Of a DNA stretch of 64,000 bases, positions 1-64,000 are shown one piece after another. This stretch comes from Actinomycetota bacterium. Its GTDB lineage: Bacteria; Actinomycetota; Thermoleophilia; Solirubrobacterales; Solirubrobacteraceae. The stretch lies in the NCBI GenBank assembly GCA_009699245.1, contig WLOQ01000004.1:124001-188000 (forward strand). The letters are read 5' to 3'. Below the pieces are notes generated by a model. The model did not search any database. It saw only the letters and a program-made list of their open reading frames with translations, and was not told the origin of the DNA. Numbering within the stretch: position 1 is the stretch's first letter; each line of letters starts with the position of its first letter. A program made the position numbers and the translations under genes.

Positions 1-462
1 GTCGACGCGGACGGCTTCGTCTCGATCACCGGCCGCAAGAAGGACATCATCATCACCGCGGGGGGCAAGAACATCACGCCCGCCAACCTTGAGAACGACC
101 TCAAGCAGACGCGCTACATCAGCCAGGCGGTCCTCTACGGCGATCGTCGGCCCTACCCGGTGCTGCTCATCACGCTCGACGAGGAAGAGATCGTCCCCTG
201 GGCGACGACCGCCGCCGACCCGCCGATCGAGGACACGTCGATCGCGACGCTCAGCACGCACCCGCAGGTCATCGCGCTGATCCAGGACGAGGTCGATCGC
301 GCCAACGCGCACTACGCCCAGGTGGAGCAGGCGAAGCGCTTCTTCCTGCTCGATCACGACCTCAGCCAAGAGACCGGAGAGCTGACCCCGACGCTCAAGG
401 TCAAGCGCAACGTCGTCAACGAGAAGTACGCGCAGCTCTTCAACGCGCTCTACGAGGACTGA
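1..462 (+). CDS. Long-chain acyl-CoA synthetase (AMP-forming), C-terminal part only
   Basis: The gene enters from the left edge, so only the last 153 residues are seen. The opening stretch contains the hinge motif GRKKDIIITAGGKNI that joins the large and small domains of adenylate-forming acyl-CoA ligases, with the small-domain lysine region (TLKVKRNVV) near the C-terminus. These enzymes activate fatty acids with ATP and CoA. The GGKNITPANLEN wording matches the FadD15-like long-chain class common in actinobacteria. Substrate length cannot be read from this fragment. It ends 22 bases before a small membrane-protein gene on the same strand. Confidence 0.9.
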   Translation, partial: VDADGFVSITGRKKDIIITAGGKNITPANLENDLKQTRYISQAVLYGDRRPYPVLLITLDEEEIVPWATTAADPPIEDTSIATLSTHPQVIALIQDEVDRANAHYAQVEQAKRFFLLDHDLSQETGELTPTLKVKRNVVNEKYAQLFNALYED

Positions 463-484
463 CCGGACGCGTACCCTGCGGGGT

Positions 485-961
485 GTGCGGACGGATCCCA
501 CCGACAACGGGGGCCTCTTCGTCGGCCGGCGGCCGGGGACCGGCCCGCTGCGGCTGCGCGAGGACCCGGGCGAGCGTGACCCGCGCAGTCTCCGCCGCGA
601 CGCCCTGTTTGCGTACGTCCTGCTCGCCCTGATGGTGGTCGTGAATCTGCTCTTCTGGGGGCCGATCCCGCTCGGTTGGCTGTGGATCGTCGCGCACATC
701 GGATTCCTCGCCGAGCGGACATTCCTTGCGGTCATTGTCGCGTTCGCGGCCATCCTCATGACGCTCGTCGTCGCCCTGTCTGTGCTCAAGCGCCTCGATC
801 ACGCCTGGATCCTCGTGCGCCGCGCCGCCGGCATCGACCAGCGCCAGGGCGCAATCGGGCGCATCTTCGCGTACACCGCGCTGGTCGGCGTCAGCCTCTT
901 CGGACTCTGGATGATTCTCGGCGGCGGCCTCGCCGACTCGCTCAACCCCAGCTCCCCCTGA
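485..961 (+). CDS. Small integral membrane protein of unknown function
   Basis: This 158-residue protein starts at a GTG. It has a charged N-terminal 35 residues, then three or four hydrophobic segments: about 40-58 (ending LLFW), 60-75, 78-98 and, after a basic loop, 122-148 (ending in a Gly-rich turn). I recognise no catalytic motif. It lies between the acyl-CoA ligase and an aminotransferase, with only 3 bases to the latter, so these are probably co-transcribed. No function is assigned. The codon pattern and length support a real gene. Confidence 0.65.
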   Translation: MRTDPTDNGGLFVGRRPGTGPLRLREDPGERDPRSLRRDALFAYVLLALMVVVNLLFWGPIPLGWLWIVAHIGFLAERTFLAVIVAFAAILMTLVVALSVLKRLDHAWILVRRAAGIDQRQGAIGRIFAYTALVGVSLFGLWMILGGGLADSLNPSSP

Positions 962-964
962 CGG

Positions 965-2071
965 ATGGGCCTGCGCGACCGTTACCGGCGCTACGAGGCG
1001 CTCACGCCGCAGGAGCTCTCCGCACAGCTGCGCGACGAGGCCGACACGCGCCGCCGCACCGCGCTCGACACGGTCCCGCCGCTCGACCTGCGCAGCACCA
1101 CGTGGCATGAAGTTCCGCCGTCGGTCGTCGTCGACGCGGTGACCTTCGCCGCGCGCGCGGGCCTCCATCGCTATCCGCACAGCGACGCGCCCGATCTGCG
1201 CAATGCCATCGCCCGCATGCACGACCTCCGCGCCGAGCGGATCGCCGTCGGCGAAGGCGCATCGCAGCTGCTCGGCGCGGCCGCGCGCGAGCTCCTCTCC
1301 CCCGGTGACGAACTCCTCACACCCTGGCCCTCGTACCCGCTCTACCCGACGCTCGCGCGGCGCTGCGGGGCAACCGTCGTCCCCGTGCCGGGGTTCGATC
1401 CGGCGGCGCTTCTGGCAGGCGTGACCGACCGCACGCGTCTCCTCCTCCTCTGCAACCCGAACGACCCGACCGGCGACTTCCTGCGCGCCGGCGAGCTCAG
1501 CGCCCTCCTCGATGCGCTGCCGGAGCGCGTTGTGGTGCTGCTCGACGAGGCGCTGCGCGACTTCGTCGATGCCGAGGACGCTGACGCGGCACTGCGCCTC
1601 GTCGATCAGCACCCGCGGATGCTCGTCTTCCGCACCTTCTCGAAGGCCTGGGGCCTCGCCGGCCTGCGCTGCGGCTACGTGGTCGGCGGCCCGCAGAGCG
1701 AGCCGCTGCTCGAGCAGCTCAGCCCGCCGCTCGGCGTTGGGGAGCTCACCCAGGCGGGGATTCTCGAGGCACTCCGGCAGGGACGGGGTCTCGTGGCGCG
1801 GCGCGCCGCACAGGTGACCGTCGAGCGAGAGCGTCTGCGCGAGGCGCTGCGCGGGCTCCCGGTTGAGGTGACTCCGAGCCAGGCACATGTGGTCTGGCTC
1901 GCTGCTCCGGCGCTCGACGGCGCACAGCTCGCCGGGCGCCTCGCCCAGTCGAAGGTGCTCGTCCTCCCGGGCGGCCCGCTGGGTGATCCGCGGCATGTGC
2001 GCGCGACGCTGCAGGACGCCGACGCAACCGACCGCCTCGTCCGCGCGCTCGCCGAGGCCGTGGGCGCCTAG
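965..2071 (+). CDS. Class I/II pyridoxal-phosphate aminotransferase, HisC-like
   Basis: This 368-residue fold-type I aminotransferase has the PLP motifs in order: phosphate-loop region near GEGASQLL (96-103), NPNDPTG (164-170), the Asp of LLDEAL (about 194) and the Schiff-base Lys227 in RTFSKAWGLAGLRCGY. The short length and these motifs fit the histidinol-phosphate/CobD-like group. No histidine or cobalamin gene is nearby, so the donor and substrate are open; aromatic amino acid or histidinol-phosphate transamination are both possible. The stop codon overlaps by two bases the stop of the convergent patatin gene. Confidence 0.85.
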   Translation: MGLRDRYRRYEALTPQELSAQLRDEADTRRRTALDTVPPLDLRSTTWHEVPPSVVVDAVTFAARAGLHRYPHSDAPDLRNAIARMHDLRAERIAVGEGASQLLGAAARELLSPGDELLTPWPSYPLYPTLARRCGATVVPVPGFDPAALLAGVTDRTRLLLLCNPNDPTGDFLRAGELSALLDALPERVVVLLDEALRDFVDAEDADAALRLVDQHPRMLVFRTFSKAWGLAGLRCGYVVGGPQSEPLLEQLSPPLGVGELTQAGILEALRQGRGLVARRAAQVTVERERLREALRGLPVEVTPSQAHVVWLAAPALDGAQLAGRLAQSKVLVLPGGPLGDPRHVRATLQDADATDRLVRALAEAVGA

Positions 2072-3351
2072 CGGCTCGCGCTCGCGTCCGTGCGAGCGTC
2101 GTCGTCCTGCTGCCCCGACTGCCGTAGGAGCGTGCTCGTCGTCTGCTCGAGGATCCTCCGCCAGGCGCGCGTACGCTCGCGCTCGCCCGCGACCTGCTCG
2201 ACGACCTTGCGCACGCGCGTCGCCGAGATCCTGATCCCGTGGCGCGCGAGGATCTCGCGATAGGAGTCGTACTCAGCGGCGAGCCGGTGCGTCACGGACT
2301 CGAAGCCATGGCGTGCGATCGCGACGCGCTTGGTGAAGTCCATGATCGACGTCTCGAACATGAGCTGGTCGTCCGCTGCCGGCTCGATCAGCACGATGTC
2401 GACGTCCGGGTAGCGGGACTTCCACTGGCCGACCGACTCGTGGAGGCGCTGGTGGGCGAGGAGCTTGAAGCTCTGATAGCCGATCTGGGCGAGCCCCATG
2501 TCGCTGACGTGGCGCGGCGCGCCTGGGCGCGCCTCCTTCCCGTTGTAGGGCACCAAGGGGTTGATGACGATCACGAGCTTCGCGCCCGCCTCGACGGCAA
2601 TGTCGACGTTCGTCGTCGAGACGATCCCGCCATCGACGAGTTCGCGCTCGCGCAGCCGTACCGGCTCGAAGACCATCGGGAGCGCGGTCGATGCCCGCAC
2701 GGCCGTGGAGATCGGCACGTCGTCCCAGCCTTCCGTGCCGAAGACGACGCGCTCGCAGCTGTCGAGATCGGTCGCTGTGAGATAGAGCTCCGGCGCGAGG
2801 CCGCGGAAATCGTCGGTGCGCCCAGCCTCGGCGAGGACCCGCTCGAGGTAGCGCTCGATGCCGCGTCCGGAATAGAGCCCTGCTGGAAGGTCATCGGTCA
2901 GCCCGAGCAGCACGTCCATGACCGAGATCGAGCGCCAGTTCGGCGCCAGCTCGCGGGCGAGGCGGGCGACGCGCAGGGGCAGCAGCGCCCCGGTCCGCGC
3001 AAAGCCGAGGACGTTCGGCTTCAGGATCGTGCCGACATCGATGTCAGCGAAGGGCGAGGGCTTCTGATGCGTGACGACGCGCATCATCTCCTCCGGCGTG
3101 ATCCCATTGGCCGCCAATGCGGCCACGAAGGACCCCGCGCTCGTGCCGACATAGACGTCGAACTGGTTCACCGTGCGATTGACGGCAAGGAGGTCGAAGG
3201 CTCGCAGCGCGCCGATCTCATAGACGCCGCCGGTGAAGCCGCCGCCGCCCAGGACGAGCGCGGTCTTCGAGGGCGGCGTGCGGAGCTTCCGCGCCGCGGC
3301 GCGCTTCGGCGCACGGCCCGAAGCCTCGTCGATCCCAACGACTTTTCCCAC
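2068..3351 (-). CDS. Patatin-like phospholipase
   Basis: A 427-residue serine hydrolase of the patatin family, using a Ser-Asp dyad on lipid esters. The oxyanion loop GGGGFTGGVYEIGAL is near residues 35-49, the nucleophile Ser71 lies in VGTSAGS, and the catalytic Asp lies in ELVDGGI. There is no signal peptide, so it probably acts from the cytoplasm. The reading frame stays open upstream, but the extra N-terminal sequence is Arg-rich and overlaps the divergent dacB region, so I place the start at the GTG 34 codons before the glycine loop. Its physiological lipid is unknown. Confidence 0.85.
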   Translation of the reverse strand: MGKVVGIDEASGRAPKRAAARKLRTPPSKTALVLGGGGFTGGVYEIGALRAFDLLAVNRTVNQFDVYVGTSAGSFVAALAANGITPEEMMRVVTHQKPSPFADIDVGTILKPNVLGFARTGALLPLRVARLARELAPNWRSISVMDVLLGLTDDLPAGLYSGRGIERYLERVLAEAGRTDDFRGLAPELYLTATDLDSCERVVFGTEGWDDVPISTAVRASTALPMVFEPVRLRERELVDGGIVSTTNVDIAVEAGAKLVIVINPLVPYNGKEARPGAPRHVSDMGLAQIGYQSFKLLAHQRLHESVGQWKSRYPDVDIVLIEPAADDQLMFETSIMDFTKRVAIARHGFESVTHRLAAEYDSYREILARHGIRISATRVRKVVEQVAGERERTRAWRRILEQTTSTLLRQSGQQDDDARTDASASR

Positions 3352-3442
3352 TAGTTCATCGTACGCCCCACCGCGGCTAGGACGACCTGGGGGATCGCTT
3401 GCACCGGCTCGCGATCCCAACCTCCGGCGGTACCGTTCCCGG

Positions 3443-7526
<4,084 letters not shown>

Positions 7527-7562
7527 CGTCGCCTTCCCATCCTACGAGGAGGGTCGGCCTGT

Positions 7563-8294
7563 TCAGGCGGGGTCTGACGCGTAGCTCACGCCCGTCAACG
7601 TGAGCCCGTGCGGCGGGGCCGTCGGCCCGGCATCGCGGCGGTGCGCACCCTCCAGCAGCCCCGCGAAGTCCTCCAGCTCGCGGCGCCCGGCCGCCACCTG
7701 GAGCATCGTCCCGACAAGGATGCGGTTCATGTGGCGCATGAAGGTGTCGCCCTCGATCTCGAACAGCAGCATGTCGCCCTCGCGCCGCCACTGCGCCGCG
7801 AAGACCTGCCGTCGGAAGCGCACGTGGTAGGTCTCGGTCGGCGTGAACGCGGTGAAGTCGTGTGTCCCCACGAGGAGCTCGGCGCAGGCGACGAGCAACG
7901 ACTCGTTCATCCGCCGTGGCCACCACAGCGCGCGCCCCTCCTCGAGCGCGGACCGTTCACGGCGGCACAGCACGCGGTAGCGGTACGAGCGCGACGCGGC
8001 ATCGCGGCGCGCATCAAAGCCGTCCCGCGCCTCGCTGGAGCGCAGCACGGCGATGTCGCGCGGCAGCACGGCGTTGAGCGCCTCGGCGCGCACGAGCGGC
8101 CCCTCATAGGACGCGACCTGCGCTGAAGCATGAACACCGCGGTCGGTCCGACCGGCGACGGTCAGCTCGACCGGCGCCTGCAGGATCTGCGCGAGCCCCG
8201 CCTCCAGGACCTCCTGGACGGAGCGCAGACCCGGCTGGCGGGCCCAGCCGGCGAACCCGCTGCCGTCGTACTCCAGGTCAAGCCGAACGGTCAT
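7563..8294 (-). CDS. truA: tRNA pseudouridine(38-40) synthase
   Basis: A 243-residue enzyme that isomerises uridines 38-40 in the tRNA anticodon arm. The catalytic Asp51 sits in the canonical AGRTDRGVHA motif. The N-terminal DLEYDGSGFAGW and the C-terminal FEIEGDTFMRHMNRILVG are both family signatures. It follows rplQ after 54 bases, the usual gene order in actinobacteria and firmicutes, and is probably read from the ribosomal operon. Confidence 0.96.
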   Translation of the reverse strand: MTVRLDLEYDGSGFAGWARQPGLRSVQEVLEAGLAQILQAPVELTVAGRTDRGVHASAQVASYEGPLVRAEALNAVLPRDIAVLRSSEARDGFDARRDAASRSYRYRVLCRRERSALEEGRALWWPRRMNESLLVACAELLVGTHDFTAFTPTETYHVRFRRQVFAAQWRREGDMLLFEIEGDTFMRHMNRILVGTMLQVAAGRRELEDFAGLLEGAHRRDAGPTAPPHGLTLTGVSYASDPA

Positions 8295-8348
8295 CCTGAC
8301 CCACAGAGGGCGCCGGGGTCCGGGACGCGGACGACCCGGCGACCGGGA

Positions 8349-8702
8349 CTAGACCAGCTCGATGTAGACCATCTCGGTCGAATCCGACCGACGCGGCCCG
8401 AGCTTGAGGATGCGGGTGTAGCCGCCCGGACGGTCCGCATAGCGCGGAGCGACCTCCTCGAAGAGCTTGTGCACCGCGAACTTGTCCTGACCGAGGGCGG
8501 AGAGCGCCTGACGGCGGGCGTGAAGGTCACCGCGCTTGGCGAGCGTGATGAGCTGCTCGACCTCGGGCTTGACGGCCTTCGCCTTCGCCTCGGTGGTCTT
8601 GATCCGCTCGTGCTCGATGACCTCCTTGCAGAGGTTGCGCAGCAGCGCCTTGCGGTGGGCCGAGTCGCGGCTCAGCTTGTGACGGGTCTTCTGGTGACGC
8701 AT
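8349..8702 (-). CDS. rplQ: 50S ribosomal protein L17
   Basis: A 117-residue large-subunit protein near the peptide exit tunnel. It opens with the family signature [17 protein letters not shown] and continues with [23 protein letters not shown]. The C-terminal half ([23 protein letters not shown]) is also characteristic. It is the last gene of the alpha operon and starts 11 bases after rpoA. Confidence 0.97.
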
Positions 8703-8713
8703 GTGAAGTGCCC

Positions 8714-9679
8714 TCAGTCCTGACGGAGGTCGTACCCGCGTGCCTGCAGGGTTTCGATGACCTCGTCGATCGACTTCTTACCGAAGTTCGGGATGGCGTT
8801 GAGCTCGGCCTCGGACTTCGAGACGAGGTCGCCGATGGTCTGGATGCCTGCCCGCTTGAGGCAGTTGTACGAACGCACGCCGAGCTCGAGCTCCTCGATG
8901 AGGAAGTCGCCGTCGCCATTGCCCGCGGTCGCCATGGCGCCGAAGTTGATGGCGGGGTCGATCTGGGCACCCGGGCCTGCGCGAAGCTCCTCGAGGCGAT
9001 CCGCGTCGGTGAAGATCGCGAGCTGCGAGATGAGGATCTCGGACGCCTCGCGGAGCGCTGCCTTGGGGTCGATCGACCCGTCGGTCTCAATCTCGATCGT
9101 GAGCTTGTCGTAGTCGGTGCGCTGGCCGACGCGCGCCGGCTCGACGGCGTAGGCGACGCGGCGGGCCGGCGAGAAGATCGAGTCGATCGGAATGACGCCG
9201 ATCGGCTGGTCGTCGGTCTTGTTGTCCTCGGCGGGGCGATAGCCGCGACCGCGACCGATCGTGATGTACATCTCGAGCTTCGACTTCTTCTCGAGCGTCG
9301 CGATGTGGGCCTCGGGATTGAGGATCTCGACGCCAGCGGGCAGGTCGATGTCCTTGGCGAGGATGTCGCCGGGGCCCGTGACGACGAGCGGCGCCTCGAT
9401 CTCCGCAGCATCAGAATGCATGCGGACGACGATGCCCTTGAGGTTGAGGATGATGTCGGTGACGTCCTCGGTCACGCCCTTGATGACGGAGAACTCGTGG
9501 GCCACGCCCTCGATGCGCACGCTGGTGACGGCGGCGCCGCCGAGCGAACTGAGCAGCACGCGGCGCAGGGAGTTGCCGTACGTGTAGCCGAAGCCGCGGT
9601 CCAGCGGCTCGATGACAAACGTGCCGTGGCGGTCGTCCACCTCGTCATACGTGGTGGTGGGGATCTGGAAGTCGAGCAT
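8714..9679 (-). CDS. rpoA: DNA-directed RNA polymerase subunit alpha
   Basis: A 321-residue assembly platform of RNA polymerase. The N-terminal domain shows [17 protein letters not shown] (about 31-47), which contacts beta. The C-terminal domain carries [18 protein letters not shown] and the helix-hairpin-helix [14 protein letters not shown] that binds UP elements and activators. The frame is open further upstream, but that part is low-complexity and the ATG at MLDFQ gives the family N-terminus. A strong hairpin lies in the 101-base gap from rpsD. Confidence 0.97.
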
Positions 9680-9740
9680 CGGGGCGTGTGTCCTTCGTCG
9701 TAATCGGTCCGGCGGCAGGGCGGGCCGCCGGCGTTCGCGA

Positions 9741-9764
9741 TCCGGTCTGCCGTCGCAGACCGGA
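9741..9764 (-). terminator. Hairpin between rpsD and rpoA
   Basis: A perfect 10-base inverted repeat (TCCGGTCTGC, loop cgtc, GCAGACCGGA). No T-run follows in the direction of transcription. It could weaken read-through, act as a processing site, or lie in a regulatory leader of rpoA. Confidence 0.5.
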
Positions 9765-9780
9765 AGGCTGGGCGCTGGGT

Positions 9781-10401
9781 CTACTTCGAGTACAGCTCGA
9801 CGATGAGCTGCTCCTGCACGGGCGTGGTGATCTCCCGCCGCTCCGGCTGGCGCAGCACCTTCGCCGTCAGCGAGTCGTGATCGGCCTGGAGCCACGCGGG
9901 CACGTTCGCCGTGAGCTCGGTTGCCTCGCGGATGATCGGCTCCGTCGGGCTGCCGGCCTTGAGCGCGACGATGTCGCCCTCGCGGACCTGGTAGCTGGGG
10001 ATGTTCACGCGGCGACCGTTGACCGTCCAGTGTCCGTGACGGACCATCTGGCGGGCCTGGCGGCGCGACCCGGCGAAGCCGAGACGCACGATCACGTTGT
10101 CGAGGCGACGCTCGAGCAGGGTAAGCAGGTTCTCGCCGGTGATGCCCGGCTGACGGCTCGCCTTGTCGTAGTAGCGGCGGAACTGCGCCTCGAGCACGCC
10201 GTAGTAGCGGCGGGCCTTCTGCTTCTCACGAAGCTGGACGCGGTACTCGCTCTGCTTCTGACGACCACGACCGTGGTCACCCGGCGGGTAGGCGCGGCGT
10301 TCGACGCCGCACTTCTCGGTCAGGCAGCGCTCACCCTTGAGGAAGAGCTTCTGCCCTTCGCGGCGGCACTGCTTGCACTGCGGGCTGGTATCTCGAGCCA
10401 T
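9781..10401 (-). CDS. rpsD: 30S ribosomal protein S4
   Basis: A 206-residue 16S rRNA-binding assembly protein. It is the zinc (C+) type: Cys9, Cys12, Cys26 and Cys31 form a four-Cys site at the N-terminus. The S4 RNA-binding domain follows ([19 protein letters not shown], about 94-112). In many bacteria S4 represses its own operon; no specific operator was identified. It lies 9 bases after rpsK. Confidence 0.97.
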
Positions 10402-10410
10402 GAAAAGTCC

Positions 10411-10806
10411 TCAGACGCGGCGCCGCTTGCGAGGGCGGCAACCGTTGTGGGCCTGCGGGGTGACGTCGCGGACGCTCATGACTTCGAGCCCCGCGGCCTG
10501 CAGCGAGCGGATGGCCGTCTCACGTCCCGAGCCGGGGCCCTTGACGTAGACGTCGACCTTCTGGAGGCCCTGCTCGATGCCCTTGCGTGCAGCGGCATCG
10601 GCCGTGACCTGGGCTGCGAACGGCGTCGACTTGCGGGAGCCCTTGAAACCGGCGCCGCCGGCGGACTCCCAGGCGATGACGTTCCCCTCGCGGTCGGTGA
10701 GGGAGACGATCGTGTTGTTGAAGCTCGTCTTGATGTGGGCCTGACCCACGGGGATGTTCTTCTTGGCCTTGCGGCGGGTGCGCTGCGGGCGCTTCGGTGC
10801 GGGCAT
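10411..10806 (-). CDS. rpsK: 30S ribosomal protein S11
   Basis: A 131-residue protein of the small-subunit platform at the mRNA exit. [19 protein letters not shown] and the C-terminal [18 protein letters not shown] are diagnostic. The N-terminus is short and basic (RTRRKAKK). It lies 12 bases after rpsM. Confidence 0.97.
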
Positions 10807-10818
10807 GCTTGTCGTCCC

Positions 10819-11202
10819 CTACGTCTTCCCGGGCTTCTTCTTGCCGGCAACCTGCATGCGCTTGGGTCCCTTGCGCGTGCGGGCGTTGGTCTTGGTCTTC
10901 TGTCCACGGACGGGAAGGCCACGGCGGTGGCGGATCCCGCGGTAGCACCCGATCTCCATCAGGCGCTTGATGTTCTGCGAGCGCTCGCGCCGCAGGTCAC
11001 CCTCGACGAGGAGGTCGCGGTCGACGAGATCGCGGATCTTGCCGACCTCGTCCTCCGTCAGGTCGCGGACGTACGTGTCACGGCTGATGCCGGCCTCGTC
11101 CAGGATCTTGATGGAGGTCGAACGGCCGATCCCATAAACGTAGGTCAGACCGACTTCGACGCGCTTGTTGAGGGGCACATTGACCCCGGCGATACGTGCC
11201 AT
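10819..11202 (-). CDS. rpsM: 30S ribosomal protein S13
   Basis: A 127-residue protein of the small-subunit head that contacts L5 and the P-site tRNA. It begins [19 protein letters not shown] and contains the helix-two-turn-helix, then the basic tail with [20 protein letters not shown]. Eight bases separate it from rpmJ. Confidence 0.97.
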
Positions 11203-11210
11203 CTAGGCGT

Positions 11211-11324
11211 TCACCCCTGCCGCTGCTTGTGCCGCGGGTTCGAGCAGATCACCAGGACCGCCCCATGGCGGCGGATGATCTTGCACTTTTCGCACATCGG
11301 CTTGACCGACGGTCGTACCTTCAT
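11211..11324 (-). CDS. rpmJ: 50S ribosomal protein L36 (zinc type)
   Basis: A 37-residue protein, [17 protein letters not shown] at its start, with zinc ligands Cys11, Cys14, Cys27 and His32. A Shine-Dalgarno-like GAAGGA precedes the ATG. It sits between rpsM and a 157-base gap where infA is normally found. Confidence 0.95.
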
Positions 11325-11481
11325 TGTTCCTTCTTCGTCGATGGTCCGGCGCTCGGCTCTGGCTGCCGCACTGGGCTGCCGCTACCTCCCGCGGATGCAC
11401 GCGAACAGGAACGAACCTGCGACCGCGCGCGGGTGGAAGACATTAGCAGAGCCATGGCGGAGCCTGCGCGCGCGGCGCTCA
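11325..11481 (-). other. Gap where infA is expected; candidate internal promoter
   Basis: This stretch between map and rpmJ is too short (157 bases) for a normal IF-1 gene of about 72 codons, and none of its frames gives an IF-1-like sequence. In minus-strand sense it holds TGCTAATGT (TAATGT at 11440-11445), a possible -10 element for the alpha-operon genes. No convincing -35 was seen. Confidence 0.35.
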
Positions 11482-12249
11482 TCAGCCCTCCATCCCCTGC
11501 TCGTGCCACGGATTGAGGATCAGCGGGCCGTCCTGCGTGACGGCCACGGTGAACTCGAAGTGTGCGGCGAGCGACCCGTCCTGGGAGTGGATCGCCCACC
11601 CATCGGACGCCGTGACGACCTCGTGATGCCCGGTCGTCACCATCGGCTCGATGGCGATCACGACACCCGGCTCCAGGAGCGGCCCCCGTCCAGGATCCCC
11701 GTGGTTGGGGACCTGTGGGTCCTCGTGCAGTTCGCGCCCGACGCCGTGGCCGATGAGCGACCGCACCACGGCGAAGCCCGCAGCCTCGACGCGGGACTGG
11801 ACGGCGAACGAGATGTCGCCGATCCGATTGCCGGGGCGCGCCTGCTCGACCGCGTCGAAGAGCGACGCCTCCGTCACGGCGAGGAGCTGCTCGGCGACCG
11901 GGGAGACGGGACCGACCGGGAAGGTGCAGGCGCCGTCGGAGACCCAGCCGTCGAGCGTCACGCCGATGTCCACGGCGAGGACGTCGCCGCGCTCGAGCCT
12001 GTAGGGCCCCGGGATGCCGTGGACGACCATGTCGTTCGGCGAGGCGCAGATCGAGCCGGGGAAGCCGCGGTACCCCTTGAAGGTCGGGATCGCGCCCTGC
12101 GAGCGGATGTACTTCTCGGCGGCGTCGTCGAGCTCCTTGGTCGAGATGCCCTCGCGGATGAGCCCCGCGATGAGCTGCATCGTGCGCGCGTGGACCGCGC
12201 CGGCGGCGCGCATCTTCTCGATCTCCGCGGGAGTCTTCTTGACGATCAC
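11482..12249 (-). CDS. map: Methionine aminopeptidase, type I
   Basis: A 255-residue enzyme that removes the initiator methionine. The two-metal ligands are visible in order: Asp in LAVDIGV, Asp in VSDGACTF, His in GHGVGRELHEDP, Glu in AIEPM and Glu in AHFEFTVAV. There is no N-terminal zinc-finger or SH3-binding extension, so it is the short type Ia form. It follows adk by 15 bases in the secY-adk-map order usual for actinobacteria. Confidence 0.96.
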   Translation of the reverse strand: MIVKKTPAEIEKMRAAGAVHARTMQLIAGLIREGISTKELDDAAEKYIRSQGAIPTFKGYRGFPGSICASPNDMVVHGIPGPYRLERGDVLAVDIGVTLDGWVSDGACTFPVGPVSPVAEQLLAVTEASLFDAVEQARPGNRIGDISFAVQSRVEAAGFAVVRSLIGHGVGRELHEDPQVPNHGDPGRGPLLEPGVVIAIEPMVTTGHHEVVTASDGWAIHSQDGSLAAHFEFTVAVTQDGPLILNPWHEQGMEG

Positions 12250-12264
12250 GACGGCGAGGGCGGC

Positions 12265-12936
12265 CTAGAAATCGGATTCGCGCTTGAGCGTCGCCAGCGT
12301 GCTGCGCACGTGCTCCGCGACCTGCGACGGGCTCACGGTGGCGTCGATCGACTGGAGGAGGCCACGCTCCTCGTAGTAGCCGACGAGCGGCGCGGTCTGC
12401 TCGTGGTACACGGACAGCCGGCGCAGGACGGTCTCAGGCCGATCGTCGTCACGCTGGACCAGCGGTGTGCCATCGACGTCGTCGACCCCCTCGACCTTGG
12501 GCGGGTCGAAGTCCACGTGGTAGACGCGGCCCGAGGCGCTGACGCGCCGTCCGGAGATCCGCCGCACGATCTCCTCGTCGGCCACGTCGAAGAGCAGCAC
12601 GGTCGTGATGTCGCGCCCGTGCTCGCGCAGCGCGGCGTCGAGCGCCTCCGCCTGCGCGATGGTGCGCGGAAAACCGTCGAGCAGGAAGCCATCGCGTGCG
12701 TCGGCGGAACTCAGGCGATCGCCGATCATCCCGATGATCACGTCATCGGGGACCAGCTCGCCGGCGTCCATGAAGCCCTTGGCCTGCAGGCCGAGAGGCG
12801 TGCCGTCCGCGACGGCCTGGCGCAGCATGTCGCCGGTCGCGATGTACGCGAGATCCTCGTCCTCGCGGATGCGCTCGGCCTGCGTGCCCTTGCCCGACCC
12901 GGGCGGACCCAGGAGGATGAGATTCAGCTCGGCCAT
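12265..12936 (-). CDS. adk: Adenylate kinase
   Basis: A 223-residue enzyme converting AMP and ATP to two ADP. The P-loop [10 protein letters not shown] (10-19), the AMP-binding region, and [16 protein letters not shown] are intact. The LID domain is the long form ([20 protein letters not shown]) and lacks zinc-binding cysteines. Its start codon overlaps the secY stop by one base, implying coupled translation. Confidence 0.97.
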
Positions 12937-14207
12937 CAGCGTAGGAAGCTCTCGTAGTTGCGCATCATCAGCTGGGCCTCAAGCTGCTTCATCGTGTCGA
13001 GCGCGACGCCGACGACGATCAGCAGCGACGTACCGCCGAAGTAGAAGTTCGCGGCCGTCTGGTTGATGAGGATCGTCGGAAGCGCGGCGACCGCGGCGAG
13101 GTAGAGCGCGCCGGGGAAGGTCAGGCGCGCGAGCACGCGGTCGAGGAACTCAGCGGTCGGGCGCCCTGGGCGCACGCCGGGAATGAAGCCGCCGTACTTC
13201 TTCAGGTTCTCGGCCTGGTCCACGGGGTTGAACGTCACCGCCGTATAGAAGTAGGTGAAGACGATGATGAAGATCGTCTCGCCGATGAGATACGGCGCCT
13301 TCGACGGGTTGAAGAAGTTGGAGACGTCCTGCGCCCACTGCGACTGGATGAGCTGCCCGACTGTCGGCGGGAAGGCCATGATCGAGGCCGCGAAGATCAC
13401 CGGGATCACGCCGGCCATGTTCACGCGCAGCGGGAGGTAGGTCTGCCCGCCGCCGCTCATCCGCTGGCCGATGACGCGCTTGGCGTATTGCACCGGGATG
13501 CGGCGCTGGCCCTCCTGAATGAAGACGACGGCCGCGATCACGGCGAGCGCGAGGAACGGCATCATGACCTTGAAGACCTGGTCGGGGTTCGTCCACCAGG
13601 CCTGGAGGCCGTTCGGGAGACCGGCGACGATCGACGCGAAGATCATCAGCGAGATGCCGTTGCCGATGCCGCGCTGCGTGATGAGCTCGCCGAGCCACAT
13701 GACGACCATGCAGCCGCAGGTGAGGACGATCACGATCAGCAGCAGCTTGCCGACGTTGAAGTTCTCGATGACCGCCTGCCCGGCGCTCGGCTGGAATGAC
13801 CGGAAGAGGAAGACGTAGCCGATCGACTGGGCGAAGGCGAGACCGACGGTCAGGTAGCGCGTGTACTGCGTGATCCGCGCCTGTCCGACCTCGCCCTCCT
13901 TAGAGAGCTTCTCGAGCGACGGAACGACGACGGTGAGCAGCTGCAGGATGATCGAGGCCGTGATGTACGGCATGATTCCGAGCGCGAAGATCGCGATGCG
14001 GGAGAGGCCACCGCCGCTGAACGTGTTCAGCAGGTTGAGGATGCCGCCCCCGCCGAACTGCTGCTGGATGTCATTGACCGCCTTGACGTTCACTCCCGGC
14101 ACCGGGATGTGAGCGCCGAGGCGGTAGATCGCAAGCAGCCCCGCTGTGAAGAGGAGCTTCTTGCGAATCGACGCGACGGTGAACGCGCTGAGAACGGTCG
14201 CGATCAT
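12936..14207 (-). CDS. secY: Protein translocase subunit SecY
   Basis: A 423-residue, ten-helix membrane channel of the Sec translocon. The N-terminal [20 protein letters not shown] and the plug/TM2 region [18 protein letters not shown] are characteristic, as is the cytoplasmic loop [14 protein letters not shown] that contacts SecA or the ribosome. It partners with SecE, encoded at 44.5-45.1 kb. It starts 18 bases after rplO. Confidence 0.97.
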
Positions 14208-14225
14208 GCCGCTGCGCCGTGGGCC

Positions 14226-14753
14226 TTAGGCCTCGTCGACGACGCAGGTACCGCCGGCGGCCTCGATCGCCTCACGCGCCTTGCCGCTGAAGGCATGGCC
14301 GTGGACGGTGAAGGACTTGGTGATCTCGCCCTTGGCGAGCACCTTGACCGGAATGCCCTTGCGCTTGGCGATGCCGGCTGCCGCGAGCATCTCGAGCGTG
14401 ATCTCGGTGCCCGCGTCCCAGCGTGCCTCGAGGTCCTTGACGTTCACGGTCTGCGTGTGCGTACGGAAGGGCTCGAACGGCATCGACTTCTTCATGTGCG
14501 GGCCGCGCAGCTTGCGCATCCGCATGTGAATCGGCATCTGGCCGCCCTCGAACCGCGCGCGGTCCTTGGCGCCGGAGCGCGAGCCGTAACCGTTGTGGCC
14601 GCGGCCGGAGGTCTTGCCGTGGCCCGAACCATGGCCGCGACCGACGCGCTTGCGCGGCCGACGGCTGCCCGGTGCGGGGCTCAGGGAGTGGAGACCGATG
14701 GTGGTCTCCTCGGTGGCGGCCTCGTCGGCCGGCTTCTTCGGAGCAGAGCTCAC
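14226..14753 (-). CDS. rplO: 50S ribosomal protein L15
   Basis: A 175-residue 23S rRNA-binding assembly protein. The GTG start overlaps the rpmD stop (GTGA). After about 24 extra N-terminal residues rich in Ala, Glu and Lys comes the family start [20 protein letters not shown] and the glycine/arginine-rich [18 protein letters not shown]. The C-terminal half contains [20 protein letters not shown]. The short N-terminal extension fits a trend seen in several ribosomal proteins here. Confidence 0.95.
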
Positions 14754-14935
14754 GAGCGGTCCTCCTCGACGCGCACGAGATGACGGACGGTGTGCAGCAT
14801 GCCGCGGGCCTGGGGTGTGTCCTGGACCTCGACGGTGTGGCCGATCCGGCGCAGGCCGAGCGAACGCAGCGTGTCGAGCTGGTTGGCCTTCGAGCCGTTG
14901 CGGGACTTGACCTGGGTGACCTTGAAGCTCGCCAT
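14750..14935 (-). CDS. rpmD: 50S ribosomal protein L30
   Basis: A 61-residue protein starting [19 protein letters not shown] with the family [18 protein letters not shown]. The ATG shares one base with the rpsE stop (TGATG). An in-frame GTG one codon upstream is possible but gives a double-Met start. Translationally coupled to both neighbours. Confidence 0.94.
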
Positions 14936-15564
14936 CACGCGGACACCTCCTCCTCCGCGACGGCCTCAGCGGCCGGCGCGTCGTCGTCTGCGGGAGTCTC
15001 AGCGACCTCGTCGACCTCAGCCGCGACCACCTTGGTCTTGGGGGCGAGCCCGAGGACCTCGTTGATCGACAGCCCACGCAGCTCCGCGACCTCGGCAGGC
15101 GTGCGCAGGCCCTGGAGGCCGGCGATCGTCGCCTTCACGAGGTTGATCGGGTTCTGCGTCCCGAGGCTCTTGCTGAGAATGTCGTGGATGCCGGCCAGCT
15201 CGAGCACCGCGCGCACGCCGCCGCCGGCGATGACGCCGGTACCGGGGGATGCGGGCTTGAGGAAGACACGGCCGGCACCGAAGATGCCCGTGGTCTCATG
15301 GGTGATGGTCGAGCCGTGCTTGGGCACGCGGAAGAGGTTCTTCTTGGCCTGCTCGACACCCTTCTGGATGGCGATCGGGACCTCGTTGGCCTTGCCGTAG
15401 CCGACGCCGACGATCTCCTTCTCGTCTCCCACCACGACGAGCGCGGTGAAGGAGAAGCGACGGCCGCCCTTGACGACCTTCGCGACGCGGTTGATCTCGA
15501 CGACCCGCTCCTGGAGATCCAGGCCGGCGGAGCTGACGGTGCGGTCGATGACGTTGTTGTTCAT
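14935..15564 (-). CDS. rpsE: 30S ribosomal protein S5
   Basis: A 209-residue protein at the mRNA entry and decoding site. The double-stranded-RNA-binding-like domain ([18 protein letters not shown], about 32-49) and the C-terminal domain with [20 protein letters not shown] are typical. About 25 residues at the C-terminus are acidic and Ala-rich ([17 protein letters not shown]), longer than in E. coli. It starts 14 bases after rplR. Confidence 0.96.
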
Positions 15565-15578
15565 TCGATCACTTGCTC

Positions 15579-15932
15579 CTAGACGGTGAGGCCGCCATCG
15601 CGCAGCCCCTCGGCGAAGGCCTTGACTCGGCCGTGATAGCGGTAGCCGCCGCGGTCAAAGACCACAGCGTCGACACCGATGGCCTTGGCGCGCTCTGCGA
15701 GCCTGCGGCCGAGGGCTTCGGACTGCTCCATGGGTGACATCGTGCGCACTTCGCCCTCTGTCCACGACACGGCGGCCAACGTGCGGCCGGCGAGATCGTC
15801 GACGAGCTGGGCGCTGATGCCCCGGTTCGAGCGAAAGACGGACACGCGCGGACGGACCGGCGTACCGCTGACCTTTGCGCGGACGCGGCGCCGACGGCGC
15901 AGACGGCTCTGGGACCTGCTCTTGACGCTCAT
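15579..15932 (-). CDS. rplR: 50S ribosomal protein L18
   Basis: A 117-residue 5S rRNA-binding protein. The basic N-terminus ([15 protein letters not shown]) is followed by [20 protein letters not shown] and the C-terminal [20 protein letters not shown]. Its ATG overlaps the rplF stop by four bases. Confidence 0.96.
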
Positions 15933-16462
15933 GCGCGCTTTCCGACCTTCCGGGCGACGTACTCGCCCTCGTAGCGGATGCCCTTGCCCTTGTAGGGCTC
16001 CGGCGGCCGCTGCTTACGAATGTTGGCGGCGATCTCACCGACGGCCTGCTTCGAGATCCCCCGCACGACGATGCGCGTCGGCTGCGGGACCTCGAACTCG
16101 ATGCCCTCGGGGGCGTCGATGTTGACCGGGTGGGAGTAGCCGAGTGCGAGCTCGAGGTCCTTGCCCTTGAGCTGCGCGCGGTACCCGACGCCCTGGATGT
16201 CCAGAGCCTTCTCGTACCCGTTGGTGACGCCTTCGACCATGTTGGCCACGAGCGAGCGCGTCAGCCCATGAAGGGCGCGATGCTCACCGCGGTCGGTCGG
16301 GCGGGTGACGATGAGCTCCTCGCCCTCGAGGCTCACCGTGATGTCACGGTGCACGCGCTCGGAGAGCTGACCCTTCGGCCCCTTCACGGAGACGAGTTCG
16401 GGCTCGATCGTCACTTCGACGCCTGCGGGAACGGGGATGGGCTTACGGCCGATACGAGACAT
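15929..16462 (-). CDS. rplF: 50S ribosomal protein L6
   Basis: A 177-residue protein of two similar domains near the GTPase centre. It begins [17 protein letters not shown] and ends with the signature [18 protein letters not shown]. Length is normal. Six bases separate it from rpsH. Confidence 0.97.
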
Positions 16463-16468
16463 GATGGG

Positions 16469-16876
16469 CTACCAGACGAACGCGACGACTTCGCCGCCGA
16501 CGCCCGCTGCGCGGGCCTCGTGGCCGGTCATCACGCCCTTCGACGTGGACACGATTGCGGTCCCCATGCCGCCCTGGACCTTCGGGATGCCGCCGGCGTG
16601 CACGTAGTACCGCTGCCCAGGGCGCGAGGCGCGCTTGAGCCCGCTGATCGCGCTGCGGCGATCCTCGGTGTACTTGAGCTGCACACGCAGGATGTCACCC
16701 GGGTGGTCGGCATTGGCAGCCTCGACGTCCCAACCGGCGATGTAGCCCTGCTCCTTGAGGATGCGGGCCATCTCGCGCTTGAGCTTCGAAGCGGGGATGG
16801 GAACGATGTCGTGCTGCGCGGTGATGCCGTTGCGCACACGAGTCAGGAAGTCGGCGATGGGGTCGGTCATGGACAT
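16469..16876 (-). CDS. rpsH: 30S ribosomal protein S8
   Basis: A 135-residue central-domain rRNA-binding protein. TDPIADFLTRVRNGITAQHD and the C-terminal GIMTS-like segment STSKGVMTGHEARAAGVGGE are characteristic. Two start codons (MSM) are available, the second giving the bare MTDP start; the first matches the MxMTDP form of other species. In E. coli S8 represses the spc operon at an rplE site; no such site was traced here. Confidence 0.96.
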   Translation of the reverse strand: MSMTDPIADFLTRVRNGITAQHDIVPIPASKLKREMARILKEQGYIAGWDVEAANADHPGDILRVQLKYTEDRRSAISGLKRASRPGQRYYVHAGGIPKVQGGMGTAIVSTSKGVMTGHEARAAGVGGEVVAFVW

Positions 16877-16880
16877 GTGA

Positions 16881-17066
16881 TCACCAGCTGCTCTTGGTCA
16901 TGCCGGGGATGTGTCCCCAATGCGCGAGTTCGCGCAGGCAGATGCGACAGACACCGAACTTGCGGTACACGGCACGTGACCGTCCGCAGCGCTGACAGCG
17001 CGAGTAGTTACGGGTCTGATATTTGGCGGGGCGGGACTGCTTGACGCGCAGGGAGGTCTTGGCCAT
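16881..17066 (-). CDS. rpsZ: 30S ribosomal protein S14, zinc type (S14Z)
   Basis: A 61-residue short S14. Its zinc ligands are Cys24, Cys27, Cys40 and Cys43 in CQRCG and CRICL. This short C+ form is essential where it is the only copy; the zinc-free long paralogue is not in this window. It lies four bases from both rplE and rpsH. Confidence 0.96.
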
Positions 17067-17070
17067 GGCG

Positions 17071-17637
17071 CTACTCCTGGTCCTCGGAACGCTTGAAGGG
17101 CATGCCGAGCATCTGAAGAAGGGCACGGCCCTCCTCGTCGGTCTTGGCGGATGTCGTGATCGTGATGTCGAGGCCGCGGACATCGTCCACGGCGTCGTAA
17201 TCGATCTCGGGGAAGATGATCTGCTCGCGGACGCCGACGGTGTAGTTCCCGCGGCCATCCAGCTTCGACGGCAGGCCGCGGAAGTCGCGGATACGCGGGA
17301 TCGCGACCGACATGAGCCGGTCGAGAAACTCGTAGGCGCGCTCGCCGCGCAGCGTGACCGAGATGCCGACCGGCATCCCCTCACGCAGCTTGAAGGCGGC
17401 GATCGACTTGCGGGCGCGGCGGATGTTCGGGCGCTGGCCGGTGATCTGGCCGAGCTGCTCGAGCGCGTTGTCGAGAATCTTCGAGTCGGTCTTGGCCTCG
17501 CCGACACCCATGTTGACGGTGACCTTCTCGACCTTCGGTGCCTGCATGACGCTCGAGTAGCCGAACTGCTCCATGAGCTGCGGGCGGATCTCGTCGAGAT
17601 ACCGGGTCTTGAGGCGGGCTGTGGTGGTGGTCGTCAT
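17071..17637 (-). CDS. rplE: 50S ribosomal protein L5
   Basis: A 188-residue 5S rRNA-binding protein that also bridges to S13. [13 protein letters not shown] and [20 protein letters not shown] are family signatures, followed by [14 protein letters not shown]-type sequence. A short Thr-rich N-terminus precedes the conserved part. One base separates it from rplX. Confidence 0.97.
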
Positions 17638-17638
17638 G

Positions 17639-17971
17639 TCAGTCGAGCTTCGTGCCGGAGCGGCGGGTCACGCGCGAGCGCACACCGTTTTCACGGGTGA
17701 CGCCGAGGCGGGTGGGCTTGTTGTCCTTGGGGTCGATCAGCATCACGTTGCTCACGTGGATCGGCCCCTCCTTCTCGATCACACCGCCGGCGGAGGTCAC
17801 GGCATCAGAGCCGGGAGCCTGCGTCGCACGAGTGTGGCGCTTGATGATGTTGAGGCCCTCAACGAAGAGGCGGTCACGCTTGGGCTCGACCCGGATGACC
17901 TTGCCGGTCTTCCCGCGGTCCTTGCCACTGATGACGATGACCTCGTCGCCGGTGCGGATGCGATTGGCCAT
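17639..17971 (-). CDS. rplX: 50S ribosomal protein L24
   Basis: A 110-residue assembly initiator. The KOW motif is at the N-terminus ([20 protein letters not shown]). Its ATG shares one base with the rplN stop. Length is typical. Confidence 0.97.
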
Positions 17972-18339
17972 CAGAGCACCTCCGGCGCGAGCGACACGAT
18001 CTTCATGAAGTTGCGATCGCGCAGTTCGCGTGCGACGGGCCCGAAGATGCGGGTCCCGCGCGGGTTGTTCTGCGCGTCGATGATCACGGCCGCGTTCTCG
18101 TCAAAGGCGATGTAGGTCCCGTCCTCGCGCCCGAACTCCTTCTTCGTGCGCACGACGACGGCCTTCACGACCTCACCCTTCTTGACGGCTCCCTGCGGGG
18201 AGGCGTGCTTGACGGTGGCGGTGATGATGTCTCCGACGCCGGCGTAACGGCGGCGCGAACCACCCTGCACGCGAATGCAGAGGATCTCGCGGGCCCCGCT
18301 GTTGTCGGCGACCTTCAGACGGCTCTCATTCTGAATCAC
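17971..18339 (-). CDS. rplN: 50S ribosomal protein L14
   Basis: A 122-residue protein of the subunit interface. It begins at a GTG (read as Met) giving [19 protein letters not shown], the standard L14 start; the open frame upstream is not L14. The C-terminus [20 protein letters not shown] is diagnostic. GTGA overlaps the rpsQ stop. Confidence 0.97.
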
Positions 18340-19013
18340 TTGGCACGCTCCAGGATCTCGACGAGGCGCCAGCGCTTCAGCCGGGACATCGGACGGCACT
18401 CGATGATGCGCACCGTGTCCCCCGCCTGAGCGTCATTGCGCTCATCGTGGGCGTGAAGCGTCTTGCTCGTCCGGACGATCTTCTGATAGCGCGGATGACG
18501 CTTTGCGTAATCCACGCGCACGGTGAGGGTCTTGTCCGCCTTGGCGGAGACGACGATGCCCTGACGGACCTGCGGCGACCCGGGCTCGTGCTCGGCACGC
18601 GGCGTCCCCTCCTTCGGTCCGGCGGCCTTCGCCTTCTCGCGCTCCTGGCCGCGGCGGCGGCTGCGGGCGGTCGCGGCGGCACGGCGGGCGGCCTCGCGCT
18701 CCTGCTGGCGCTCCTCGGGCGTGCGCGTCGTACGCGCCTCGCCGGAGTGCACCGAGCGCGAGCGCCGGCGGGCCTCCTTGGGATGCAGCTGCTCCTCGGG
18801 CTCCGCGGGCTCGGCCTCGGGCTCGTCGGAGGCCTGCGCCTCGGCGTCGTCAGCAGCAGCCTCCGTCTCCGGAGCCTCCTCGGCCTGCGGCTCCTCGGGC
18901 TGGGGCTCCTCGGCGGGTGCCTCGGCCTCAGCCACGGGGGCCTCCTCCACCGGGGCCTCCTGGACGGGAGCCTCCTCGATGGGGTCCTGGTTGTCAGTCG
19001 TCTCGTCGGACAT
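18336..19013 (-). CDS. rpsQ: 30S ribosomal protein S17 with long N-terminal extension
   Basis: A 225-residue protein in which the S17 OB-fold occupies only the last 75-80 residues (from [20 protein letters not shown] to [15 protein letters not shown]). Bacterial S17 is usually 80-110 residues. Residues 1-78 are almost all Glu, Ala, Pro and Asp; residues 79-135 are Arg/Lys/Glu-rich and probably helical. The ATG is 2 bases after rpmC, there is no internal methionine before the core, and the extension keeps the frame with normal codon use, so it is probably translated. An internal GTG start cannot be excluded. Confidence 0.9.
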
Positions 19014-19015
19014 GA

Positions 19016-19225
19016 TCAGCGAATCCCGTTGGTGTCGATGCCGCGCTCGTGCGCCACGGTGAGCGCGCGTGCGAGCGTGCGCTTAGCGGAGCGCATCCCG
19101 GCGGTGTTCTCCAGCTCGCCGGTGGCGTGCTGGAAGCGGAGCCCGAAGATGTCCTTGCGGGCGGTCCTGATCTGCTCGGCGAGCTCGTCGTCCTGCAGAT
19201 CACGAAAATCCTTGGCAGTGCTCAT
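19016..19225 (-). CDS. rpmC: 50S ribosomal protein L29
   Basis: A 69-residue two-helix protein at the tunnel exit, where SRP and trigger factor dock. [20 protein letters not shown] and [13 protein letters not shown] are characteristic. Its ATG overlaps the rplP stop by four bases. Confidence 0.96.
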
Positions 19226-19637
19226 CCGGCGTTCTCCCGGGTCACGAACTTCGTCCGGACCGGCAGCTTGCGGCCGGCCAGGCGCATGGCCTCACGAGCA
19301 AGATCCTCCGGCACGCCGGAGAGCTCGAACATCACGCGGCCTGGGCGCACGACGGCGACCCAGCCCTCGGGGTTGCCCTTACCCGAACCCATGCGGGTCT
19401 CGGCGGGCTTCTTGGTGAAGGGCTTGTCCGGGAAGAGGTTGATCCAGACCTTGCCGCCACGCTTGATCTTACGGGTCATCGCGATACGAGCCGCCTCGAT
19501 CTGGCGGTTCGTGAGCTGGCCGTGATCGAGGGCCTTGAGGCCGAACTCGCCGAACTGGACGGTCGTCTGGCCGCGGGAGTACCCACGGCTGCGACCGCGC
19601 ATGACCTTGCGGTGCTTGACGCGCTTCGGAGCCAGCA

Positions 19638-19638
<1 letters not shown>
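19222..19638 (-). CDS. rplP: 50S ribosomal protein L16
   Basis: A 138-residue protein near the A-site tRNA elbow. It begins [16 protein letters not shown] and contains RRGGKVWI-type and [20 protein letters not shown] segments. Its start shares one base with the rpsC stop. Confidence 0.97.
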
Positions 19639-20456
<818 letters not shown>

Positions 20457-20463
20457 GGCTCAG

Positions 20464-21012
20464 TTACTCCTTCGGCGAAAGCGTGATCGAGAGGTGGCTG
20501 GTGCGCTTGCGAATCTTCGACGCGCGGCCCATGGCTCGCGGGCGGAAACGCTTGAGGGTCGGACCCTCATCAGCGGTGATCGAGGCGATGCGCAGATCCT
20601 CACCGACCAGATCGTGGTTGTGCTCGGCGTTCGCAACGGCCGAGTTCAGAAGCTTCTCCCAGTCCTCGGCGACCGCGCGGGGCGTGAGCGCGAGAATCGC
20701 CCGCGCCTCGGTCACGGACTTGCCGCGGATGTGGTCGCAGACGAGCCGCGCCTTGCGGGCGGACGAGCGGACGTACTTCGCGTGGGCATGCACGAGCTGG
20801 CGCTCTTCGGCGGCCGGCTTCTTCTTCGCGTCGGCCTTCGGCTTGGCGGCCGTCTCGGCCTTGTCGGCCTTCGGCACCTTGGCGGCCTTCGGCTTCGCCT
20901 TGGCGGGCGCGGCTGCCTCGGTCTCGGGCTGCTCGGGAGCGTCGGTCTCGGGGACCTCGGTGGCCTCCACGACGGGCTCCTCCGCCTCCTGCTTGGGATC
21001 GGTCGGCGCCAT
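20464..21012 (-). CDS. rplV: 50S ribosomal protein L22 with N-terminal extension
   Basis: A 182-residue protein, about 70 longer than the usual 110-120. The L22 core begins near residue 72 ([20 protein letters not shown]) and includes the tunnel hairpin region [20 protein letters not shown], where macrolide-resistance changes occur in other species. Residues 1-70 are first acidic (Glu/Pro/Ala) and then Lys/Ala-rich ([20 protein letters not shown]), resembling a histone-like tail. It starts two bases after rpsS. Confidence 0.94.
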
Positions 21013-21014
21013 GG

Positions 21015-21287
21015 TTAGCGCACCTTCCCGGATCCGATGTGACCGCGGAATGTCCGCGTCGGCGCGAACTCCCCGAGCTTGTGACCGACCATCGACTCGC
21101 TCACGAACACCGGGACGTGCTTACGCCCGTCGTGCACGGCGATCGTGTGACCGACCATCTCCGGGAAGATCGTCGAGGTCCGCGACCACGTCTTGATCAT
21201 GGTCTTCTTGTTCTCCGCGTTCATCGCGATGATGCGCGACATGAGGCGCTCCTCGACGAACGGGCCCTTCTTGCTTGAACGAGACAC
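21015..21287 (-). CDS. rpsS: 30S ribosomal protein S19
   Basis: A 90-residue protein of the small-subunit head. [18 protein letters not shown] and the C-terminal [19 protein letters not shown] are diagnostic. Three bases separate it from rplB. Confidence 0.97.
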
Positions 21288-21290
21288 GGT

Positions 21291-22133
21291 CTACTTCCTG
21301 CCCTTGCCACGGCGGCGGCCGCGGACGATGTAGCGATCGGACGACTTGTTCTTCTTGCGCGTGCGGTAGCCGAGTGTCGGCTTGCCCCAAGGCGTGACGG
21401 GGTGACGACCAGCGGTCGTCGAGCCCTCACCACCGCCGTGCGGATGGTCCACCGGGTTCATCGCGACACCGCGAGTCTGCGGGCGCACACCCATGTGGCG
21501 CTTGCGGCCGGCCTTGCCGACCTTGACGTTCTGATGGTCGGCATTGCCGATCACGCCCACGGTCGCGCGGCACTCGTCGCGCACCAGGCGCATCTCGCCG
21601 GAAGGAAGGCGCAGCGTCGCCATGCCCTGATCCTTCGCCATCAGCTGGATCGAGGTGCCGGCGGAGCGACCAAGCTGGCCACCGCGGCCGGGCTGCAGCT
21701 CGACGTTGTGGACCACGGTGCCGACCGGCATGTGCGCGAGTGCCAGGCAGTTGCCGACGGCGATCTCAGCCTCGGGGCCGGACATCACCATCGCGCCGAC
21801 CTGCAGGCGGGCCGGGGCGAGGATGTACGCCTTGACGCCGTCGACGTAGTGGAGCAGCGCGATGTAGGCGGTGCGGTTGGGGTCGTACTCGATGGCGGCG
21901 ACCTTCGCGGGGATGCCGTCACGACGACGCTTGAAGTCGATGCGGCGGTACAGGCGCTTGGCCCCGCCGCCGCGATGGCGCGAGGTCTTGCGACCCATGT
22001 TGTTGCGGCCACCGCTCTTCTTCAGACCCTCGACGAGCGTGCGCTCGGGCTCGGTCTTCGTGATCTCGGCGAAGTCGGGGTACGTCGAGAATCGACGACC
22101 AGGACTTGTGGGCTTCGGCTTACGAATCGGCAT
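21291..22133 (-). CDS. rplB: 50S ribosomal protein L2
   Basis: A 280-residue protein needed for subunit association and the peptidyl-transferase centre. Conserved RNA-binding OB and SH3-like domains are present, and the C-terminal loop [12 protein letters not shown] is intact. It starts six bases after rplW. Confidence 0.98.
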
Positions 22134-22139
22134 CGTCGG

Positions 22140-22430
22140 TTACCCCTGGAGGCCCTGGAAGACCGGAATCGAATCGCCGGAACGCAGCTGGACGATCGCC
22201 TTCTTCCACGAGCGCGTCCGGCCGGCGGTGACGCCGCGGCGCTTGGGCTTGGACTTCACGGAGATCGTGCGGACCTCGACAACCTTCACGTCGAAGAGCT
22301 GCTCGACCGCCTGGCGAATCTGGGTCTTATGCGCATCCGGGTGGACGCGGAAGGTGTACTTGTCGTTGGCGGCGAGGATGTAGCTCTTCTCGCTAACGAC
22401 GGGGCGGATGATGACCTGAGTCGGGTCCAT
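22140..22430 (-). CDS. rplW: 50S ribosomal protein L23
   Basis: A 96-residue protein at the tunnel exit that docks trigger factor and SRP. It contains IIRPVVSEKSYILAANDKYT and the C-terminal RTRSWKKAIVQLRSGDSI. I start it at the ATG of MDPTQV, one base after the rplD stop, rather than at an upstream ATG that would run into rplD. Confidence 0.96.
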   Translation of the reverse strand: MDPTQVIIRPVVSEKSYILAANDKYTFRVHPDAHKTQIRQAVEQLFDVKVVEVRTISVKSKPKRRGVTAGRTRSWKKAIVQLRSGDSIPVFQGLQG

Positions 22431-22431
22431 G

Positions 22432-23073
22432 TCAGTCGTTCTCCTGCTCCGTGCGCGTGCCATTCGCGCGGGCGGTGATCTCCGCGAGAGCGCTCTCGCT
22501 TACGAGCAGTCGCGCGGCGCCGAGGATGTCGGCGACGCCGGCCTCGGACGACGGGATGACCTGCACCCGGGAGAGATTGCGGAAGGACAGCGCTGCCGAG
22601 CCCTGATCCTCGCTGAGGAGGACGAGCGTGCGGCCGCGACCGGTCCAGTCACGCAGCAGGCCGGCGGCGAGCTGCGTGGAGGGCTTGTCAGCGAACGGCG
22701 CGACGTCGAGGATCGCGAGCGATCCACGTCCGGCGTGCACCGAGAGCGCGCTGCGCATCGCGGTGCGGCGCTCCTTGCGGTTGACCTTGAAGGTGTAGTG
22801 GCGCGGCTGCGGCCCGAAGACGGTGCCGCCGCCGGTCCAGATCGGCGAGCGCGACGAGCCTGCGCGAGCGCGGCCCGTGCCCTTCTGGCGCCATGGCTTG
22901 GCGCCGCCGCCGCGAACCTCGCCGCGGGTCTTGGTCTTCGACGTGCCCTGACGGCGTGCCGCGAGATCGGCGCGGACCGCGTCGTGCAGGAGCTGCCGGC
23001 GAAGGCGCTCGCCGAAGGCGGCGTCGTCGAGCGACACCGTCTTCGAAGCGCCGAGAACGGGGGCGTCAGCCAT
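22432..23073 (-). CDS. rplD: 50S ribosomal protein L4
   Basis: A 213-residue protein whose loop lines the exit tunnel: [20 protein letters not shown] and [12 protein letters not shown]. In E. coli L4 represses the S10 operon through a leader hairpin; whether that applies here is unknown. The ATG at MADAPVLG overlaps the rplC stop by eight bases; a longer upstream start would overlap rplC further. Confidence 0.96.
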
Positions 23074-23683
23074 CGGTGCGGACCTCCACAAGACCGCCGC
23101 GGGCGCCGGGAACGGCACCGCGGACGAGAAGCAGGTTCTGGCCGGCGTCCACGCGCACGACCGTGAGTCCGCGCTGGGTCACGCGATGGTTGCCCATCTG
23201 ACCCGGGCCGCGGATGCCCTTGAAGACACGAGCCGGCCACGCCGAAGCGCCGATCGATCCCGGTGCGCGCACGTTGTGCGAGCCGTGGGACTTGGGGCCG
23301 CTGGCGAAGTTGTGGCGCTTGATGGTGCCCTGGAAGCCCTTGCCCTTCGAAACGCCGGCGACCTTGACCTTCTGGCCCTCTTCGAACGCCTCTACGGTCA
23401 CGGTGTCGCCGACCTGCAGGCCGTCGCCCTCGTCACGGAACTCGACGAGGTGGCGGTGCGGGGCGGCGCGGGACTTCTGCAGGTGGCCGAGCTCCGGCTT
23501 GGAGAGGTGCTTCTCCTTGGTGGCGCCGAAGGCGAGCTGCACGGCGGTGTAGCCGTCCTGCTCGTCGGTGCGCTTGGCGGTGACGGGGCACGGCCCAGCC
23601 TCAAGGACGGTGACGCGTTCAACGCGTCCGTCCTCGAGGAAGAACTGGGTCATGCCGAGCTTCTTGGCGAGGATCGCGGGCAT
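23066..23683 (-). CDS. rplC: 50S ribosomal protein L3
   Basis: A 205-residue early assembly protein. AILAKKLGMTQFFLEDGRVE opens it, and the loop that reaches the peptidyl-transferase centre is GPGQMGNHRVTQRGL. Six bases separate it from rpsJ. Confidence 0.97.
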   Translation of the reverse strand: MPAILAKKLGMTQFFLEDGRVERVTVLEAGPCPVTAKRTDEQDGYTAVQLAFGATKEKHLSKPELGHLQKSRAAPHRHLVEFRDEGDGLQVGDTVTVEAFEEGQKVKVAGVSKGKGFQGTIKRHNFASGPKSHGSHNVRAPGSIGASAWPARVFKGIRGPGQMGNHRVTQRGLTVVRVDAGQNLLLVRGAVPGARGGLVEVRTDG

Positions 23684-23689
23684 CTCAGA

Positions 23690-24016
23690 TCACCCAGCGA
23701 GACGGATCTCGATGTCGACGCCTGCGGGCAGGTGGTCAAGTCGCTGGAGCGAGTCGACCGTCTTCGGCGTCGGCTGATGGATGTCGATGAGCCGCTTGTG
23801 CGTGCGGATCTCGAAGTGCTCGCGCGAGTCCTTGTCCTTGAACGGCGACCGGATCACGCAGTAGACGTTCTTCTCCGTGGGGAGCGGTACGGGACCGGTC
23901 ACGGTCGCGCCGGTGCGCGCTGCCGTCTCGACGATCTCCTTGGCAGCCGTCTCGATGGCCTGTGTGTCATAGGCCTTGAGGCGGATGCGAATCTTGTTCT
24001 GCGTGATGGCTGCCAT
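23690..24016 (-). CDS. rpsJ: 30S ribosomal protein S10 (NusE)
   Basis: A 108-residue protein of the 30S head that also binds NusB and NusG in antitermination. [20 protein letters not shown] and [19 protein letters not shown] are diagnostic. The ATG of MAAITQNK is chosen; the frame upstream is not S10-like. It heads the S10 operon, with a promoter candidate in the 183-base gap from tuf. Confidence 0.97.
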
Positions 24017-24059
24017 CGGGCTGCTCTCGTCTCTGGTCTTTCCGTCTGCTGTCCGAAAG

Positions 24060-24089
24060 AGGGTAGGTGCTGCGTTACTGCGTACTGAA
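24060..24089 (-). promoter_or_regulatory. Candidate promoter of the S10 operon
   Basis: In minus-strand sense TTCAGT and TACCCT are spaced by 18 bases, about 45 bases before the rpsJ start. They fit the loose sigma-70 pattern of high-GC bacteria. There is no direct evidence of use. Confidence 0.3.
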
Positions 24090-24120
24090 GGCGGATCCCC
24101 TGAACATCTGGGGGCCCGCC
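24090..24120 (-). repeat. Inverted repeat upstream of rpsJ
   Basis: GGCGG...CCCC, a nine-base loop, then GGGG...CCGCC can pair as a two-part stem just upstream of the candidate S10 promoter. It may be the second half of a tuf terminator region or part of an operator. The two arms are separated by a small internal loop. Confidence 0.35.
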
Positions 24121-24158
24121 CCGTTCCTGCCGGTCGTATCTGGTACGGCACACCTGCT

Positions 24159-24188
24159 GCGGGGTGAGGCGCAGGCGCCCCACCCCGC
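24159..24188 (-). terminator. Strong hairpin after tuf
   Basis: GCGGGGTG / CACCCCGC flanks an inner GGCGC / GCGCC with a two-base AG apex, giving a 13-pair stem with one mismatch. It begins 11 bases after the tuf stop in the direction of transcription. There is no T-run, as is common for terminators in high-GC actinobacteria. Confidence 0.6.
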
Positions 24189-24199
24189 GCTGAGGTGTG

Positions 24200-25384
<1,185 letters not shown>

Positions 25385-25477
25385 TGCTCTTCGCTCCTGT
25401 GTGTGTGACGACTTTGGGTCGGCTCGCCCGAGATGAGCGAACCTACAAAACTAGCTCAGATCTGCGTTACGTGCGGT

Positions 25478-27568
<2,091 letters not shown>

Positions 27569-27596
27569 GGGTCTCTTGGCGTTTCAGGTGAGGGCG

Positions 27597-27621
27597 TAAA
27601 AAACGGGCCGCTGGGGCCCGC
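27597..27621 (-). terminator. Rho-independent terminator upstream of fusA
   Basis: In minus-strand sense CGGGCC, a five-base loop and GGCCCG form a stem that is followed at once by six Ts. This is the only textbook intrinsic terminator seen in the ribosomal cluster. It lies between rpsG and the fusA start codon, so it would end rpsL-rpsG transcripts or attenuate fusA. Confidence 0.75.
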
Positions 27622-27806
27622 ACGCGCAGCAGGGTGGGAGCCCGTTCAGCGCGTTATGTGGTCGGATCGTTCATCCGGAAGCAGGGGCTTCTCCGGCGCG
27701 GCGCGAGTGCTTCACGCGACTTGCCGGACGGACGATGATAGCACCATGTCGCGGCCCTTCCCCTGCTCCCACCGCTCGGCCATATGGGCCTGCGACCGGT
27801 GCAGAA

Positions 27807-27836
27807 CGGTTGCTGAGCGTCGCGGCTCAGCAACCG
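27807..27836 (-). terminator. Perfect 12-bp hairpin after rpsG
   Basis: CGGTTGCTGAGC, loop gtcgcg, GCTCAGCAACCG is a perfect inverted repeat that begins 20 bases after the rpsG stop. There is no T-run. Together with the T-run terminator 200 bases further on it makes a double stop between rpsG and fusA. Confidence 0.6.
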
Positions 27837-27855
27837 GAGGCCGACGTGCGGCGTG

Positions 27856-28323
27856 CTACCAGCGGTAGTGCGCGAAGGCCTTGTTGGCCTGCGCCATGCG
27901 GTAGATGTCGTCCTTGCGCTTGAACGCTCCACCCTGCTGCTGCTGGGCGTCGATGAGCTCATTCGCAAGGCGCTGCGCCATCGTCTTCTCGCGACGCTGA
28001 CGGGCGAACTCGACGAGCCAGCGGATCGCAAGGGTGCGAGCGCGGCGGGCCGGAACCTCGACGGGCACCTGGTAGGTCGCGCCGCCGACACGGCGGGAGC
28101 GGACCTCAAGGGCCGGCGTCAGGGCCTTGATGGAAGCCTCAAGCGCCTCGACCGGATCGTTCCCGGTCTTCTCGGCGAGGACGGCGAGCGCGTCATAGAC
28201 GATCTGCTCGGCCGTCGACTTCTTGCCGTCGAGCATGACCTTGTTGATCACCTGCTGGACAAGGCGCGAACGATGGATGGGATCCGGCTCAACCGGCCGG
28301 ATCGTGGCCTGATTACGGCGCAT
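27856..28323 (-). CDS. rpsG: 30S ribosomal protein S7
   Basis: A 155-residue 16S rRNA assembly protein of the 30S head. [24 protein letters not shown]-type sequence (from [16 protein letters not shown]) and the arm with [17 protein letters not shown] are characteristic. Four bases separate it from rpsL. Confidence 0.97.
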
Positions 28324-28327
28324 CTGC

Positions 28328-28723
28328 TTACTTCCTCTTCACGCCGTATTGGCTGCGGGCCTGCTTGCGGTCGCTGACGCCGGCGGCGTCGAGCGTCCCA
28401 CGGACGACCTTGTAGCGCACGCCCGGAAGATCCTTGACGCGGCCGCCACGCACGAGCACGACGGAGTGCTCCTGCAGGTTGTGGCCCTCGCCCGGGATGT
28501 AGGCCGTGACCTCGATCCCGCCGGAGATGCGAACACGCGCGACCTTGCGCAGCGCGGAGTTCGGCTTCTTCGGCGTCGTGGTGTAGACGCGGGTGCAGAC
28601 CCCGCGACGCTGGGGAGCGGCGGTCTTCTTCTTGCGTCCCTTGCCGGACTTGAGGCCCGGAGTGGAGAGCTTCTTCGCCTTGGGCGAACGGCCCTTACGA
28701 ATGAGCTGGCTGGTCGTCGGCAT
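28328..28723 (-). CDS. rpsL: 30S ribosomal protein S12
   Basis: A 131-residue decoding-centre protein. [16 protein letters not shown] and the loop [16 protein letters not shown] are intact and carry the residues usual in streptomycin-sensitive ribosomes. Compared with E. coli, about nine residues are added before the QRRGVC segment ([11 protein letters not shown]). It lies 26 bases after ald, so it may be read from the ald transcript or from a promoter inside ald (TACTCT at 28734-28739 is a weak -10 candidate). Confidence 0.96.
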
Positions 28724-28749
28724 GCGGCTTCGCAGAGTAGCAGCGTGGG

Positions 28750-29880
<1,131 letters not shown>

Positions 29881-29882
29881 GA

Positions 29883-31265
29883 TCAGAGGCTCTCCATGCG
29901 GCGTGAGGCCTCCTCGAGGACCGGACGGAGGATCGCCTCCATCTCCTCGAACTGCTCGGGGCCCGCGATCAGCGGCGGAGCGAACTGGATCACCGGGTCA
30001 CCGCGGTCGTCCGCACGACAGATCAGGCCGCGTTCATAGAGCGCGCCGCTGAGATAGCCGCGCAGCAGCGCCTCGGACTCCGCAGAGCTGAAGCTCGCCT
30101 TGGTCTCACGGTCCTTCACGAGCTCAATGGCATGGAAATAGCCCGCACCGCGGACGTCCCCGACGATCGGGATGTCCCGCAGCGAATCGAGCATCGCGCG
30201 CAGGTCATGCTCATGCTCGCGAACGTGCTCGATGATGCCCTCGTCCTCCATCGCCGCGATGTTCGCGAGGGCGACGGCTGCACCGATCGGGTGCCCTCCG
30301 AACGTGAAGCCGTGCATGAAGGTGTTGGTGCCCTCGAGGAACGGCTCGATGACGCCGTCCGAGGCGATCATCGCGCCCATGGCCGCGTAGCCGGAGGTCA
30401 GGCCCTTCGCTGTCGTGATGATGTCGGGCTGATAGCCGTAGCGCTGGGCGCCGAACCATTCGCCGAGGCGGCCCCAGGAGCAGATCACCTCGTCCGAGAT
30501 CAGCAGGACGTCGTACGCGTCGCAGATCTCGCGCACACGCTGCCAGTAGCCCTCTGGCGGCACGAAGCAGCCCCCCGCATTCTGGACCGGCTCCATGATC
30601 ACGGCGGCGACCGTCTCCGGCCCCTCGAACTCGATCCGTTCACGCACCGTCTCGGCGAGCGTCTCCGCTCCCTGCCCGGGCGGCAGCCGATACAGATTGG
30701 TGTTCGGGACGTGGCACCCGCCCGGCGTGAAGGGCTCGAACGGCGTGCGCAACTCGGTCACACCCGTCGCCGTGAGCGCCCCGAGCGTCGTCCCGTGGTA
30801 GGCAACCTCGCGAGCGATGAACTTCGTCTTGAGCGGGTTGCCGCGAAGCTTGTGGTACTGGCGGGCGACCTTGAGCGCCGTCTCGACGGACTCACCGCCG
30901 CCGGAGGTGAAGAAGACCCGGTTGAGGTCGCCGGGGGCGAGCGACGCGATCTTGGCGGCGAGCTCGATCGCGCGAGGGTGCGCGTACGACCACGTCGTGA
31001 AGAAGCCGAGCTCCGAGGCCTGATCGGCTCCCGCCTGCGCGATGTCGCGACGGCCGTGCCCGATGTTGACGCAGTAGAGCGCGCTGAGGGCATCGAGATA
31101 CCGACGCCCCTGATCGTCCCAGACGTAACACCCATCCCCGCGGACGATGATCGGGACCTCGGCGCCTCGGTCGTAGGACCCCATGCGGCTGAAGTGCAGC
31201 CAGAGGTGGCGCCGGGCGAGCTCCTGATAGTCGAGTCCGGCTTGGTCGGATGGGTCGGGCGCCAT
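29883..31265 (-). CDS. Class III aminotransferase, probably omega-amine:pyruvate type
   Basis: A 460-residue PLP enzyme. SGGGESVETALKVARQYH (121-138) binds the cofactor phosphate, Asp258 is in LLISDEV and the Schiff-base Lys287 is in TTAKGLTSGYA. The N-terminal pattern VWDDQGRRYLDALSALYCVN resembles putrescine, beta-alanine and taurine:pyruvate aminotransferases. The immediately following alanine dehydrogenase supports pyruvate as amino acceptor. The actual amine donor is not determinable. A DMT-type transporter lies upstream. Confidence 0.88.
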   Translation of the reverse strand: MAPDPSDQAGLDYQELARRHLWLHFSRMGSYDRGAEVPIIVRGDGCYVWDDQGRRYLDALSALYCVNIGHGRRDIAQAGADQASELGFFTTWSYAHPRAIELAAKIASLAPGDLNRVFFTSGGGESVETALKVARQYHKLRGNPLKTKFIAREVAYHGTTLGALTATGVTELRTPFEPFTPGGCHVPNTNLYRLPPGQGAETLAETVRERIEFEGPETVAAVIMEPVQNAGGCFVPPEGYWQRVREICDAYDVLLISDEVICSWGRLGEWFGAQRYGYQPDIITTAKGLTSGYAAMGAMIASDGVIEPFLEGTNTFMHGFTFGGHPIGAAVALANIAAMEDEGIIEHVREHEHDLRAMLDSLRDIPIVGDVRGAGYFHAIELVKDRETKASFSSAESEALLRGYLSGALYERGLICRADDRGDPVIQFAPPLIAGPEQFEEMEAILRPVLEEASRRMESL

Positions 31266-31306
31266 GCGCCCGCAACACTAACCGGAGCTCTCAGCGGCGC
31301 GGGCGA

Positions 31307-32191
31307 TCAGGCGGCGACGGCGGGGCGCCCGAGCGCCGCGCGCGGCGCAGGCGTCAGCGCGGATGCCGCGATGACCATGAGGAAGGCGAGCGCCTGGATC
31401 ACGACGCCGAGCGGGTCGCCGGGCATCGGATCGTCGAAGACGAGGATCCCGCCCATGATGCAGGAGATGCTCGCCGCCGTTCCGGTGATCGCGATCACCT
31501 CGACTGCGCCGCCGTCCTGGAGGCTGCGAGCCGATGCGTAGAACGCAGCGGCGGACGCAGCGAGCGCGACGACGGTCCAGGGGCTGAGGAGCGCCAGCGC
31601 CCCGCCATGGTGCGTGACGAGGCCGGAGAGCGCCTTCACCGAGACGTTGCAGACGCCGAAGAGCACCCCTGAGGCGGCCGCGAGCGCGATGCCATGGGTC
31701 TCGCGGCGCAGGCCCGCGGCGCCGGGGCCGACGATCAGCAGTGCGCCGACGACGAGAAGGCCCGCCTCGAACGCGATCATCGGGGCGAGCGAGAAGGAGT
31801 CGTGCGCCCCGGACTGGGCGGGAGCGGTGAGCGCGAGCATGACGAGGCCCGAAGCGGTGAGTCCGAGTCCCCACCACTGGCGCTTGCCGACCGACATCCC
31901 GAAGACGCGGTCCGCGATGATCGCGATCAGCCCGACACCGCCGGCGACGACGGCCTGGACGACCGACATCGGCGCCAGCGACAGCGCTGCCACGTGGAGC
32001 GCCCAGGCGATGGCGCCCACGCCCATGCCCATGGCGAACCAACGGCTGCGCCAGAGACCGGCGGCCGTGTGAAGCGGGCGGCGGATGTCGACCTTCGGGG
32101 CCTCAGCAGCACCGCGGTGCTTGAGGAAGAAGGCGAAATTCGAGCCTACGGCGCAGAGGAGCGCGAAGAGGATTCCGAGTTGGAGCGTCAT
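31307..32191 (-). CDS. DMT-superfamily membrane transporter (EamA-like)
   Basis: A 294-residue membrane protein with nine or ten hydrophobic helices in two halves. Helix 1 is QLGILFALLCAVGSNFAFFL and a later one is GVGLIAIIADRVFGMSVGKR-like. The layout fits drug/metabolite-type exporters or NIPA-like carriers. It precedes the aminotransferase and ald on the same strand by 41 bases, so it might move the amine substrate or a product. No substrate motif is recognised. Confidence 0.75.
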   Translation of the reverse strand: MTLQLGILFALLCAVGSNFAFFLKHRGAAEAPKVDIRRPLHTAAGLWRSRWFAMGMGVGAIAWALHVAALSLAPMSVVQAVVAGGVGLIAIIADRVFGMSVGKRQWWGLGLTASGLVMLALTAPAQSGAHDSFSLAPMIAFEAGLLVVGALLIVGPGAAGLRRETHGIALAAASGVLFGVCNVSVKALSGLVTHHGGALALLSPWTVVALAASAAAFYASARSLQDGGAVEVIAITGTAASISCIMGGILVFDDPMPGDPLGVVIQALAFLMVIAASALTPAPRAALGRPAVAA

Positions 32192-32342
32192 GAAAAGGTG
32201 ATGCGGTGCGGACCGGCGGCAGTGGTCCGCTCGGGGAGGGAGCCACGGTTGTCATCGTCAGATGAGCGGCTCAGCTTGATTCCCCTGGACGTTCAGGCTA
32301 CCGCCTCGTCCCGGGTTCCTCCCCCACTTCGCGCAGGGCGGC

Positions 32343-32368
32343 CGGTTCCCTGCCCAGGCAGGGAACCG
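32343..32368 (-). terminator. Perfect hairpin after rpoC
   Basis: CGGTTCCCTGCC, loop ca, GGCAGGGAACCG: a perfect 12-base inverted repeat that starts 24 bases after the rpoC stop. There is no T-run. It is the natural end of the rpoB-rpoC transcript and separates it from the DMT transporter gene. Confidence 0.65.
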
Positions 32369-32391
32369 TGCCACCGTGGCGCTGCTACGTG

Positions 32392-36819
<4,428 letters not shown>

Positions 36820-36824
36820 GTGAT

Positions 36825-39800
36825 TCAGGCCCCTGCCTCAATGTCCAGATCCTCGGTCGCGAGCGCCGTGTCGCTCTCGGTCCCGAGCTGTTCGTCGTCG
36901 GCGTCGCCGCCGCCGCCCGCTGCGGCTGCGGCAGCCGCCTCGAGGTCCTCTTCGCCGTGGACGGCACCGCCGCCGATGCGCACACCTGAGAGGTCGATAC
37001 CGAGCTCCTCAGCCGCGCGCAGGAGGTCGTCGTCGTCATCGCGGACTTCGGCGCTGACGCCTTCTTCCGAGACGACGTTGACGTCGAGCGCCAGGGACTG
37101 CATCTCCTTCAGCAGCACCTTGAACGACTCGGGGATGCTCGGCTCGGGGATGTTCTCCCCCTTGACGATGGCCTCGTAGGCCTTCACGCGGCCGACCGTG
37201 TCGTCGGACTTCACCGTGAGCATCTCCTGGAGCGTGTAAGCCGCTCCGTATGCCTCGAGCGCCCACACCTCCATCTCGCCGAAGCGCTGACCACCGAACT
37301 GCGCCTTACCGCCCAGCGGCTGCTGGGTGACGAGCGAGTATGGGCCGGTCGAACGCGCGTGGATCTTGTCGTCCACGAGGTGGAGAAGCTTCAGGATGTA
37401 CATGTAGCCGACCGTGACCTGCTGGTCGAACGGCTCGCCGGTGCGACCGTTGTACAGCGTGAACTTGCCGGAGGCGCGACGCCCTTCGGGACGCGCCTTG
37501 TCGATGTCCATGTTGATGCGACCCTTGTAATGGTCCTGCCAGCTGACGAGCGCGTTGTCCACGTCCGTCACGGTGGCGCCGTCGAAGACGGGCGTCGACA
37601 CATACACCTTGGAGCTGCCGTTCTTCTGGGCCTCCTTGAAGGCCTCGCTGCCATCGTCGTACCAGCCCTGTGCGGCGACCCACCCGAGGTGCGTCTCCAG
37701 CAGCTGACCGACGTTCATGCGGCTCGGAACGCCGAGCGGGTTGAGGATCACGTCGACGGGCGTGCCGTCCTCGAGGAACGGCATGTCCTCCTCGTCGACG
37801 ATCTTCGAGATGACGCCCTTGTTGCCGTGGCGGCCGGCGAGCTTGTCGCCCTCGGAGATCTTGCGCTTCTTCGCGACGAAGACGCGCACGAGCTCATTGA
37901 CGCCGGGCTTGAGGTCATCGCCGTTCTCGCGCGAGAGCGTGACGACCTTCGTCACGACCCCACCCTCACCGTGCGGCACCTTGAGGGATGTGTCGCGCAC
38001 CTCGCGCGCCTTCTCCTTGAAGATCGCGCGGATGAGCTTCTCCTCGGCGGTGAGCTCGGTCTCGCCCTTCGGGGTGACCTTGCCGACCAGCAGGTCGCCG
38101 CCCGTGACCTCGGCGCCGACGCGGATGATGCCGCGGTCGTCGAGGCTGCGCAGCGACTCCTCGGAGCGGTTCGGGATGTCGCGGGTGATCTCCTCGTCGC
38201 CGAGCTTCGTCCCGCGGGCCTCGATCTCGTACTCCTCGATGTGGATCGAGGTGAGTTCATCGTCCTTCACCAGACGGCGGCTCAGGATGATCGCGTCCTC
38301 GAAGTTGTAGCCCTCCCAGGACATGAAGGCGACCATGAGGTTCTTGCCGAGCGCCATCTCGCCGTGATCGGTCGAGGAGCCGTCGGCGAGCACGTCGCCC
38401 TGCTTGACGACGTCGCCCGTGCGAACGCGCGGCGCCTGGTGGATGAGCGTGCCCTGGTTCGAGCGGCGGAACTTCGAGAGCTCCTGCTCGGCGATGCCAT
38501 TCTTACCCTCGATGATGATCCGCTCGGCGTCGACGTACGTGATCGTGCCGCCGATGTCAGCGAGCAGCACGTCACCGGTGTCGAGTGCTGCGCGGCGCTC
38601 CATCCCGGTGCCGATCAGCGGCGCGTCGGGGACGAGCAGCGGCACAGCCTGGCGCTGCATGTTCGAACCCATGAGCGCGCGATTGGCATCGTCGTGCTCG
38701 AGGAACGGGATCATCGCCGTGGCGACGGACCAGATCTGTTCGGGCGAGACGTCGACGAGGTCGACGTCCTTCGGCCCACAGGTCACGTACTGGCCGGCCT
38801 GCGTACGGCAGACGACCTCGGGGCCCTTGAGCTTGCCGGTCTTCTCGTCGACCGGGTGGTTCGCCTGCGCGATCAGCTGATCGGCCTCCTGCGTGGCGTC
38901 GAGATGCACGATCTCGTCCGTCACGAGGCCATCCTTGACCACGCGGTACGGGGTCGTGATGAAGCCGAAGTCGCTCACCTGCGCGAAGGACGAGAGCGAG
39001 CCGATCAGGCCGATGTTCGGGCCCTCAGGGGTCTCGATCGGGCACATCCGGCCGTAATGCGTCGGATGGACGTCGCGCACCTCGATGGGGGCGCGCTCGC
39101 GCGTCAGTCCGCCTGCGCCGAGGGCGCTGAGGCGCCGGCGATGGGTCAGACCGGACAGCGAGTTCGTCTGGTCCATGAACTGGCTCAGCTGCGAGGAGCC
39201 GAAGAACTCCTTCAGCGCCGCGCTCACGGGACGGATGTTCACGATCGTCTGCGGCGTGATCGTGTCCTCGTCCTCTGTCGTGAGGCGCTCGCGGACGACG
39301 CGCTCCATGCGGTAAAGGCCGACGCGGAACGCGTCCTGGATCAGCTCGCCAACCGTGCGCAGACGGCGGTTGCCGAAGTGCTCGTACTCGTCGAGGTGGT
39401 CCGAGAGCATGTGCCCCGGCTCGTACTCGCGGTCGCGCGGCATGCTGCCGGCCTCGAGCGCGTAGTCCTTGATCTCGATCTCGCCGTCTTCGGGGATTCC
39501 GAGCCACTTCGGCAGATTCACGAGCTCCTGCACGAGCGCGTGGATGTCGTCGTGCGTCAGCGTGCGGATCTCAAGGTCGAGGTCGAGTCCGAGACGCGCG
39601 TTGAGCTTGTAGCGACCGACTCGCGTGAGGTCGTACCGCTTGGGGTCGAAGAAGAGCTGCTGGAGGAGCGCGTACGCGGCATCGACGCTCGGCGGCTCAC
39701 CGGGACGCTGCTTCTTGAAGAGCTCGATCAGCGCGCCCTTCTTCGTCTTGGTGTTCTCCGGGTCGGTCTCGACCGTGTTGCGGATGTAGAGCGACCCCCC

Positions 39801-40475
39801 GAAGAGGTCGATGAGCTCCTGGTCAAGGCGCGCGATGTCCTCGTGCGTCTCATCGACGGCGGAGTCCGTCTCCGGGTTGTAGGCCATCGCACGAAGCAGC
39901 ACCGTGACCGGCAGCTTGCGCTTGCGGTCGATGCGGACGAAGACCTTGCCCTTCTTGTCGATTTCGAGCTCGAGCCACGAACCGCGGGCCGGCATGAGGT
40001 TCGCCGTGAAGACCTGCTTCTCGCGGTCCTTCGGCTCCATGACGTAGGCGCCCGGGGAACGGACGAGCTGCGTCACGACGACGCGCTCCGTGCCGTTGAT
40101 GATGAAGGTGCCGCGATCGGTCATCCACGGGAACTCGCCCATGAAGACGGACTGCTCGCGGATCTCACCGGTCTCCTGATTGATGAAGGCGACCGTCACC
40201 GACAGCGCGCGCGAGTACGTCTCGTCGTTCTCGCGGCATTCGGCGATCGTGGAGGTCGGCTCGTCGAAGACGATCTCGCCGAACTGGACGGCGAGGTTGC
40301 CCGTGTAGTCCTGGATCGGTGAAATGTCATCGATCGTTTCGCGCAGCCCCCCCTTCTCAGGATCGACCAGCCAGGCGAACGAACGCCGCTGAATGTCGAT
40401 CAGGTTGGGGACGTCGAGGGCCTTGGTCAGACGCGCGAAACTACGGCGCGTCCGGGAAGCAGCAACGGGCGGCAC
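36825..40475 (-). CDS. rpoB: DNA-directed RNA polymerase subunit beta
   Basis: A 1216-residue catalytic subunit. The rifampicin-binding region spans about 426-454 and keeps the drug-contacting Gln, Phe, Asp, His, Arg and Ser, but several flanking residues differ (Thr437, Ser439, Ala454 relative to E. coli Asn518, Pro520, Pro535). Downstream SYNFEDAI-like ([19 protein letters not shown]) and the C-terminal [20 protein letters not shown] contacts to beta' are intact. The acidic C-terminal tail is about 40 residues and Gly/Ala-rich in part. The ATG at [11 protein letters not shown] is preceded by a promoter candidate. Confidence 0.98.
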
Positions 40476-40555
40476 GACGGGCGACTCCTCGGTGGGGTCA
40501 GAGGCGGACGGGGATCAAGCGAGGTTCGCACTCTCCGAAGAGAGGACGAACGACG

Positions 40556-40561
40556 AGTGTA
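40556..40561 (-). promoter_or_regulatory. Candidate -10 element for rpoB
   Basis: TACACT preceded by TGTGT in minus-strand sense, about 81 bases before the rpoB start. The same hexamer occurs upstream of rpmG. A small CCCCC-ggt-GGGGG hairpin (40579-40591) lies just upstream. No good -35 was found. Confidence 0.3.
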
Positions 40562-40707
40562 ACACACGGCGAAGCGGACCCCCGGTGGGGGCGTATCAGC
40601 GCTCACGGACCCCGCCCGCGGCTCACGTATGTGGCGTGATACCGAACTGGTGGGCGGCTGCGGCTATCGGCTGACTGCGGGCATCGTACCGGACTGCGGC
40701 GACGGCG

Positions 40708-41418
40708 TCACCCCTCGGTCGGCCCGCGCGTGGCACCAGGTTTGCGCCCGAGGTTGCTGACGAGCAGCGCGAGCACGGTGACGAGGTAGAACTGCCCGAC
40801 GATCGCCTGGCCCACGGCGACCGCCCTGCCGGCACCCCCGGCGGGCGTGAAATCGCCGTAGCCGACGGTCGCCTGCGTGATGAACGCGAAGTACATGCGG
40901 TCGCCGACGGTGCCGTCGCCGTGGTCCCCGTTGAAGAGCGGCCCGCTGTCGGCGTGCGCGATGACGCCGTAGACCTGGACGGCGAACAGGCCGATCAGGA
41001 GGAAGAAGGTGAGCGCCCCGAGGACGACCTGCGCCGTGACGCCCTGCTCGCGCAGCGCACGGCCCATGCCCTTGAGCATGATCAGCGGCGTGGCGAGGAC
41101 GACGAGCGCGACGGCGATGAGCGAGACAACGGCCGAGACGTCGCCCTCGGTGACCATCGCGACGACCGCCGCAGCGATCGCGAGGGCGCTGAGCACGAGG
41201 GCGCCGCGCAGCGCTGCGGGGCGCGCCTGCGCGATGACGGTCGCGACCACGAGATTCGCGGCTGCCAGCACGCACAGCGCAAGGCGCGAGACCTGGCCGT
41301 CCGGGAGTGCGATCCCGAGCATGATCACGAGCGCGGTGATGCCCAGCACCCAGCCGTAGCTGTGTGTCCCGTGCAGCGTCCTGAGTGCCGTGCGGACCGG
41401 GGCGACCATGCGCCGCAT
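40708..41418 (-). CDS. Ion channel with potassium-type selectivity filter
   Basis: A 236-residue membrane protein. Several hydrophobic helices fill the first 150 residues. The C-terminal part is a two-helix pore with filter TVGYGD in ITQATVGYGDFTPAG, followed by a helix ending LLVSNLGRK. This filter is selective for K+ in known channels. There is no cytoplasmic RCK domain. I start it at ATG 41418; ATG 41409 is equally possible. It sits between rplL and rpoB, where these two genes are normally adjacent. Confidence 0.8.
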   Translation of the reverse strand: MRRMVAPVRTALRTLHGTHSYGWVLGITALVIMLGIALPDGQVSRLALCVLAAANLVVATVIAQARPAALRGALVLSALAIAAAVVAMVTEGDVSAVVSLIAVALVVLATPLIMLKGMGRALREQGVTAQVVLGALTFFLLIGLFAVQVYGVIAHADSGPLFNGDHGDGTVGDRMYFAFITQATVGYGDFTPAGGAGRAVAVGQAIVGQFYLVTVLALLVSNLGRKPGATRGPTEG

Positions 41419-41509
41419 TCGATCAGCGCATGCGGACGACGCCGCGAGCGTCCGACAACGACGACGGGCGCCACATGGGCGCCCGTCGCACTGCGGATCT
41501 GGCGGTCGG

Positions 41510-41893
41510 CTACTTGAGCTCGACGCTCGCGCCGGCCTCCTCAAGCTCAGCCTTGAGCTTGTCGGCCTCGTCGCGGTCGATGCCCTCCTTGACGGCCTTG
41601 GGAGCCTCGTCGACGAGGTCCTTGGCCTCCTTCAGGCCCAGGCCGGTCGCCGCGCGGACGACCTTGATGACCTGGATCTTCTTGTCGCCGGCGCCCGTGA
41701 GGACGACGTCGACGGTCGAGGACGCCTCCTCGGCTGCGCCGGCGTCGCCGCCGCCACCAGCGGCGGGAGCAGCGGCTGCCACGGCAGTCGCCGAGACGCC
41801 GAACTCCTCCTCGAGGGCCTTGATGCGATCCGAAAGCTCGAGCACCGAGATGCTCTTGAGCTCGTCAATCCACTCCTGCGTGCTAGTTGCCAT
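41510..41893 (-). CDS. rplL: 50S ribosomal protein L7/L12
   Basis: A 127-residue stalk protein that recruits translation factors. The N-terminal dimerisation helix ([14 protein letters not shown]) is followed by an Ala/Gly-rich hinge ([18 protein letters not shown]) and the C-terminal domain with [20 protein letters not shown]. It follows rplJ after 36 bases. Confidence 0.98.
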
Positions 41894-41929
41894 GCTGATT
41901 CTCCTTGGGGGTCGCTTCGGCGTGCTCGG

Positions 41930-42679
41930 CTAGGCCGAAGCGTCCGCCTGATTCTCGTTGTCGGAAGGGGTCTCTTCAGCGGCCTCGGGGGCCACGTCCT
42001 GCGTGTCGTCGGCTCCGGCGGCCTGGGCCTCCGGCTCCGCGGCGGTGTCCTCGGCCGAAGCCTCGGGGGCGTCAGCCTCGGGGGCGTCAGCCTCGGCCGC
42101 AGCCGGGGCCTCCGCAGCCGGGGCGGCAGCGGCCGCGGGCGGCTCGCCTGCCTCGACCTCGCCGGACTGCTTCTTCTCCTGGAGCTGACCGAGCGCGATG
42201 GCCAGGCCACCGAGCAGGCCGCCCAGGCCACGGGCGAGGCCCGTGAGCGGGGAGGCGACGACACCGACGAGCTGCCCGTAGAGCACCTCGCGGGTCGGCA
42301 GCTTCGCGAGCGCCTGAAGCTGTTCGACAGCCAGCGGCTCGCCGTTCATCAGCCCGCCCTTGAAGGCGAGGATCTCCGTGTCCTTGTTGAACGTGGAGAT
42401 CGCCTTGGCCGCTGCGGCAGCGTCGCCGCGCACGAAGGTCAGTGCGGTGGGGCCGCTGAGCAGCTCCTTGAGGGCCTCAGCGCCCGCGATGTCAGCCGCC
42501 CGCTCGGTGAGCGAGTTCTTGACGACGCGCAGGGTCGCATCGGACGCGCGCAGCTCTGCGCGCACCGCAGCAACCTGGGTCACGGTGATGCCGCGGTAGT
42601 CGACGGCGAAAACCGCCTCCGACTCCTTGATCTGCTCGGCGATCTCTGCGACCGCCACGGCCTTCTCTTCTCTATTCAT
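41930..42679 (-). CDS. rplJ: 50S ribosomal protein L10 with long C-terminal extension
   Basis: A 249-residue stalk base protein; bacterial L10 is usually 165-180. The core has AVFAVDYRGITVTQVAAVR and the stalk helix GLLGGLAIALGQLQEKK that carries L7/L12 dimers. The last 75-80 residues are almost all Ala, Glu, Pro and Asp. The ATG chosen follows GAGGAGG by four bases. The 77-base leader upstream includes a CCCGC-cgtc-GCGGG hairpin (42703-42716) and could host L10 autoregulation. Confidence 0.96.
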   Translation of the reverse strand: MNREEKAVAVAEIAEQIKESEAVFAVDYRGITVTQVAAVRAELRASDATLRVVKNSLTERAADIAGAEALKELLSGPTALTFVRGDAAAAAKAISTFNKDTEILAFKGGLMNGEPLAVEQLQALAKLPTREVLYGQLVGVVASPLTGLARGLGGLLGGLAIALGQLQEKKQSGEVEAGEPPAAAAAPAAEAPAAAEADAPEADAPEASAEDTAAEPEAQAAGADDTQDVAPEAAEETPSDNENQADASA

Positions 42680-42756
42680 GGGCCTCCTCGTCCGGTCTTG
42701 CACCCGCCGTCGCGGGCTGCCGGAGGTCTACGGTGGCGCGAAGCTCCTGAAGGGTG

Positions 42757-43479
42757 TTACGCCGCGGCCGGCGTAGCCTCCAGGAGGTCGCGAAGACGGG
42801 TGGGATCGACCTTGACGCCGGGCCCCTGGGTGGAGGCGAGGGTGATCGAACGGATGTACTTGCCCTTGGCGACGGCGGGCTTGGCGCGGACGAGCTCCTC
42901 GACGACGGCTGCGTAGTTCTCCAGCAGCGCGCGCTCGTCGAAGCTCTTCTTGCCGATCACCAGGTGCACGATCGCGTTGCGGTCCGTGCGGTACTCGACC
43001 TTGCCTGCCTTGGCCTCTTCGACGGCCTTGGCGACGTCGTTCGTGACCGTGCCGACCTTCGGGTTCGGCATCTTGCCCGACGGGCCGAGGACGCGGCCGA
43101 GGCGGCCGACGATCGGCATGAGGTCCGGTGTGGAGATCGCCACATCGAAGTCGGAGAAGCCCTCCTCGATGCGCTTGGCGAGATCCTCGGCGCCGACGAC
43201 GTCCGCGCCGGCCTGCTCGGCCTCGCGCGCCTTGTCGCCCTGGGCGAAGACCGCGATGGTCACCGAGCGGCCGAGGCCGTTGGGGAGCGCGATCGTGCCG
43301 CGGAGCTGCTCGTCCGCGTGACGGACGTTGAGGCCCGTACGCACGTGCACCTCGATCGACTCATCGAACTTCGCGTTGCTGAGCTCGCGCACGAGGGCGA
43401 TCGCCTCGGCGGGGCCATAGGCGAAGTCGCGGTCGACCTTCGTGCGTGCTGCTTCGTAACGCTTTCCGTGTGCGGTCAT
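42757..43479 (-). CDS. rplA: 50S ribosomal protein L1
   Basis: A 240-residue L1-stalk protein and, in many bacteria, an autogenous repressor of rplK-rplA. MPNPKVGTVTNDVAKAVEEA and the surrounding GRLGRVLGPSGK are diagnostic. I choose the ATG that has GGAGGT nine bases upstream; a GTG six bases earlier (GTGA overlapping the rplK stop) is possible but poorly spaced from that site. Confidence 0.97.
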   Translation of the reverse strand: MTAHGKRYEAARTKVDRDFAYGPAEAIALVRELSNAKFDESIEVHVRTGLNVRHADEQLRGTIALPNGLGRSVTIAVFAQGDKAREAEQAGADVVGAEDLAKRIEEGFSDFDVAISTPDLMPIVGRLGRVLGPSGKMPNPKVGTVTNDVAKAVEEAKAGKVEYRTDRNAIVHLVIGKKSFDERALLENYAAVVEELVRAKPAVAKGKYIRSITLASTQGPGVKVDPTRLRDLLEATPAAA

Positions 43480-43481
43480 CG

Positions 43482-43904
43482 TCACACCACCTCCACGCCC
43501 ATGGAGCGGGCGGTACCGGCGATGATCTTCGCCGCCTGATCGATGTCGTGGGCGTTGAGATCGTCGAGCTTGCGCTCAGCGATCTCACGCACCTGGGCCT
43601 GGCTGATCGTGCCGACCTTCTTGGAGTTGGGCTCCCCGGAACCCTTCGCGAGCCCGATCGCCTGCTTGATGAGCACGGCGGCCGGCGGGGTCTTCGTGAT
43701 GAAGGTGAACGAGCGATCCTCGTAGACCGTGATCACGACCGGGATCGTCACACCGGCCTGGTCCTGCGTCTGGGCGTTGAACGCCTTGCAGAACTCCATA
43801 ATGTTGATGCCGTGCTGACCCAGCGCGGGGCCGACCGGCGGCGCCGGGCTGGCTCCGCCGCCCGGGGCCTGGAGCTTGATGTGAGTGAGGACCTTCTTCG
43901 CCAT
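43482..43904 (-). CDS. rplK: 50S ribosomal protein L11
   Basis: A 140-residue protein of the GTPase-associated centre. The N-terminal [20 protein letters not shown] and the C-terminal rRNA-binding domain with [20 protein letters not shown] are intact. It lies 56 bases after nusG. Confidence 0.98.
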
Positions 43905-43960
43905 GACAGTTCAGTTCTTGGGGAGCTTGGAGAGTAGTGGGATGACTTGGACGACGCGGA

Positions 43961-44485
43961 TCAGGTGATCTTCTTGACCTGATCGAAGCCGACCTCGACC
44001 GGGGTCTCGCGTCCGAAGATCGAGACGAGGACCTTGAGCTTCGCGGCGTCCTGGTTGATTTCGGCGATCTCGCCGGAGAAGTCTGAAAGCGGGCCGGAGG
44101 TGACCTTCACCGACTCGCCGATCGTGAACTGGGCCTTCGATGGCGCCTTCTGCGCGATCTCGCGATGCAGCAGGCGATCGACCTCGGCGCGCGTGAGCGG
44201 CACGGGGTCGTCGGTCGAGCCGACGAAGCCGGTGACGCCGGGAGTGCCCTTGACCAGACCCCACGAGTCCTCGTTGAGGTCCATCTCGACCAGGACGTAG
44301 CCCGGCATGGTCTTGGTCTCCTTGTTGACCTTCTGCCCGTCCTTGAGCTCGGAGACCGTCTCGGTCGGGATCACGATCTGACGCACGACACCGGCCTGGC
44401 CGAGTGTGACGACGCGGTGCTCAAGGTTCTGCTTGACCTTGTTCTCGAGCCCGGATTTTGTGTTGACGACGTACCAGCGATACAT
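43961..44485 (-). CDS. nusG: Transcription termination/antitermination factor NusG
   Basis: A 174-residue factor that links RNA polymerase to Rho or ribosomal S10. The NGN domain starts YRWYVVNTKSGLENKVKQNL and includes MPGYVLVEMDLNEDSWGLVK; the C-terminal KOW domain is GESVKVTSGPLSDFSGEIAE. There is no long acidic N-terminus as found in Streptomyces. The start is the ATG ten bases after secE. Confidence 0.97.
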   Translation of the reverse strand: MYRWYVVNTKSGLENKVKQNLEHRVVTLGQAGVVRQIVIPTETVSELKDGQKVNKETKTMPGYVLVEMDLNEDSWGLVKGTPGVTGFVGSTDDPVPLTRAEVDRLLHREIAQKAPSKAQFTIGESVKVTSGPLSDFSGEIAEINQDAAKLKVLVSIFGRETPVEVGFDQVKKIT

Positions 44486-44495
44486 GGCGTGGGCC

Positions 44496-45074
44496 TCAGA
44501 TGATGATGTCGACGACCTTCTTGGCAACGTAATCCGCCAGGCCTAGATACAGCCCGGCGATGACTACGAAACCCAGGACAACTGCTGTGGCCTGCCCCAC
44601 CTGGCGGCGGTCAGGCCACTGGACCCGCTGAAGCTCGGCCCAGGATGCGCGGAGGAATGCGACGAAGCGCAGCCCACCCTTGCGCGTCGGAGCACCTACG
44701 CCGGCCTTGGTGCGCTCACGGCGGCGCTCGGAGATGTCGCTGCCGAGCTCGTCCTCGGCACGCTCGATGGCCTGCTGATCGCCGGTCTCGAAGGTCTCCT
44801 CGAGCTCGTCGACGCGGTCTTCGAGTTCGTCGAACTCCTCGTCGGTCAGGTCCTCGGGATGGTCGACGACGCGATCGTCGCCGCCCACACCGTCGAGCGC
44901 GTCGGGCGCAGCGGGTTCGCCACCGGCGTCGGCGACGAGCTTCGCTTCGAACTCATCGACCTCCCCCGATGCATGCTCGAGCCCACCGGGCACGTCCTCG
45001 CGCGCCGGGCCGTCTCCGGCCTCCGGCGAGCGTCGTGCACGGCGCTGCTTCGCGCGTTTGCGATCCCTGGCCAC
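44496..45074 (-). CDS. secE: Preprotein translocase subunit SecE with long N-terminal extension
   Basis: A 192-residue protein in which SecE proper is only the last 60 residues: the amphipathic RFVAFLRASWAELQRVQWPD and one membrane helix (QATAVVLGFVVIAGLYLGLA). The first 130 residues are charged, with a basic start and a long acidic middle (DLTDEEFDELEDRVDELEE), likely coiled coil. SecE clamps SecY. Actinobacterial SecE often has some extension, but this one is long. Confidence 0.93.
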   Translation of the reverse strand: MARDRKRAKQRRARRSPEAGDGPAREDVPGGLEHASGEVDEFEAKLVADAGGEPAAPDALDGVGGDDRVVDHPEDLTDEEFDELEDRVDELEETFETGDQQAIERAEDELGSDISERRRERTKAGVGAPTRKGGLRFVAFLRASWAELQRVQWPDRRQVGQATAVVLGFVVIAGLYLGLADYVAKKVVDIII

Positions 45075-45089
45075 GCAGGCTCACCCCGG

Positions 45090-45254
45090 CTAGCGGGTCT
45101 CCTTGTGGCTGGTATGGGTCCTGCACCAGCGACAGAACTTGCGCAGCGTGATGCGATCGGGCGTGTTGCGCTTGCTCTTGTTGGTTTGATAGTTGCGCCG
45201 CTTGCAGTCCTCACATTCGAGGGTGACCGCAATGCGCACGTCTCCGCGGGCCAT
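45090..45254 (-). CDS. rpmG: 50S ribosomal protein L33 (zinc type)
   Basis: A 54-residue protein starting [20 protein letters not shown]. Cys14, Cys17, Cys41 and Cys44 form the zinc site. [20 protein letters not shown] is the usual core. It leads the rpmG-secE-nusG run; secE starts 15 bases later. Confidence 0.95.
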
Positions 45255-45282
45255 AGGGCGACTCCGGTCGAGAAGAACACTT

Positions 45283-45342
45283 CAGAAAAACGCTCCGGGA
45301 CAGAAAAACGACCCGCCCCGGGCGAGTCAGGCACGGAGTGTA
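45283..45342 (-). promoter_or_regulatory. Leader region of rpmG: -10 candidate and repeated T-run motifs
   Basis: In minus-strand sense TACACT (45337-45342) is a -10 candidate. Downstream, CGTTTTTCTG occurs twice (45301-45310 and 45283-45292), 18 bases start to start, the first right after a short GC-rich palindrome (CGCCCGGGGCG). This looks like a weak attenuator or a repeated protein- or RNA-binding element. The MFS gene on the other strand starts from the same gap. Confidence 0.35.
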
Positions 45343-45388
45343 GCGGCTGTCATGCCGCGGGGCGCTGAGGCCGAATAGCCTCTAGCGC

Positions 45389-46657
45389 GTGCGAGTCGGC
45401 GTGTCGTCTCTCAGGCGCCTGCGCGCCATTCCATCGGGGCGTCCTGAGCTCGCCGCCTTCACCGGTGTCTTCGCCGCGACGCTGCTGTGCTTTCTGGCGA
45501 TCGGCGCAGTGCTTCCGACGCTGCCGAAGTACGTCAAAGGGCCGATGGGCGCCGGCGACGTCGCCGTCGGGATCGTCATGGGCGCCTTCGCACTGACCGC
45601 GCTGATCGGGCGGCCCGTGGGTGGGCGACTCGCCGACCGCTTCGGCCGCAAGGTCGTCCTCGGCGCCGGACTCGCCATCGCAGCCGCGTCCGGGCTCCTC
45701 CTCTTCCTCCCCTCCGTCGCCGGACTGATCGTCGCGCGGTTCGCCGTCGGGCTGGGCGAAGGCTGGGTCTTCACCGCTGGGGTCACGTGGATCGTCGACA
45801 TCGCCCCCGATCGTCGGCGCGGACAGGCCATCGGGATCTACGGGCTCTCCATCTGGGCCGGGCTGACGTTCGGCGCCATGCTCGGCGTCGGGGCGCAGGC
45901 GCTCGGCGGCTACGACGCCGTCTGGATCTTCGCCACGGTGCTGCCGCTCATCGGGCTGCTCGTCGCCTGCATCGTGCCCGAGCACCGCACGGCGCGGGCA
46001 GCGCAGCCGGTGCCCGCGGCCGAGACCGCACAGGTGGCCGCCTTCGGAACCCCGTCGACCACCGGGCGGCGCGGCCTAATCCCGCGCGAGACGATCCGGC
46101 CGGGCATCGCGCTCGGCCTCGGCAACCTCGGGTACGGGACGATGGGCGCCTTCGTCGTGCTGCTGCTCGACTGGCGCGGGTTCGGCCATGGGGCGACCGC
46201 ATTCGTCGCCTTCACGGGGTCGCTGTTGCTCACCCGCATCGGCCTCTCGCCCCTGCCCGATCGCATCGGCGCACGCGTCACGGCACTCGGGTCGGGGATC
46301 GTCGAAGGGCTCGGGCTGCTCGGGCTGGCCGTCGCGCACTCACTCCCGGCCGCCCTCGCGGCCTCGGCGCTCATGGGCGCCGGCATGTCGATGCTCTTCC
46401 CCGCGCTCGCGATCCTCGTCGTCGACGGCGTCTCCCCGGAGCGCCGGGGTGCCGCCATGGGCGGATTCACCGCCTTCTTCGACATCGGGTTCGGCCTCGG
46501 TGCCCCGTTCGCCGGAATCATCGTCTCGCTCGGCGAGGGCAACCACTATCCGACCGCGTTCGCGGTGGCCGGCGCCCTGTGCATCCTCGGCGCACTGATC
46601 GGGTGGCGTGGCACGCAGCCAGCGCCCACTGGGGCGCCCGCGCCCATGCGCGCCTGA
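45389..46657 (+). CDS. MFS transporter
   Basis: A 422-residue membrane protein with about twelve helices. The motif-A loop is GRLADRFGRKVV (about 76-87), and the first helix is FTGVFAATLLCFLAIGAVLP. It belongs to the major facilitator superfamily and most resembles sugar or drug exporters by overall plan. The gene starts at a GTG. A cytoplasmic loop lies mid-protein (after PEHRTARAAQPVPAAETAQ). Substrate is unknown. Confidence 0.88.
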   Translation: MRVGVSSLRRLRAIPSGRPELAAFTGVFAATLLCFLAIGAVLPTLPKYVKGPMGAGDVAVGIVMGAFALTALIGRPVGGRLADRFGRKVVLGAGLAIAAASGLLLFLPSVAGLIVARFAVGLGEGWVFTAGVTWIVDIAPDRRRGQAIGIYGLSIWAGLTFGAMLGVGAQALGGYDAVWIFATVLPLIGLLVACIVPEHRTARAAQPVPAAETAQVAAFGTPSTTGRRGLIPRETIRPGIALGLGNLGYGTMGAFVVLLLDWRGFGHGATAFVAFTGSLLLTRIGLSPLPDRIGARVTALGSGIVEGLGLLGLAVAHSLPAALAASALMGAGMSMLFPALAILVVDGVSPERRGAAMGGFTAFFDIGFGLGAPFAGIIVSLGEGNHYPTAFAVAGALCILGALIGWRGTQPAPTGAPAPMRA

Positions 46658-46661
46658 CGCC

Positions 46662-47837
46662 TCAAGTCGCCGGCGGTGTCGCGGGACGGTTCGCCCCGAA
46701 GAGGTGCGTGCGACGGCACCATGCGATGGCCGGGCGCTCGACCAGCCTCCAGCTCAACGCGGCCAGCGCCAGCGAGACGGGCAGGCCGACGAGCACCGCG
46801 CCCCAGGTGTGCTGGGGGAGCAGCCCGTGCGCGCGCAGCCAGAGGAGGACCGGCACATGCCAGAGATAGAGGCCGTAGGAGACGAGGCCCGCGGCGGCGA
46901 GCGGGCGCGCCGCAAGCACGCGCGGAGGCCGCGTTGTGGCGAGCGCCACGATCGCGGCGCAGCCGACCGCGGCGGGCAGATCGCGCACGCTCTTGAGGAC
47001 GTGGGCGAGCTGCGTCCCCGGTGCGGCGCGCGCATGCAGCCACCCGTCGAGGAGGACGAGCGCCAGCCCGCCGATCGCGAGCAGCGCAGCCGCTCGGCGG
47101 CCGGGCGTTCGCCCGTAGACGAGCACCGCGGCGAGCATCCCGATCGCGAAGTACGGCAGCATCGCAAGCAGGCTCTTGCCGAGCATGATCGACGGCGCGC
47201 GCTGGGCGAGCCAGACGTTGAAGGCGACGCCGAGTGCCAGCGCCGAGATCGGGACGATCGACTGGCCGATCCTGGTGCGCGCGACGCGCAGCGCGACCCA
47301 GCCGAGCAGCGGCAGCACGAGGTAGAAGGACGCCTCGACCGCGAGGGTCCACATCGGCGGGTCGAGGCGCATGATCGTGTCCCGGCTGAAGTTCTGACCG
47401 AAGACGAAGAACAGCGGCAGGTCCTCCGACAGCGGAAGCCGGACGCCCGGCTCGCCTTCAAGCGGCCAGAGCAGCGCCACCGATCCGACGATCGCCAGCC
47501 AATAGGCGGGGACGATCCGCCCGATGCGATGTGCCGCGTAGGTCGCGGGACGGGGCGCCAATCCGGCCCCGAGGCGTGCCGCCACCCACGGCCGGAAGAG
47601 GAGGAAGCCGGAGAGCACGAAGAACAGCACGAGGCCGATCCGCAGTTCGGCGGCGATCTGGTCCCCGAGCGAGGCATCGCGCGCCGCCGACGCATCGACC
47701 GTCGAGCGCGTGTAGAGCCAGGCGTGAAAGCCGAAGACGGTGAGTGCGGCCAGCGCGCGCAGGCCGTCGAGCGCGGCGCTGCGCCGGGCGCCGGCTGGTT
47801 GCGCGGGGGACGACACGGCGCCGAGCCTAATGGGCAC
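46662..47837 (-). CDS. Membrane acyltransferase, family 3 (OafA/YrhL-like)
   Basis: A 391-residue protein with about ten membrane helices. AALDGLRALAALTVFGFHAW near the N-terminus holds the conserved His; FFVLSGFLLFRPW and HRIGRIVPAYWLAI follow as in acyltransferase-3 proteins. These transfer acetyl or other acyl groups to cell-surface sugars. There is no attached SGNH domain. A GTG 10 bases after GGGAG is chosen as start; a GTG seven codons later is possible. The target polysaccharide is unknown. Confidence 0.85.
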   Translation of the reverse strand: MPIRLGAVSSPAQPAGARRSAALDGLRALAALTVFGFHAWLYTRSTVDASAARDASLGDQIAAELRIGLVLFFVLSGFLLFRPWVAARLGAGLAPRPATYAAHRIGRIVPAYWLAIVGSVALLWPLEGEPGVRLPLSEDLPLFFVFGQNFSRDTIMRLDPPMWTLAVEASFYLVLPLLGWVALRVARTRIGQSIVPISALALGVAFNVWLAQRAPSIMLGKSLLAMLPYFAIGMLAAVLVYGRTPGRRAAALLAIGGLALVLLDGWLHARAAPGTQLAHVLKSVRDLPAAVGCAAIVALATTRPPRVLAARPLAAAGLVSYGLYLWHVPVLLWLRAHGLLPQHTWGAVLVGLPVSLALAALSWRLVERPAIAWCRRTHLFGANRPATPPAT

Positions 47838-47895
47838 AGAGTGGGATCTCCCGCCCGGCACCCCTGGTAGCGTCGTCGCGTCCGCAACAGGGAGC

Positions 47896-49308
47896 ATGAC
47901 CATCATGGCCGGGAGCGAGCACGATCAGGACGCACCGACACAGGTACAGCCGCCCGCGGCTGACACCGGTGCACGCACGCCCTGGGAGGCATCGCGGGGA
48001 CGTCGCATCGCTGTCCGGTCACTGATCGGCCTTGCCGTCATCGTCGGGCTCCTCTCGATGTTCGCGGTCTGGAGCCGCCAGGAGGTCCTGAACACGAACC
48101 AGTGGACGAAGACGAGCTCCGCGCTGCTCGAGGACCCGGCGGTGCGCGACCAGGTCGCCACCTACCTCACCGACCAGCTCTACTCGAACGTCAACGTCCA
48201 GGCTGAGATCGAGAAGCAGCTCCCCCCGGCGCTCGACCGGATCGCGCCGGCCGCCTCAGCGGCGCTGCGCAACCTCGTCGATGACCTCGCGCAGCGCGCG
48301 CTCGAGAACCCCACCGTCCAGTCGGCGTGGGCCGATGCCAACCGCGCCGCGCACGAGCAGCTCGTCCAGGTCATCGAGGGTGGTGGACCGCTCGTGGGCA
48401 CGCAGGACGGCGTGGTCACCCTCGACCTCAGCCTCCTCGTCAAGCGCATCGGCGAGCGCGTCGGGCTCCCCCAGTCGCTGATCTCCCAGATTCCGCCCAG
48501 CGCCGGCAAGCTCACGATCCTCAAGTCTCAGGAGCTCAAGACCGCGCAGAACGGCGCGAAGGTCCTCAAGGCACTCGCCTGGATCCTCGGGCCGCTCGCC
48601 CTGCTGCTGCTCGCCCTGGCGGTCTTCCTCGCCACCGGCCATCGGCGTCAGACGCTCATGTCGGCCGGTCTCGCGGCGGTCAGCGTCGGCCTGCTCGTGC
48701 TGGTCGCCCGCAACGTCGTCGGCTCCGGCGTGACCAACGCGCTCATCGACGAGGAGTCGCTGAAGCCCGCGGTCAGCGCCGTCTGGTCCATCAGCACCGA
48801 TCTGCTCAAGGGGCTCGCGTGGCAGGCCGTGGTCCTCGGCCTCGCGCTGGTCCTCGCCGCCTGGATCGCCGGCCCGAGCAAGGCGGCGACCGGACTGCGA
48901 CGCCGGCTCGCACCGACGCTGCGTGACCGCCCCGAGGTCGCCTTCGCCGGGCTCGGCGCGCTGCTGCTCATCCTCATTGCCTGGGGGCCGACTCCCGGCT
49001 TCCATCGCCCGCTCTTCATCCTCATCCTGCTCATCGCAGCCCCGCTCGGGCTGTGGGCGCTGCAGCGCGAGACGCTGGCGGAGTTTCCCGCCGGGACGAG
49101 CGGCGTCGGCAGCGGTCTGAGTCTGCGCGCCCGCGCGTCGGGTTTCGCCGCGTCACTGCGCGGGAGCGACGAGCCCACCGAGGCGACGAGCCGGGTGGAG
49201 CGCCTCGAGCGGCTCTCATCGCTCCATCAGGGCGGCGCCTTGAGCGACGCGGAGTTCGCGGCCGAGAAGCAGCGGCTCATGCAGGACGGCGACGGCCCGG
49301 GCGCGTAG
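47896..49308 (+). CDS. Multi-spanning membrane protein with C-terminal SHOCT domain
   Basis: A 470-residue protein. After a charged N-terminus, one membrane helix (RSLIGLAVIVGLLSMFAVW) is followed by an extracytoplasmic region of about 170 residues with DPAVRDQVATYLTDQLYS, then five further helices. The C-terminus carries a SHOCT-like motif (LERLSSLHQGGALSDAEFAA). SHOCT domains occur at the ends of many actinobacterial membrane proteins, with no settled role. The ATG at MTIMAG follows GGGAG closely; an upstream ATG would overlap the divergent acyltransferase. Confidence 0.75.
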   Translation: MTIMAGSEHDQDAPTQVQPPAADTGARTPWEASRGRRIAVRSLIGLAVIVGLLSMFAVWSRQEVLNTNQWTKTSSALLEDPAVRDQVATYLTDQLYSNVNVQAEIEKQLPPALDRIAPAASAALRNLVDDLAQRALENPTVQSAWADANRAAHEQLVQVIEGGGPLVGTQDGVVTLDLSLLVKRIGERVGLPQSLISQIPPSAGKLTILKSQELKTAQNGAKVLKALAWILGPLALLLLALAVFLATGHRRQTLMSAGLAAVSVGLLVLVARNVVGSGVTNALIDEESLKPAVSAVWSISTDLLKGLAWQAVVLGLALVLAAWIAGPSKAATGLRRRLAPTLRDRPEVAFAGLGALLLILIAWGPTPGFHRPLFILILLIAAPLGLWALQRETLAEFPAGTSGVGSGLSLRARASGFAASLRGSDEPTEATSRVERLERLSSLHQGGALSDAEFAAEKQRLMQDGDGPGA

Positions 49309-49315
49309 CCCGGGC
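49295..49315. terminator. Bidirectional hairpin between convergent genes
   Basis: GCCCGGGC, loop gcgta, GCCCGGGC overlaps the stop codon of the SHOCT protein and precedes the end of the P450 gene on the other strand. It has no T-run on either side. Its position between two converging genes suggests shared termination. Confidence 0.5.
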
Positions 49316-49332
49316 AGCACGGCGCCGTTCGA

Positions 49333-50577
49333 TCAGGCGCCCCACTCCACCTGGAGGTGCTTGAGCAGCACCGCCACGAGGGTGCGCTCGTAGTCCAGCT
49401 CCTGGCCGGCAACGACGCGCAGGCCGGGGATGCGCTCGTAGAGCACCGCCATGCCAATCGGCGCCTCAGCGCGCGTCAGCGGCGCCCCAAGGCACTTGTG
49501 ACGCCCCTTGCCGAAGCCGAGGTGCTCACCGGCATCGGTGCGCTGGACGTCGAAGTGGTTGGGGCAGCCGTAGCGCGCTTCGTCGCGGTTGGCGCCGGAG
49601 ACGCCGAGCCAGACGAGTGAGCCCGCTGGGATCGTCACATCGGAGAGCGTCACGTCCTTCGTGACAATGCGGAAGATGCCGTGGGTCGGCGTGCGGAAGC
49701 GGATGCCCTCCTCGCAGGCGGGGGCCCACAGCGACGGGTCGGCCTTCACGGCCTCGAGCTGCGCCGGGTCCTTGTCGAACGCGATGACCATCTGGCCCAT
49801 GAGGTTCGCCGTGGTGTCGGTGCCGGCGAAGAGGAGCTCCGTGAGGTGGGTGAGAATCTCGTCGTTGCTGAAGACGAGCTCCCCGTCCTCCCCGTTGACG
49901 GTGGCCATCTGCGAGACGATGTCCTCGCCCGGAGCGGCGCGGCGCGCGTCGACGATCGAGCTGAGGTACTCGCGGGCCTTCGCCATCCGCTCCCAGCGCA
50001 TGTTGCGCTCCTCCTCCGACATCGGCGAGATCGCGTCGGAGACGACGGCTCCCTGATCGTCGACGAGCTGGCGGAGCATCGGCAGGTCGTCGGTCGGCAT
50101 GTCCATCAGGTGGACGATGCTGCGCAGCGACACCTGGTAGCAGTACTGCGTCATGAGGTCCGCCTTGCCGTCGGCGATGAACTCGTCGATCAGGTCGTGG
50201 CAGATCTGGCGGATCGGCGCCTCGAGCGCCTCCATGCGGCTGCGAACGAAGGCCTTGTTGATGAGCTTGCGGCGCTCGGTGTGCCGCGGCGGGTCCTGCG
50301 AGATCAGCGAGCCGGTGCCGAAGAACCCCGGCGGGACGCGGTCCTGGAACTGCTCAGGGACGGGAACGTCGGCGAGCGAGTTGTTCGAGAACGTCTCGAA
50401 GTCACCGAGCGCCTTGTCGATGTCCTCGTAGCGCGTAATCGCCCAGAAGCCGAAGGGCTCGGCGAAGAACACCGGCGACTCGCGCTGCGCGCGCTGCAGA
50501 ATCTCGTAGGGATCCGCGATGAATTCGGGGGCAAGCGGATTGAAGTCTGCTGGGCCTGCGGGGGCTGCCTGGGACAT
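49333..50577 (-). CDS. Cytochrome P450
   Basis: A 414-residue haem monooxygenase. The I-helix oxygen-activation motif is AGTDTT (251-256), ExxR is Glu290-Arg293, and the haem-binding loop is FGKGRHKCLG with Cys362. The length and motifs fit the soluble bacterial three-component class, which needs a ferredoxin and reductase; neither is nearby. A dehydrogenase of the SDR family lies just upstream, so the two may act on the same compound. AAGGAG precedes the ATG. Confidence 0.95.
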   Translation of the reverse strand: MSQAAPAGPADFNPLAPEFIADPYEILQRAQRESPVFFAEPFGFWAITRYEDIDKALGDFETFSNNSLADVPVPEQFQDRVPPGFFGTGSLISQDPPRHTERRKLINKAFVRSRMEALEAPIRQICHDLIDEFIADGKADLMTQYCYQVSLRSIVHLMDMPTDDLPMLRQLVDDQGAVVSDAISPMSEEERNMRWERMAKAREYLSSIVDARRAAPGEDIVSQMATVNGEDGELVFSNDEILTHLTELLFAGTDTTANLMGQMVIAFDKDPAQLEAVKADPSLWAPACEEGIRFRTPTHGIFRIVTKDVTLSDVTIPAGSLVWLGVSGANRDEARYGCPNHFDVQRTDAGEHLGFGKGRHKCLGAPLTRAEAPIGMAVLYERIPGLRVVAGQELDYERTLVAVLLKHLQVEWGA

Positions 50578-50613
50578 GGAGTCTCCTTGTGAGCTGAATG
50601 CTGACCCTGGACG

Positions 50614-51393
50614 CTACATGACCAGGTCGCCGCTGCCGCGCGCCTCCTCCAGCGCCGCAACGAGCTGCGGGGTGTTGGCGAAGAGGTACTCGTAGCGCTT
50701 GGGGTCGGCCTGGAAGATGCCCCCGAGGAAGCGTGCGACCGGGTCCGGGAAGATGTCGTCCTGCCCCGCCTCCACACCGTCGAGAATCCCCGTCGCGACC
50801 GTCATCGGGGAGGACTTCGGCGCGTCGATGCCCTTGAGCATGTCGGTGTCGATCCCGCCCGGGTAGACGCCGCTGAGCACGATCCCGCGAGCCGCGAGCG
50901 CGGGGCGCAGCGACTGCGTGAGCGAGTGGGTCGCGGCCTTGCTGGCGGAGTAGCCGTCCATCCCGAGCGAGCCGGCGAACGACTGGAGCGACATGACGTT
51001 CACGATTGCCCCGCCGCCGTTCCCCTCGACGACCGGCGTAAACGCGCGGACCATGTCGAAGGTCCCCATCGTGTTGGTCATCAGCTCGTCGAGGATGCTC
51101 TGCCGCGGCGCATCAAGGCCGGGGACGAACTGCGCGATCGCTGCATTGTTGATCACGAGCGTCACGTCTGATGCGACGCCCGCTGCCGCGTCGATGAGCG
51201 CGCCGCGTGTGAGGTCGAGCTCGACGGGGATGACCCGCTGCGGGTCGAGGGCGATGACCGGCTCGAGCGTCGCGGGCGTGCGGGCGGCCGCATAGACCGT
51301 GGCGGCGCCGCGCTCAAGGAGCGCCTCGACGAGCTCGCGCCCGACGCCGCGGTTGCTTCCGGTGACGATGGCGACCGACCCAGCGATCTGCAT
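50614..51393 (-). CDS. Short-chain dehydrogenase/reductase
   Basis: A 259-residue Rossmann enzyme. The cofactor motif is TGSNRGVG (11-18), NNAA is at 82-85, the catalytic Ser is 135, and YSASK is at 148-152. It probably oxidises an alcohol or reduces a ketone with NAD(P). A GGAGGAGAG site precedes the chosen ATG; the open frame upstream runs through the tRNA gene and is not coding. The cytochrome P450 follows 36 bases later on the same strand. Confidence 0.92.
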   Translation of the reverse strand: MQIAGSVAIVTGSNRGVGRELVEALLERGAATVYAAARTPATLEPVIALDPQRVIPVELDLTRGALIDAAAGVASDVTLVINNAAIAQFVPGLDAPRQSILDELMTNTMGTFDMVRAFTPVVEGNGGGAIVNVMSLQSFAGSLGMDGYSASKAATHSLTQSLRPALAARGIVLSGVYPGGIDTDMLKGIDAPKSSPMTVATGILDGVEAGQDDIFPDPVARFLGGIFQADPKRYEYLFANTPQLVAALEEARGSGDLVM

Positions 51394-51470
51394 GACTCTC
51401 CTCCGGCTGACAGTGCCGGGCGACCCTATCCGCGAGACGGCCGGGCGGGCAACTGCGGGCGCGGCGCGCA

Positions 51471-51543
<73 letters not shown>

Positions 51544-51605
51544 GCGAGCGAGGGAGGGTAGCGGGGCGGCGCGGTGAGCGTCCGGCGCCCGGATAGAGTC
51601 GGCCC

Positions 51606-52058
51606 GTGACCCACGGTGCGACGGTGACGGCGATCCACCTGATCGCCCTCCACGGCGGGTCTGCGGCGGCATGCGACGAGGTCGAGGCGGTTGCAGGCGC
51701 AGGGCTGCGTGGTGACCGGCACTTCGCCGTCGATGCGCCGCCCAAGCGGCAGCTCACGCTGATCGCCGCGGAGACGCTCGAGGCACTCGAGCGTGGCGGG
51801 ATGGCGCTCGCCCCGGGCGAGACGCGCCGTCAGCTCGTGACCGCGGGCGTGGACCTCGAGGGGCTCCTCGGGCGGCGCTTTCTGATCGGCGAGGCCGAAT
51901 GCCGCGGCGTCGAGCCGTGCGAGCCGTGTGCCCACCTCGAGCGCCTCACCCAGTGCTCAGGGCTGATGCGCGCGCTGGCGCACCGCGGCGGCATCCACGC
52001 CGAGATCCTGACGAGCGGGACGATCCGGGTCCGCGATCGCGTCGTCGCGCTCGACTGA
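51606..52058 (+). CDS. MOSC-domain protein
   Basis: A 150-residue protein covering one MOSC domain, the fold found in molybdenum-cofactor sulfurase C-termini and YiiM. GAGLRGDRHFA near residue 32 and the Cys pair in VEPCEPCAHLE near 100 match the family, which handles sulfur or molybdopterin-bound substrates. It is a stand-alone short form with a GTG start. No molybdenum-enzyme gene is nearby, so its partner is unknown. Confidence 0.85.
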   Translation: MTHGATVTAIHLIALHGGSAAACDEVEAVAGAGLRGDRHFAVDAPPKRQLTLIAAETLEALERGGMALAPGETRRQLVTAGVDLEGLLGRRFLIGEAECRGVEPCEPCAHLERLTQCSGLMRALAHRGGIHAEILTSGTIRVRDRVVALD

Positions 52059-52104
52059 CACGCCGCAAGCGCGCCTTCAGCCGGCGCGTACGAGGGTCGA
52101 TACC

Positions 52105-52944
52105 GTGATGATGGTCCTGATGCGCGGCCCCTCCACACGCACGAGACTCGCGGCGCTCGCGCTGACCGGCGTCCTCATCGGCGCGCTGCCGGCGTCCGCT
52201 GCGCTCGCGCGGTCCCCGCTCTCGAGGCCCACGTGGCTCTCGCGCGTGACGGTGACCGAGTATTTCCCCGCGCCCGAGGCGTGGTTCATCGGGAAAGCGG
52301 TCACCACGCCGGGCCTTGAGCGCAAGAGCCGGGTCGACTGGCTCTACTCGGCGCGCGGTGTCGCGATGGAGGGCGATGGGATCGGCCTTGATGGCAAGGA
52401 GTACCACATCGCCACCGTCGGAACGTCATCCTGGATCACCGCGCGGGGACGCAAGGCGCGCTTCGGAGTCGGGGGCGCGTTCGCGCCATTCTGGCGCACC
52501 GAGGGCTTCTGGCGTAACACCGCGGGCGCCGTGACCTTCCCGCTCCTTGAGGGCGGCTGGTTCAACGGCAGGGGACGCCGCTTCGTGAAGCCGGAGGGCA
52601 TCACCTTCGCTGAGGGCCCCTCGCGGCCACTGCGCTTCTACCGCAGCGTCGCGGTGGACCGGCGCCTCATCCCCCTAGGCAGCCTCGTCTACGTGCCGGC
52701 GTACAAGCCGATGAATAAGGACGGCTGGTTCCGCGCAGACGACACGGGGAGCGCGATCATCGGGCGCCACCTCGACGTGTACCGCCGGCCTCCGGTGTCC
52801 TCCTCGGACACCGGCCGCTACCTGCGCGACAACCGCATCTTCGTCGTGCCCGCCGAGGACGTCGCCGAGTACGTCAAGGCCGCCCGCAGCGCCCGGTCAG
52901 GAATCCCTCCCATCCCAGCGTGGCTCGTGCGCGCACCGCGCTGA
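52105..52944 (+). CDS. Secreted 3D-domain protein
   Basis: A 279-residue exported protein. The signal peptide is RTRLAALALTGVLIGALPAS with likely cleavage near ALA. The C-terminal 3D domain shows the three conserved Asp: Asp185 (VAVDRRLIPLG), Asp212/213 (RADDTGSAI) and Asp224 (HLDVYR). This fold occurs in cell-wall-lytic proteins such as MltA and RpfB-like factors. A separate catalytic domain is not seen. Several start codons are clustered (GTG, ATG, ATG); I give the first. Confidence 0.85.
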   Translation: MMMVLMRGPSTRTRLAALALTGVLIGALPASAALARSPLSRPTWLSRVTVTEYFPAPEAWFIGKAVTTPGLERKSRVDWLYSARGVAMEGDGIGLDGKEYHIATVGTSSWITARGRKARFGVGGAFAPFWRTEGFWRNTAGAVTFPLLEGGWFNGRGRRFVKPEGITFAEGPSRPLRFYRSVAVDRRLIPLGSLVYVPAYKPMNKDGWFRADDTGSAIIGRHLDVYRRPPVSSSDTGRYLRDNRIFVVPAEDVAEYVKAARSARSGIPPIPAWLVRAPR

Positions 52945-52962
52945 CCGAGCCGGGCGACGCGA

Positions 52963-54135
52963 TCAGGGGCGCAGCTCGAGCCGCTCGCGGTAGCCGAGCA
53001 GCTCGCTGACCGTCACGAAGGTGTAGCCGCGGCGGCGCAGTCCCGCGATCACGCGCGGCGCGGCAGCAAGCGTCTGTGCCCGGGGGCCGCCGCCGTCGTG
53101 CGACAGGATGATCGCTCCCGGACCGGTCTGGCGCAAGACCCGAGCGACGATGTGGTCCGCTCCCGGCCGCTTCCAGTCGAGGGGGTCGACCGACCAGAGG
53201 ATCGACGTCAGACCGGCTGCCCGAGTGCGCTCGACGAGATCAGGTCCGGTCGATCCGTACGGGGGCCGGAACACGCACGGCGTGTACCCCGTGACGCTCT
53301 GGATCACGGCATTCGTCTCGCGCAGCTGCCGAGACGCGCGCGCCCCTCCGCGGCCGAGGTCCGCGTGGTCCCACGAGTGGTTCCCGATCTCATGCCCTTC
53401 GGCGAGCACGCGGCGCACGACGTCTGCGTGCGCCTCGACCTGCCTGCCGATCATGAAGAACGTCGCCGGGACATCCAGGCGCTGGAGCGTGTCGAGGAGC
53501 GCCGCGGTGTCGGCGGACGGCCCGTCGTCGTAGGTCAAGGCGATCCGCTTACCCGGCGCGCCCCGCCGGACCTCCGTGGGACCACTGGCGACGCACCCGA
53601 CGACGCTGACGCGCATGACGCGGCCCGGATAGTCGGTCCCGCTCTCGCGTGGGGCCCGCGACCGGCAGAGCGCGACTCGATCGCAGCCATCCGGCGTCGC
53701 CGCGACGCGCCACGAGACCGATCCGGGCTCGAGCCCCACGTCCGCCGGGCGCCAGCGCACCCGCAGGATTCCCGCCTTGGGTTGGCCGATCACACCGGCG
53801 AGGGCGCGCTGGTCGCGCCGCAGGCGCCAAGCAGTGCCGCTGCGCGTGACGCAGATCACTGCCGCCTCCTGCATCTGCCTCACATGGAGGCAGATACGTC
53901 CGCCGTCGTCGAAGTCCGCCGGGTCGATCGACCGGGTCGCGCGGACCGTGAGGACAAGGTCGCGATTGACCTGCCCGAGCGCGACCGATTGCAGCTCGAC
54001 GGGCGTGCCGTCGGACTGCAGGGCATGGAGCGCACCGCCGGTCGATGCGGCTTGTGCGGCAGCAGCAGGAAGCACCGACGCCGTTGCGAGCGCCGCGATC
54101 GTGAGCGTCCGCAACCGCATCGGTGACCCGCTCAC
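52963..54135 (-). CDS. Secreted polysaccharide deacetylase (NodB family)
   Basis: A 390-residue exported hydrolase. The N-terminus is a signal peptide (LTIAALATASVLPAAAAQA). Residues 35-180 form a domain without a known match. The NodB domain follows with all five motifs: TYDDGPS (Asp203, Asp204), HSWDH (His253, His257), RPPYG, DPLDWK and ILSHDGG. Such enzymes remove N-acetyl groups from peptidoglycan or exopolysaccharide. The GTG start is given; an ATG five codons later is equally good. Confidence 0.9.
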   Translation of the reverse strand: MSGSPMRLRTLTIAALATASVLPAAAAQAASTGGALHALQSDGTPVELQSVALGQVNRDLVLTVRATRSIDPADFDDGGRICLHVRQMQEAAVICVTRSGTAWRLRRDQRALAGVIGQPKAGILRVRWRPADVGLEPGSVSWRVAATPDGCDRVALCRSRAPRESGTDYPGRVMRVSVVGCVASGPTEVRRGAPGKRIALTYDDGPSADTAALLDTLQRLDVPATFFMIGRQVEAHADVVRRVLAEGHEIGNHSWDHADLGRGGARASRQLRETNAVIQSVTGYTPCVFRPPYGSTGPDLVERTRAAGLTSILWSVDPLDWKRPGADHIVARVLRQTGPGAIILSHDGGGPRAQTLAAAPRVIAGLRRRGYTFVTVSELLGYRERLELRP

Positions 54136-54138
54136 CCG

Positions 54139-54735
54139 CTACTTCGCTGCAGCAGCCTTGACCTTGAGGAGATCGACGTCGAAGACGAGCGCTGCGTTCG
54201 CCGGGATCGACGGCGGCGAGCCCTGGGCGCCGTAGGCGAGATCGGCGGGGATGATGAGGCGGCGACGACCGCCCTCCTTCATCCCGACGATGCCCTGGTC
54301 CCAGCCGGAGATGACCTGACCGCCGCCGAGCGTGAACGTGAAGGGCTTGTTCCCCGAGGCCTCCTTCCAGGAGGTGTCGAACTCCTTGCCGTTGGCGTAG
54401 AGCACGCCGACGTACTGGACGTCGACGGTGTCGCCGGTCTTCGCCTCGGCGCCGGTCCCGACGATCAGGTCCTGGACGACGAGGTCGACCGGGGGCTTGC
54501 CGGACTGCTTTGCAATCGCCGGCTTGGTCTTGATGTCGGCCTCGCCCGCGGAGGGCTTGACCACGACGGCCTTGATCGTCAGATCCTGCGCCTTGGGCGG
54601 GTTCTTGAGCTGCTCGCGCGCCTGGGCGGCGGCCTTGTCGGCCTGGCTCGAATCCGTCCCGCCGCAGCCTGCCAGCAGGGCGAGCGCGGCGAGGCCGAGG
54701 AGGATCGGGGAGATGAAGCGGCTGGACAGGGTCAT
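54139..54735 (-). CDS. Lipoprotein FKBP-type peptidyl-prolyl isomerase
   Basis: A 198-residue secreted protein-folding helper. The signal peptide ends in lipobox LLAGC with Cys24 as the lipid anchor. The FKBP domain occupies the last 105 residues: VGTGAEAKTGDTVDVQYVGV, GQVISGWDQGIVGMKEGGRR and PANAALVFDVDLLKV. Between lies a spacer of about 65 residues. It sits three bases from the deacetylase gene on the same strand. Confidence 0.92.
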   Translation of the reverse strand: MTLSSRFISPILLGLAALALLAGCGGTDSSQADKAAAQAREQLKNPPKAQDLTIKAVVVKPSAGEADIKTKPAIAKQSGKPPVDLVVQDLIVGTGAEAKTGDTVDVQYVGVLYANGKEFDTSWKEASGNKPFTFTLGGGQVISGWDQGIVGMKEGGRRRLIIPADLAYGAQGSPPSIPANAALVFDVDLLKVKAAAAK

Positions 54736-54785
54736 GTGGGTGAAGGTGATAGCACGATGGGCGCCTGGAGGACGCCAGCGCCCCG

Positions 54786-55295
54786 TCAGTCGACGACGCG
54801 CCCGAGGGTCACGCGCGTGACCCGGCCGCGACGACTCAGCGAGAAGTCGGTGACGATGCGGCCCGCTCTGTGGACGCCGACCCAGCAGTGGCGGTACCCG
54901 TACTCCGTGGCGCACTGCGCCCCGGGCACGCGCGCGCGCAGGACGACCTCGGTCGTCCCACGTCCGACGCCCCCGCTCGTGCGGTCCTGCGAGGCGGCGC
55001 TCGAGACGCTCAGCACCGTCCGGCCGGCCCGGACGCCATCGAACACGACGCGCAGGCCGCCGAAGCGCCACACGCGAACACGGCCGAGGATGGGATGCGG
55101 CGCCGTGCTGCTCCCGTCGGGCGCGCGACCGACGGCGCTGCGCACCTCGGCGGGGGTCATCCCCGGCCGTACACCACGGATCGAGACCTGCGGGATCACC
55201 GGTCGCTGCGCCGCGACGCTCGCGCCCGCCGGCGGCGGAGCGACGGCCACGGCGACGAGCAGCGGGATGATCAGCCTGCGGGGGCGGGCGCGCAC
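54786..55295 (-). CDS. Small secreted protein with SmpA/OmlA-like motif
   Basis: A 169-residue protein with a signal peptide (RRLIIPLLVAVAVAPPPAG). GVRPGMTPAEVRSAVGRAPD near 41-60 is the pattern of SmpA/OmlA-like and BamE-like domains. The rest is beta-rich with a Cys pair (AQCATEY, HCWVGV). The family is best known from outer-membrane assembly, but this actinobacterial setting has no outer-membrane genes. Function unknown. Confidence 0.7.
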   Translation of the reverse strand: MRARPRRLIIPLLVAVAVAPPPAGASVAAQRPVIPQVSIRGVRPGMTPAEVRSAVGRAPDGSSTAPHPILGRVRVWRFGGLRVVFDGVRAGRTVLSVSSAASQDRTSGGVGRGTTEVVLRARVPGAQCATEYGYRHCWVGVHRAGRIVTDFSLSRRGRVTRVTLGRVVD

Positions 55296-55340
55296 GCCGG
55301 GGACTCTGTCAGGCCCCGGCGCGCTGCGCGCCGGCCATCG

Positions 55341-56339
55341 CTAGGCGACGGTCCAGGTGTTGCCCTCGTGGAGCAGCGCATCGATGTCGGCGTCGCCGAG
55401 ACCGACGCGGCTGGCCTTCAGGCGGGCCGTCACGCCTTCGGCCCAGATCGGGGCCTGGACGTTGCGGAAGATGCCGAGCGCCACGGGGCCGGTCATCGGA
55501 TCGCCCAGCCCGTTGATCGCAAACGCGAGCGTCGGGTCGGCAGCCGTCGCGTCATGGATGATCGCGTCGGCGGCATCGCCGAACGCGAGGCCTCCGCCGG
55601 GCAGCGCGACGACGCCACGCTCACCCTCGGCACCAAAGCGCACGGGCTGGCCGTGAACGAGCTCAATGCGGTTGATCGCGGCCTGGGCCTTGTCGGTCAC
55701 GTGGATGTGGTGCTCGTCGTTGAAGACGGGGCAGTTCTGGAGGATCTCGACGACCGCCATCCCGGGGTGATGCGCAGCAGCGCGCAGCACCTCAGTCATG
55801 TGCGCCTTGTCGCGGTCGACGGTGCGGGCGACGAAGGTCGCCCCCGAGCCGAGCGCGAGCGAGATCGGATCGAGCGGCGCCTCGACGGAGCCCTCGGGCG
55901 TCGACTTCGTGACCTTGCCGCGCTCGCTGGTCGGCGAGATCTGCCCCTTGGTGAGGCCGTAGATCCGGTTGTTGCAGATCAGCAGCTTCATCGGGACGTT
56001 GCGGCGCAGCGAGTGGATCAGGTGGTTGCCACCGATCGAGAGGGCATCGCCGTCGCCGCTGACGACCCACACGGACAGGTCATCGCGCGCTGCGACGAGG
56101 CCCGTCGCGACCGCCGGGGCACGCCCGTGGATCGAGTGCATGCCGTACGTGTCCACGTAGTACGTGAAGCGGCCGGCACAACCGATCCCGGAGATGAAGA
56201 CGGTGTTCTCCGGAGCGACGCCCAGTTCGGGCAGCAGCCCCTGGACGGCGGAGAGGATCGCGTAGTCGCCGCAACCAGGGCACCAGCGGGTCTCCTGATC
56301 CGACTGGAAGTCGGCCTTCGTCAGCTCAGCGGTGGTCAT
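55341..56339 (-). CDS. korB: 2-oxoacid:ferredoxin oxidoreductase, beta subunit
   Basis: A 332-residue TPP-binding subunit. Cys20, Cys23, Cys54 and Cys203 match the ligands of the single 4Fe-4S cluster. The TPP motif is SGDGDALSIGGNHLIHSLRR. Together with KorA it makes succinyl-CoA from 2-oxoglutarate (or acts on pyruvate) and reduces ferredoxin; the pair is common in mycobacteria. Its ATG overlaps korA by four bases. Confidence 0.93.
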   Translation of the reverse strand: MTTAELTKADFQSDQETRWCPGCGDYAILSAVQGLLPELGVAPENTVFISGIGCAGRFTYYVDTYGMHSIHGRAPAVATGLVAARDDLSVWVVSGDGDALSIGGNHLIHSLRRNVPMKLLICNNRIYGLTKGQISPTSERGKVTKSTPEGSVEAPLDPISLALGSGATFVARTVDRDKAHMTEVLRAAAHHPGMAVVEILQNCPVFNDEHHIHVTDKAQAAINRIELVHGQPVRFGAEGERGVVALPGGGLAFGDAADAIIHDATAADPTLAFAINGLGDPMTGPVALGIFRNVQAPIWAEGVTARLKASRVGLGDADIDALLHEGNTWTVA

Positions 56340-58204
56340 GCGCCCAGCACCTCCAGGATGGCAGTTTCGATCTCGGCCGCACGCAGCGGGCGGCCCTGCA
56401 GGTTCGTGTGGCTCTTGATGTCCACGAGGTACTCGGCTCGCAGGACCTTCGAGAGCTGGCCGGCGTTCATCTCCGGCAACAGCACCTGCTTGTAGGACCG
56501 CAGAACCTCACCGAGGTTGGCGGGCAGCGGGTTGAGGTGATGCAGGTGCGTGCGGGCCACCGGGATCCCCCGCTGGCGCACGCGGCGCACACCGGCGCGA
56601 ATCGCACCGGCGCTCGAGCCCCATCCGAGGATCAGGACCTCAGCACCCTCGTCGGCGTCGACCTCGACGTCCGGGACGTCGATGCCGGCGATCTTCCCCG
56701 CGCGGATCTGACTCATCCGCTCGTGGTTCGGTCCGTCGTAGCTGATGTTGCCCGTGCCCTCCTCCTTCTCGAGGCCACCGATGCGGTGCTGCAGGCCGGG
56801 CGTGCCCGGGATGGCGATCGGACGCACGAGCCGCTCGTCACGCGCGTACGGCAGGAAGTCGCCGTCCGCAGGGATCTCGGTCGTGAGGTTCTGGTCGATC
56901 GCGGGGATGTCGGCGGCCGACGGCACGAGCCACGGCTCAGTGGAGTTCGCGATGAAGTTGTCGCTCAGCAGGATCACGGGCGTGCGGTACTCGACGGCGA
57001 TGCGACATGCCTCGATCGCAGCCTCGAACGCCTGCCCGGGCGTCGACGCGGCGACCACCGGCAGCGGGGCCTCGCCGTGACGGCCGTAGAGCGCCATCAT
57101 GAGGTCTGACTGCTCCTGCTTCGTCGGCATGCCCGTCGAGGGACCGGACCGCTGGACGTCGATGACCACGAGCGGGAGCTCGAGCATGACGGCGAGGCCG
57201 ATCGTCTCGGCCTTGAGGTCCATCCCCGGACCGCTCGTCGACGTGACGCCGAGGGCGCCGCCGTAGGAGGCGCCGAGTGCCATGCCCACGGCCGCGATCT
57301 CGTCCTCGGCCTGGATCGTGCGCACACCGTGACCGCCGCGGCGCGAGAGCTCGTGGAGGATGTCCGTCGCCGGCGTGATCGGATACGCGGCCAACACGAG
57401 GTTCATGCCGCTGCGGATGCTCGCGGCTAGGAGGCCCATCACGAGCGTCTGGGTGCCGTTCACGTTGCGATAGAGGCCCGGCGGGACGTCGTTCGCGGCG
57501 GGGACGGTGATCTGCGTACCGACGAGCTCGGCCGTCTCACCGTAGGCGTAGCCGGCGCGCAGCGCGGCGAGGTTGAGGTCGCGCAGCACGGGGCTCTTGG
57601 CGAACTTGCCCTCGATCCACTTCTGGGTGACCTCGGCCGGGCGGTCGTACATCCACGAGACGAGGCCGAGCGCGAAGATGTTGCGGGACTTCTGGATGTC
57701 GCGGGTGGTCGCGCCCTCGACGTCCTCCGCAGCGCGGGTGACCATCTCCGTCATCGAGACGCGGGTCACCTGGAAGCCGTCGAGCGAGCCGTCGTCGAGC
57801 GGGCTCGTCTCGTACCCGGCCTTCATCAGCGCACGCTTGGTGAACGCATCCTCGTTCACGAGGATCGCGGCGCCCTTCTCCAGGTCGCCGATGTTGGCGC
57901 GCAGCGCCGCGGGGTTCATGGCGACGAGGATGTTCGGCGAGTCGCCCGGCGTCGCGATGTCGCGCGAGGCGAAGTGGATCTGGAAGCTCGAGACGCCGCC
58001 CAGCGTGTCCGCGGGGGCGCGGATCTCCGCCGGGAAGTTCGGGAGCGTCGCGAGATCGTTGCCCGCCATCGCGGTGGCGTCGGCGAAGCGACCCCCCGCC
58101 AGCTGCATGCCGTCGCCGGAATCCCCCGCGAACCGGACGATGACGCTCTCGCGCTCCTCCGGCTGGTGGTCCGTGCCGGACTGGTTCCTCTCGACGGTCG
58201 TCAT
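56336..58204 (-). CDS. korA: 2-oxoacid:ferredoxin oxidoreductase, alpha subunit
   Basis: A 622-residue subunit fusing the gamma-type domain (N-terminal VRFAGDSGDGMQLAGGRFAD) with the pyrimidine-binding alpha domain (LAAYPITPATDILHELSRR, about 258-276). No ferredoxin domain is fused. The 2-oxoglutarate or pyruvate preference is not decided by sequence alone. It lies 63 bases after the EthD-like gene and is coupled to korB. Confidence 0.93.
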   Translation of the reverse strand: MTTVERNQSGTDHQPEERESVIVRFAGDSGDGMQLAGGRFADATAMAGNDLATLPNFPAEIRAPADTLGGVSSFQIHFASRDIATPGDSPNILVAMNPAALRANIGDLEKGAAILVNEDAFTKRALMKAGYETSPLDDGSLDGFQVTRVSMTEMVTRAAEDVEGATTRDIQKSRNIFALGLVSWMYDRPAEVTQKWIEGKFAKSPVLRDLNLAALRAGYAYGETAELVGTQITVPAANDVPPGLYRNVNGTQTLVMGLLAASIRSGMNLVLAAYPITPATDILHELSRRGGHGVRTIQAEDEIAAVGMALGASYGGALGVTSTSGPGMDLKAETIGLAVMLELPLVVIDVQRSGPSTGMPTKQEQSDLMMALYGRHGEAPLPVVAASTPGQAFEAAIEACRIAVEYRTPVILLSDNFIANSTEPWLVPSAADIPAIDQNLTTEIPADGDFLPYARDERLVRPIAIPGTPGLQHRIGGLEKEEGTGNISYDGPNHERMSQIRAGKIAGIDVPDVEVDADEGAEVLILGWGSSAGAIRAGVRRVRQRGIPVARTHLHHLNPLPANLGEVLRSYKQVLLPEMNAGQLSKVLRAEYLVDIKSHTNLQGRPLRAAEIETAILEVLGA

Positions 58205-58267
58205 GTCCTCAGTGTCTCTCCCCGGCGCAGGCCGGAGTGGTGGGCAATGTGTAAGGGCGAGGCCGGA

Positions 58268-59038
58268 TCAGCGCAGCAGCGCCGTGGCCTTCATCGTAAC
58301 CTCGTTGGCGGCCACCATGACGCTCCGCCCGAGGTCCGCAAACTCGGCGAGGTCGTCACGGATCGCCTCACGGTCCGGATGGCTCAGATACGCCTCCATG
58401 TCCGACCAGGAGGCGAAGCCGACCTGGGCGATCCCGGCCACGTCGGTGAGCGACCCGATCGTCAGGCGCTCGCGCGTCGCCGCGTCCGCGTCGCCCGTCT
58501 CGTCGGAGGCGAGCGGCGTGTTGTGCGAGTACTGGATGACGTACTCGGCGAGCGCCGGGGAGCGCATCACGTGCTGGAGGTGGAGCTCCCAGCGGCGGGC
58601 GAACTCCTCGCGACTCACGCCGTCCTTCGCGCGCAGGAAGGCGAAAAACTGCGCCGCGGTGCCGATCCGCCATCGGATCATCCGCTCGTGGTTGAGCGTC
58701 GTGAACTCCTCGACGAGCTCGTGGAAGGCGCCGTACTCGTCCGCGAGCAGGATGGGGAATGTCGGATGGGTCAGAAGCGACTCGAGCGACGCGCCCCCCG
58801 GGAACATCACGACGCCGACGCCGTCGTAGTCGCCGGACCAGAGATCCCCGGTATACGGATCCGCAGCGACCGGCGGGTGCTCGGCGACATCGTTGTGGAA
58901 GTAGCCGATGCAGGGGTTCATGAACGGCAGGCTCAGCGCGAGTTCACCGTGGCGACGCCAGCGCGCTGCGAAGCGGCCGCGCTCGAGGCGCGGGTTGCGC
59001 CTCGCGAGGTAGATCGACTTGATCGGCTGGTCGGTCAT
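58268..59038 (-). CDS. EthD-like dimeric alpha/beta-barrel protein, two repeats
   Basis: A 256-residue cytoplasmic protein. Two similar halves are visible: LARRNPRLERGRFAARWRRH at the N-terminus and FLRAKDGVSREEFARRWELH near residue 137, each followed by a His-containing segment. EthD-like proteins appear in ether, alkyl-aromatic and phenol oxidation clusters; their exact role is often unclear. Its ATG overlaps the flavin oxidase stop by four bases, so the two are translated together and probably act in one pathway. Confidence 0.8.
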   Translation of the reverse strand: MTDQPIKSIYLARRNPRLERGRFAARWRRHGELALSLPFMNPCIGYFHNDVAEHPPVAADPYTGDLWSGDYDGVGVVMFPGGASLESLLTHPTFPILLADEYGAFHELVEEFTTLNHERMIRWRIGTAAQFFAFLRAKDGVSREEFARRWELHLQHVMRSPALAEYVIQYSHNTPLASDETGDADAATRERLTIGSLTDVAGIAQVGFASWSDMEAYLSHPDREAIRDDLAEFADLGRSVMVAANEVTMKATALLR

Positions 59039-60636
59039 GAGGTCCTCCCGTTGCGGCCTGAGCGCAGATGCTCGGGCCAGATGCCCTGCTTGCCCGGGGC
59101 GAGGATGCCCTTCGGGTCGACTGCGTCCTTGATCCTCTCGACGAACCGCAGATACGCGTGATCGTTGAAGTCGTAGTGCGCCGCCACCTCGTCCATGTGG
59201 GTGAGGTGTGAGCGGAACTCGCCGTAGCCGAGCTCGGCTGCGCGCGAGACCATGCGCTTCGTCGTGCTGAAGGCGCGCTGCGAGGCGTCCTCATCGGCGG
59301 TGTTGAACATGATCAGCCCGACGTGCAGCATCGTGCGCGCGTTGATCGAGACGCTCCCGGTCATGTAGTCGAGCCCGGCCTCACTCTCGAGCGTCTCCCG
59401 GAGCGCGTTGTGGCAGGCGAAAAGGTCGCGACCGCGCAGCGGGACGACCGGCGAGAAGCCGATGTGACCGCCATCGTTCTCGCTGTACCAGCCGACCATG
59501 TGGTTCATCTCGAGGTTCGGAACGCCGCCGCTGACGAGCTCGCCCGGATTCTCGAGCGAGGGGATCTCGTCGAACGAGTGCGGCTCGCCCCACACCTCGG
59601 CGCCGGGGATCGCGCCGAACGCGTCCTTGATCCGCGCGAACTGGCGCTCGACGATGTCGCGGCGCCCGAAGAGGGCGGCACGCAGCATCCAGCGACCGGA
59701 GCCGATCTCCTTCGCGATCCCGTCGATCAGATGGTCGGGGATCGCACCGGGCCCGTCATAGAACTGCGAGCGGCGCCCGAACACGCAGGCGAACATCAGC
59801 GTGTTGTAGATCACGGGACCGGCCTCGATCGTGCGCTCGAGACGCAGCTCGCGCAGCGTGTCGACGAGCGGGATGAGGTCCTCGTAGTTCCAGACACGCA
59901 CCCAGACGGGGTGGTAGACCTCGGGCGCCGGCAGGAGCCAGATGCCCATCTTCGTGACGATGCCGAAGTTCGACTGCGTGAAGAACCGGTCGAGGCTCGG
60001 GCCGAAGGAGCTCTTGTAGGTGTGCCATGCCGGGTTGTCCGTCATGGCACCCATGCCGGTGCGCAGGACGTCGCCGTCCGCCGTCACGACCTCCATACCG
60101 CAAGGGGCCGAGTGATCGTTGCCGTTGACGCCGTAGGTGAACCCGTTCTCGAGCGAGTTGCCGATGACGCTGCCCCAGCCGAGATCGGTGTTCGACATCA
60201 TCAGCCGCAGGCCGCGGCGCGTGATCTCGTCGTAGAGGTCGCGCCAGGTGACGCCCGGCTCGACCTCGGCGTACGCGAGCTCCTCGTCGATGTGGAGGAT
60301 CTTGTTCATCCGCCGCAGGCTCACCGTGACGGTGCCCTGGACAAGCGGCGCGGCTCCGCCGTAGCCGTTGTTCTTCCCGGTCGAGTGCGTCCAGATCGGC
60401 ACGCCGTGCTCGGCCGCGACCCGCACGACGGCCTGCACCTCCTCGGTGCTCTGCGGCATCACGACGATCGACGGCGTGTTCGTGTCCCACTGCGGCGGCT
60501 GGAACGGATCGCGGAACTCGGCGAAGTGCTCGCCCTCGGTGAGGACGTGCTCGGCGCCGACGGCGGCGCGGAAGCCCTCGAGGGCCTTGGCGAAGGTCGC
60601 CTCGGAGACGCCCTGGGGAAGTACGACATCACTCAT
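59035..60636 (-). CDS. FAD-dependent oxidase of the vanillyl-alcohol oxidase/4-cresol methylhydroxylase family
   Basis: A 533-residue flavoprotein. The PP-loop for FAD is THSTGKNNGYGGAAP (83-97), and the substrate-side GNSLENGFTYGVNGNDHSA followed by GMEVVTADGDVLRTGMGAM matches vanillyl-alcohol and eugenol oxidase. These oxidise the alkyl side chain of 4-substituted phenols. The covalent FAD ligand could not be assigned with certainty. It lies 24 bases after the PEP-utilising-domain gene and overlaps the EthD-like gene. Confidence 0.88.
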   Translation of the reverse strand: MSDVVLPQGVSEATFAKALEGFRAAVGAEHVLTEGEHFAEFRDPFQPPQWDTNTPSIVVMPQSTEEVQAVVRVAAEHGVPIWTHSTGKNNGYGGAAPLVQGTVTVSLRRMNKILHIDEELAYAEVEPGVTWRDLYDEITRRGLRLMMSNTDLGWGSVIGNSLENGFTYGVNGNDHSAPCGMEVVTADGDVLRTGMGAMTDNPAWHTYKSSFGPSLDRFFTQSNFGIVTKMGIWLLPAPEVYHPVWVRVWNYEDLIPLVDTLRELRLERTIEAGPVIYNTLMFACVFGRRSQFYDGPGAIPDHLIDGIAKEIGSGRWMLRAALFGRRDIVERQFARIKDAFGAIPGAEVWGEPHSFDEIPSLENPGELVSGGVPNLEMNHMVGWYSENDGGHIGFSPVVPLRGRDLFACHNALRETLESEAGLDYMTGSVSINARTMLHVGLIMFNTADEDASQRAFSTTKRMVSRAAELGYGEFRSHLTHMDEVAAHYDFNDHAYLRFVERIKDAVDPKGILAPGKQGIWPEHLRSGRNGRTS

Positions 60637-60660
60637 GTCTGTGGTCCTTGATGCCGGGGG

Positions 60661-62292
60661 TCAGGAGAGAATCTCGACGACGCCTGTGCTGCCGTCGACG
60701 CGCACGCGCTGCCCCGTCTTCAGGGTGCTCGTGCCGGTGCGGGTGTTGATGACGCAGGGAACGCCGAGCTCGCGCGCGACGATCGCGCCGTGGCTCACGG
60801 GGCCGCCGATGTCGATGACGAGGCCGGAGGCCGGCACCATGAGCGAGACCCAGCTCGGGTCGGTGGTGACGCAGACGAGGATCTCGCCCTGCTCGACCGC
60901 CGCGCCCGTCGGGCTCGTGATCACGCGCACGACACCTTCGACGACGCCCGGGCTGACGCCCATCCCCTCGACCGTCAGCGGCGCCTCGCTCGTGTCCTGC
61001 GAGATGCGCTCGACCTCCGGATCCCCTTCCCAGAAGACCGGCAGGCGGTAGTCGAGATACTCGTCGTGCCGGCGCCGGCGGTCGGCCACGATGGCCTTCG
61101 CGTCCGCCGGGAGCTCCGGCCCGAGCAGCTCCGCAGCGGTGAGCTGGAAGACGTCGGAGGCATCGTCGAGCATGCCGGCCTCGACGTACAGGTCACCCAT
61201 GCGGCGGGCTGCGGCGCGGAAGACGTCCCATGCCATGGCGCTCGCGACCTTCTGGATCGTGCGCACCTGCATGTACTCGCTCGCCTGGTGCATCGCCCTC
61301 AGGGCGCCCTTGCGCTTGTTCTTGGGCAGCCCGCTCAAGATCGCCTGCTCACCGGCGATGCGCTCATCGGCACGGCGGCCGAGCACGGAGCCCGGCTCCT
61401 CGTCGTCGGACATGCCGGCGTACGTGGCGATCAGGCCGTCGAGCGCGTCGGGGTTCTCGCGCCAGGACGGCTCGGCGATCTCCATGCCGAGCGGGACCGT
61501 CCAGCCGTGGTGGTCGAGGAACTCCTCCTTGGTCATCCGCCCTCGGGACACGCGCCAGAGGTCGGTCGCCATGTCGATCTCCTCGGTGCCGTAGCCGCCG
61601 CAGACGACGTTCTCGGTGCCCGGGTTCCCGGACTCGGCGGCGAGCTCGCACAGCCGCATGTAGCTCAGCTGCGCGATGACGGCCGATGCCCAGACGTACG
61701 GCACGGCGCGGTAGTACTGGACTTGCGCGTCGATGCAGGCCTGCTTGGTCTCCGCGAGCGTCGCGGTCTCCAGGCGGCGCACCTCGCTGCGCCACCATGG
61801 CAGCAGCTCGGCGCGCAGTTCGCGCATCTCGGTCGGGATGCGCCTCAGCCCGCGGCGCATCTTCACCGCGACGATGGGCTTCCGGATCCACGGGAGCTTG
61901 TCGGCCTCACCGACGCCGTCCCCACCGAACATCTGGGCCTCGTAGGCCGCCCCGGAGGTGCCGGGGAAGATGTCGAGGTAGTGGCGCACGACGCGCACGT
62001 TCGCGGCGCAGTACCCGTAGAAGTAGCCGAGGTGGTAGTCCTCGCGCCGCTGGGGCATCTTCACGGCCTTCTTCGGGATGATCCCGAGGTAGGCGAAGGC
62101 GCCGAGGAAGCCCATCTCGACCGACTGCGCGAGCATCGTGATCGTGAACGGCGTGAGGACGCCCGGCATCTGCTCGCCGGTGTTCGCCGTCGTCCAGCGG
62201 TTGCCGGGCGGGCTCGAGATCGTGAGCGGGTCGACCTCGTACGGCACCTCCGGGCTGTGCAGCGGCACCATCTTCGGAATGAACAGGCTCAT
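60661..62292 (-). CDS. Substrate domain plus phosphohistidine (PEP-utilising mobile) domain, no ATP-grasp
   Basis: A 543-residue protein. The front part contains NRWTTANTGEQMPGVLTPFT, the pattern of the substrate domain of rifampin phosphotransferase-like enzymes. The C-terminal 90-100 residues are a swivelling phosphohistidine domain with GGPVSHGAIVARELGVPCVI, catalytic His about 501. The ATP-binding domain that such enzymes need is missing. A PPDK-like gene with that domain lies upstream in the same direction, so the two may form a split phosphotransferase, as in phenylphosphate synthase. Its ATG overlaps the 204-residue gene by four bases. Confidence 0.85.
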   Translation of the reverse strand: MSLFIPKMVPLHSPEVPYEVDPLTISSPPGNRWTTANTGEQMPGVLTPFTITMLAQSVEMGFLGAFAYLGIIPKKAVKMPQRREDYHLGYFYGYCAANVRVVRHYLDIFPGTSGAAYEAQMFGGDGVGEADKLPWIRKPIVAVKMRRGLRRIPTEMRELRAELLPWWRSEVRRLETATLAETKQACIDAQVQYYRAVPYVWASAVIAQLSYMRLCELAAESGNPGTENVVCGGYGTEEIDMATDLWRVSRGRMTKEEFLDHHGWTVPLGMEIAEPSWRENPDALDGLIATYAGMSDDEEPGSVLGRRADERIAGEQAILSGLPKNKRKGALRAMHQASEYMQVRTIQKVASAMAWDVFRAAARRMGDLYVEAGMLDDASDVFQLTAAELLGPELPADAKAIVADRRRRHDEYLDYRLPVFWEGDPEVERISQDTSEAPLTVEGMGVSPGVVEGVVRVITSPTGAAVEQGEILVCVTTDPSWVSLMVPASGLVIDIGGPVSHGAIVARELGVPCVINTRTGTSTLKTGQRVRVDGSTGVVEILS

Positions 62293-62903
62293 GCGTGCGT
62301 CTCCTCGGCGAGTCGGTCGATGGCCTGGACCTGCATGAGCTCCTCATGGAGCTCGAACCAGACCGTGTGGTAGCTGTCGAGCAGCGGTGAGGCGATGTAG
62401 CGATCGTCCCCACCGTCGATCTGCGCGAGCGCGGTGTCAAAGCGGTGGCGGTGGACGTCCCAGCGCGGGACGAGCTCGATCATCTCGTCGAGGACCGGGC
62501 CGAAGCTGGCGTCCAGGCGCGCGAGGCGCTCACGCACCTCGTCGTCGTAGTCCGGGTCGGAGTGGTCGTTGGGGATGAGCTCGTCGCCCTCCCCCTCGCG
62601 CAGCTGCCACGCCGTGACGACGTGCTTGAGCTTGTCGTTTGTGCGCTGAAAGCGCTCGTAGAGCGCACCGAGCGCCGCAAGGTCGGTCTGTGCGCGCTCG
62701 GCGGTCAGGAGGCCGGTGACCGCGGCGCGACCGGCGTCGGTGATGCGGCCGCTCTCGTCGAGCAGCCCCTCCCCCGCGAGCTCGGCGAGCAGGTCGGTCG
62801 CCTGCGCCTCGGGCCAGTCGGTCGCCTGCGCCAGCGCGGCGGCCGACGTATGGCGTCCGAAGGCGATCAGCTGCAGCGCCTGCAGGCGTGAGGGCGCACT
62901 CAT
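62289..62903 (-). CDS. Winged-helix-like protein of unknown function
   Basis: A 204-residue protein. Residues 5-65 look like a winged helix: LQALQLIAFGRHTSAAALAQ, LLAELAGEGLLDESGRITDAGR. The remaining part is helical and charged, with DDEVRERLARLDASFGPVLD. A DNA-binding regulator is possible, but the tight coupling to the phosphohistidine protein (four-base overlap) and the GAAGGAG site suggest a subunit or adaptor instead. I do not recognise the family. Confidence 0.7.
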   Translation of the reverse strand: MSAPSRLQALQLIAFGRHTSAAALAQATDWPEAQATDLLAELAGEGLLDESGRITDAGRAAVTGLLTAERAQTDLAALGALYERFQRTNDKLKHVVTAWQLREGEGDELIPNDHSDPDYDDEVRERLARLDASFGPVLDEMIELVPRWDVHRHRFDTALAQIDGGDDRYIASPLLDSYHTVWFELHEELMQVQAIDRLAEETHA

Positions 62904-63002
62904 GTGCGTGGCTCCTTCGTCAGATGGTCATCCATGGGTCTCTCCTCCCAGCGGACGGCGGCGGAACGACCCAGGGGCGCCCGTCGCGTCAGGTCTGTGA
63001 CC

Positions 63003-64000
63003 CTATCCGGCAGCGTCCTGCGCGGCAACGATCGCGGCCTGCGCCAGGCGCAGCAGCGTTCCCTCGCGCTGACCGGCGGGCGGCACGACGGTGGGAATGC
63101 CGGCCGCGATCACTGCGCGGGCCCCGGCCTCGGTGACGACGACCGAGCCGGTGACCGCCGTGGCGCCGCGCATGGCGGCGGCGAGGTCCTCCATGCCCGA
63201 GGCCGACTCCGCGTCGATCCCCGCGCCGTCGAGGTCGAGCGCGCCTTCGGCCCGCTCGACGACGTTGACCGGCGCGATCGCGGCCGCCCACGACAGCAGC
63301 TCACTGAGCCCCGGGACCTCACCGGGCTCGACGCGCACGGTCGGCAGGATTCCCGCGTAGATGGTCCCCGCCGAGCCGTCGACGGTGACGTCGCGGCCCA
63401 CCCACGCGTCGTTCGGCTGATCGCCGATACCCACGACGCTGGGCCGTCCGAGCGCCCGCGAGACGACCGCCGCATGCGACGTCGCGCCGCCGTGATGGGT
63501 GACAATCGCGGCCGCCGCGATCATGCCCGACACGTCCTCGGGGCTCGTCGTCGGGCGCACGAGCACCGTCGCGCCCGGGTCGTCACAGGCAGCCTGGGAG
63601 TCAAGGACGACACGGCCGGCCGCCACGCCAGGGCATGCCGCCACACCCTGCGCGAGGATCTGCGCACCGGCGGCCGCACCATCGGCGAGTCGCGGCGCGA
63701 GCATCGTGGCGATCTGGTCGACATCCACGCGCGCGACCGCGCGGGCGTGATCGATGAGTCCCTCGGCGACGAGGTCCCCGGCGATGCGCAGCGCCGCAAT
63801 CGGGGACCGCTTCGCCGAACGGGTCTGGAGCAGGAAAAGCCGACCCTGCTCGATCGTGTACTCGATGTCCTGCACGTCGCCGTTCTCGCGCTCGAGGAGC
63901 ACGCCGAGGCGCAGCAGCTCCGCGTGAGCGTCCGGGTGGCTCGTGGCCAGCGCCGACAGCGGCAGACAGTCATGGACGCCGCTGACGACATCCTCGCCCT
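63003..64000 (-). CDS. PPDK-like ATP-binding and phosphohistidine protein, lacking the PEP/pyruvate barrel (5' part outside window)
   Basis: The visible 332 codons continue beyond the right edge. They begin in the end of a PPDK-type ATP-grasp domain (QDIEYTIEQGRLFLLQTRSA), pass the central helical region (AVARVDVDQIATMLAPRL) and the phosphohistidine domain with THHGGATSHAAVVSRALG. In pyruvate phosphate dikinase a barrel of about 350 residues for PEP and pyruvate would follow. Here the protein ends after about 110 residues of different sequence. So it can take phosphate from ATP but lacks the usual PEP site. It precedes the 204-residue gene by 99 bases. Confidence 0.85.
   Translation of the reverse strand, partial: GEDVVSGVHDCLPLSALATSHPDAHAELLRLGVLLERENGDVQDIEYTIEQGRLFLLQTRSAKRSPIAALRIAGDLVAEGLIDHARAVARVDVDQIATMLAPRLADGAAAGAQILAQGVAACPGVAAGRVVLDSQAACDDPGATVLVRPTTSPEDVSGMIAAAAIVTHHGGATSHAAVVSRALGRPSVVGIGDQPNDAWVGRDVTVDGSAGTIYAGILPTVRVEPGEVPGLSELLSWAAAIAPVNVVERAEGALDLDGAGIDAESASGMEDLAAAMRGATAVTGSVVVTEAGARAVIAAGIPTVVPPAGQREGTLLRLAQAAIVAAQDAAG

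Follow-up and report, generated by a model that had tools for sequence, protein, structure and literature searches.

Organization of the locus

The window analysed here, a stretch of 64,000 nucleotides from an actinomycetotal genome, ends within a set of genes encoding three proteins (A, M and B), an oxidase and an EthD-domain protein. All five genes lie on the minus strand:

63003..64000, running on beyond the window up to what would be 64805, minus strand: A, putative phosphate donor (NF004531; PPDK_N and PEP-utilizers domains)
63336..63668, minus strand: swivel domain of A, about residues 380-490, with the predicted phospho-acceptor His444 (GGATSHAAV), from Pfam and alignment
62289..62903, minus strand: M, 204 aa, winged-helix and helical (PF24409), of a family that includes, by synteny, the VadK partner Rv1126c
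60661..62292, minus strand: B, 543 aa, putative acceptor or substrate-specific kinase, with an Rph-type substrate domain and a His swivel, without ATP-grasp
60667..60993, minus strand: swivel domain of B, residues 434-542, with the predicted phospho-acceptor His501 (GGPVSHGAIV); PEP-utilizers match at residues 467-537
59035..60636, minus strand: flavoprotein of the VAO/eugenol-oxidase/4-cresol-dehydrogenase family, 533 aa, substrate-side neighbour of B
58268..59038, minus strand: EthD-domain protein, 256 aa, whose gene overlaps the oxidase gene by 4 bp

Gaps of 99 bp and 24 bp separate A from M and B from the oxidase, while the M and B genes overlap by 4 bp (ATGA), in agreement with an earlier note on this DNA that described A and B as same-strand genes enclosing a 204-residue protein, with B translationally coupled to it. 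The window holds only the C-terminal part of A, and the whole gene (contig C14:187003-188805, 600 aa) was needed to establish that its ATP-grasp is intact. No description of the A-M-B cluster was found in the literature.

Components of the module

The complete gene confirms that A joins an ATP-grasp to a phosphohistidine domain without a PEP barrel: Pfam recovers PPDK_N and PEP-utilizers, and PF02896 is absent. With 623 bits against NF004531 (cut-off 456), A belongs to the VadK/PRK05878 family. It matches PPDK at 1e-107, and its ATP-grasp catalytic residues K37, R107, E315, Q327 and R329 align with those of PPDK and are invariant where aligned. In the tree, A falls within a truncated clade of 43 members that contains no full-length PPDK. 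The earlier note had considered that a full-length barrel might be encoded elsewhere for A. A full-length PPDK (896 aa) does exist on contig C4, but this is a complete, separate enzyme; its presence also rules out A as the cell's own PPDK. Within the operon, a stand-alone PEP-barrel gene is absent.

The predicted structure of B (pLDDT 90) matches rifampin phosphotransferase 5fbu over the whole length of B (Foldseek E 1e-21, TM 0.72), and no ATP-grasp was found in B, as the earlier description of an Rph-like substrate domain with a phosphohistidine domain had it. As modelled, B is a rifampin phosphotransferase fold minus the ATP-grasp. It shares the substrate domain and swivel fold of Rph (PDB 5FBU, 5FBT and 5HV1); Rph, however, is a single chain with its own ATP-grasp and acts on rifampin, and the 132 bits that B scores against the Rph family model NF041857 lie below the family threshold (cut-off 999). 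His501 is present in all 59 B sequences reaching that column. A genome scan with the N-terminal part of B alone returned no conserved stretch. Since B is a substrate and swivel component of the Rph/HpeH type, a hydroxyl compound is its likely acceptor, as had been proposed.

The N-terminus of M is a winged helix (PF24409), and M carries the invariant motif DSYHTVWFELHEE. Searches of the PDB by sequence and by fold gave matches at the winged-helix level only, none of them at E < 0.001 by fold. At one locus (L240), A and M are fused as one polypeptide, and in a sample of the phylum M occurred in 5/5 genomes with B compared with 21/246 overall (p 3e-6). The 204-residue protein is a conserved component of the module and no bystander.

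Recurrence of the module

The module was found in Actinomycetota, in one betaproteobacterium and in one myxococcote. At least 28 non-redundant loci carry A linked with M and B (or with an epimerase-B fusion) on a single fetched stretch, among them Mycobacterium avium plasmid pP7a, M. branderi, Diaphorobacter, Rhodococcus LW-XY12, Gordonia oryzae, Nocardia veterana and a Myxococcota MAG. Linkage is thus conserved, and the A and B genes are not routinely unlinked, an outcome that the earlier note had named as adverse to its reading. A clear truncated A was present in 13 of the 15 split-B genomes searched, and A was cut by a contig edge in the other two. In one genome only, B is fused to an Rph-type ATP-grasp, and this genome lacks A.

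Across 118 Mycobacterium genomes, 57 encode both A-M and an acceptor lacking an ATP-grasp, 58 encode neither, one has A-M only and two have the acceptor only (Fisher p 4e-30, uncorrected for phylogeny). The two mycobacterial genomes with an acceptor-like gene and no A count against a shared-donor model. The number of B copies per A-M is often 2-4, with three in M. avium, N. veterana and genome G121, and twelve B accompany a single A-M in genome G445.

These distributions bear on a reading in which A-M would be a regulatory histidine kinase acting on the cluster or its enzymes, with B working independently from another phosphate donor. The winged helix of M, the fusion of A to a LuxR-type HTH in G121 and the interaction of VadK with methylcitrate enzymes (PMC13400623) are all consistent with it. 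On the other side, B itself contains neither an ATP nor a PEP site, B occurs without A only where it is fused to its own ATP-grasp, and the genome-wide co-dependency of A-M and acceptor would not be expected of a regulator. We regard regulation as an improbable account of the module.

A putative split dikinase

Conserved linkage and co-occurrence favour the proposal, already made in the earlier note, that A and B form a functional split dikinase. We consider it probable that A, M and B constitute one ATP-dependent small-molecule dikinase divided into a donor half (A-M) and a substrate half (B), with a putative transfer from histidine to histidine and a presumed small-molecule substrate. ATP bound in the PPDK-type ATP-grasp of A would place a phosphate on His444, as shown for VadK, and by this analogy we infer that A autophosphorylates on its swivel. 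The phosphate would then pass to His501 of B, either directly or with M assisting, and the swivel of B, judging from the Rph/HpeH fold, would swing into the Rph-type pocket to phosphorylate the hydroxyl of a small molecule. The net reaction would be ATP + R-OH (+ H2O) -> R-O-P + AMP + Pi. We know of no documented case of His-to-His transfer between two swivel domains.

The transfer could be dispensed with if the ATP-grasp of A phosphorylated the swivel His of B directly, leaving the swivel of A as a relic or a regulatory element. The ATP-grasp subunits of HpeHI, CreHI and PpsAB work without a swivel (PMC12167813), a visit of the B swivel to the ATP-grasp of A is what has been proposed for HpeHI, and the architecture of B suffices for the acceptor role. 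This direct route is nevertheless unlikely in our view. The swivel His444 is kept in 56/56 complete truncated homologues of A, and in VadK the substitutions H422A and H422D fail to complement and abolish growth on propionate in vivo despite an intact ATP site (PMC13400623). The invariance of both histidines and the VadK mutants speak for the relay that the earlier note had suspected from a His domain on each partner.

In this arrangement, the division of donor and acceptor into different proteins would let one A-M serve several B, as EI/HPr supplies several sugar permeases. Enzyme I and HPr of the PTS likewise act as a general phosphohistidine donor for several substrate-specific acceptors, and the His domain of EI has the same PF00391 fold. 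The PTS, in contrast to the ATP-driven, cytosolic A-M-B, is driven by PEP and serves membrane sugar transport.

Comparison with phenol kinases

As in HpeHI (Rhodococcus GD02), CreHI (C. glutamicum) and PpsAB (Thauera), which phosphorylate phenols, the ATP protein is separate from the substrate and swivel protein. This common split and the adjoining VAO-type oxidase would fit orthology with these kinases, and the earlier note had pointed to a PpsAB/CreHI-type enzyme. That descent did not stand, and we rejected it as exceedingly improbable. In these enzymes, the ATP protein consists of a PEP-synthase/Rph-type ATP-grasp alone, with no swivel, unlike the PPDK/VadK-type A; M is absent from them; and their substrate protein is of the PRK08296 type, whose models B matches at residues 434-543 only, in the swivel. 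The comparison was made with L198, a locus CreHI-like by gene order that stands in for the CreH/CreI, HpeH and PpsA sequences: its CreI-like protein scores 292 bits as an Rph-type ATP-grasp vs 25 bits as A-type, and its CreH-like protein matches NF006150 over its full length (1159 bits). A did not match 9goj, the likely HpeI entry. A functional likeness of A-M-B to these enzymes is possible.

Alongside fused Rph and the two-part CreHI/HpeHI, A-M-B would represent a third way of building a small-molecule dikinase, one in which the donor is shared and the acceptors can be exchanged. Widespread genes annotated as 'PEP-utilizing enzyme' would thereby gain testable substrates.

VadK and putative mycobacterial acceptors

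VadK (Rv1127c) of M. tuberculosis, which autophosphorylates on His422 (EMBO Rep 2026, PMC13400623), belongs like A to the PRK05878 family and likewise combines an ATP-grasp and a His swivel without a barrel. Its partner Rv1126c, from which it is parted by 2 M NaCl (PMC13400623), is of the same small-protein family as M, in the same operon arrangement; two Mycobacterium loci with matching gene order (L097 and L226) served as comparators for this operon. Published work presents VadK as a regulatory kinase, and no small-molecule acceptor is known for it, whereas the A-M operon includes an Rph-type acceptor kinase. The reported binding of methylcitrate-cycle enzymes by VadK, that is, a regulatory role (PMC13400623), counts against a donor-only model.

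The Rv2047c family (NF004520, epimerase and PEP-utilizer, in the pks12 operon) resembles B as a swivel acceptor lacking an ATP-grasp; it differs by an N-terminal SDR/epimerase domain, and profile alignment with B is confined to its C-terminal half. This acceptor co-occurs with A-M and is linked to it in five mycobacterial genomes. In M. tuberculosis, the acceptor served by VadK is probably Rv2047c, whose gene lies next to pks12. To our knowledge, no enzyme has been assigned to the phosphorylation of mycoketide towards mannosyl-phosphomycoketide, and Rv2047c is named here as a candidate for this missing biosynthetic step. VadK, a virulence-associated protein, would thereby be offered a biochemical role. 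A wider reading, which we advance tentatively and with some doubt, is that A-M forms a soluble ATP-driven phosphohistidine relay feeding many interchangeable acceptors (B and epimerase-B), with VadK as such a donor and Rv2047c as its true acceptor, phosphorylating the mycoketide alcohol that Pks12 produces.

The neighbouring oxidase and the substrate

The flavoprotein encoded next to B is a full-length member of the VAO/eugenol-oxidase/4-cresol-dehydrogenase family (E 1e-129 to 1e-94). Near its C-terminal Tyr-Arg pair, a Phe replaces the Tyr of the best-matching solved homologue, so that a classical free phenolate cannot be taken for granted. At this locus, the substrate of B is probably a hydroxyl compound handled together with this enzyme of the 4-alkylphenol-oxidase family; that it is phenolic is plausible solely from the adjoining oxidase. 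A phenol or related alcohol would probably be processed with the oxidase, and phosphorylation would trap or activate the compound for catabolism. The genes around the module in R. pyridinivorans P23 include a P450, alcohol and aldehyde dehydrogenases and a SurE nucleotidase/phosphatase, and resemble the phosphorylated 4-cresol pathway.

Operon layout and protein architecture

The minus-strand operon at the right end of the window runs from BKACE through metallo-hydrolase, A, M, B, VAO-type oxidase and EthD protein to KorA/KorB, with 4-bp overlaps at BKACE/metallo-hydrolase, metallo-hydrolase/A, M/B and oxidase/EthD. As the window stops inside the gene for A, the flank past its end was fetched to complete it.

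63003-64000 and beyond (-): A, putative donor, 600 aa
62289-62903 (-): M, 204 aa
60661-62292 (-): B, putative acceptor, 543 aa
59035-60636 (-): full-length VAO/eugenol-oxidase/4-cresol-dehydrogenase homologue

The complete 600-aa A carries PPDK_N and PEP-utilizers domains, and a domain search of it found no PEP barrel. It keeps the PPDK ATP-grasp residues checked (K37, R107, E315, Q327, R329) and the swivel His444. B has a C-terminal PEP-utilizers swivel, and its whole chain, modelled with AlphaFold2 (pLDDT 90.4), corresponds to rifampin phosphotransferase (Rph) minus the ATP-grasp (Foldseek E 1e-21, TM 0.72). M is a winged-helix and helical protein (structure predicted at pLDDT 92) with an invariant DSYHTVWFELHEE stretch and no PDB fold match at E < 0.001.

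Lineage of the donor

On NF004531, A scores 623 bits against a cut-off of 456, and the mycobacterial homologue in locus L097 scores 913 bits. A tree was built from 56 sequences that lack the barrel or are cut at an end, plus 31 full-length ones. It puts A in a 43-member clade with mycobacterial proteins of the type of VadK (Rv1127c of M. tuberculosis) and without any full-length PPDK; clade support is 0.87 with midpoint rooting, and the branch separating it from the rest has 0.999. Judged by sequence, A is VadK-type and not CreI/HpeI-type. It is ruled out as the cell's own PPDK, which is a separate, complete gene (896 aa) with PEP barrel.

Our comparator for CreHI of C. glutamicum, the pair raised in the earlier note, was Rhodococcus oxybenzonivorans locus L198, so taken by gene order and length. 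It encodes a P450, ATP-grasp (376 aa) and substrate/swivel (610 aa) proteins, SDR, ferredoxin, reductase, HD protein and aldehyde dehydrogenase. Its ATP-grasp is of the PEP-synthase/Rph type and its substrate/swivel partner belongs to PRK08296, to which the window's B aligns in the swivel alone. This confined match and the VadK-type A speak against CreHI-type descent.

Separately, a Variovorax sp. WDL1 plasmid (L197 5244-7591) carries ATP-grasp (403 aa), 212-aa and swivel (179 aa) genes in succession, which we read as a further split or decayed dikinase.

Association of A, M and B

M homologues repeatedly adjoin truncated PPDK genes, and in L240 A and M are fused into a single polypeptide. In the Mycobacterium-like genome of L097, A and M, of 552 and 201 aa, lie beside a RamB/PrpR-type regulator. 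This is how Rv1127c, Rv1126c and PrpR are arranged, and from the synteny we infer that M is of the Rv1126c family. Recurrent adjacency, synteny and fusion place M with A. Rv1126c was co-expressed for VadK solubility and parted from it by a 2 M NaCl wash (PMC13400623), so that the two probably form a complex.

Other M-family genes were found in different company; the first overlaps its neighbour as if M worked with swivel domains generally.

L099 8010-9111 (-), G235: M-family gene overlapping that of a stand-alone 140-aa His-swivel domain
L098 8148-10477, G118: M convergent with a 559-aa Rph-type ATP-grasp and swivel protein, too short for the large substrate domain
L110 16836-19007 (+), Rhodococcus sp. 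LW-XY12: M domain fused C-terminally to an acyl-CoA-synthetase-like (AMP-binding) protein, immediately ahead of A

Full-length split B (without its own ATP-grasp) was seen in named Actinobacteria and one Myxococcota MAG; M. avium, M. branderi, Rhodococcus and Diaphorobacter carry it on plasmids. After duplicate removal, 23 non-redundant loci have A and B on one fetched stretch, and 5 others have A together with an epimerase-B fusion. Among 15 searched genomes with split B, A is clearly truncated in 13 and cut by a contig edge in two; a sixteenth, Mycolicibacter longobardus, lacks A, and its B is joined to an Rph-type ATP-grasp in one protein. Across a phylum sample of 246 genomes, M occurs in 21 and split B in five, all five with M (p = 2.8e-6, phylogeny ignored). 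Counting split B or NF004520 as acceptor, 118 Mycobacterium genomes comprise 57 with both A-M and acceptor, 1 with A-M only, 2 with acceptor only and 58 with neither (Fisher p = 4e-30, uncorrected for phylogeny); G453 was scored as a carrier on A-M genes seen directly in L244. The sole genome with A-M only is G470 (3.3 Mb), whose A is disrupted by stops and frame changes. By linkage and co-occurrence, B belongs with A-M. Several loci have one A-M with 2-4 B genes; M. avium pP7a has three B and G445 twelve. Our literature search, of partial coverage, found no published description of the A-M-B module.

Two genomes deserve separate mention. G470 is reduced and also lacks a full-length acceptor. 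G121, from the window's family, has a donor that may also sense or regulate.

L251 7965-10476 (-), G470: A split over several frames, M intact
L088 11147-13621 (-), G121: A with C-terminal LuxR-type HTH, amid three B genes
L088 15180-16874, L088 18169-19764 and L089 2533-5055: B genes of G121

Proposed phosphotransfer

The swivel histidine is kept in 56/56 complete A and 59/59 complete B sequences, the latter count excluding the window's own B copy in L068, cut by the locus end. VadK is autophosphorylated on His422, and neither H422A nor H422D restores growth on propionate (PMC13400623). Because both histidines are invariant and these mutants fail, we favour a relay in which phosphate would pass from ATP to the histidine of A, then, perhaps by way of M, to that of B and on to a substrate hydroxyl, the A-to-B transfer being the inferred step. 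Alternatively, the ATP-grasp of A could phosphorylate the B swivel directly, as in HpeHI; such service predicts drift of A's own histidine, yet it has been retained throughout, and the VadK mutants also speak for the relay. As proposed, the scheme resembles that of PTS EI, which feeds several acceptors and has a His domain of the same PF00391 fold.

Possible substrates and neighbouring enzymes

Rph phosphorylates a hydroxyl of rifampin. HpeHI acts on phenolic hydroxyls (PMC12167813). By analogy with both, the substrate of B is likely a small-molecule hydroxyl, and the adjacent oxidase points to a 4-alkylphenol. Where the best-matching solved homologue has Tyr in the GYGEYR motif, near the C-terminal Tyr-Arg pair, the oxidase has Phe, so that it may act on something other than an ordinary free phenolate.

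Plasmid pA of R. pyridinivorans P23 (L114 690-10927) carries A, then genes for a coniferyl-alcohol dehydrogenase, an aldehyde dehydrogenase, a P450 and an AMP ligase, followed by M, a SurE nucleotidase and a divergent B. The P450, the two dehydrogenases and SurE, flanked by A, M and B, correspond in composition to the phosphorylated 4-cresol route, and the cluster looks like a cre-type pathway driven by an A-M-B kinase. Other A-M-B neighbourhoods hold acyl-CoA dehydrogenases, LLM oxidoreductases, DUF7065 and APH/ecdysteroid-kinase-like proteins, a variety that suggests diverse substrates. The proteins of DUF7065 type are about 300 aa long and abut B in unrelated genomes (L111 12905-13819, on whose protein alone the Pfam match is based, and L108 15569-16459); they probably act in the substrate pathway.

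The Rv2047c family and a possible link to mycoketide

Most mycobacterial genomes having A-M without split B encode NF004520 (the Rv2047c family). These proteins lack an ATP-grasp and consist of an epimerase-type domain, then a helical part resembling that of Rph, then a swivel. In five genomes (L240-L244) the family's gene lies at most about 16 kb from A-M.

L226 8834-11392 (-): Rv2047c-family gene adjoining giant PKS
L227 6218-8785 (+) and L240-L244: further family genes, adjoining giant PKS or no more than about 16 kb from A-M

In a TnSeq table, rv1127c, rv2047c and pks12 are required under identical condition sets, being needed with mycobactin and not with haem or haemoglobin alone, a pattern common to other genes such as mmpL5 (PMC7058343). 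The enzyme phosphorylating the mycoketide alcohol was still to be identified in a 2012 review (PMC3318773). The A-M/NF004520 pairing, the shared conditions and this missing kinase lead us to hypothesize that Rv2047c receives its phosphate from VadK and phosphorylates mycoketide, which would make the Rv2047c-family protein a candidate VadK acceptor and mycoketide kinase.
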